Below are positions 1-33,980 of a stretch of DNA of 33,980 nt, in pieces. The notes beneath the pieces are model-generated. The model did not search any database. It was given only the letters and a program-made list of their open reading frames with translations, and was not told where the DNA came from. The DNA comes from Streptomycetaceae bacterium. Its GTDB lineage: Bacteria; Actinomycetota; Actinomycetes; Streptomycetales; Streptomycetaceae. Position 1 is the stretch's first letter. The number at the start of each line of letters is the position of its first letter. Where the stretch lies: NCBI GenBank assembly GCA_019243445.1, contig JAFAUH010000035.1, forward strand, positions 1 to 33,980, written 5' to 3'. The translations under genes and the position numbers were made by a program.

Positions 1-1305
1 CTCAGTGCTGCGTTCGCCCGCATCGCCGCCCTGGCCATCGAGCGCCATCGCGCGCTCGAGGCGGGCCGTGCCGCCCGCGAGAGGGAACGAAAAGCACGTG
101 AGGACTTGGCTTTCGTGTTGGAAGCCAGCACCGCCATCGCGTGCGAGCCGCTCTATACCGACAGTCTGAGGTGCATGGCCCGGCTGGTGGTACCGGCCCT
201 CGCGCGATTGTGCGCTGTCCACGCGGCCGAGGGCGGCCATGCCCAGCGCGTCGCCGTGGCCGCCGTCACCAAAGTCGAGGAGGAATCCCTCGATATTCCT
301 GAATTGCGCGACCAGGTCGACAAGGCGGTTGCGCGAGTGCTGGCCTTCGGCAGAACCGAGACCGACCGGGTCGAGACAGAGCTCGGCAGCCCTGTCGCAC
401 GGCTCGGTGTCACCGGTTATGCCTGCGTACCGCTGACCACTCGCGGCCGCACCTTCGGCGTACTGACCTTGCTCGCCACCGACCAGCCCTTCGACCACCA
501 CATCATCGCCCTGGCGGAGGAGCTCGCCCGCCGAGCCGCGATCAGTGCGGACAATGCTCACCAATTCACCTACCGTGTGCAACTCGCCCGCGACCTGCAA
601 GCCGGTCTGCTGCCCCCCGAGTTGCCGAGGATTCCCGGCGCAACCCTTGCGGCCTCCTATCACCCGGCCGGTGAAGGACTCGAGGTCGGTGGCGACTTCT
701 ACGACGTCTTCCCGCTGCCCGAGGGTCGCTGGGCGCTGATGATAGGTGACGTGTGCGGGCGCGGCGCTGTGGCCGCCACCACCACCGGTATGGTCCGCCA
801 CACCGCACGTGCCGCCGCACGTCTCCGAGCCGACCCGGCTGCGGTGGTCCGTGCCATCAATGACGCTCTGATTGACAGCATGGAGGACGACTGTTTCGTC
901 TCCCTTGTCTACGGCGAACTGCGGCCCACCGGATCCCATCTCGCGCTGGACTTGATACGTGCCGGCCACGTACCACCGCTCGTACGCCGCGCCGATGGCA
1001 CGGTGGAAGAACTCGCTCACTCGGGTCTGCTCCTGGGAATCGCCCCGGACATCGACGAATCACCCCACAGTGTCGAGCTGTATTCGGGCGACAGCCTTGT
1101 CCTCGTCACCGACGGCATCACCGAAGTCCGCTCCGCCACTGGAGAACTCTTCGGTGAGGACCGCTTGGCCGGCGCCCTAGCCATGCCCTGGGCCGCATCT
1201 CCCGATGCTGCTGCCCTCATCGACTTCGTCACCGGCGCGGTCGCCGCCTTCGCAGGCGGTTCCACCCTTGACGACCAAGCCGCACTGGTACTCACCGCCA
1301 CCTGA
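1..1305 (+). CDS. GAF/SpoIIE-type PP2C serine phosphatase, 5' truncated by window
   Basis: The frame is open from base 1, so the start lies outside the window. The first 35 codons form a charged helix (RIAALAIERHRALEAGRAAR) typical of the end of a GAF or PAS module. A GAF-like domain follows (about codons 36-190), then a SpoIIE/RsbU-type PP2C domain. Metal-binding motifs are complete: VGGDFYD (229-235), GDVCGRG (249-255), AGHVPP, TDGITE (371 on) and a C-terminal DDQAALVL (424 on). Known relatives dephosphorylate anti-anti-sigma (STAS) proteins in partner-switching control or respond to a signal through the GAF domain. No anti-sigma kinase or STAS gene lies next to it here, so its target is unknown. 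It converges on the esterase gene. Confidence 0.9.
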   Translation, partial: LSAAFARIAALAIERHRALEAGRAARERERKAREDLAFVLEASTAIACEPLYTDSLRCMARLVVPALARLCAVHAAEGGHAQRVAVAAVTKVEEESLDIPELRDQVDKAVARVLAFGRTETDRVETELGSPVARLGVTGYACVPLTTRGRTFGVLTLLATDQPFDHHIIALAEELARRAAISADNAHQFTYRVQLARDLQAGLLPPELPRIPGATLAASYHPAGEGLEVGGDFYDVFPLPEGRWALMIGDVCGRGAVAATTTGMVRHTARAAARLRADPAAVVRAINDALIDSMEDDCFVSLVYGELRPTGSHLALDLIRAGHVPPLVRRADGTVEELAHSGLLLGIAPDIDESPHSVELYSGDSLVLVTDGITEVRSATGELFGEDRLAGALAMPWAASPDAAALIDFVTGAVAAFAGGSTLDDQAALVLTAT

Positions 1306-1354
1306 CAGCCCTGAAGTCCTGACAGCCGGATCCAGGCGCTGTTACGAGTTCCCG

Positions 1355-1366
1355 GCCGAGCTCGGC
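1355..1366. terminator. weak palindrome between convergent genes
   Basis: GCCGAGCTCGGC is a perfect 12-bp palindrome in the 133-bp gap between the converging phosphatase and esterase genes. It has no loop and no T-run, so a terminator role is only positional inference. Confidence 0.25.
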
Positions 1367-1438
1367 GGGCTGCGAGATGATCCACACCCGCCTCCTGACG
1401 ATGCGTCACCGACTTTCAGGTGTAGTCAACTTTCCTGT

Positions 1439-2533
1439 TCAAGAGACCTCTTGGGAAATCCAGGTGAAGGCGCCGGGGAGCATGGTGCGCCACAGCGCGG
1501 TCGTGTGGCCCCCGCTGGCGGCGGTGAGCAACTCGCTGCCGCCAGGGTGCTTGAGGACCGCGAGAAGGGCCTTGGCAGCCGGTACGGTGCCGGGGTCTTG
1601 GAGGCTGCCGGCCATCAGCAGGGCGATGTCGGGTTGGTGTTTGTCGTCCCTGAGGACGAGATAGGGGTTGTTGTACTGGGCCAGGGCCGGTGTGCGGGTG
1701 ACCAGTTGCGCGAGGGGAGCGTTGTAGCCGGACAAGCTCACCGCGGCGTGGAAGACCTCCGGGTGATGCACGGTGAGGTCGACTGCGCAATAGGCTCCGG
1801 CCGAGTAACCCATCACGGCCCACTGCCTGGCACTGGTGGCGGCACGAAAGTTCTGTTTGACCAGTGTGGGGACATCCTTGGCCAGCCAGGTCGCCGTCAG
1901 AGCGACGCCGGGTATGTCGGCACAGCCGGCGTCGGTGTTGCCGCCGAGGACATTCAGCGTTGCCGCGACCAGGATCATCGGCCTGGCCTTTCCCTCGTCG
2001 ATCAGACGAGTGAGCTGCTGGACGGCGTTCATGCCGGCGAACCAGGTCTGAGGGCTGCCCGGGGTGCCGGGCAACAGTTCCACGACAGGGAAGGCCGTGT
2101 GGGCGTAGGCGGCCTGGTAGTACTGCGGTGGCAGCCAGACGTACAGGTTGCCCTTGATCCCCGAGGCGGGACCCACCGCCTTGGCCTGCAGGATGCCGGG
2201 CTTGAAGGTGGTGAAGGAGAGCTTCTCGAAGTCCCCTGTGCCCGCCGCACCTGCCGAGTGGTCCAGGGCAGCGCTACTGGCGACGGCGCTGTTGCCCTCG
2301 CCGCCACCCCAAAGATCCTGCCAAGTGTCGTAAAAGGGCCCCATGGTGTTGTTGATATAAACTAGCACCACCACTACGGCAGCGATTTGGCTGAAAATCG
2401 TTGCCCCCAGCCGCCCTGCATAGCGAATCGGCCGAGGCCCGGGTATCCGGTTCCATACCAGGGCGAGCAGCGCAGTGGCGAGCACCAGGACCGCGACGGT
2501 AAGGGCGAAGAAGGGGGTGCCGGTCAGACTCAC
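1439..2533 (-). CDS. membrane-anchored alpha/beta-hydrolase-fold esterase
   Basis: 364 aa from a GTG start at 2533, chosen because AAGGAAG lies about 10 nt upstream and the N-terminal membrane segment begins there. The same frame is open further upstream but runs into the neighbouring gene. Two hydrophobic segments (about residues 6-27 and 45-62) anchor the N terminus. A linker and an esterase D-like domain (putative esterase family) follow. Nucleophile motif GYSAG places Ser244; GGHTTALW gives the likely catalytic His343. Catalytic domain is probably extracytoplasmic. Relatives include mycolyltransferase-like and general esterases; the substrate cannot be told from sequence. A palindrome lies 28-43 bp upstream of the start. 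Confidence 0.82.
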   Translation of the reverse strand: MSLTGTPFFALTVAVLVLATALLALVWNRIPGPRPIRYAGRLGATIFSQIAAVVVVLVYINNTMGPFYDTWQDLWGGGEGNSAVASSAALDHSAGAAGTGDFEKLSFTTFKPGILQAKAVGPASGIKGNLYVWLPPQYYQAAYAHTAFPVVELLPGTPGSPQTWFAGMNAVQQLTRLIDEGKARPMILVAATLNVLGGNTDAGCADIPGVALTATWLAKDVPTLVKQNFRAATSARQWAVMGYSAGAYCAVDLTVHHPEVFHAAVSLSGYNAPLAQLVTRTPALAQYNNPYLVLRDDKHQPDIALLMAGSLQDPGTVPAAKALLAVLKHPGGSELLTAASGGHTTALWRTMLPGAFTWISQEVS

Positions 2534-2560
2534 GGAGGCGGTTCTTCCTTGGGGCGGTCG

Positions 2561-2576
2561 GCGTACCGTGGTACGC
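2561..2576. promoter_or_regulatory. candidate operator palindrome upstream of esterase
   Basis: GCGTACC-GT-GGTACGC is a perfect 7+2+7 inverted repeat 28 bp upstream of the esterase GTG, where an operator or a 5'-leader hairpin would be expected. Which regulator, if any, binds is unknown. Confidence 0.4.
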
Positions 2577-2744
2577 AAAAGCGGCAATTGGCACACCTGG
2601 TAGGGGACGTGAAGTGCCCTGCGTACAGGTGAAGGCCTCCCGATCTTACGTGGCGTGCCGGCCACGGCTCGATGGGAACTTCGACAGTGCGGGACCATGT
2701 GCGGGCCCCAGGTCGTTGACCTTGGCTTCCCTCGTCCGCCGCCT

Positions 2745-4067
2745 TCACCGGTAGCGCCGGAATTCGGGGACCACCGCAGTGAGCGCGAGCATCGCGGTGA
2801 CGACCAACAGCCCGCCTGCTGTGACCGCCGTGCGCGGGCCGAGTACTGAACCGATCGTGCCGTGCAGGAGGTCGGCGAGGCGCGGACCGCCCGCAACGAC
2901 CACCGTGAACACGCCCTGCATTCGTCCGCGCATGTCATCTGTAGCAGCCGACTGGAGGATCGCCCCGCGGAACACCATGGAGACCATGTCCGCCAGGCCC
3001 GCCACGGCAAGGAAGGCCGCTGCCCACCACAAGCCGACGCTGAGGCCGAATCCGGCGATGGCCAACCCCCAACCGATCACCGCGACGGCGACCATCAGAC
3101 CGTGTCGGCGAGCCCGGGAGAACGTACCGGACATCAGACCGCCGGCCACCGCGCCGATGGGGATCGCCGCATACAGCAGCCCCAGAGCGAAGCCGGTGCC
3201 CCAGGAGGCGTAGGTGGTGGCCGCGAGCTGAGGGAACAGCGCTCGGGGCATACCGAAGACCATGGCGATGATGTCGGCGAGGAAGGAAAGCAGCAGTACC
3301 CGCTGTGCGGTGAGGTATCGGAAACCGGCGGCCACTTCGCGCCATCCCGCCCGCCGGGTGGCGGACTGCGCCAGCGGCGGCAGAGCGGGCAGTCGCCACA
3401 CCGCCCACACGGCCACGCACAGTGCGGCACTGTCGATCAGATACAGCTCCGGAAGCCCGATGACGGGGATGAACACCCCTGCAAGCAGCGGGCCGACGAT
3501 TGCGCCGGTCTGCATGACGGTGACTTCCAAGGCGTTTGCCGCCGGCAGTTCGCGTGCGGGAACCAGGCGCGCGACCGAGGCGTTCCGGGTCGGCTGGTTG
3601 ATGCCGTAGAAGGCTTGTTGCATGGCGAGCAAAATCATGAGCAGCACTACCGAGTGAGCCCCGAAAAACGCCTGCGCCCAGAAGAACATGGAGGTAATGG
3701 CGATGCCGGTGTTGGTGACGAGCAGCAGTTTGCGCCGGTCCACGCTGTCGGCGATCGCGCCTCCCCACAACGCGAAGACCACCAGCGGCACCAGACCGGC
3801 CAAGGAGGCGTAGCCGACCCACGCCGAGGAGCCGGTGATGTCGTAGATCTGCTTGGGCACGGCCACTGCGGTCAGTTGACTGCCGAGCGCGGTGACGATC
3901 GTCGAGGACCACAGGCGGCGGAAGGGCAGGTGTTGCAACGGCCGGGTGTCCGCCACCCATCGACGCCACCCGAATCTACGCACTACGGGGGAATTTCCTT
4001 CTTTTATTGCGATATCATCGGTGGTGTTGCTCACAGTGTCCACTGCTGACCTGGCTTCCTCATGCAT
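2745..4067 (-). CDS. MFS transporter, EntS-like exporter family
   Basis: Up to 440 aa with about 12 hydrophobic segments. N-terminal signature DTRPLQHLPFRRLWSS and loop 2-3 motif GGAIADSVDRRKLL are typical of the MFS_3/EntS group (enterobactin exporter-like, multidrug or siderophore efflux). No siderophore genes are nearby, so the substrate is open. The start is uncertain. ATG 4067 has no Shine-Dalgarno. Codons 13-27 are unusually A/T-rich, and a GTG at 3983 preceded by AAGGAAA about 10 nt upstream begins just before the conserved part, giving a 412-aa protein. A pair of 19-bp direct repeats lies upstream. Confidence 0.85.
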   Translation of the reverse strand: MHEEARSAVDTVSNTTDDIAIKEGNSPVVRRFGWRRWVADTRPLQHLPFRRLWSSTIVTALGSQLTAVAVPKQIYDITGSSAWVGYASLAGLVPLVVFALWGGAIADSVDRRKLLLVTNTGIAITSMFFWAQAFFGAHSVVLLMILLAMQQAFYGINQPTRNASVARLVPARELPAANALEVTVMQTGAIVGPLLAGVFIPVIGLPELYLIDSAALCVAVWAVWRLPALPPLAQSATRRAGWREVAAGFRYLTAQRVLLLSFLADIIAMVFGMPRALFPQLAATTYASWGTGFALGLLYAAIPIGAVAGGLMSGTFSRARRHGLMVAVAVIGWGLAIAGFGLSVGLWWAAAFLAVAGLADMVSMVFRGAILQSAATDDMRGRMQGVFTVVVAGGPRLADLLHGTIGSVLGPRTAVTAGGLLVVTAMLALTAVVPEFRRYR

Positions 4068-4094
4068 CTATGCGGTCGAGGGGGCATTGTCGCC

Positions 4095-4133
4095 GTGGAC
4101 TTTTCCATAGTTCGGTGGACCCTTCCATAGTTC
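4095..4133. promoter_or_regulatory. paired 19-bp direct repeats in MFS promoter region
   Basis: GTGGACTTTTCCATAGTTC (4095-4113) and GTGGACCCTTCCATAGTTC (4115-4133) match at 17 of 19 positions with a 20-bp period, about two helical turns, so two bound proteins would sit on the same DNA face. The repeats lie 28-66 bp upstream of the longest MFS start, between it and the MarC-family gene. This arrangement suggests a two-site operator. Confidence 0.5.
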
Positions 4134-4208
4134 AAAGGAATTCAATCTGCTCTACCGTCATGGAACTGGTGCGGCGCGGCGGTAACGCGCTGATCTGTAG
4201 CGATATCG

Positions 4209-4844
4209 CTAATAATGCGCCCGCAGCAGCGGGACTCCCAGGCCGGCAAGGCCGTCGAGGAAGAGTTCGACTCCGACCGCCGCGAGCAGCAGCCCCAGCA
4301 GGCGTGACAGCACCTCGAGGCCGGTCTCGTGCGTACGTTGCAGCAGTGGCATGAGCAACAGCAGGCATACACAGTCGATCGCGAGCACGGACAGGTACGC
4401 ACTCGCAATCGTAGTGCTCCAGGACCAGGTGTTCTTGGCCAGCGACTCGACCAGGACGGCCGTGATGGCGAGCGGGCTGGCGACATACGGAAGCGACAAC
4501 TCCCGCAGGGCGCTGGCCATGGGATGTTTCGTCTCGGTCCGATGGTCCTCGTCACCGCCGAGGCGGATGCCCATGACCAGGGCAATGGCGTAGATGAAGA
4601 AGATCACTCCACCCGCGAGCTGCAGCGACTCGTCGCTGATATGGAAAAAGCCCATCACGTGATCGGCCGCATATGCCATGACCACACCCGCAGAAGCTGC
4701 GATCAACGTGCTGAGCAGCGCCAATCGGCGCATCTGCGGCAATTTGCACTTGGTGGCCAGATGGGCGAAGGCGAGCATCACCTTGGGCGGGCCGATGACG
4801 GCAAAGAAGGTCACGAAAGCTGTGGTGAAATTGAGGACCGGCAT
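4209..4844 (-). CDS. MarC-family integral membrane protein
   Basis: 211 aa, close to the usual length of the MarC (UPF0056) family, with six predicted membrane segments. The N terminus (FTTAFVTFFAVIGPPKVMLAFAHL) matches the family pattern of a first helix followed by an I(D/G)PP turn, and PYVASPLAITAVL corresponds to the conserved mid-protein segment. The biochemical function of MarC proteins is unsettled; the original link to multiple antibiotic resistance was not upheld. An in-frame TGA two codons upstream of the ATG fixes the N terminus, but no Shine-Dalgarno is visible. The stop codon overlaps the palindrome AGCGATATCGCT (4199-4210). Confidence 0.82.
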   Translation of the reverse strand: MPVLNFTTAFVTFFAVIGPPKVMLAFAHLATKCKLPQMRRLALLSTLIAASAGVVMAYAADHVMGFFHISDESLQLAGGVIFFIYAIALVMGIRLGGDEDHRTETKHPMASALRELSLPYVASPLAITAVLVESLAKNTWSWSTTIASAYLSVLAIDCVCLLLLMPLLQRTHETGLEVLSRLLGLLLAAVGVELFLDGLAGLGVPLLRAHY

Positions 4845-5001
4845 ATGTCAAGAATGGGTGAGAGGTATACGAACGGCGAAGCGCCGTGCCGTCGTGCGCC
4901 CGTTGGCGATGTCAGGTGATGTCATCGTTGATCGACTTGCCTCGACCGGCATGCAGGTATGACCTGAGGGTGAGGTGAAGAGTCGAAGGCCGCCGAGGCA
5001 C

Positions 5002-5055
5002 AGAGAGGAACGCAGAGAGAGGAACGCAGAGAGAGGAACGCAGAGGGGGACGCAG
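5002..5055 (+). repeat. 14-bp tandem repeat upstream of small membrane protein
   Basis: AGAGAGGAACGCAG occurs three times without change (5002-5015, 5016-5029, 5030-5043), followed by a shortened copy (5044-5055) and then AGAGAGGAG, the ribosome-binding site of the next gene. The purine-rich unit itself looks like a Shine-Dalgarno sequence. Confidence 0.8.
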
Positions 5056-5069
5056 AGAGGAGCGTCATC

Positions 5070-5549
5070 ATGCCTGCACTCACCGCAGGGGGTCTGCCGC
5101 ATCTGCAGGGGCGCCGCAAGCAGCAGGGGGCGCGGCATCGCGCGACGTCATGGGCGATCCCCGTCGTCCTGGGCGTCATATACGGGATGTACGCACTCTG
5201 GCTCGACTCGAACAGCCCTCAGCCCACGCCGACCGCCGCACTGCTCGGCCTGATCGCTGCCATTGTCATGGGCGCGCTGTGCTACGTCGTGGGCAGGGCG
5301 CAGCCGCGCTGGTCCGCGGAGACTCGGGGGATCGTCTACGGCGCGCTTTTCGGTGTGGGGATGGGCTTCCTGGTCAGTCTCGCCCACACCTCCTCGGTCC
5401 TCAAGTGCACGGCGATCGCACTGGCGAGTGGCGTGGGGATGGGTGTTTGCGCGTTCTACATCTCCTACGGTGGCCGGGAGTACCAAAAGGGCGTCGAGCG
5501 CCCGGAGCCCGGCAAGAGCGTTGAGCGCCCGGAACGTGCGGGAGGGTGA
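5070..5549 (+). CDS. small integral membrane protein of unknown function
   Basis: 159 aa from an ATG with GAGAGGAG 7 nt upstream. A basic N terminus (HLQGRRKQQGARHR) precedes four hydrophobic segments (about residues 28-44, 58-76, 88-105 and 113-131), so the N terminus is probably cytoplasmic. The C-terminal tail contains a short duplication (GVERPEPGK / SVERPERAG). I recognise no family. It is the first gene of a rightward run followed by the pterin dehydratase gene 87 bp later. The upstream 225 bp holds the 14-bp tandem repeat and no other gene. Confidence 0.62.
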   Translation: MPALTAGGLPHLQGRRKQQGARHRATSWAIPVVLGVIYGMYALWLDSNSPQPTPTAALLGLIAAIVMGALCYVVGRAQPRWSAETRGIVYGALFGVGMGFLVSLAHTSSVLKCTAIALASGVGMGVCAFYISYGGREYQKGVERPEPGKSVERPERAGG

Positions 5550-5636
5550 AGTCGATGAGGCCCGCCAAGTCCGTTGATTTCGCATACGGTTGCTCAGGAG
5601 GAATGTGATCCGAGGAACGCGAGGGAGACCAGCCGC

Positions 5637-5948
5637 ATGCCGAACGCCGAACCGCTGTCGCACAAGGAAATCGAAGACCGACTCGCCGAACTGCCGGGAT
5701 GGCAGGTCTCGCAGGACGAGGTGAGCCTGGAGCGGACGTACCGGCTGGCACACATGCCAGCCGCAGTCTTCGCGGTACATATCGCCAGAATCCAGGACGA
5801 GTTGGACCACCACTCGGACCTCACCTTGAGCTACAACACCCTCACCATCTCCCTTACCACGCATACGGCAGGCGGCCGTCTCACCGCGAAAGACTTCGAC
5901 CTCGCCCACCGTATCGCCGAGATCGCTCCCGGGCACGGGGCCGAGTGA
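5637..5948 (+). CDS. pterin-4-alpha-carbinolamine dehydratase-like protein
   Basis: 103 aa, the usual size for the PCD/DCoH family. Family features are present: the paired histidines in ELDHHSDLTLSYNTL and the C-terminal THTAGGRLTAKDFDLAHRI. Family members dehydrate 4a-hydroxytetrahydropterin to regenerate the pterin cofactor of aromatic amino-acid hydroxylases. No such hydroxylase is nearby, and many bacterial homologues have an undefined role. The ATG at 5637 is chosen for GAGGGAGA 8 nt upstream and because the conserved domain begins soon after. The stop overlaps the next gene's GTG (GTGA, 5945-5948), so the two are probably translationally coupled. Confidence 0.88.
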   Translation: MPNAEPLSHKEIEDRLAELPGWQVSQDEVSLERTYRLAHMPAAVFAVHIARIQDELDHHSDLTLSYNTLTISLTTHTAGGRLTAKDFDLAHRIAEIAPGHGAE

Positions 5949-7099
5949 CCGATCGCCGTGTCGAACTGCCGCTGCTCATCCGGGAGCTGGCAGCCGCCGT
6001 CGAACCCACTCCGCCCGCACGCCCGTGGGCCGCGGGCGCCGTCGTACTCGCCGGGCGCGGCCCGGCCGTCGTGCTGCATGAGGCGTTGGGCTGGGCGGTG
6101 CGCTACACCGCGTATGACCAGACGTGCGACCGAGGTGTGGAGCTGCCGCGCGAGCGATGGGTACCGATGCACCGCGAGACCGTCTTCGATCTGGCCTCGC
6201 TCACCAAGCTGTTCACCGCGATCGCCACCGTCCAGCAGATCGAACGCGGCCGGACCACGCTGGATATCCCGGTCGCCGCCCATCTGCCGGAGTTCGGCCG
6301 CGCGGGCAAAGAGGGCGTGACCGTACGGCAGTTGCTCGCGCATACCTCAGGACTCCGCGCCGAGCTGCCGTTCTATGACCATCCCACGCACGAGGCACGA
6401 CTGCGCCTGCTGTGGGACGAGGCGCCGCTGTGCCCGCCCGGCAGCGCGCACTGCTATTCCGATCTCAATTTCATCGCACTGCAGCTGCTGCTGGAACGGT
6501 TGACGGGCGAGCCGCTTGCCACGCTCGTCCGCGACGGCATCACGGGCCCGCTCGGTATGGTGGATACGTGCTTTGCCCCGCCGCCGCACTGGCGCTCGCG
6601 GATCGCCGCCACTGAAGCTGTGTCCCAATTGAAAGCAGTGCGCCGGCCCCGAGGAGGGCTCGACCGCGACATGGTGCACGGCGAGGTCCACGACGAGAAC
6701 GCGTACGCGATGGGCGGTGCCGCCGGGCACGCGGGGGTCTTCTCGACCGCCGCCGATCTCGGCGTGCTGTGCCGGGCATTGCTCGCTGGAGGCGGAGGGA
6801 TCCTCGGACCGGAGTCAGTGGCATTGATGCTGGCGGATGCGGGGCTGCCGGGGCATCCGCACGGGCTGGGGTTCGATCTTGATCAGCCGTCGTTCATGGG
6901 TGAGCTGGCCGGCCCGCACACGGTGGGGCACACCGGCTTCACCGGGACCAGCCTGGTGGTCGACCCGGTGAACGGGAGCTATCTGATCCTGCTGGCCAAC
7001 GCTGTTCATCCGACACGCCTGTGGCGGCAAGGGCCGCAAGGGAGCAGCGTGCGGGCGGCGGCTGCGACCTGGCTCGCCCGCTGGGGCAAGGACCAATGA
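5945..7099 (+). CDS. serine hydrolase, class C beta-lactamase-fold family
   Basis: 384 aa from a GTG overlapping the preceding stop by 4 nt. The penicillin-recognising fold is complete: SLTK (Ser85, Lys88), YSD (Tyr171) in the YxN position and HTG (329-331) in the KTG position. Flanking segments such as VTVRQLLAHTSGL are typical of the Beta-lactamase (PF00144) family, which includes esterases, DD-peptidases and EstB-like enzymes. There is no signal peptide, so it is probably cytoplasmic and not a resistance beta-lactamase. Substrate unknown. It is coupled to the pterin dehydratase gene. Confidence 0.87.
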   Translation: MTDRRVELPLLIRELAAAVEPTPPARPWAAGAVVLAGRGPAVVLHEALGWAVRYTAYDQTCDRGVELPRERWVPMHRETVFDLASLTKLFTAIATVQQIERGRTTLDIPVAAHLPEFGRAGKEGVTVRQLLAHTSGLRAELPFYDHPTHEARLRLLWDEAPLCPPGSAHCYSDLNFIALQLLLERLTGEPLATLVRDGITGPLGMVDTCFAPPPHWRSRIAATEAVSQLKAVRRPRGGLDRDMVHGEVHDENAYAMGGAAGHAGVFSTAADLGVLCRALLAGGGGILGPESVALMLADAGLPGHPHGLGFDLDQPSFMGELAGPHTVGHTGFTGTSLVVDPVNGSYLILLANAVHPTRLWRQGPQGSSVRAAAATWLARWGKDQ

Positions 7100-7126
7100 G
7101 CCCAGGATCAATAATCCAAGGGCCGC

Positions 7127-7140
7127 TAGGCTTACATCCG
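7127..7140 (+). promoter_or_regulatory. -10 box giving a probable leaderless Rsm22 mRNA
   Basis: TAGGCT (7127-7132) matches the actinobacterial -10 consensus, and the first base of the GTG start is 8 nt downstream, where transcription should begin. No Shine-Dalgarno precedes the start. The -35 region is not recognisable. Confidence 0.5.
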
Positions 7141-8141
7141 TGCCACCTGTGGAAATCCCCGGATCCTCGCTCGGCGACGAACTGCGTATCGCGCTCGCCG
7201 CGGTGCTCGATGGGCTGCCGCCGCGCCGCGCCGCTCAGGCCGTCGAGCGGCTGATAGCCAACTACCGGGGCCGCACGCCGACCGACGCGCCCGTGCTGCG
7301 CGACCGTTCCGATGTCGCCGCGTACGCCGCATACCGGATGCCGGCCACCTTCGCAGCGGTACGGGCGGCACTCGCCGCCTTCCGTGCCCGCGCGGGGCAG
7401 TGGTCCCCCTCCCAGCATCTCGACATCGGCGGCGGTACCGGCGCCGCCACCTGGGCCGTTGCCGACGCATGGCCGGGTGACGGCTTCGCCACCACCGTCC
7501 TCGACTGGTCCGAGGCCGCGCTCGACCTCGGCCGCACCCTCGCCTCGGACGCCCCGCACCCGGTGCTGCGCGCCGCGCAATGGCGGCGCCACTCCCTTGG
7601 TGCCCCGCTCACCCTCCCCGCCGCCGATCTGATCACCATCAGCTATGTGCTCAGCGAACTCGATACCGCCGACGGCGCATCGGTGATCGCAGAGGCGGCC
7701 CGCACCGCGCAGGCCGTCGTAGTGGTCGAACCGGGCACGCCTGCCGGATACCGAAGAGTCCTGCGCGCACGGCAACAGCTCATCGACGCCGGCCTGACCG
7801 TGCTCGCGCCCTGCCCGCGGGCCGACACCTGCCCCGTGCAGGGCGAGGATTGGTGTCACTTCGCGGCCCGCGTCAACCGCTCCTCGCTGCACCGCCAAGT
7901 CAAGGGCGGCTCGCTGCCGTACGAGGACGAGAAGTTCTCCTACGTCGCGGCGCTGCGCGGCGACGCGACCCCCGCGCCCGGACGTGTCGTACGGCACCCC
8001 CAGATCCGCAAGGGACAAGTCCTGCTCGACCTGTGCCTCCCCGAAGGCGACCTGCAACGCACCATCGTCACCAAGCGCCACGGCGAGCTGTACCGGGCCG
8101 CCCGCGATGCCGCATGGGGCGATCGCTGGCCACCTGCTTGA
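7140..8141 (+). CDS. Rsm22/METTL17-family methyltransferase-like protein
   Basis: 333 aa. The Rossmann SAM site is HLDIGGGTGAATWA (93-106), with an acidic residue at the end of strand 2 (VLDWS, 120-124). Four cysteines, Cys225, Cys231, Cys239 and Cys299, have the C-x5-C-x7-C ... C arrangement of the Rsm22/METTL17 family (PF09243), whose mitochondrial members bind small-subunit rRNA and carry an iron-sulfur cluster. Probable role: small ribosomal subunit assembly or rRNA modification; catalytic activity is not proven for the family. The start is GTG 7140, possibly leaderless; a GTG at 7149 is the alternative. It converges on the FAD oxidoreductase gene with a 14-bp gap. Confidence 0.85.
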   Translation: MPPVEIPGSSLGDELRIALAAVLDGLPPRRAAQAVERLIANYRGRTPTDAPVLRDRSDVAAYAAYRMPATFAAVRAALAAFRARAGQWSPSQHLDIGGGTGAATWAVADAWPGDGFATTVLDWSEAALDLGRTLASDAPHPVLRAAQWRRHSLGAPLTLPAADLITISYVLSELDTADGASVIAEAARTAQAVVVVEPGTPAGYRRVLRARQQLIDAGLTVLAPCPRADTCPVQGEDWCHFAARVNRSSLHRQVKGGSLPYEDEKFSYVAALRGDATPAPGRVVRHPQIRKGQVLLDLCLPEGDLQRTIVTKRHGELYRAARDAAWGDRWPPA

Positions 8142-8155
8142 CGGGCTCTTGACGA

Positions 8156-9712
8156 CTACCGCTCCAGTACCGCCATCGCCGCGTTGTGACCTGGGATGCC
8201 GCTCACCCCACCGCCCCGCACGGCGCCCGCACCGCACAGCAGGATATTGGGATGCGCGGTCTCCACGCCCCAACGGCCCGTCTCCCCATGGCCGGTCTCT
8301 TGATGGGCGTACGGCCAGGACAGATCGCGGTGGAAGATGTGCCCGCCTGGCAGACCGATCTCACGTTCCAGATCCAGTGGCGACTTCGCCTCAATGCACG
8401 GGCGGCCCTCCGCGTCGACCGCCAGGCAGTCGGCGAGCGGCTTGTCGAGTACGGCGTCCAACTGCGCGAGCGTTGCCTTCAATAGCGCCTCCTTCGCGCC
8501 GCGCGGATCGGCGGTGAACAGGCGGGCGGGCGCGTGCAGTCCAAAGAGAGTCAAGGTGTGGTAGCCCTGCTCGGTCAGCTCGGGGGAGAGGATCGAGGGA
8601 TCGGTGAGCGAGTGGCAGTAGATCTCCGACGGTGGGGTGTCCGGGAGCCCGCCGGCGGCCGCCTGCTCGTAAGCAGCCGCCAACTGCCGGTAGGACTCGG
8701 CGATATGGAACGTTCCGGAGAATGCCTCATGCGGATCGACGGAGGTGTCCCGCAGCCGCGGGAGGCGGCGCAGCACCATGTTGACCTTGAGCTGCGCGCC
8801 TTCCGGAGCCTCGGGAAGGGGCTCGCCGAGCAGCCCGGCAAGCGTGCGCGGGGATGCGCCGACCAGAACGTGTCGCGCGCTGACCGTTCCGCTCCCGTAC
8901 TCGCCCTCGTACTCGGCCTCGGCGCGCACACCGTCGGTGTGCAGGGCCGTCACCTCGCACCCGGTGACGATCTCCGCGCCCGCCGCACGCGCGGCGTCGG
9001 CGAGCGCGTCCGTCAGTGCGCCCATACCGCCTACAGGTACGTCCCAGTCGCCGGTCCCGCCGCCGATCACGTGATAGAGAAAGCAGCGATTCTGCCGCAG
9101 TGACGGGTCGTGCGCGTGACTGAACGTGCCGATCAGCGCATCGGTGAGCACCACGCCCCGCACGATGTCGTCGACGAAGACCTTCTCGACCGTCTCGCCC
9201 AGTGGCCGCTCGAACAGCGCCTCCCACGCCTGCACCTCGCCCACCACGCGCTCCAGCTCACTCCGGGACGGCAGCGGAGCAGTGAGCGTCGGGAAGACTC
9301 GCTCGGCGACACGCTGCGTCATCGCGTAGAAGCGCTGCCATGCCTCGTAATCGCGCTCCGATCCGGTGAGCCGCACGAAGCTCTCGCGGGTGCGGGCCGG
9401 GTCCTCGCCGTCCACCAGCAGCCCGGTACGCCCAGCCGGGGTGTACGAGGAAATCCGGCGCCGGCGTACGGCGAACCGCAGGTCCAGATCGCTGACGATC
9501 TTCTTCGGCAGGAGGCTGACCAGGTATGAGTAGCGGGAGAGCCGGGCATCCACTCCTGCGAAGGTCCGCGTGGACACCGCTGCCCCACCGGTCACCGGCA
9601 GCCGTTCCAGCACCAGGACGCTGCGGCCTGCCCGGGTGAGGTAGCCGGCGGCGACCAATCCGTTGTGGCCGCCGCCGACGACGACTGCGTCGTACGAAGT
9701 GTGTTTGGGCAT
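8156..9712 (-). CDS. FAD-dependent oxidoreductase, PYROXD2/phytoene desaturase-like
   Basis: 518 aa. The N terminus has a dinucleotide-binding motif, DAVVVGGGHNGLVAAGYLTRAG (from residue 8), followed by VLVLER and GGAAVST. The C terminus has LLCGAGAVRGGGVSGIPGHNAA, a flavin-contact signature seen in phytoene desaturase-like and PYROXD2 proteins. The GGGHNGL variant and length fit the PYROXD2 branch rather than true carotenoid desaturases, and no carotenoid genes are adjacent. It is probably cytoplasmic or membrane-associated with an unknown substrate. Transcribed alone, convergent with the Rsm22 gene and divergent from the Prim-Pol gene. Confidence 0.85.
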   Translation of the reverse strand: MPKHTSYDAVVVGGGHNGLVAAGYLTRAGRSVLVLERLPVTGGAAVSTRTFAGVDARLSRYSYLVSLLPKKIVSDLDLRFAVRRRRISSYTPAGRTGLLVDGEDPARTRESFVRLTGSERDYEAWQRFYAMTQRVAERVFPTLTAPLPSRSELERVVGEVQAWEALFERPLGETVEKVFVDDIVRGVVLTDALIGTFSHAHDPSLRQNRCFLYHVIGGGTGDWDVPVGGMGALTDALADAARAAGAEIVTGCEVTALHTDGVRAEAEYEGEYGSGTVSARHVLVGASPRTLAGLLGEPLPEAPEGAQLKVNMVLRRLPRLRDTSVDPHEAFSGTFHIAESYRQLAAAYEQAAAGGLPDTPPSEIYCHSLTDPSILSPELTEQGYHTLTLFGLHAPARLFTADPRGAKEALLKATLAQLDAVLDKPLADCLAVDAEGRPCIEAKSPLDLEREIGLPGGHIFHRDLSWPYAHQETGHGETGRWGVETAHPNILLCGAGAVRGGGVSGIPGHNAAMAVLER

Positions 9713-9897
9713 GCGCCAGTTCTACCCTGCGGTCTTTCCTTGCGTCTGTACACCACGTCACGTTCAGATGTCCCTTCTTGCGGCCGGCGCCCCGGACACC
9801 ACCCCCGCCGTTCACACTGCCGACACAAAGGGGGAGGATGGGTATCCCGCGTCCCGGGCGGGAAACAGGCCGATGGGCAAAACGAGAGAGGGGCTCG

Positions 9898-10608
9898 ATG
9901 GAACGCAGGTGGAGCAGAATGTCCGAGTGGCTGCGGCGCCGCTCCCGCAACTCGGCCGGTGTGGAGCCACCTGCGGCTGAAGTGGCGGAGCTCCTGGTGT
10001 CCGCTGCCGCCGCGTCATTCCCCGTCGCCCCTGCCGCACATACCTCCGGATTCGGGTGTTCGTGCGATCGGATCGGCTGCCCCACCCCTGCGGTACACCC
10101 GGTCTCTTTCGCCTGGCAGACCCAGGCGACCACCGACCCGGAGCAGATCGCGCGCTGGCTGCGCAGTGAGCCTCGCGCCAACTTCATCACCGCGACCGGT
10201 GTCAACCACGACGTCCTCGACGTACCGGCTGCTGCTGGACAGATCGCCTTGGAGCGCCTCGCGGCAGAAGGCCACGACATTGGCCCGGTCGCCTCGTGTG
10301 GACCGGGCCGATTGCTTTTCTTCACCGCGACCCGCGGCACCCCCGAGGACGAGGACGAGTGGTGGCCGTGCGAGCTCGACTGCCACCCGGAGACCCTCGA
10401 AGACCATCCGGGTCTGCGTTGGCACTGCCGTGGCAGCTATGTGCTGTTGCCGCCGTCCCGTCTCCCCGACGGCTCCGTCGTCACCTGGGTAAGCCCGCCC
10501 GAACTCCCGCTACCCGACGCGCTCCCGCTGCTCGAAGTGCTCGCCGACGCGTGCGCACGGGTCGCCGACACGGAGGGTGAGGAGTCCGCGCCGCTGCCGT
10601 ATGGCTGA
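9898..10608 (+). CDS. Prim-Pol-like protein with degenerate active site
   Basis: 236 aa from ATG 9898, preceded by a purine run (GAGAGAGGGG). The layout matches the N-terminal bifunctional primase/polymerase (Prim-Pol) domain: CSCDRIGCPTPAVHP (54-68) for the usual C-x-C ... C-x-sPGKHP box, W73, ATTDPEQIARWL (77-88), then the strand TATGVNHDVLDVP (98-110). Three normally conserved features look changed: the Lys of GKHP, the second acidic residue of DxD (Pro110), and the His after the GG loop (CGPGRLLFF, 134-142). It is much shorter than plasmid or phage replication primases and has no helicase domain. Polymerase activity is doubtful. Starts further upstream are open but lack a ribosome-binding site. 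Confidence 0.75.
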   Translation: MERRWSRMSEWLRRRSRNSAGVEPPAAEVAELLVSAAAASFPVAPAAHTSGFGCSCDRIGCPTPAVHPVSFAWQTQATTDPEQIARWLRSEPRANFITATGVNHDVLDVPAAAGQIALERLAAEGHDIGPVASCGPGRLLFFTATRGTPEDEDEWWPCELDCHPETLEDHPGLRWHCRGSYVLLPPSRLPDGSVVTWVSPPELPLPDALPLLEVLADACARVADTEGEESAPLPYG

Positions 10609-10620
10609 CAGTGAAGTCGC

Positions 10621-10705
10621 CCTGCCCGGACGGCTGGGACGGCTGGGACGGCTTGGACGCCCGGCCCGGCCCGGACATCCAGGCTGTCCGGGCCGTCCGG
10701 GCAGG
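10621..10705. terminator. nested hairpin terminator between convergent genes
   Basis: A 13-bp perfect inverted repeat, CCTGCCCGGACGG (10621-10633) and its complement (10693-10705), encloses a second perfect 9-bp hairpin, GCCCGGACA (10669-10677) with TGTCCGGGC (10685-10693). Between them lie three 9-bp direct repeats of CGGCTGGGA or a one-base variant (10631-10657). The element fills the gap between the Prim-Pol stop and the SulP stop and can act in both directions. Confidence 0.75.
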
Positions 10706-10709
10706 GGCC

Positions 10710-12215
10710 TTAGACTGTGGGTGATCCGGGGGGAGTGAGGTGTATGGGGAGGGACGTTTCCGTGTTGTGCCGCTCGGTCCAGGTGGTGAGCGCGGTCCGG
10801 CATGCATGGTCCAAGTGCCGCAGTTGCGTCAGGTCCAGTTCCACCGCCCGGCCTGAAGGCAGTGCCTCCAACTGGTCCAGTAGCTTGGGCAGTTGCAGGA
10901 AGGTCGCGTTACCGCTCACCCGGACCCGGATGGTGACCGGGCCGTCGCCGGTTACTGGGAGCTCCTCGGTCTCCATGTGGATCCCCGAGGTCTCCCAGGC
11001 AGTCTTGACGATCGCAAGACCCAGCCCGATCAGCACGCCTTTGAACAGGTCCGTCGCCACAATCGCCAGCGCCGTGCCGACCAGTACGATTGCCTCACTG
11101 CGGTGCTCCTGCCACAGCCTGATCACCTCCCGGCCCGGCAGCAACTTCCACCCGGAGTGCACCAGCACCCCGGCCAGCGCCGACAGCGGTATCACGCCGA
11201 GTACGCCCGGCAGCAGCGCCGCGAACAGCAGCAGCCAGACCCCGTGCAGTACCCGGGATGCCTTGGTGCGGGCGCCGGCCTGGACGTTGGCCGCGCTGCG
11301 CACGATCACCGCGGCCATCGGCAGCGCACCGAGCGCTCCGCAGACCGTGTTGCCAAGGCCCTGGGCCAGCAGTTCCTTGTCGTAGTGGGTGCGCGGGCCG
11401 TGGTGCAGGCGGTCTACTGCCGCCGCGCTGAACAAGGACTCGGCGGAGGCGATCAGGGCGAAGGCCAACACGGTGCCGAGCCCGCTCGGCGAGAGCAGCT
11501 TCCCGAACTCGTCCGCTCCTGGCGGCTGTACGGCACCGGCCAAGCCAGTGACTTTCACCTTCGCCACTGGCAGGGAGAAAGCCCAGACCACTGCGGTGGA
11601 CAGTGCTACGCCCACCAGCGGGGCGGGCAGCAGCCCGGACACCTTGGACGGCAGCCGCTTCCACATCACGATGACCGCGATCGTCCCGGCACCGGTCAAG
11701 AAGGCGTACAGGGCCTGAGGAGTCTCTACAGTGTTCAGCAGAAGCCTGGGCCAGCCGACGAAGTTCGACGGCCCTTTGCCCGGAGCGGCTGAGTCGGCCA
11801 TCGCAAACAACTGGCCGGAGATCAGGACGAGTCCGATCCCGGCGAGCATCCCCTGCACCACGGAGACAGATATCGCCCGGAACCAGCGGCCAAGCTTGAG
11901 CAGCCCCATCACCAGTTGGAGCACTCCGGCGGCGAGCACCAGGGCACCGAGCATCGGCAACCCGTGCTCCCGCACTGCCTCGAGGACCAAGACGGTAGGG
12001 CCGGGTGACGGACCGCTGACCTGGAGCGAACTGCCGGGCATCGGACCGGCTATCAGGCCGCCGACGATACCGGTGATCAGACCGAGTTCGGCCGGGGCAC
12101 CGCAGGCGACGGCTACGCCCACACACAACGGCAAGGCAACGAGGAAGACAACGAGGGAGGCGCTCAGATCGCGCCGTAGGACGATGCTCAGATTGTGCCG
12201 TAGAACGGAAGGCAT
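10710..12215 (-). CDS. SulP-family anion transporter, probable bicarbonate/sulfate importer
   Basis: 501 aa from ATG 12215, with GGAGG 9 nt upstream. The SulP core is clear: RRDLSASLVVFLVALPLCVGVA, then GLIAGPMPGSSLQVSGPSPG (the conserved first-half motif), and 10-12 or more membrane segments. A short C-terminal cytoplasmic STAS-like domain (about residues 420-490, GRAVELDLTQLRHLDHAC) follows. SulP proteins move sulfate, bicarbonate or dicarboxylates. A beta-carbonic anhydrase gene 91 bp upstream in the same direction, a pairing that occurs as a fusion in some bacteria, favours bicarbonate. The frame is open further upstream but only into the carbonic anhydrase gene. Confidence 0.88.
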   Translation of the reverse strand: MPSVLRHNLSIVLRRDLSASLVVFLVALPLCVGVAVACGAPAELGLITGIVGGLIAGPMPGSSLQVSGPSPGPTVLVLEAVREHGLPMLGALVLAAGVLQLVMGLLKLGRWFRAISVSVVQGMLAGIGLVLISGQLFAMADSAAPGKGPSNFVGWPRLLLNTVETPQALYAFLTGAGTIAVIVMWKRLPSKVSGLLPAPLVGVALSTAVVWAFSLPVAKVKVTGLAGAVQPPGADEFGKLLSPSGLGTVLAFALIASAESLFSAAAVDRLHHGPRTHYDKELLAQGLGNTVCGALGALPMAAVIVRSAANVQAGARTKASRVLHGVWLLLFAALLPGVLGVIPLSALAGVLVHSGWKLLPGREVIRLWQEHRSEAIVLVGTALAIVATDLFKGVLIGLGLAIVKTAWETSGIHMETEELPVTGDGPVTIRVRVSGNATFLQLPKLLDQLEALPSGRAVELDLTQLRHLDHACRTALTTWTERHNTETSLPIHLTPPGSPTV

Positions 12216-12306
12216 GGCTGGAGACCTCCGATAGCAGTGATAACGAGCCAGGGCTGGGTGCCGACGGCAGCTACCGCCTTGGGACGCACAGCCCCGGAAG
12301 CGTGCT

Positions 12307-12960
12307 TCACAGCGGAAGAAAAGTGCCGGCTTGCGGGCGATGTGCCAGGACCGCGCCGGTGTGGATCTCGTAGAACCACGCGTGCAGCCGCATCCGCCCC
12401 TCAGCGACGCGCTGTTGGATGCCCGGGTAGGTGTGCAGCCGCTCAAGCTGGGTCAGTACGTGCTGTTGCACTGCGTCGGCGAGTTCCGGGCCGGGGCATG
12501 GAGGCATGGTCCCAGGCTTCTCCTGATCCAGGCCGACTGCGATCTCGGAGGCGAGCCAGCCTTCTACTGCCGGCAGCGCAGCGAGATCGTCGCGCCGTGC
12601 GACTGCACCGACCGCGCCGCAGTGCGAGTGCCCGTACACCACGATGTCGGAGACTGCGAGCACCTCTACCGCGTACTCGATGGTCGCGGCCTCGCCGTTG
12701 GGCCGCTCAGGGCGGTACAGCGGCACGACGTTCCCCGCGGTGCGCAGTTCGAAGAGTTCGCCGGGCACCGCATTGGTGATCAGCGCGGGCACCACGCGGG
12801 AATCCGAGCAGGTGATGAAGAGGGCGTGTGGTGACTGTCCGTCAGCCAGCTGCTGGAAGTCGATCGGGGATTCGGCGTGCAGGGTGGCCCGCTCATGGAA
12901 GGTGCGGGCTTGTTGGATCAGGGTGTTGATGGATCGCTGGGTGTGGTGGGAAGAGTGCAT
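12307..12960 (-). CDS. beta-class carbonic anhydrase
   Basis: 217 aa from ATG 12960. An ATG immediately before it at 12963 is possible; GGAGG (12969-12973) is 8 nt from the first and 5 nt from the second. Zinc ligands and the Asp/Arg dyad are intact: CSDSR (Cys51, Asp53, Arg55) and HSHC (His111, Cys114). The protein interconverts CO2 and bicarbonate in the cytoplasm. It lies directly upstream of the SulP transporter gene on the same strand, probably in one operon that supplies bicarbonate for carboxylation or buffers pH. Confidence 0.93.
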   Translation of the reverse strand: MHSSHHTQRSINTLIQQARTFHERATLHAESPIDFQQLADGQSPHALFITCSDSRVVPALITNAVPGELFELRTAGNVVPLYRPERPNGEAATIEYAVEVLAVSDIVVYGHSHCGAVGAVARRDDLAALPAVEGWLASEIAVGLDQEKPGTMPPCPGPELADAVQQHVLTQLERLHTYPGIQQRVAEGRMRLHAWFYEIHTGAVLAHRPQAGTFLPL

Positions 12961-12982
12961 CATGCAGGCCTCCAAGGCACGT

Positions 12983-12997
12983 CGCCGCAGGGCGGCG
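12983..12997 (-). promoter_or_regulatory. GC hairpin in carbonic anhydrase leader
   Basis: CGCCGC-AGG-GCGGCG forms a tight 6-bp stem 20 nt upstream of the carbonic anhydrase start and 9 nt before its ribosome-binding site. It could affect translation, but short GC hairpins are common by chance in this genome. Confidence 0.3.
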
Positions 12998-13145
12998 CAT
13001 TGTGTGGATGGGGAATGATTGGCGCAGGTGCAGGGCGTTTTTCAACGCAGAATGTGGTTACGGCGCCGTGTCGTTGGGGGCCGTACAGGAGTGCGTCATG
13101 ACGGGATACGAACTGAGGCCGCGTCGGCTTAAAGCTGGGGCCGCA

Positions 13146-13577
13146 TCAGCAGCGGAATGCCTGCAACAGGGCAGTAATCGCCCCCGGCCGCAGTGCCGCG
13201 GGATGACCGGGACTGGATGCGCTTGTACTGCCGCCCGCTCCGGGGTCGGCACCACGATCGCAGGTGGCGAGTTGACCGCGATCGGAGGGCAGTAGCAGGC
13301 GATTGGAGGCGGACCGGCTCAACACTGCCGGGTGCGCGGGTGGCTTGGTCCGCTCCTTGCCGCAGGAAGGAAGGAAACCTGCCGCTTTCTCCACGTCGGC
13401 TGCCACCACATTGGCTGACGTAACGTCAGTTGACACAGTGTTGGCTGCCATCGTGACGGCGTAGTCCGGCGTGTGCCCACGGTGGTAAGACGGTATCGCC
13501 TGGAGGCACAGGACTGCTCCCAGCGCAGCGAGAAGCAGGACGACGAGGGGACGGGACGCCGTCCGCGAAGTCTCCAC
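13146..13577 (-). CDS. small exported or membrane-anchored hypothetical protein
   Basis: 143 aa from GTG 13577 with GGGGAGGG about 4 nt upstream. The N terminus has a basic stretch then a hydrophobic segment (ASRPLVVLLLAALGAVLCLQ), suggesting a signal peptide or anchor. The remainder is low-complexity and Ala/Ser/Pro-rich. GC bias at third positions is only moderate, and an antisense frame is also open, so the gene call is uncertain. I recognise no domain. It is transcribed alone between carbonic anhydrase and the lipoprotein gene. Confidence 0.45.
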   Translation of the reverse strand: METSRTASRPLVVLLLAALGAVLCLQAIPSYHRGHTPDYAVTMAANTVSTDVTSANVVAADVEKAAGFLPSCGKERTKPPAHPAVLSRSASNRLLLPSDRGQLATCDRGADPGAGGSTSASSPGHPAALRPGAITALLQAFRC

Positions 13578-13785
13578 GCTTCCCTCCCCATGCCGGAGCT
13601 CGGGCCAATAGTCAGCCAAGCGAACGTCAACTCTTGGTCAAGAGCATTTGAGCACAATGCCAAGTTGCTGAGCAAGTAGTGTCCGCCATGCGGGAAGATG
13701 CCCAGGTGCATGCACATGAAGCCCAGTCAAGCTGACAGAGCTCGGCCGATACCCCAGGAAGGCTCTCCACAGGGGCCGACTGTCG

Positions 13786-14820
13786 TTACTGGCCGCTGAC
13801 GCTGACCAGACCCTCGACACGGCTGAGAAAGGTGACCTTGCCGGCCGCCGAGACAGCCGGCACCTTCACAATCTCCTCGGCGACCTTGTTGAACGTCACG
13901 GACTTGTTGGGCGTACCCGTCATCAACGCGCCGATGTCGGGATCCGTGATCTTCACCGGTCCCTGGGCGACAGTCTGCCGCATCACATGATGCGTCGTGA
14001 AGAACACCAGCGCGCCGCCGTCCGCGAGCCGCAGCGCCACCGGCGGATACTGCGACGCATCGGCCGGCTCGTCCGCGAACTGAGTGACGAGCTGCGAGGT
14101 CGTTGCGTACTGCGTACGCCGCTGCTCCTTCAGCCCCGAAGTGTCACTGCCGCCCGCGAAGACCGACGAGCCCTTGTCGCCCTGCTGCAGATATGCGGCG
14201 TACTGGGCGCTGAGCTGATCGGGCGGCACCACCAGGTCCGAGCTCGACACCGGCACCGGCTCCACGTACCCCGATGCATTGATGGCGATCTCCGGCAGCT
14301 GCGATTGCGGGATCGCGGAAAGGTATTCGACCCGCCAAGGTTCGCTCACGCTGTTACGCGTGAATACCAGCAGCCAGCGTTCGGCGCCCCGGTTGGTCGC
14401 GGTGTTGGCGATGAACCACTTGGGCCAGCCGCGCTGCTGCGGAATCAAGAAGTGGGCATCGGAGAAATGCAGTGGCGGATAACTCGGGTTGCCGGACGGA
14501 TGGTTGATCTGCTGTGCCTTGAGGCCCGCCTGGTCGATCGCGCCGAGTGCGCCTGTTTCGATACGGCTGTTGAGCGACACGTCGAGTCGGGTGTATGCCT
14601 CGTTGCTGACCTGTGCGAAGCGGTCGAGCGCCTGCTGCGCGCCGGCCGGCTGCACCGAGGGTATGAGCACCTCGGCCCCGTGCACCGTCACGCATCCCGC
14701 CGCCGAGGACGTCAGCAGTGCCACTGTCGCAAGCAGGGGCAGGCCACGGCGCAGTCGGCGTTGCTGTCGTTGCAGCCGAACGGTCAGCCGGACGATCCGT
14801 GGAGTGAACGGCGCGGTCAT
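13786..14820 (-). CDS. putative lipoprotein of unknown function
   Basis: 344 aa from ATG 14820, with AGGAG about 11 nt upstream. A long basic n-region (RLTVRLQRQQRRLRRG) precedes a hydrophobic core and a lipobox-like SSAAGC, giving a lipid-modified Cys43. No transmembrane helix follows, so the protein is probably anchored outside the membrane. The roughly 300-residue exported region has patterns such as ERWLLVFTRNSVSEPWRVEYL that suggest a beta-rich fold. I recognise no catalytic motif. It may be one of the large actinobacterial lipoproteins that carry only a DUF label. It lies downstream of map with a hairpin between. Confidence 0.75.
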   Translation of the reverse strand: MTAPFTPRIVRLTVRLQRQQRRLRRGLPLLATVALLTSSAAGCVTVHGAEVLIPSVQPAGAQQALDRFAQVSNEAYTRLDVSLNSRIETGALGAIDQAGLKAQQINHPSGNPSYPPLHFSDAHFLIPQQRGWPKWFIANTATNRGAERWLLVFTRNSVSEPWRVEYLSAIPQSQLPEIAINASGYVEPVPVSSSDLVVPPDQLSAQYAAYLQQGDKGSSVFAGGSDTSGLKEQRRTQYATTSQLVTQFADEPADASQYPPVALRLADGGALVFFTTHHVMRQTVAQGPVKITDPDIGALMTGTPNKSVTFNKVAEEIVKVPAVSAAGKVTFLSRVEGLVSVSGQ

Positions 14821-14876
14821 CGGGGGACAAACTCCTTTTGGCGTGTGAACCGGCGCTACCATACCCGGCACCAGCC

Positions 14877-14898
14877 GACCAGGTTACGGTGCCTGGTC
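14877..14898 (-). terminator. hairpin terminator after map
   Basis: GACCAGG (14877-14883) and CCTGGTC (14892-14898) form a perfect 7-bp stem with an 8-nt loop, starting 11 nt after the map stop codon. There is no U-run, as is usual for high-GC actinobacterial terminators. Confidence 0.5.
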
Positions 14899-14909
14899 AC
14901 GGCGCCCGG

Positions 14910-15767
14910 CTACGGCAGTGTGAGCACCTCGGCGCCGTTGTCCGTCACCACGAGCGTGTGCTCGAACTGGGCCGTACGCTTGCGGTCCTTGGTCACCACC
15001 GTCCAACCGTCCTCCCAGATGTCGTACGCGTACGTCCCCAGGGTCAGCATCGGCTCGATGGTGAAGGTCATGCCCGGCTTCATCACGGTGGTGGCGCGCG
15101 GGTCGTCATAGTGCGGGATGATCAGCCCGGAGTGGAACGCGGTGTTGATCCCATGGCCGGTGAAGTCGCGCACGACGCCGTAGCCGAAACGCTTGGCGTA
15201 CGACTCGATGACCCGGCCGATGACGTTGATCTGGCGGCCCGGCTTGACGGTCTTGATGGCGCGGTTCAGTGATTCCCGAGTTCGCTCGACGAGCAGCCGC
15301 GACTCCTCGTCGACCTCCCCGCACAGGTACGTGGCGTTGGTGTCGCCGTGCACGCCATGGATGTACGCCGTCACATCGAGGTTGACGATGTCGCCTTCGC
15401 GCAGTTCGGTGGAGTCCGGGATGCCATGGCAGATGACCTCGTTGAGCGAGGTGCAGATCGATTTGGGGAAGCCACGATAGCCCAGGTCGGAGGGGTAGGC
15501 GCGGTGATCGCACAGGTATTCGTGGGCGATCCGGTCCAGTTCGTCCGTGGTGGTGCCCGGCTTGATCGCTGCGGCGGCCTCCTGCATGGCCTGCGCCGCG
15601 ATGCGTGAGGCTATGCGCATCTTTTCGATGGTCTCGCTGTCCTGCACCTCGGGTCCGGTGTACGGGGTGGGTGCGGGCTTGCCCACATACTCCGGGCGGG
15701 GGATGGACGCGGGCACCCTGCGAGCCGGAGACAACGTGCCGGGGACGAGAAGAGACTGGCCAGACAT
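14910..15767 (-). CDS. map: methionine aminopeptidase, type I with N-terminal extension
   Basis: 285 aa. All five metal ligands are present: Asp131, Asp142, His205, Glu238 and Glu269, with the substrate-contacting His114. It removes the initiator methionine from nascent proteins. The roughly 40-residue N-terminal extension contains a proline-rich stretch ([18 protein letters not shown]) like that of mycobacterial MetAP1c, thought to help ribosome association. The start is ATG 15767. No Shine-Dalgarno precedes it, but TACACT (15775-15780) is 7 nt upstream, so the mRNA may be leaderless. It diverges from the 71-aa gene across a 92-bp gap. Confidence 0.95.
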
Positions 15768-15774
15768 GTCAGCG

Positions 15775-15780
15775 AGTGTA
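15775..15780 (-). promoter_or_regulatory. -10 box of map, probable leaderless transcript
   Basis: On the minus strand the hexamer reads TACACT and ends 7 nt before the map ATG, putting the expected transcription start at or next to the initiation codon. No Shine-Dalgarno is present. The -35 is weak. Confidence 0.45.
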
Positions 15781-15859
15781 TCGGCGCGACTCGGGGCACC
15801 ATGACGGACGGAGAGGCAAACGCAACGGAGAAACGAAGAAACGAAGAGCGGAGGCGAGA

Positions 15860-16075
15860 GTGGCGCTGTTCAGACGCAAGCCGGTCGGCAAGCCGGGCGA
15901 GTGGTACTACTGCCTGAAGCACAAGGTGGCGGAGGAGGGGCTGCAGTGCCCCGCGAAGCAGCGGATGGGCCCCTACCAAAGCCGTGAAGAAGCCGAGCAC
16001 GCGATGGAGATCGTCGCCGAGCGGAACGAGGAGTGGGATGCCGACGGATCCGGGTCTGACGGTGAGCTAGCGTAA
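15860..16075 (+). CDS. 71-aa conserved-looking protein of unknown function
   Basis: Starts at GTG 15860 with GGAGG 5 nt upstream and ends 2 bp before npdG, so the two are probably co-transcribed and may be coupled. The protein reads as a compact domain: [17 protein letters not shown], then [20 protein letters not shown] and an acidic tail. The GPYxSREEAExAM segment resembles the end of SPOR-like or small single-domain proteins. One Cys-x2-His and one later Cys are not enough to claim a zinc site. It has no signal peptide. Function unknown. Confidence 0.75.
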
Positions 16076-16077
16076 CG

Positions 16078-16779
16078 ATGATGACTACGGAAACGAACAA
16101 ACCCCTGGCCAAGGACCCCTGGGAACTGCCGGACGTCTCCGGCCTGGTCGTCGGCGTGCTGGGCGGCACCGGCGATCAAGGTCGGGGGCTCGCCTATCGG
16201 CTGGCGAAATCGGGCCAGCAGGTGATCGTCGGCTCGCGCAGCGCCGACCGAGCGCGCACCGCAGCCGGCGAACTCGGCTTCGGCGTCCGCGGCCTCGACA
16301 ACGCCGAGTGCGCTCGGGCAAGCGACGTGGTGATCGTGGCGGTGCCATGGGAAGGGCACGCCAAGACGTTGGAATCGCTGCGCGACGAGCTCGCGAGCAA
16401 GCTCGTCGTCGACTGCGTCAACCCGCTCGGCTTTGACAAGAAGGGCGCCTACGCGATCAGGCCCGAAGAGGGCAGCGCCGCCGAGCAGGCTGCGGCCCTG
16501 CTGCCGCAGTCGCGAGTCGCCGCGGCCTTCCACCACCTGTCGGCGGTACTGCTGCAGGACCCGCAGGTTGCTGAAATCGACACCGATGTGATGGTGCTCG
16601 GTGAAAGCCGAGAAGACACCGACACTGTGCAGGCACTCGCCGCCCGCATCCCCGGCATGCGAGGAATCTACGCGGGGCGGCTGCGCAACGCCCACCAGGT
16701 CGAGTCGCTGGTGGCCAACCTGATCTCGGTGAACCGCCGCTACAAGGCGCACGCGGGGCTGCGGATCACCGACGTGTGA
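16078..16779 (+). CDS. npdG: NADPH-dependent F420 reductase (F420H2:NADP+ oxidoreductase)
   Basis: 233 aa. A Rossmann-type NADP site opens the domain, VGVLGGTGDQGRGLAYRLA (from residue 25), followed by VIVGSRSADRA with the Ser/Arg that favour NADP over NAD. The pattern VVDCVNPLGFD and a late AAAFHHLSA match the F420-dependent NADP reductase family. The enzyme moves hydride between coenzyme F420 and NADP, supplying reduced F420 in actinomycetes. Two adjacent ATGs (16078 and 16081) are possible starts, with only a weak ribosome-binding site, which suggests coupling to the 71-aa gene 2 bp upstream. Confidence 0.92.
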   Translation: MMTTETNKPLAKDPWELPDVSGLVVGVLGGTGDQGRGLAYRLAKSGQQVIVGSRSADRARTAAGELGFGVRGLDNAECARASDVVIVAVPWEGHAKTLESLRDELASKLVVDCVNPLGFDKKGAYAIRPEEGSAAEQAAALLPQSRVAAAFHHLSAVLLQDPQVAEIDTDVMVLGESREDTDTVQALAARIPGMRGIYAGRLRNAHQVESLVANLISVNRRYKAHAGLRITDV

Positions 16780-16861
16780 GAGGTGTGAACCGGTGCGGGC
16801 CATAGGGGAGAATGGCCGCACCGCGTAGGGCCTATGTGCCACCTGACAGGAGCCGACCCCC

Positions 16862-17101
16862 ATGCCCCTTTTGCCCCCACCCCACCCAGCCCGGTCTTCG
16901 CCCCCACCTCACCCAGCCCGGCGAATTGCCCTCTTCGCCACTGTGGTGTGCGTACTGGCGCTCGTCGCGGCGGGTGTGTCGTTCGCGAAGGGCAGTTTCC
17001 TGGGAGTGGTGTGGATCCTGCTTGCCGGCTTGTCCAGCAACATGGCCTGGCTCTATGTGCGCAAGGCAAAGGCGGAGCGGGCAGCCGCCGCGGGGGAGTG
17101 A
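16862..17101 (+). CDS. small two-helix membrane protein
   Basis: 79 aa from an ATG with AGGAG 10 nt upstream. The N terminus has a short duplication (PPHPARSSP / PPHPARRIA). Two hydrophobic segments follow (about residues 22-42 and 47-65) with a basic, alanine-rich C terminus. No family is recognised. It sits 82 bp after npdG in the same direction and converges on the M50 protease gene with a 21-bp gap. Confidence 0.62.
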   Translation: MPLLPPPHPARSSPPPHPARRIALFATVVCVLALVAAGVSFAKGSFLGVVWILLAGLSSNMAWLYVRKAKAERAAAAGE

Positions 17102-17122
17102 TCGGTCAGGAGCCGGACCCGC

Positions 17123-17908
17123 TCAGGAGCTGAACGGGGAGCCGTTCCAAAAGCGGAACCAGCTGGAGCCGAGCGACGAGTAGTAGTCGCTCACCTGAAA
17201 GACCTGCATGATCGCGTGGATGGCGTCGAAGAAATGGGCGCTGATGCTCGGCACCCACAGCAGCCCGAAGACAGCCATCAGCCCGAACGGCGCGAACGGC
17301 TCCAGCTGCCGGCGGATCCCGTACGACAACCACGGCTCGATCACACCGTAGCCGTCCAGGCCCGGCACCGGCATGAGGTTCAAAATCGCCGCCGTGACCT
17401 GCAGAAACGCCAGGAAGGCGAGCGCCGCGCGGAAGGCGACCGGTGCGGAGTCCAGGACGCCGAAGGTGAACGGCAGCATCAGGGCGAGCGCGAACAGCAC
17501 GTTCACCAGCGGCCCGGCCGCTGAGATCAGGCTGTGCTTGAGCCGGCCGTGGATCCGCCCGCGTTCGATGAACACCGCACCACCGGGCAGCCCGATCCCA
17601 CCCAGGATGACGAAGATCACCGGCAGCACGATGCTGAGCACAGCGTTTGTGTACTTCAACGGGTTCAGTGTGAGATACCCCTTCGCGCCGACTGTGATGT
17701 CGCCGCCGTGCAGCGCGGTACGCGCATGCGCGTACTCATGCAGGCATAGCGAAACGATCCAGCCAGAGACGACGAAGAGGAAGATCGCGAAACCCGCGCT
17801 CGTCGCATACTGGGTCCATACCGCCCAGCCGGTCACGGCCATGATGGCCACTAGTCCGAGGAAGACGGGGCTGACCTGCCGGTCGCGGGTGAGGGAAGCA
17901 GTGGTCAT
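17123..17908 (-). CDS. site-2-type intramembrane zinc metalloprotease (M50 family)
   Basis: 261 aa from ATG 17908 with GGGAG 9 nt upstream. It has the zinc motif HEYAH (residues 66-70) in a membrane segment and the second motif NLMPVPGLDG (about 177-186), the NxxPxPxLDG signature that supplies the third ligand. Five to six hydrophobic segments and the compact size fit the minimal S2P/SpoIVFB branch without PDZ domain. Relatives cut membrane-bound anti-sigma factors. The anti-sigma/ECF sigma pair just upstream makes that an attractive but unproven link. A degenerate 12-bp repeat cluster lies in the promoter region. Confidence 0.88.
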   Translation of the reverse strand: MTTASLTRDRQVSPVFLGLVAIMAVTGWAVWTQYATSAGFAIFLFVVSGWIVSLCLHEYAHARTALHGGDITVGAKGYLTLNPLKYTNAVLSIVLPVIFVILGGIGLPGGAVFIERGRIHGRLKHSLISAAGPLVNVLFALALMLPFTFGVLDSAPVAFRAALAFLAFLQVTAAILNLMPVPGLDGYGVIEPWLSYGIRRQLEPFAPFGLMAVFGLLWVPSISAHFFDAIHAIMQVFQVSDYYSSLGSSWFRFWNGSPFSS

Positions 17909-17953
17909 CGCGGGGGACTCCCGAAGTTCAGGCGTACGGCAGCTCAGGTGCAC

Positions 17954-17989
17954 GGTATACGCAGGGGCATACGGCAGGGTATGCGGGGC
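17954..17989. promoter_or_regulatory. degenerate 12-bp repeat cluster upstream of M50 gene
   Basis: GGTATACGCAGG, GGCATACGGCAG and GGTATGCGGGGC follow one another, and a fourth GCATAT begins at 17988. GCATAC (17967-17972) and GTATGC (17979-17984) also form an inverted repeat. The cluster lies 46 bp upstream of the protease start, a likely operator position. Confidence 0.35.
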
Positions 17990-18071
17990 ATATGGACGCG
18001 ACGGTACAGGGTCCAGAACCTGCGCGGGGCGCGTGCTGCGGCTCACCGCCGCCACGGCGCCTGTAGGCCCC

Positions 18072-18779
18072 CTACACGGGCACGCTGATCAAATGCTGCC
18101 CGGTCGAGGTGGTGACGTCGAAGCGGACGATGTCGGACGGCGACATGGAGGTGGAACCCTGGATGGTCAGTGGGGCGTGCTGGTCGTCGGTCCCGTAACC
18201 CGCTTTCGGTACCGTCCAGTTGGCCACCGTCTCCTGCCGCCCGGAGCGATCGACCGCCACCAGGCGACAGGTGCGCGGGCCGTAGACGTCGGTGAGTATC
18301 AGATTGACCCCAGTGCCCCACTTCTGCCCGGTCAGCTGCACGGTGGCGCGCACGCCACTGCGCGGGTCGGCCGCGCTGCGCTGCTCGCTCGGGTGCGCTT
18401 GGACTGCGGCGGGCGGTCGGGATGCCTCTGCCTCCAGGACGGCCGCCGTCGGCCCGGCCACGATCAGTACCGAGGCCGTGACGCCTACCAGCACACGACG
18501 GCGCTGCTTCACACGGCGCTCGGCTGCCACCTCGCCGAGCAGCCGCTCCAGCATTTCGCCGCTGGGAGGTCTGGGAACGCCTGCCGCTTTCACCTCCGCC
18601 AGCACCGGAACCACGCCGCTGAGCCCGTCGAGCCGCGCGGAACACCCGGCGCAGGTGGCGAGATGCCGCTCGAAGCAGTCCATCTCGGTGTCATCCAGCA
18701 CCCCGAGCAGATATGCAGCCACATCGATATGGAGGTCGTGGGGGGCGGCATGGGGATCGAGGCGGTCGGGGTCGCTCAT
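18072..18779 (-). CDS. anti-sigma factor with ZAS zinc-binding motif
   Basis: 235 aa. A cytoplasmic N-terminal domain carries the zinc-binding anti-sigma motif HLATCAGC (His39, Cys43, Cys46), one membrane segment (about 96-113), then an exported C-terminal domain of about 115 residues with beta-strand character. It would hold the adjacent ECF sigma factor inactive until an extracytoplasmic signal releases it. Its ATG overlaps the sigma gene's TGA (ATGA, 18776-18779), so the two are translationally coupled. The M50 protease gene downstream could take part in release; that is inference. Confidence 0.88.
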   Translation of the reverse strand: MSDPDRLDPHAAPHDLHIDVAAYLLGVLDDTEMDCFERHLATCAGCSARLDGLSGVVPVLAEVKAAGVPRPPSGEMLERLLGEVAAERRVKQRRRVLVGVTASVLIVAGPTAAVLEAEASRPPAAVQAHPSEQRSAADPRSGVRATVQLTGQKWGTGVNLILTDVYGPRTCRLVAVDRSGRQETVANWTVPKAGYGTDDQHAPLTIQGSTSMSPSDIVRFDVTTSTGQHLISVPV

Positions 18780-19312
18780 GGAGTCACCCCTCTCTCCTCC
18801 AACGCGATTCGCAGGCTCCGCAGCGCATAGAAAAGCCGCGACCGTACGGTGCCCGGTGGCACCCCTAGTTCGGCCGCGGCCTCATTGGTGGTACGTCCCT
18901 TGAAGTATGTCTCGATGAGCACTTGGCGATGGGCGTCGGACAATTCGTCGAGGGCGTCCGAGATTGCCATCAGCCGTAGCGCACGGTCGAGTTCGTTCTC
19001 CGCGGGGATCCGCTCCAGGGAGGCGGGGCTCGTCTCGTCCGGCCGGGCGAGACGGCGGCGGTGGATGTCGATGACGACCCTGCGTGCCACGGTGGTCAGC
19101 CATGGGCGCACCGATCTGGCGCTCGGGTCGAGCTTGGGTGCGCTTCGCCAGGCGCGCAGCAGGGTCTCCTGCACCACGTCCTCGGCGAGATAGCGGTCCC
19201 CGCCGACCAGGCGCGAGACATACGCGAGCAGCGGGCCCGCGTGATCGCGGTAGAGCGCCCGCATCAGTTCCTCCTCCCGGCCGGAGCAGGGGGGACGCCG
19301 CTGGTCGGCCAC
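18776..19312 (-). CDS. ECF RNA polymerase sigma factor
   Basis: 178 aa from GTG 19312 with GAGGA 7 nt upstream. Sigma region 2 is at about 20-85 (YRDHAGPLLAYVSRLVGG, DVVQETLLRAWR, then the -10 recognition helix WLTTVARRVVIDIHRRR). Region 4 is at about 118-172 (LDELSDAHRQVLIETYFKG, then the helix-turn-helix TTNEAAAELGVPPGTVRSRLFYALRSL). Region 1.1 and most of region 3 are absent, as in ECF factors. The anti-sigma gene is co-transcribed. The 172-bp leader up to panB contains a long inverted repeat that could be panB's terminator or a leader element. Confidence 0.93.
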   Translation of the reverse strand: MADQRRPPCSGREEELMRALYRDHAGPLLAYVSRLVGGDRYLAEDVVQETLLRAWRSAPKLDPSARSVRPWLTTVARRVVIDIHRRRLARPDETSPASLERIPAENELDRALRLMAISDALDELSDAHRQVLIETYFKGRTTNEAAAELGVPPGTVRSRLFYALRSLRIALEERGVTP

Positions 19313-19347
19313 GAGTGAATCCTCGCGTATGGCCGGTCCCCAGTCGA

Positions 19348-19435
19348 CTCGACCCGTATGTCCTGTATGCCGTGTGCGTCCTTGCGTCCGGGCCTCCCGG
19401 AGAGCCGGGAGCAGTATCAAGACATACGGGCCGAG
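19348..19435 (-). terminator. long nested hairpin between panB and sigma gene
   Basis: CTCGACCCGTATGTC (19348-19362) pairs with GACATACGGGCCGAG (19421-19435) at 14 of 15 positions. Inside is a perfect 7-bp hairpin, CTCCCGG-AGAG-CCGGGAG (19394-19411). It starts about 50 nt after the panB stop codon and ends 36 bp before the sigma start. It may be the panB terminator, part of the sigma leader, or both. Confidence 0.5.
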
Positions 19436-19484
19436 CCGCCGGATTGCTCAGTTGCCGTATTCCTCAGGGAAAGAGCTGTGTTTT

Positions 19485-20384
19485 TTAATGAAAAGAGTGC
19501 TCCTCGGCCGGGTAGACCCCGCCGACCACCTCGTCGGCGAATGCTGTGGCTGCGCCGCTGAGCACCTCGCGCAACTGCGCGTACTGCTTGACGAAGCGCG
19601 GCATCCTGCCGCTCGTCATGCCGGCCATATCTGTCCATACCAGCACCTGCGCATCGCAGTGCGGACCTGCGCCGATGCCGACCGTCGGTACGTGCAGCGC
19701 AGTAGTGACCTCCGCGGCCAGCTCCGCCGGTACCAGTTCCAGGACGACCGCGAAAGCCCCCGCGCTCTGGACCGCCTTGGCGTCCCGCAGCAACTGCTGC
19801 GCGGCCTCCTCGCCGCGGCCCTGCACGGGGTAGCCGCCGAAGGCGTTCACGGATTGCGGGGTGAGGCCGATATGTGCCATCACCGGTATCCCGGCCGAGA
19901 CCAGCAGCTCGATCTGGTGCGCGGAGCGCTCGCCGCCCTCCAGCTTCACGGCGCCGACGCCGGCGTCCTTGACCAGGCGGGTGGCGCTGCGCAGCGCCTG
20001 GGTCGGCCCCTCCTGGTAGGAGCCGAACGGTAGGTCGCCGACGATCAGCGCCCGCTTGGTGCCGCGTACGACGGCGGCGGAGAGCGTGGTGACCTCGTCC
20101 ATGGTCACCGGGACGGTGCTGTCGTAGCCGAGGTGACAGTTGCCCATGGAGTCACCCACCAGCAGCACCGGGATGCCGGCCTCGTCGAAGACGGAGGCGG
20201 TCATGGCGTCGTACGCGGTGAGCATGGGCCACTTCTCGCCACGGTGTTTGGCGGCGGCGATGTCGCGGACGGTGATGCGGCGGGTACCCGTCCCGCCGTA
20301 GAGGGCCTTGGGGTTGGGCTCAGCGGGCTTGTGCCCAGACGGGGTTTGCGCAGACGGAACCTGCGCAGCCTCGACGTGCGTCAT
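19485..20384 (-). CDS. panB: 3-methyl-2-oxobutanoate hydroxymethyltransferase
   Basis: 299 aa from ATG 20384 with AGGAG 8 nt upstream. It transfers the hydroxymethyl group from methylenetetrahydrofolate to 2-oxoisovalerate, making ketopantoate for pantothenate and CoA. Family landmarks are present: LTAYDAMTASVFDEAG, VGDSMGNCHLGYDSTVPVTMDE, LPFGSY, KLEGG, GLTPQSVNAFGGYPVQGR and VLELVP, followed by PTVGIGAGPHCDAQVLVWTDM. The roughly 30-residue N-terminal extension (Pro/Ala-rich) is typical of actinobacterial PanB. No other pan gene is adjacent. It diverges from the MFS gene across 253 bp. Confidence 0.96.
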   Translation of the reverse strand: MTHVEAAQVPSAQTPSGHKPAEPNPKALYGGTGTRRITVRDIAAAKHRGEKWPMLTAYDAMTASVFDEAGIPVLLVGDSMGNCHLGYDSTVPVTMDEVTTLSAAVVRGTKRALIVGDLPFGSYQEGPTQALRSATRLVKDAGVGAVKLEGGERSAHQIELLVSAGIPVMAHIGLTPQSVNAFGGYPVQGRGEEAAQQLLRDAKAVQSAGAFAVVLELVPAELAAEVTTALHVPTVGIGAGPHCDAQVLVWTDMAGMTSGRMPRFVKQYAQLREVLSGAATAFADEVVGGVYPAEEHSFH

Positions 20385-20572
20385 GGCAACGGCTCCTGTT
20401 CGTCGTCTCGAGGCGCCCTGACGGCGTCCCCGGATCAGCTCCATGCTGGCACGAGCTGGGCACGGCGGAAAGCCCTGGCTCACGAGACGGCCTCCGCACC
20501 CAGCTGTAGCAGAACCGGTACATCGCAGACCCATGCGATTCACGCCAGGGACTCATCCATGCCCCATACTTT

Positions 20573-20582
20573 GTTCCGGAAC
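20573..20582. promoter_or_regulatory. candidate operator upstream of MFS exporter
   Basis: GTTCCGGAAC is a perfect palindrome that extends to TT-T-GTTCCGGAAC-T-AA with one mismatched pair. It lies 55 bp upstream of the MFS start in the divergent panB/MFS region, a common position for a TetR-, MarR- or ArsR-type site. No regulator gene is adjacent. Confidence 0.35.
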
Positions 20583-20637
20583 TAAACGAAACCCTCTCTG
20601 CCTGTCCGCACCTCGACCTGGAAGGTTCAGCACCACC

Positions 20638-21873
20638 ATGCCCCTGGCCTTGCTCGCCCTCGCGATCAGCGCCTTCGGAATCGGCACCACTGAGTTCGTG
20701 ATGATGGGCCTGCTGCCCAACGTCGCAGGCGACCTGCACACTTCGGTCCCCACTGCCGGTTACCTGGTCTCCGCCTACGCACTCGGCGTGGTCGTCGGAG
20801 CGCCGCTGCTCACTGCGCTCACTTCGAAACTCGACCGCAAGCGCGTGTTGCTGCTGCTCATGGCGCTCTTCACCGTCGGCAACCTCGCTTCGGCACTCGC
20901 TCCCGGCTTCGGCACGCTACTTGCCGCACGCTTCCTCGCCGGGGTGCCGCACGGTGCCTTCTTCGGCATAGGCGCGGTGGTCGCCTCCCGCATGGTGGAC
21001 GAACGACGCGGCGCCCGTGCCGTGGCGACCATGTTCCTGGGACTCACCATCGCCAACGTCCTCGGCGTCCCGGTGGCGACCCTCCTTGGCCAACAGGTCG
21101 GCTGGCGTGCCACGTTCGGGGTCGTCACCGTCATCGGTCTGGTCGCGATGGCGGCGCTCGCCGTGCTCGTTCCGCACCTGCCCGCCGAACGCAAGGTGGG
21201 GCTGCGTCGTGAGGTCAGCGCGCTGCGTCACCCGCAGGTGCTATTCGGCCTGCTGGCGACGATCTTCGGCTTCGCCGGCGTCTTCGCCGTCTACAGCTAC
21301 CTCGCCTCGATGATGACCGAGGTGACCGGCCTGTCCCCGTCGGGGGTCACCCTCGTGCTGGCGCTCTTCGGCGTGGGCATGACGCTGGGGGCGCTGATCG
21401 CGGGCCCGCTCACCGATCGGGCGTTGCGGCCCACCCTCTACGGCGCTCTCGGCGCACTGGCGGTCATCCTCGCGCTCTTCCCGCTCGCCGCGCACAACAA
21501 GGTGACCGCGCTCGTCGCCGTCCTCGCCTTGGGCCTCGCCGGATTCGCCACTACCACCCCCCTGCAGATCATGGTGATGGACAAGGCCCGGCAGGCACCC
21601 ACCCTCGCCTCGGCGGCGAACCAGGCTGCGTTCAACCTCGCCAACGCGGGCGGCGCTTGGATCGGCGGCGTCGCCATCAGCCTCGGCTGGGGCTGGACAT
21701 CACCCGGCTATGTGGCAGCCCTCCTCGCGGCCACCGGCCTCGCGGTCGCCCTCACCGCAGGCGCCCTCGATCGCACCACAGCCCCCACAGCCTCCCGCAT
21801 CATCGCGGGCGGGAGGCACCCCCGGAAGGCAGGGGAAGCATCCCGCGCCGAAACGGCCGTCGACCGCGTCTGA
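20638..21873 (+). CDS. MFS drug exporter, DHA1 (AraJ/CmlR-like)
   Basis: 411 aa from ATG 20638, chosen because the first membrane helix (LALLALAISAFGIGTTEFVMMG) begins at once, as in chloramphenicol-exporter homologues; upstream in-frame codons are not protein-like. Twelve membrane segments are visible. DRKRVLLLLMALFTVGNLAS is the loop 2-3 motif A region and GVPHGAFFGIGA is the fourth helix typical of the AraJ/CmlR branch. Probable proton-driven efflux of small hydrophobic compounds. The last 30 residues (RHPRKAGEASRAETAVDRV) are polar. It converges on nadE. Confidence 0.88.
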   Translation: MPLALLALAISAFGIGTTEFVMMGLLPNVAGDLHTSVPTAGYLVSAYALGVVVGAPLLTALTSKLDRKRVLLLLMALFTVGNLASALAPGFGTLLAARFLAGVPHGAFFGIGAVVASRMVDERRGARAVATMFLGLTIANVLGVPVATLLGQQVGWRATFGVVTVIGLVAMAALAVLVPHLPAERKVGLRREVSALRHPQVLFGLLATIFGFAGVFAVYSYLASMMTEVTGLSPSGVTLVLALFGVGMTLGALIAGPLTDRALRPTLYGALGALAVILALFPLAAHNKVTALVAVLALGLAGFATTTPLQIMVMDKARQAPTLASAANQAAFNLANAGGAWIGGVAISLGWGWTSPGYVAALLAATGLAVALTAGALDRTTAPTASRIIAGGRHPRKAGEASRAETAVDRV

Positions 21874-21907
21874 CGAGGCGGTAGCGGGAGCAGTGGCGGT
21901 CAAGTAA

Positions 21908-21952
21908 TTGATGAGCTGTCAGCTGACTTCATGTCAGCTGGCAGCTCATCAA
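21908..21952. terminator. strong bidirectional hairpin terminator
   Basis: A 20-bp arm (21908-21927) pairs with 21933-21952 at 19 of 20 positions around a 5-nt loop TTCAT, which is exceptionally long for this window. It separates the MFS exporter from convergent nadE. The nadE stop codon (21949-21951) lies within the right arm. Confidence 0.85.
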
Positions 21953-23727
21953 CTTCCTTCGCGCCAGCGGTTGGTGATGGGGAGGCGGCGGTCCTTGCCG
22001 AAGCCCTTGGCGGTGATTTTCGTGCCCGGCGGGTACTGGCGGCGCTTGTACTCGGCTGTGTCCACCAGGCGTAGGACCCGCGTCACCGTCTCCGCATCGA
22101 ATCCGGTGGCAATGACCGCTTCCCGGCCCTGGTCCTGCTCGACGTACAAGTCGAGGATGCGGTCGAGCAGTTCGTAATCGGGCAGCGAGTCCGTGTCGAC
22201 CTGGCCGGGACGCAGCTCGGCGCTGGGCGGTTTGACGATCGAGTTCTCCGGGATCGGCGGGGTCTGGCCACGCTCGACGGCGGCGGCGTTACGCCACCGC
22301 GCCAGCTCCCAGACCTTGGTCTTCAGCACGTCCTTGATCGGCGCGAAGCCGCCCACCGCGTCGCCGTAAAGCGTTGAGTAGCCGCAGGCCAGCTCGGACT
22401 TGTTGCCGGTGGCCAGCACCAAGTGGCCCTCCTGGTTGGAGATTGCCATCAACGTGGTGCCGCGCAGCCGGGCCTGCAGATTCTCCTCCGCAAGGCCCGT
22501 CAGGTGCAGCGACCCCATATACGCGTCGAACATCGGGCCAATCGGGACGGTCCAGTAGTTCAGGCCGGTACGCCGGGCCATCTCCGCAGCATCACTTTGG
22601 GAGTGCTCCGAGGAGTAGCGCGAGGGCATCGAGACCGCATACACATTGCGCGCGCCGATCGCGTCACAGGCGATCGCCGCGACGAGCGCCGAATCGATAC
22701 CGCCGGACAGGCCGAGCAGCACACTGCGGAAACCGTTCTTCGTGAGATATGCGCGCAGCCCGACGACCAGAGCCACGTAGATCTCCTCGTCGTCCCCGAG
22801 CCGCGGCGACTGCTCACCGCTTTTGTGTTCGCCTCGCTCACCGCGCGCCTGAGGCTCATACGCCGACAGCGGCTCCGCCGAGATCGTACGGTGCTCGATC
22901 TCCAGGCCGTCGTCCGCCATGCCCGAAGGCGCCTCCTCGGCCGCGGCGGGCAGCACGAGGTCGACGAGCGCACAGCTCTCCTCGAACTGCGGCGCACGCG
23001 TGATCACCTCGCCCTCCTCTGAGACAACAATCGAATCGCCGTCGAAGACCAGCTCGTCCTGCCCACCGGTCATCGCCAGATACGCAAGGGTGCAGCCTGC
23101 CTCCTGGGCGCGCTTGCGCACCAGCTCAAGACGGGTGTCGTCCTTGGCCACCTCGTACGGTGAGGCGTTGATCGACAGCAGCAGCCCGGCACCCGCGGTA
23201 CGGGTGGCCGGCACCCGGCCACCGTCTTGCCACAAGTCCTCGCAGATGGCGAGCGCCACGTCGATGCCGTGCACCCGGATGACGGGGAGGGTGTCACCCG
23301 GCACGAAGTAACGGAATTCGTCGAATACCCCGTAGTTGGGCAGATGGTGCTTGGCGAACGACAGCACCACCCCTCCGCGGTGCAGCACGGCCGCGGCGTT
23401 CTGCGGTGCCCCCGCAGGCTGCCCGTAGCGGGGCTGCGCCCGCTCACTGCGGTCGAGATACCCGACGACCACCGGCACCTCACCGAGCCCCTCATCGGCC
23501 AGGCGTTCCGCGAGCGCGGCGAGCGCAGTCCGCGACGCTTCGACGAAGGACGACCGCAGCGCGAGATCCTCGACTGGATATCCGGTCAACGCCATCTCGG
23601 GGAACGCGACCAGATGGGCACCTTGATCGGCCGAATGACGGGTCCAGCGCACGATCCGGTCGGAATTCCCCGCGAGATCCCCGACACACACATCGATCTG
23701 ATTGAGGGCGAGACGAAGCTGAGGCAC
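21949..23727 (-). CDS. nadE: glutamine-dependent NAD+ synthetase
   Basis: 592 aa. The N-terminal nitrilase-fold glutaminase has the catalytic triad Glu44 (FPEMALTG), Lys126 (AKHHLPN) and Cys162 (AICEDLW). The C-terminal synthetase has the PP-loop SGGIDS (341-346), plus LATGNKSELACGYSTLYGDAVGG and a C-terminal KRRQYPPGTKIT segment. It converts nicotinate adenine dinucleotide to NAD using glutamine nitrogen. The start is GTG 23727. There is no Shine-Dalgarno, and TACGCT lies 6 nt upstream, so the mRNA is probably leaderless. Its promoter region abuts a 160-bp inverted repeat. Confidence 0.95.
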   Translation of the reverse strand: MPQLRLALNQIDVCVGDLAGNSDRIVRWTRHSADQGAHLVAFPEMALTGYPVEDLALRSSFVEASRTALAALAERLADEGLGEVPVVVGYLDRSERAQPRYGQPAGAPQNAAAVLHRGGVVLSFAKHHLPNYGVFDEFRYFVPGDTLPVIRVHGIDVALAICEDLWQDGGRVPATRTAGAGLLLSINASPYEVAKDDTRLELVRKRAQEAGCTLAYLAMTGGQDELVFDGDSIVVSEEGEVITRAPQFEESCALVDLVLPAAAEEAPSGMADDGLEIEHRTISAEPLSAYEPQARGERGEHKSGEQSPRLGDDEEIYVALVVGLRAYLTKNGFRSVLLGLSGGIDSALVAAIACDAIGARNVYAVSMPSRYSSEHSQSDAAEMARRTGLNYWTVPIGPMFDAYMGSLHLTGLAEENLQARLRGTTLMAISNQEGHLVLATGNKSELACGYSTLYGDAVGGFAPIKDVLKTKVWELARWRNAAAVERGQTPPIPENSIVKPPSAELRPGQVDTDSLPDYELLDRILDLYVEQDQGREAVIATGFDAETVTRVLRLVDTAEYKRRQYPPGTKITAKGFGKDRRLPITNRWREGS

Positions 23728-23733
23728 TCGCCC

Positions 23734-23739
23734 AGCGTA
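23734..23739 (-). promoter_or_regulatory. -10 box of nadE, probable leaderless transcript
   Basis: On the minus strand the hexamer is TACGCT, ending 6 nt before the nadE GTG. The corresponding -35 would fall inside the adjoining 160-bp inverted repeat, so that element should affect nadE transcription. Confidence 0.45.
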
Positions 23740-23740
23740 A

Positions 23741-23900
23741 CGACTTGGTACGCGATAGGGAGCAGCGGGCTCTCGGCGTCATGCGGCTTCGAATCCAAGG
23801 CGGAGGAGGGAGGCGACGCGGAGCGTCGTTGACCGACGACAACGCAGGAGGCTTCAGTCGCATGACGCCGAGAGCCCGCTCCCTATTGCTCCCCAAGTCG
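23741..23900. repeat. 160-bp imperfect palindrome flanked by TAA (MITE-like)
   Basis: Ends pair in blocks: CGACTTGG (23741-23748) with 23893-23900; a 6x6 internal loop; ATAGGGAGC (23755-23763) with 23878-23886; a 3-nt bulge; then 19 perfect pairs, 23767-23785 with 23859-23877. The 73-nt centre has a perfect 6-bp hairpin, CGACGC-GGA-GCGTCG (23814-23828). TAA lies on both sides (23738-23740 and 23901-23903), as a 3-bp target-site duplication would. No transposase is encoded. Alternatives are a structured non-coding RNA or a composite terminator/regulatory element in the nadE promoter region. Confidence 0.6.
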
Positions 23901-23994
23901 TAATCGTCCACCTGACGCGCTGGGTCGGCCGGGGCTCGGGCGCGCACGGCGCGCCTGCGCATGCGCGGCGCCCGGTACCAGGGGATCATGCGTC

Positions 23995-24759
23995 ATGGCG
24001 CTCCCCACCCGTCCCGTCTGCCCCACCCGCCACCGCGACGCCATGCGGTCCCGCCGGTGTCCACACCGCTGGGAACTCCGGCTGATCGGCGCGCTGCTGC
24101 TGCTCGGCGCCACCGCGTACGCCGCGGGGGGGCTTGAAGCCCTCCTCGTCACACGGCTGCACCCGCTGCACTCGCTGCACCCGCTGCACGCATACGCCGG
24201 CGAGCCATCCGCGCAGCACAAGCCGCTCGGCGGGATCTTTCGTGCGACGGATGTGGTGGCCGGGCTCGCCGTCCTTAGCGGCAGCGTGATCGCGCTTGCC
24301 CGCCTGCCCGCCGGCTGTCGGCCACTATCAGCGACCGGCTGGGCGTCGCTCGCGCTCTTCGGCACCGTCACCGCCGTGGACACTGCACACGGCGTGGCCG
24401 GTTCCCTCACCGTGCTCTGCGCACTGGCGGGGCTCATGACGCTCACAGTCGCTGCCCGTCGCTATCACTGCCGGCCACGGCTCGCCCGCGTCGGCCCCTA
24501 CCTCCTCGCGGCCGAACTCGGCGCCACCGTGTGGACGCTGGCCGCCACCGCAGCGTTCGAAGCCTGGCACGTCAGATGGGCTCTGGGTACGGGCCGGCGC
24601 GCACAAGTCGCCCTCATCGCCGTCTGGCTCGCGGTGCTGGGCACCTCGGTGTCGAGGGAGTGGGGCGGCATGTCCCACAATGGCGGTACGACACGGACGA
24701 CGCCGCGGACGAGGATGCGAGCCGAGGACGTGAAACGCGCCGGAAACCGGGCGGAGTAA
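23995..24759 (+). CDS. polytopic membrane protein of unknown function
   Basis: 254 aa with about six hydrophobic segments (GALLLLGATAYAAGGLEAL, then four or five between residues 80 and 220) and a basic C-terminal tail. The overall pattern resembles DUF998-type proteins, but this is only an impression. The start ATG 23995 has AGGGG about 10 nt upstream; a second ATG at residue 17 is possible. A run of HPLHSLHPLHAY comes from a 9-bp tandem repeat in the DNA (24157-24192). It precedes glnA2 by 86 bp on the same strand and may share its transcript. Confidence 0.65.
   Translation: MALPTRPVCPTRHRDAMRSRRCPHRWELRLIGALLLLGATAYAAGGLEALLVTRLHPLHSLHPLHAYAGEPSAQHKPLGGIFRATDVVAGLAVLSGSVIALARLPAGCRPLSATGWASLALFGTVTAVDTAHGVAGSLTVLCALAGLMTLTVAARRYHCRPRLARVGPYLLAAELGATVWTLAATAAFEAWHVRWALGTGRRAQVALIAVWLAVLGTSVSREWGGMSHNGGTTRTTPRTRMRAEDVKRAGNRAE
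24157..24192 (+). repeat. 9-bp in-frame tandem repeat
   Basis: CTGCACCCG, CTGCACTCG, CTGCACCCG and CTGCACGCA follow one another, adding a histidine/leucine-rich loop to the membrane protein. The 9-bp unit keeps the frame, so copy number could vary without breaking the gene. Confidence 0.7.
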
Positions 24760-24845
24760 TACTGAGGTGCGCCCTACTGCCCTACATCGGCCCATACCGG
24801 CCCACACCGGGCGACCAGCCGTCTGACCTGCAAGGATAGGGGATC

Positions 24846-26207
24846 ATGGATAAGCAGCAGGAGTTCGTGCTCCGTACTTTGGAGGAGCGCGACATCCGTT
24901 TTGTTCGGCTGTGGTTCACCGACGTGCTCGGCTTTCTGAAGTCCGTCGCCGTGGCCCCCGCCGAACTCGAGCAGGCATTCGACGAGGGCATTGGATTCGA
25001 CGGCTCGGCGATCGAGGGTTTCGCCCGGGTCTACGAATCCGACATGCTGGCCAAGCCCGACCCCGGCACCTTCCAGATCCTGCCGTGGCGCGCCGAATCC
25101 CCCGGCACCGCGCGCATGTTCTGCGACATCCTCATGCCCGACGGCTCCCCGTCATACGCGGACCCGCGCTATGTACTCCGGCGCACCCTGTCCAAGACCT
25201 CCGACCTCGGATTCACCTTCTACACCCACCCCGAGATCGAGTTCTTTCTGCTCAAGGACAAGCCGGTGGACGGCACCCCGCCCACCCCCGCCGACTCCTC
25301 CGGCTACTTCGACCACACCCCGCAGCACGTCGGCCAGGATTTCCGCCGGCAGGCAATCACCATGCTGGAGTCGATGGGCATCTCCGTGGAGTTCTCCCAC
25401 CACGAAGGCGCCCCCGGCCAACAGGAGATCGACCTGCGGTACGCCGACGCGCTCTCCACCGCCGACAACATCATGACCTTCCGGATCGTGATGAAGCAGG
25501 TCGCGCTGGAGCAGGGCGTCCAGGCCACCTTCATGCCCAAGCCGTTCTCCGAATACCCCGGCTCAGGCATGCACACCCACCTCTCCCTCTTCGAAGGCGA
25601 CCGCAACGCCTTCCACGAATCCGGCGCCGAATACCAGCTGTCCAAGGTCGGCCGCTCCTTCATCGCCGGGTTGCTCAACCACGCAGCGGAGATCTCCGCG
25701 GTCACCAACCAGTGGGTCAACTCCTACAAGCGCATCTGGGGCGGCTCCCAGCGCACAGCAGGCGCAGGCGGCGAGGCCCCCTCGTATATCTGCTGGGGCC
25801 ACAACAACCGCTCCGCGCTCATCCGCGTCCCGATGTACAAGCCGGGCAAGACGGGCTCGACCCGCGTCGAGGTCCGCTCTCTCGACACGGGAGCCAACCC
25901 GTACCTCGCCTACGCGGTACTGCTCGCGGCCGGCCTCAAGGGCGTCGAGGAGGGCCACGAACTCCCGGCCGGCGCCGACGACGACGTATGGGCCCTGTCC
26001 GACCGCGAACGCCGTGCCCTTGGCATCGAACCGCTGCCGCAGAACCTCGGCGAGGCGATCTCGCTGATGGAGCGCAGTGAGCTCGTCGCCGAGACGCTGG
26101 GGGAACACGTCTTCGACTTCTTCCTGCGCAATAAAAAGCAGGAATGGGAAGAGTACCGCTCCGAGGTCACCCCCTTCGAGCTGAAGAAAAACCTGCCGGT
26201 GCTATAA
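24846..26207 (+). CDS. glnA2: glutamine synthetase-like gamma-glutamylpolyamine synthetase, GlnA2 type
   Basis: 453 aa. The GS fold is complete: FDGSAIEGFARVYESDM (51-67), metal ligands HPEIEF (128-133) and the GQQEIDLRYAD region (191-201), GMHTHLSLF (241-249), the ATP/ammonia region around NRSALIRVP (321-329) and RVEVRSLDTGANPYLA (340-355). Where adenylylated GSI enzymes have NLYDLPPEE, this protein reads DDVWALSDRERR (379-390), so the modifiable tyrosine is absent. Its position close to nadE and glnE and its sequence fit Streptomyces GlnA2, which joins glutamate to polyamines rather than making glutamine. ATG 24846 follows AGGATAGGGG. Confidence 0.85.
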   Translation: MDKQQEFVLRTLEERDIRFVRLWFTDVLGFLKSVAVAPAELEQAFDEGIGFDGSAIEGFARVYESDMLAKPDPGTFQILPWRAESPGTARMFCDILMPDGSPSYADPRYVLRRTLSKTSDLGFTFYTHPEIEFFLLKDKPVDGTPPTPADSSGYFDHTPQHVGQDFRRQAITMLESMGISVEFSHHEGAPGQQEIDLRYADALSTADNIMTFRIVMKQVALEQGVQATFMPKPFSEYPGSGMHTHLSLFEGDRNAFHESGAEYQLSKVGRSFIAGLLNHAAEISAVTNQWVNSYKRIWGGSQRTAGAGGEAPSYICWGHNNRSALIRVPMYKPGKTGSTRVEVRSLDTGANPYLAYAVLLAAGLKGVEEGHELPAGADDDVWALSDRERRALGIEPLPQNLGEAISLMERSELVAETLGEHVFDFFLRNKKQEWEEYRSEVTPFELKKNLPVL

Positions 26208-26264
26208 GACCAGGTCAGGACCCCTTCCAGGCGCTTCTTCCCGTGGTGACGACCCTCCTCGGCC

Positions 26265-26306
26265 GGGCCCCGCCTGCTCGTCATTCTGTCTCCGGGCGCG
26301 GGGCCC
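26265..26306 (+). terminator. hairpin terminator after glnA2
   Basis: GGGCCCCG (26265-26272) and CGGGGCCC (26299-26306) form a perfect 8-bp GC stem with a 26-nt loop, 58 nt after the glnA2 stop codon. There is no T-run. Confidence 0.5.
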
Positions 26307-26469
26307 ATCGAGACCGAGTCCATCACCCTATTGGCGCAGTTCGACTGGTTGGGTGACGATGTCGACGCTTTGATCGTCGTGTGGACTCCGCCTGCTGTTT
26401 CCCTCCGTCGTCAGGCGGTGTCTTGGGCTGCGTCTCTCGCGTGGCCCGGTTCTCGCGCAAGGAGGAAGC

Positions 26470-26574
26470 ATGTTCTCGAACTTCGGCTGCCACTGGCCCT
26501 ACGTTTGGCATCTCCTCGATCTGCACATCGGCCCGCACCTGGGCTGGCCCCTGGGCTGGTACGGCCTCGACTAG
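26470..26574 (+). CDS. 34-aa small ORF with strong ribosome-binding site
   Basis: ATG 26470 is preceded by AAGGAGGAAGC, the best Shine-Dalgarno in the window, 4-5 nt away. The peptide begins MFSNFGCHWP and ends HLGWPLGWYGLD. It has four Trp, four His, six Gly, one Cys and few charged residues. A strong hairpin terminator starts 27 nt after the TAG. It is separated from glnA2 by 262 bp and that gene's terminator, and from glnE by about 1 kb, so it looks like a standalone transcription unit. I recognise no family. It could be a membrane-active or modified peptide, or a leader peptide. Confidence 0.55.
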   Translation: MFSNFGCHWPYVWHLLDLHIGPHLGWPLGWYGLD

Positions 26575-26600
26575 CCCTTCTCGGGCTTCCCAGCGCTGAG

Positions 26601-26640
26601 GGCCCCGCCAGGCGACGTCGGACGGCGTCTGGCGGGGGCC
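26601..26640 (+). terminator. hairpin terminator of the 34-codon ORF
   Basis: GGCCCCGCCAGGCGACGTC (26601-26619) folds onto 26621-26640 (complement GGCCCCCGCCAGACGCCGTC) with one bulge and two mismatches. TTCGTT follows. It lies directly after the small ORF. Confidence 0.75.
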
Positions 26641-26820
26641 TTCGTTGCCTCAGGTACTGCCTTTCAGCGCGGGTACGCATGCGCTGATGTAAGGCCCCTG
26701 GCCTTAACGACCTGATGACGGCCTTGGGCCCTATATCCGGCAGCGTAGCGGTCACACCTGTCGTCGGCCTGACGGAACGTCACTTCAGCTGAATATCTAT
26801 TGACTTGCCGTCAGAAACCT

Positions 26821-26855
26821 AGCGGATGGAGCCGCTGACAAGGACTTCATCCGCT
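26821..26855 (-). terminator. hairpin terminator of the secreted-protein gene
   Basis: AGCGGATG (26821-26828) and CATCCGCT (26848-26855) form a perfect 8-bp stem with a 19-nt loop. On the minus strand it begins 22 nt after the stop codon and is followed by AGGTTTCT. Confidence 0.55.
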
Positions 26856-26876
26856 GCGGCTATGCGTGCCGATGGT

Positions 26877-27173
26877 TCAACGGTTGGTCCACAGAACCCA
26901 CTGAAGAGTTCCGTTCGCGCACTGATACTGGTCCCACGCGCCCCTTTGGACGCCCTGCAGACCGGCACTGTTGCAGCCGTCGTACGTCCAGTACTTGTCG
27001 CGCAGAACCCAGTCGTTGGGCACCGGAGAGGCCTGTGCCGCGAGGCCGGTGTTTGCGGCGGCCCGGCTGTGACCGGGCAAGACCGGTGCGGCACTGGCCG
27101 CGCCGACACCGATGAGCGTGAGTGCGGCCAGCGCACTGCCCGTCACCGCGGCGGCCGAGAGCATACGAAACAT
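26877..27173 (-). CDS. small secreted protein with one disulfide-type cysteine pair
   Basis: 98 aa from ATG 27173 with AAGGAG 5-6 nt upstream. A Sec signal peptide covers residues 1-28 (hydrophobic core, cleavage after GAASA). The mature part has a linker and a compact domain (about 53-98): WVLRDKYWTYDGCNSAGLQG, then GAWDQYQCANG and a final LWTNR. Cys67 and Cys85 are the only cysteines and could form a disulfide. Small secreted proteins with a CN-x-AG-x-x-G ... Y-x-C pattern and a C-terminal LWT are common in Streptomyces, but their function is unknown. Confidence 0.75.
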   Translation of the reverse strand: MFRMLSAAAVTGSALAALTLIGVGAASAAPVLPGHSRAAANTGLAAQASPVPNDWVLRDKYWTYDGCNSAGLQGVQRGAWDQYQCANGTLQWVLWTNR

Positions 27174-27629
27174 GATGACTCCTTCCCCGGAGGGGGTCTT
27201 TACTTGTGCCGGGTCGGTGTCCGGCCTGTTACCTGGAGTCTTGCCTCGTTCGTGAACACAGGTAGAGGCGTTTCCCATTGCCTTGTCGAATGGGAAACAG
27301 GGAAACCACCGGGGACATGGCCCGGCTCCTGCGAGAGCACCGGACTGAGGCCGGCGCCCGATCCGGCCGCGGCCGGGCGGCTGCTCGGCGTGCTCGGCGC
27401 TTGTGCCTGCGCTGTTCCCTGCTCCTTACCGTTCCTCATCCGGCAGATGATCCCGAAGGAGAAGGACTGCAAGGCCGCCCACTTGCGCTGATGGCCCCGG
27501 GCGCGGTCTGTGCAGGATGAGTGAAGAGCTGAGGAACGCCACGGATATTGCTACGGGTATGGCGAGAGGCGTACCGGCCGCGGAGCGCTCCGGTTACGCT
27601 CGCTGATGCGAGCACGAGGAGGGTGGCCC
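27174..27629. other. intergenic region between secreted-protein gene and glnE
   Basis: 456 bp without a supportable gene. It must contain the divergent promoters of the secreted-protein gene and glnE. The middle part carries a mosaic of glnE-like sequence. A clear -10 for glnE is not evident; TTACGCT at 27593-27599 is a weak candidate. Confidence 0.5.
27359..27400 (+). repeat. glnE-derived mosaic fragment upstream of glnE
   Basis: Bases 27359-27387 are identical over 29 nt to glnE bases 27686-27714. The overlapping stretch 27381-27400 matches glnE bases 27891-27910 at 19 of 20 positions. Upstream, 27321-27333 resembles 27661-27673 (CCCGGCT-x-CTGCG). The fragment keeps the glnE frame (DPAAAGRLLGVLGA) but no longer encodes a complete protein. 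It looks like a decayed partial duplication with an internal deletion between similar CTGCT sites. Confidence 0.6.
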
Positions 27630-30600
27630 ATGCTGGAAGGACGGCGCAGCAGTATGTTCACCCGGCTGCTGCGGCACGGGTTCACCGATCCGGCCGCGGC
27701 CGGGCGGCTGCTCGACGTCCCGGAGTTGGCGGCCGTACGCAGCGATCCGGTGCTGCTCGACGCGCTCGGTGCCACCGCCGACCCCGATCTGGCGCTGCTC
27801 GGCCTGGTCAGGCTGGTCGAGGCTCAGGACGCCGATGAGCGGCATGTGCTGCTGGACACCCTCACCACCGCCAAACCGCTGCGCGACCGGCTGCTTGGCG
27901 TGCTCGGCGCCTCCGCCGCGCTCGGTGACCACTTGGCACGCCATCCGCATGACTGGCATGTGCTGGTCACGTACGACTCGAATGACCTGCACCCGGGGGT
28001 TGAAGACTTCGAGCGCGGGCTGCGCAAGGGGATGACGGAATCATCCGCTCCGCCCGCCGACGCGCTGCGCGCCGCCTATCGGCGCTGCCTGCTGGCGATC
28101 GCCGCCCGTGACGTCTGCGGTACGAGCGACCTCGCCCAGACCGCCGCCGAGCTCGCCGACCTCGCCACGGCCACCTTGCGCGCCGCCCTCGCCATCGCCG
28201 GGGCAGAGACACCGGACGACGCTGCCGCCTGCAGACTTGCGGTGATCGCGATGGGCAAGGCCGGCGGCCATGAGCTCAACTACGTCTCCGACGTGGACGT
28301 GATCTTCGTCGCGGAGCGGCCGGACTCCCCGGGACCAGGCGGCGAAACTGTGGATGAGGCCCGGTCGCTGCAGGCCGCCACGCGCCTCGCGGGCCGCATG
28401 ATGCGCGTGTGCTCCGAGACCACCGCCGAGGGCACCATCTGGGAAGTCGACGCAAATTTGCGCCCCGAGGGCAAGAACGGGCCCTTGGTACGCACGCTCT
28501 CCAGCCACATTGCGTACTACAAGCGCTGGGCGAAGACCTGGGAGTTCCAGGCACTGCTCAAGGCGCGGCCGGTCGCCGGTGACGCCGAACTGGGCAGGCG
28601 TTACCTCGACGCACTCTCGCCCATGGTGTGGCAGGCCGCCGACCGCGAACACTTCGTCGCCGATGTGCAGCAGATGCGCCGCCGCGTCATCGAGAACATT
28701 CCCGCCGCCCATCTCGACCGTGAGATCAAGCTCGGGCCCGGCGGCCTGCGAGATGTCGAATTCGCCGTTCAGCTGCTGCAGTTGGTGCACGGTCGCACCG
28801 ACCCGTCCCTGCGCAGCGCCACCACCTTGACCGCGCTCGACCAGCTGGCTCGCGGCGGCTACGTGGGTCGTGCCGACGCTGCCGCGCTCGATGGGGCATA
28901 TCGCTTCCTGCGCACCATGGAACACCGCATCCAGCTGCACAAACTGCGCCGCACTCACCTCGTCCCCGACGACGAGGCCGATCTGCGCCGCCTCGGGCGT
29001 TCGCTGGGCCTGCGCGCCGAGCCCGTTGCCGAGCTCACCCGGGAGTGGAAGCGCCACACCGTCGAAGTGCGGCGACTGCACGAGAAGCTCTTCTACAGGC
29101 CGCTGCTCGATGCCGTCGCCGCGCTCGAACCGACCGCCGCCCGGCTCAGCCCCGCGGCCGCCCGCCAGCGGCTCGAAGCGCTCGGCTACGCCGACCCGGC
29201 CACCGCACTGCGCCATTTGGAGGCGCTCGCCTCCGGGGTGAGCCGCAAGGCGGCGATCCAGCGGACCTTGCTGCCGGTGCTGCTCGGCTGGTTCGCCGAC
29301 TCCGCCGAGCCGGACGCCGGCCTGCTCAACTTCCGCAAGGTCTCCGACGCGCTCGGTCGTACCCCCTGGTATCTGCGGCTGCTCCGGGACGAAGGTGTCG
29401 CCGCCGAGAACCTCGCCCGCGTCCTGTCCGCCGGTCGGCTCGCCCCCGATCTGCTGCTGCGCGCTCCCGAGGCGGTCGCGCTGCTCGGCGACCACGAGGG
29501 GCTGCGTCCGCGTTCGCGGCTGGCACTCGAGCAGGAGGTGCTGGCCGCAGTGAACCGCGCGGACAGCCCAGAGGCCGCGGTCACGGCGGTGCGGGGGGTG
29601 CGCCGCCGTGAGCTGTTCCGTATCGCTGCGGCCGACCTGACCGGCGCGTTCCGGCCGGAGCATGATGCGGGGGCGGCCGTCGACGCGGTCGGTACCGCGA
29701 TCTCCGACGTCACCACGGCCACCGTCGCGGGCGCCCTGCAAGCAGCCGTCAAGGCGGTCAAGGCCGAGCTGGGGGGCGAGCTGCCGACTCGTATCGCGGT
29801 GATCAGCATGGGGCGCTTCGGCGGTCGGGAGCTCGGGTACGGCTCCGACGCGGATGTCCTCTTCGTCCACGAAGCCGTCGAGGGTGTCGAGGAGACCAAG
29901 GCCGCGCGCGCTGCCCTCCAGGTCGTCAACGAGCTGCGGCGTCTGCTGCAGATCCCCACCGCTGACCCACCGCTTGTGGTGGACGCCGATCTGCGTCCCG
30001 AGGGCAAGAGCGGCCCGATGGTGCGGTCGTTCGCCTCGTACGCCGCGTACTATCGCCGCTGGTCGCTGGTGTGGGAGAGCCAGGCGTTGCTGCGTGCCGA
30101 GCTCGCTGCGGGCGACACGGCGCTCGGCGCACGGTTCGTCGAGCTGATCGACCCGCTGCGTTACCCGGCCGAGGGGCTCGGAGAGGACGCGGTGCGCGAG
30201 ATACGGCGGCTCAAGGCGCGTGTGGAAACTGAACGGCTGCCACGTGGTGCCGACCCGACCACCCACACCAAAATCGGCCGTGGCGGTCTTTCGGACGTGG
30301 AATGGACGGTGCAGTTGCTGCAGATGCGGCACGGTTGGGCCGAGCCGGGGCTGCGGACCACCCACACCCGCCGGGCGCTGGCTGCGGCTGCCGCGGAAGG
30401 CCTGGTGGAGGTGGAGGATGCCGCGATACTCGACGAGGCCTGGGTGCTGGCGACACGCGTACGCAACGCCGTGATGTTGGTGCGCGGTCGTCCCGGCGAC
30501 ACCTTCCCCGCCGACGGGCGCGAGATGGCTGCCGTCGCCCGCTACCTCGGCTACGGTCCTGGACATGTCGGAGAGCTCGTCGACGACTACCGTCGTACGA

Positions 30601-30647
30601 CGCGTCGCGCCCGCGCTGTCGTCGAAAGACTGTTCTATGACGCCTGA
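27630..30647 (+). CDS. glnE: bifunctional glutamine synthetase adenylyltransferase/deadenylase
   Basis: 1005 aa from ATG 27630 with GAGGAGGG 6-9 nt upstream; an earlier in-frame ATG (27606) lacks a ribosome-binding site. Two nucleotidyltransferase domains are visible: GKAGGHELNYVSDVDVIFV (about 207-225) in the deadenylylating half and GRFGGRELGYGSDADVLFV (about 728-746) in the adenylylating half, each with a paired Asp. Each is followed by an RPEGK segment and a GxGGLxDVEWxVQLLQ-type helical region. The enzyme switches glutamine synthetase I off by adenylylation when nitrogen is plentiful. Its 3' end overlaps the convergent PAP2 gene by 13 bp. Confidence 0.96.
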   Translation: MLEGRRSSMFTRLLRHGFTDPAAAGRLLDVPELAAVRSDPVLLDALGATADPDLALLGLVRLVEAQDADERHVLLDTLTTAKPLRDRLLGVLGASAALGDHLARHPHDWHVLVTYDSNDLHPGVEDFERGLRKGMTESSAPPADALRAAYRRCLLAIAARDVCGTSDLAQTAAELADLATATLRAALAIAGAETPDDAAACRLAVIAMGKAGGHELNYVSDVDVIFVAERPDSPGPGGETVDEARSLQAATRLAGRMMRVCSETTAEGTIWEVDANLRPEGKNGPLVRTLSSHIAYYKRWAKTWEFQALLKARPVAGDAELGRRYLDALSPMVWQAADREHFVADVQQMRRRVIENIPAAHLDREIKLGPGGLRDVEFAVQLLQLVHGRTDPSLRSATTLTALDQLARGGYVGRADAAALDGAYRFLRTMEHRIQLHKLRRTHLVPDDEADLRRLGRSLGLRAEPVAELTREWKRHTVEVRRLHEKLFYRPLLDAVAALEPTAARLSPAAARQRLEALGYADPATALRHLEALASGVSRKAAIQRTLLPVLLGWFADSAEPDAGLLNFRKVSDALGRTPWYLRLLRDEGVAAENLARVLSAGRLAPDLLLRAPEAVALLGDHEGLRPRSRLALEQEVLAAVNRADSPEAAVTAVRGVRRRELFRIAAADLTGAFRPEHDAGAAVDAVGTAISDVTTATVAGALQAAVKAVKAELGGELPTRIAVISMGRFGGRELGYGSDADVLFVHEAVEGVEETKAARAALQVVNELRRLLQIPTADPPLVVDADLRPEGKSGPMVRSFASYAAYYRRWSLVWESQALLRAELAAGDTALGARFVELIDPLRYPAEGLGEDAVREIRRLKARVETERLPRGADPTTHTKIGRGGLSDVEWTVQLLQMRHGWAEPGLRTTHTRRALAAAAAEGLVEVEDAAILDEAWVLATRVRNAVMLVRGRPGDTFPADGREMAAVARYLGYGPGHVGELVDDYRRTTRRARAVVERLFYDA

Positions 30648-31567
30648 TTGCTGGCGGTGGCCAACGTCAGGGACCGCGGCAGGTGGTAGGTGAATCTGCC
30701 GTAGGCCAGGAATGACACCGTGAAGCCGAAGCTGAGCGTGAGGATCCCGCCGGCGGCATCCAGCCAGAAGTGGTTGGCGGTAGAGATGATCACTACCAGC
30801 GTCGCCACCGGGTAGAGCAGGCCGAGCGCTTTCGTCCATACCGGCCGCGTCAGTGTGGCTATCGTGATCCCGCACCACAGCGACCAGCCGATGTGCATGG
30901 ACGGCATTGCGGCGTACTGGTTGGAGACATGGGCCAGGTTGCCCGATGCCATCGAACCCCAGGTGTGGTGAACGGCGACAGTGTCGATGAAACCGCCGCC
31001 CCGCATCAGGCGGGGAGGTGCCAATGGATAGAAGTAAAAGCCGACCAGCGCGATACCTGTGGTGGCGAAGATGGTCAACCGGGCTGATGCGTACCTGCCA
31101 GGATGTTTGTGGTAGAGCCACACCAGCACGCCGATGGTCATGATGAAGTGCAGGGTCGCGTAGTAATAGTTCATTCCTACGATCAGCCATGTCACCGACT
31201 CGATGGCGTGGTTGATGTGGTTTTCCACGGCGATGCCGAGCGCTTGCTCCAGATGCCAGATCTGGCGTGCGTGCCGCATCGCGGCAGCTTCCTGCTCGGG
31301 AACCGCGTTGCGCACCAGCGAGTACACCCAGTAGCTCGCGCCGATCAGTAGGATCTCAAACCACAGGCGCGGCCTGCGGGGAGTGCGGACCCAGCGGACA
31401 AGGGTGTGACGGCTCTCCGTGCGGCGGCCCTCACGCAATGCTCCACTGATGTCGACGACGGGATCGTCGGAACCAGTGGAGCGCGGAGGGGCGGCCGTAC
31501 GGCCTTCCAGGATCTTCGCTGTCGGTTCCCCCATAGGGCGATAGTCTGCCAGATGGACGACGCCCAT
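30635..31567 (-). CDS. PAP2-superfamily membrane phosphatase (inositol phosphorylceramide synthase-like)
   Basis: 310 aa from ATG 31567 with AGGGGAT about 7 nt upstream; an ATG at 31534 (299 aa) is an alternative. A polar 65-residue N terminus precedes six membrane segments. Active-site motifs are PSMH (222-225, His225) and STANHFWLD (262-270, His266 and Asp270), the variant seen in the PAP2_3/Aur1-like branch; the FYFYPLAPPRLM segment (177-188) is also typical. Likely an outward-facing lipid phosphate phosphatase or phospho-alcohol transferase, for example in phosphatidylinositol-type lipid synthesis. A 23-bp palindrome lies about 90 bp upstream. Confidence 0.82.
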   Translation of the reverse strand: MGVVHLADYRPMGEPTAKILEGRTAAPPRSTGSDDPVVDISGALREGRRTESRHTLVRWVRTPRRPRLWFEILLIGASYWVYSLVRNAVPEQEAAAMRHARQIWHLEQALGIAVENHINHAIESVTWLIVGMNYYYATLHFIMTIGVLVWLYHKHPGRYASARLTIFATTGIALVGFYFYPLAPPRLMRGGGFIDTVAVHHTWGSMASGNLAHVSNQYAAMPSMHIGWSLWCGITIATLTRPVWTKALGLLYPVATLVVIISTANHFWLDAAGGILTLSFGFTVSFLAYGRFTYHLPRSLTLATASNQAS

Positions 31568-31888
31568 CGATCATCCCCTGGTCGGGTCTTCGCCATCCCA
31601 GGTACTCCTCAAGGCGGACTTCCTGTCGCGATCCCTTGTGATCTGGGACTTAACGTGTCGGCAGTTGAACTGCCGACATGGGAGCCCCTGCAGTTTTCGA
31701 ATCTCTTGTGTGCATTTCGTGTGTTATCAGTGAAAGCGCCGTGACTTCGATCATGAGTTGAATCCATCGAACGGGTGACAGCGGAGCGCCTCATGCGCCG
31801 GGAAGCGGCTGGCCGGGCCGATGCTCATCGGGGCCAGGGGTGGTCAGAGTCACGGTCGCATGCCGAGTCTTTGGTCGAGAGCTTCGGC
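31568..31888. other. intergenic region upstream of PAP2 gene
   Basis: 321 bp between the ArsB-like stop and the PAP2 start, with no supportable gene. It is more A/T-rich around 31690-31770 than its surroundings and holds the palindrome at 31656-31678, so it probably contains the PAP2 promoter. Confidence 0.5.
31656..31678. promoter_or_regulatory. perfect 23-bp palindrome upstream of PAP2 gene
   Basis: TGTCGGCAGTT and its exact complement flank a single central G; the symmetry continues outward after one G-T mismatch (CG/TG). It lies 89 bp upstream of the PAP2 start and 211 bp after the ArsB-like stop, which fits an operator better than a terminator. Confidence 0.5.
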
Positions 31889-33163
31889 TCAGCCTCCGAT
31901 GGTGTGCAGCGCAGCCCACAGTGCCCCCACCGCGAGCACCAGCGCCGCAGGCACGGTGAGGAGCCCGAGGCGGGTGAACTCACCCAGGTCCACATCGGTA
32001 TCGTGCTCGTGCACGATGCGCCGCCACAGCAAGGTCGCCAACGACCCGGCGTAGGTGAGATTGGGGCCGATGTTCACCCCGAGCAGCACCGCCAGCACCG
32101 CACCCGGCCCGGAGGGTGTGGTCAGTGGCAGCAGCACCAGTACGGCGGGCAGATTGTTGATGACGTTCGCCAGCACGGCGGCCAGCGCCGCGATGCCCAG
32201 TAGAGCAGGCAGCCCGGTGCCGCTCGGGACGAGATGCGCCAAGGCCCGGCCCAGCCCATTGTCGATCACGGCCCGTACCACGATCCCCAACGCCAAAACG
32301 AAGGCGAGGAAAGGCATGGCGGTGGCGCGGGCGACGGTGACGACAGTGGTCCTGCGCTGCGCCAATGCGCGGCCGGTGAGCACGACGGCACCGGCCAGGG
32401 CCGCCCACACCGGATTCACCCCGAGCGCCGAAGCGAGTACAAAACCGCCCAGCGTGCAGGCAACGGTGACCAGTGCGAACACCGGCGCCTCCGACGCTTC
32501 CTGCACCTGCGTACCCGGGGCACCTGCGGCCTGGACCGCTCCCGCCGCCAAGTCCCTGCCGAAGAACCGCCGCAGGACCACGTATTCCACACCGATCGCG
32601 ACTACCCACGCCACCGCCATCAGCGCCGCGAAGCGCGTGAAGCTCAGCCCGCTGGCCGCGAACGCCAGCAGGTTCGTCAGATTGGAGACGGGCAGCAGCA
32701 AGGACGCGGTGTTCGACAGATGCGCGCAGGCATACACATGCGGCTTGGGGCGCGCGCCCAGCCGGGCAGCGGTGGCGAACACCACCGGAGTGAGCAGTAC
32801 CACTGTCGCATCCAGACTGAGCACCGCCGTGATCACCGACGCCGTGGCGAACACCCAGCCCAGCAGCGTGTACGGCCGTCCCGTCGCGGCACGGGCCATC
32901 CACGCTCCGCACGCCCTGAAGACCCCCTCGGTATCGCAGAGTTGAGCGAGCACCAGTACCGCTGCCAAGAACCCGATCACCGGCCCGAGGCGCTCCGCCT
33001 CCGCGCGGGCGGAGCCCAGCGTGCTCGCCCCGCTGCCGATCAACAGGCCGGCGGCCGGTACCGCGACGACGGCTTCCGGCCATCCCCACGGCCGTACCAC
33101 TGCCCAGGCCAGCACCACCACAAGAAGAACGGCGGCCAGCGCCTCTGCGACGCACGTGTTCAG
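31889..33163 (-). CDS. ArsB/SLC13-like ion transporter, probable CTG start
   Basis: 424 aa if it starts at CTG 33163; the first GTG (33121) gives 410 aa but would cut into the first membrane helix and has no ribosome-binding site. GAGGAGA (33171-33177) is 7 nt before the CTG, and the extra residues (NTCVAEALAAVLLVV) complete the helix. About 11-12 membrane segments and two-fold symmetry are visible: SLDATVVLLTPVVFATAARLG in the first half and ANVINNLPAVLVLLPL with GVNIGPNLTYAGSLATLLW in the second, the ArsB/ion transporter superfamily signature. No arsR or arsC is nearby, so arsenite export is not assured; sodium/proton or dicarboxylate transport is possible. Confidence 0.85.
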   Translation of the reverse strand: MNTCVAEALAAVLLVVVLAWAVVRPWGWPEAVVAVPAAGLLIGSGASTLGSARAEAERLGPVIGFLAAVLVLAQLCDTEGVFRACGAWMARAATGRPYTLLGWVFATASVITAVLSLDATVVLLTPVVFATAARLGARPKPHVYACAHLSNTASLLLPVSNLTNLLAFAASGLSFTRFAALMAVAWVVAIGVEYVVLRRFFGRDLAAGAVQAAGAPGTQVQEASEAPVFALVTVACTLGGFVLASALGVNPVWAALAGAVVLTGRALAQRRTTVVTVARATAMPFLAFVLALGIVVRAVIDNGLGRALAHLVPSGTGLPALLGIAALAAVLANVINNLPAVLVLLPLTTPSGPGAVLAVLLGVNIGPNLTYAGSLATLLWRRIVHEHDTDVDLGEFTRLGLLTVPAALVLAVGALWAALHTIGG

Positions 33164-33170
33164 GGCCCAC

Positions 33171-33209
33171 TCTCCTCATGCAGGGCGGCCATATCCGGCG
33201 ATGAGGAGA
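33171..33209 (-). promoter_or_regulatory. leader hairpin sequestering the transporter's ribosome-binding site
   Basis: TCTCCTCAT (33171-33179) and ATGAGGAGA (33201-33209) form a perfect 9-bp stem with a 21-nt loop. On the minus-strand RNA the 3' arm contains the GAGGAGA Shine-Dalgarno 7 nt before the CTG start, so the folded form should block initiation. Confidence 0.5.
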
Positions 33210-33327
33210 TTACGCGAGGCCGTACGAACTGCGTGATCGGGATGGCCACGACCTGGCGTGAACTGCAGAGCTACCTGCCCGACCGCACCTCGACGTGGGG
33301 ACGACGGCCGCTCCACACGGGGCTCAG

Positions 33328-33363
33328 GTGTCGAGTCAGGTGTTGAGTCAGATGCCGAATCAG
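33328..33363 (-). repeat. 12-bp tandem repeat over the pfkA stop codon
   Basis: GTGTCGAGTCAG, GTGTTGAGTCAG and ATGCCGAATCAG follow one another. On the minus strand each unit contains TGA in the pfkA frame, producing in-frame stops at 33360-33362, 33348-33350, 33336-33338 and 33324-33326. Confidence 0.65.
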
Positions 33364-33980
33364 GTACCGAAGAAGACGTCGAACTCGGCATATAGCTCCG
33401 GCGGGACCCGCTTGATTGCCCTCGTGACGTCGGCGAGCGGTATACGTACGATGTCGGTGCCGCGCAAAGCCACCATCGTGCCGAAGTCGCCATCCTTCAC
33501 CGCAGCGACGGCATGCAGGCCGAAGCGCGTGGCGAGCCATCGGTCGTACGCGGTCGGCGTGCCGCCCCGCTGGATGTGGCCGAGAACCGTCGTGCGGGCG
33601 TCCTTCCCAGTACGGCGCTCGACCTCCCTGGCCAGCCAATCACCGATGCCGGACAGGCGTACATGCCCGAACTCATCACGCGACTCGTCCTTGACCACCA
33701 TGTGCCCGGCCTTGGGAACCGCTCCCTCTGCGACCACGACAATCGGCGCATAGTTGATCTCAAAACGTTTCTCCACCCAGGCGCACACCTGGTCGATGTC
33801 GAACTCCAGTTCCGGAATGAGGATGGCGTTTGCACCTCCGGCGACGCCGGCATGCAAAGCGATCCATCCGGAGTGGCGCCCCATCAACTCGACGACGAGG
33901 GTGCGCTTATGCGACTCCGCTGTCGTGTGCAGGCGGTCGATAGCATCGGTCGCGATACCGACGGCCGTGTCGAAGCCGAA
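33360..33980 (-). CDS. pfkA: 6-phosphofructokinase, 5' end outside window
   Basis: The C-terminal 206 codons are visible and the frame is open at the window edge. It begins FGFDTAVGIATDAIDRLHTTAES, the segment after the active site, then has MGRHSGWIALHAGVAGGAN (fructose-6-phosphate contact), EGAVPKAGH, VLGHIQRGGTPTAYDR (substrate contact) and a short C-terminal helix. It phosphorylates fructose 6-phosphate in glycolysis. Streptomycetes have several paralogues; which one this is, and whether it uses ATP or pyrophosphate, cannot be decided because the N-terminal phosphate-donor loop is missing from the window. Confidence 0.92.
   Translation of the reverse strand, partial: FGFDTAVGIATDAIDRLHTTAESHKRTLVVELMGRHSGWIALHAGVAGGANAILIPELEFDIDQVCAWVEKRFEINYAPIVVVAEGAVPKAGHMVVKDESRDEFGHVRLSGIGDWLAREVERRTGKDARTTVLGHIQRGGTPTAYDRWLATRFGLHAVAAVKDGDFGTMVALRGTDIVRIPLADVTRAIKRVPPELYAEFDVFFGT

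Follow-up and report, generated by a model that had tools for sequence, protein, structure and literature searches.

A dispersed, MITE-like palindrome with a covarying fold lies in the nadE upstream region of a Streptomycetaceae bacterium

Introduction

The window, which is the whole stretch of 33,980 nucleotides analysed here, contains a 160-bp imperfect palindrome directly upstream of nadE, whose start lies at 23727 on the minus strand. An initial annotation of this DNA offered two readings of the palindrome. Either a MITE-like element has inserted and reshaped the promoter, or the palindrome belongs to this locus alone, as a structured RNA or a regulatory element. This poses the question whether the palindrome is a mobile element, a structured element or both, and what its insertion means for nadE.

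The element at the nadE locus

The palindrome and its flanking TAA words can be read directly from the DNA at 23738-23903, as first described (Table 1). Pairing of the two ends is slightly more extensive than initially reported. Inverted repeats connect 23764-23788 with 23856-23880 (25 nt, 96%) and 23740-23763 with 23878-23901 (24 nt, 83%), and the centre does carry a hairpin of its own. Folded as RNA, the plus strand of the element reaches -113 kcal/mol, compared with a shuffled mean of -67 (z = -10.6; 0/200 shuffles), and the minus strand -96 kcal/mol (z = -7.3). The element is placed between the nadE-type gene on the minus strand and a plus-strand open frame at 23995, for which no Pfam match was found. 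It contains no transposase gene, for which it is too short. Neither an intrinsic terminator (a G+C-rich stem followed by a T run; 0 in the window copy) nor a sigma-70-type consensus promoter was found within it.

Table 1. Positions of the element, its parts and the neighbouring nadE features in the window
Feature	Position	Strand	Basis or remark
nadE, glutamine-dependent NAD+ synthetase type	21949..23727	-	NAD_synthase + CN_hydrolase domains (PF02540 + PF00795)
nadE -10-like hexamer TACGCT	23734..23739	-	first two bases in target duplication; TANNNT in most close relatives
TAA target duplication, left copy	23738..23740	.	sequence and one-TAA empty site in G001/L092
Mobile palindromic element, 160 bp	23741..23900	+ (structured strand)	direct sequence reading, genome copies
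Left outer arm / terminal inverted repeat CGACTTGGTACGCGATAGGGAGC	23741..23763	+	mosaic of two end types of own genome
Left inner arm, 25 nt, 96% complementary to right inner arm	23764..23788	+	inverted-repeat search
Conserved core, 5' strand CAAGGCGGAGGAGGGA	23796..23811	+	conservation across Actinomycetes
Central hairpin GGCGACGC-GGA-GCGTCGTT	23812..23830	+	fold; covarying
Conserved core, 3' strand GACCGACGACAACGC	23831..23845	+	conservation across Actinomycetes
Right inner arm	23856..23880	+	inverted-repeat search
Right outer arm / terminal inverted repeat	23878..23900	+	inverted-repeat search, copy comparison
TAA target duplication, right copy	23901..23903	.	sequence and empty site
Displaced conserved nadE upstream block, native GCGTCGNNNNGACGA, here GCGTCAGGTGGACGA	23904..23918	-	relatives' nadE upstream regions

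Copies, empty sites and the nadE promoter

One other genome of the same genus was compared (G001, locus L092); its nadE upstream region reads CCCAGCG-TAA-TCGTCC, which corresponds to the target without the element. This empty site holds one TAA, confirming that the two words around the palindrome are a 3-bp target duplication, as had been proposed. The uninterrupted CAGYGTAATCGTC also occurs in several further genera of Streptomycetaceae. Within its own genome the element has 74 matches, of which about 16 are long copies at 84-96% identity and many are shorter. A covariance model, made from an alignment of 24 copies, detects 21 core-bearing copies in this genome versus none in G001. All 12 full copies measured carry TAA/TTA on both sides in different flanking DNA, and the copy L017 does likewise, bringing the resolved cases to 13/13.

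Since the family is multicopy, carries TAA duplications and has an empty site in relatives, the window element is almost certainly a non-autonomous, MITE-like element that entered the nadE promoter at a TAA, duplicating these 3 bp. The family has the terminal inverted repeats, the short target duplication with a matching empty site and the dispersed copies without transposase that characterise MITEs, and its duplicated words, TNA or CTAG, are those of the IS5 family. It works like a MITE and has the structure of one, except that no autonomous partner was found.

The opposite arrangement, one copy kept at nadE in all relatives with compensatory base changes, was named in the initial annotation as incompatible with mobility. 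Instead, about 20 further copies lie at unrelated places, and the nadE site is empty in G001 and in further relatives. This also makes a locus-specific regulatory RNA of nadE, which would account for the position upstream of that gene, extremely improbable. A locus-specific riboswitch or terminator is ruled out by the empty sites, the dispersed copies and the count of 0 terminators in the window copy.

Contigs C128, C308, C196, C198 and C44 of G000 start inside an element copy. The repeat thus breaks up the draft assembly, which may therefore understate the number of copies.

How does the insertion affect nadE? In most close relatives the distance from TANNNT to the GTG start is 6-7 nt, a spacing suggestive of a leaderless nadE transcript. 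The conserved block GCGTCGNNNNGACGAT lies directly upstream of this -10-like motif in relatives, and the insertion point is located between the block and the -10-like TACGCT. The target duplication retains TACGCT at nadE, and the upstream block, in which one mostly conserved base is changed (GCGTCA), is now 163 bp further off. Since the -10 is kept but the conserved block has moved, transcription or regulation of nadE has probably been changed. The element had been assigned to the -35 position of nadE. It does split the block from TACGCT, but the block itself is only a candidate -35 or operator. Likewise, the proposed reshaping of the promoter holds at the level of sequence only, where block and -10 are separated. 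At this locus, a central metabolic gene has been parted from its conserved upstream control block. The GCGTCGNNNNGACGATTA block is present in many Streptomycetaceae (L092-L112; 23904-23918 in the window) and represents a candidate regulator site for the NAD synthetase gene.

Selection on a folded single strand

The alignment of 24 copies comprises 33 pairs, 21 of which are changed on both sides, and 94% of its cells are paired. None of 500 shuffles was as good, and slid controls fell to 27-52% paired. In a second alignment of 30 diverse matches, which was fitted to the covariance model and is thus biased toward the structure, 26/33 pairs show compensatory changes. Compensatory base changes exceed both shuffled and slid controls, as expected for a structured RNA. 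Wobble pairs (G.U) are far in excess of A.C mismatches on the structured strand, at 108 to 9 (12:1) in the alignment that was not fitted to the structure and 120 to 3 in the fitted one, and this excess is present in the arms and the central hairpin alike. Because the excess lies on that strand, the selected fold can be assigned to one strand, which is very probably under selection as a folded single strand. The selected strand probably acts as RNA from the plus strand of the element, although the G.U excess would also fit a strand-specific fold of single-stranded DNA. Of the second initial reading, the structured element therefore stands, and is family-wide by its compensatory changes and the preference for G.U over A.C; its restriction to this locus does not. 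The mobile and the structured reading are both true and do not exclude each other.

A fold of the plus-strand DNA could be recognised by a Y1/HUH-type enzyme, as in a mobile single-stranded hairpin of the REP/RAYT kind. The strand-specific fold, the arms that are kept complementary and the GNA-type triloop in many copies are in line with such an element. However, clean 3- to 4-bp target duplications combined with terminal inverted repeats are a DDE hallmark, and REP/RAYT and IS200/IS605 elements are not known to produce a target duplication. We therefore consider a mobile DNA hairpin very unlikely.

The 5' core strand presumably resembles the twister-sister ribozyme (GCAAGGC.GA). A search of Rfam 15 returned no covariance-model match at the gathering score and only weak generic hairpin matches; twister-sister, other ribozymes and Rfam relatives were ruled out for lack of a model match.

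Spread across Actinomycetes

Beyond its own genome, the exact 22-nt end was found in one other named species of the GTDB contig collection, Streptomyces colonosanans (9 stretches), whose elements have ends identical to the own-genome type and a diverged interior and core. BLASTN matched the interior in 200/396 Streptomycetaceae genomes. With the covariance model, the core was matched in 100/395 sampled Actinomycetes genomes, representing 27/138 genera, with up to 79 copies each. Copies per genome are irregular: 21 here, 79 (G007) and 31 (G008) in two other genera and 0 in many. About 12 near-identical copies in G450 and the 79 matches in G007 argue for recent activity of the family.

The 30 diverse matches keep GCAAGGCGGAGGAGGGAG ... 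GAC.GACGACAACGC, while nearly all positions of the arms and the central hairpin vary, with compensating changes. Between lineages the arms and ends are wholly different, yet they remain self-complementary. A second core variant, GCAAGGCGGAGGGTCGTCC...CGACAACGC, was observed in the high-copy sets examined (G007, G008; L350-L369). Weak matches also exist outside Actinomycetes, one of which (G945) retains the outer core motif. The full element had no match in phages; 51 mycobacteriophage matches of 28 nt within a tail gene were taken as chance and dismissed as a sign of phage carriage.

No annotated feature lies beneath the element on any plasmid record examined. A search of the open literature, to which it was confined, for Streptomyces MITEs, palindromic repeats and the core sequence found no prior description, and the family is apparently undescribed so far. 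A covarying, many-copy element that is present in about a quarter of the sampled Actinomycetes genomes and absent from Rfam constitutes a sizeable annotation gap in an industrially important group.

Ends and candidate transposases

At least three end types occur: CTAG-GGYSTGTC..., TNA-GAGG(N)... and TNA-CGACCTG..., the type of the window. In related genomes, DUF4096 (IS5-type) transposase genes are flanked by the ends CTAGGGCCTGTCC, CTAGGGCGTGTCT and GAGGGCG. The resemblance of these ends to the CTAG-GGYSTGTC and TNA-GAGG types fits a mobilisation of those two in trans. The outer bases are like IS5 transposon ends in G532 and the CTAG-type lineages, unlike those of the lineage in the window, and DUF4096 transposases with similar outer ends are found in some genomes only.

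The own genome, S. colonosanans and three further genomes yielded no autonomous element with CGACCTGGGG ends: a pair of CGACCTGGG(G) ends separated by about 0.7-2.5 kb was detected in neither the own genome nor the four others, an absence that is weak given the 414 contigs of the own assembly. The end pattern of G450 retrieved only 165-bp and ~85-bp elements and no autonomous partner, and no DUF4096 gene was found in G450 or G461, both of which hold many copies. With no partner bearing CGACCTGGGG ends and no DUF4096 gene in two many-copy genomes, the mover is only inferred and the link to IS5 unproven.

Could the element be an ordinary MITE, derived from an IS by internal deletion, in which the core is nothing but inherited filler and subterminal sequence bound by the transposase, with no RNA function? 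Terminal repeats, target duplications, multiple copies and the IS5-like ends in other lineages would all be explained. However, the core is near-invariant across families and the ends are wholly different, the reverse of a MITE defined by its transposase. In addition, covariation and the 12:1 ratio of G.U to A.C require selection on a folded single strand, and no IS carrying the core was seen. This simpler origin thus appears unlikely, although it is the strongest of the alternatives considered here.

With IS5-type MITEs the element shares its small, gene-less form, terminal inverted repeats, 3-4 bp target duplication (TNA / CTAG) and multiple copies, and some of its lineages end in CTAGGG(C/T)(C/G)TGTC like local IS5-type transposons. 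Unlike them, its ends vary by lineage, the feature conserved over the class being an internal structured core, and for the window subfamily no same-ended partner was found. Mobile or formerly mobile intergenic repeats with an RNA fold include bcr1 of the Bacillus cereus group, NEMIS/Correia of Neisseria, BOX of pneumococcus and ERIC. These are unlike the present element in sequence, and its core spans many families of one class. A recent review of prokaryotic MITEs treats BOX and ERIC, and a term search of it gave 0 occurrences of Streptomyces or any 'Actino-' term (PMC10969869).

Stop codons and gene context

Of 32 resolved mixed cases, 13 have a target duplication that falls on the stop codon ending a long coding-like frame. 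The expectation is 1.6, based on occurrences of these words at other places in the flanks, with a small CTAG control set (15 and 2 words). In G007 and G008, 8/8 resolved insertions at CTAG lie on in-frame TAG stop codons. Neighbouring genes are convergent in 12 cases versus divergent in 4, and no clear orientation bias was seen in tandem contexts judged by codon-position G+C (7 vs 7). On eleven plasmid records with gene tables, two of which share one gene neighbourhood, the copies lie between annotated genes, and the right-hand gene is convergent in 10/11. Placement on stop codons may reflect target scarcity and survival rather than active targeting, since CTAG and TAA are rare in these G+C-rich coding sequences and selection removes insertions from within genes.

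This context might suggest a terminator or mRNA stabiliser that has been domesticated at gene ends and spread through selection for termination. Frequent insertion at stop codons and the prevalence of convergent neighbours, including those on the plasmids, are in line with such a host-serving 3'-end element. The distribution is sporadic, however, with 21 copies here, 79 in another genus and 0 in G001, and the conserved internal loop would be superfluous for a plain terminator. Moreover, the window copy has no terminator-like site and is located in a promoter, not at a gene end. We thus regard a host function of this kind as quite improbable. SPRITE / REP elements at gene 3' ends are similarly palindromic and often lie just past stop codons, but the present element exceeds them considerably in length, its asymmetric internal loop is conserved, and its clean target duplications recreate the stop codon.

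Proposed mechanism and role of the core

We favour, with some reserve, a MITE-like element that is mobilised in trans and whose conserved single-strand structure is probably needed for its own spread. In this model, an IS5-type DDE transposase encoded elsewhere would recognise the terminal repeats, cut or copy the element in trans and join it at TNA or CTAG, producing the duplication. The ends may drift or be swapped with the partner transposase as the core is retained. The core itself would act as a folded single strand, most likely RNA from the plus strand. Copies would survive where harm is small, often on stop codons, where the duplicated word recreates the stop and so makes an insertion harmless.

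The core probably serves propagation of the element or its tolerance by the host, and not a host function at a fixed locus, since copies are sporadic and turn over fast and the core is almost fixed over the class. Among these options a role in propagation is the most likely, at slightly less than an even chance; protection of the palindrome and binding of a host factor are less likely. A bolder and unlikely version is that the core is the functional RNA of a new actinobacterial mobile element. Here, the RNA would promote mobilisation in cis or in trans, for instance through recruitment of a transposase or host factor or through a bias of insertion to stop codons, and the RNA core would define the element, its DNA ends being interchangeable between transposase systems. 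Two testable questions follow: whether RNA or a folded strand can define a non-autonomous element independently of its transposase, with a conserved core and exchangeable ends, and whether copies at stop codons set the 3' ends of actinobacterial mRNAs.

Arms, core-less derivatives and nested repeats

About 20 core-less derivatives with the same ends were found (G000 loci L121-L140), mostly 48 bp plus TNA flanks, and a clean target duplication is retained in only a minority. Within a single such copy the two arms share their substitutions and differ by 1.5 mismatches, versus 3.9 between copies (permutation p < 1e-4). These palindromes may have arisen in situ, when full elements lost the DNA between their GGGAG repeats; they may also mean that the core is not needed for movement.

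The window copy is a mosaic, with an outer left arm of the TACGCG type, as in L017, and an outer right arm of the GGGAGCA type. Relative to other copies, its inner arms are almost perfectly complementary. In the G450 copy L241 (G450:C86:68050-68214), the core is inverted relative to the arms and one arm occurs on both sides. The simplest explanation may be homogenisation of the arms by hairpin-templated conversion or inversion, and in our model such conversion would make the arms alike again.

A second small hairpin repeat of the GGGGGTACCTCCC...CTGGGGGAG type is nested in the apical loop or arm of L017 (G000:C47:16000-16199), L213 and L218. It is apparently another Streptomyces hairpin family, for which the element serves as a landing site.
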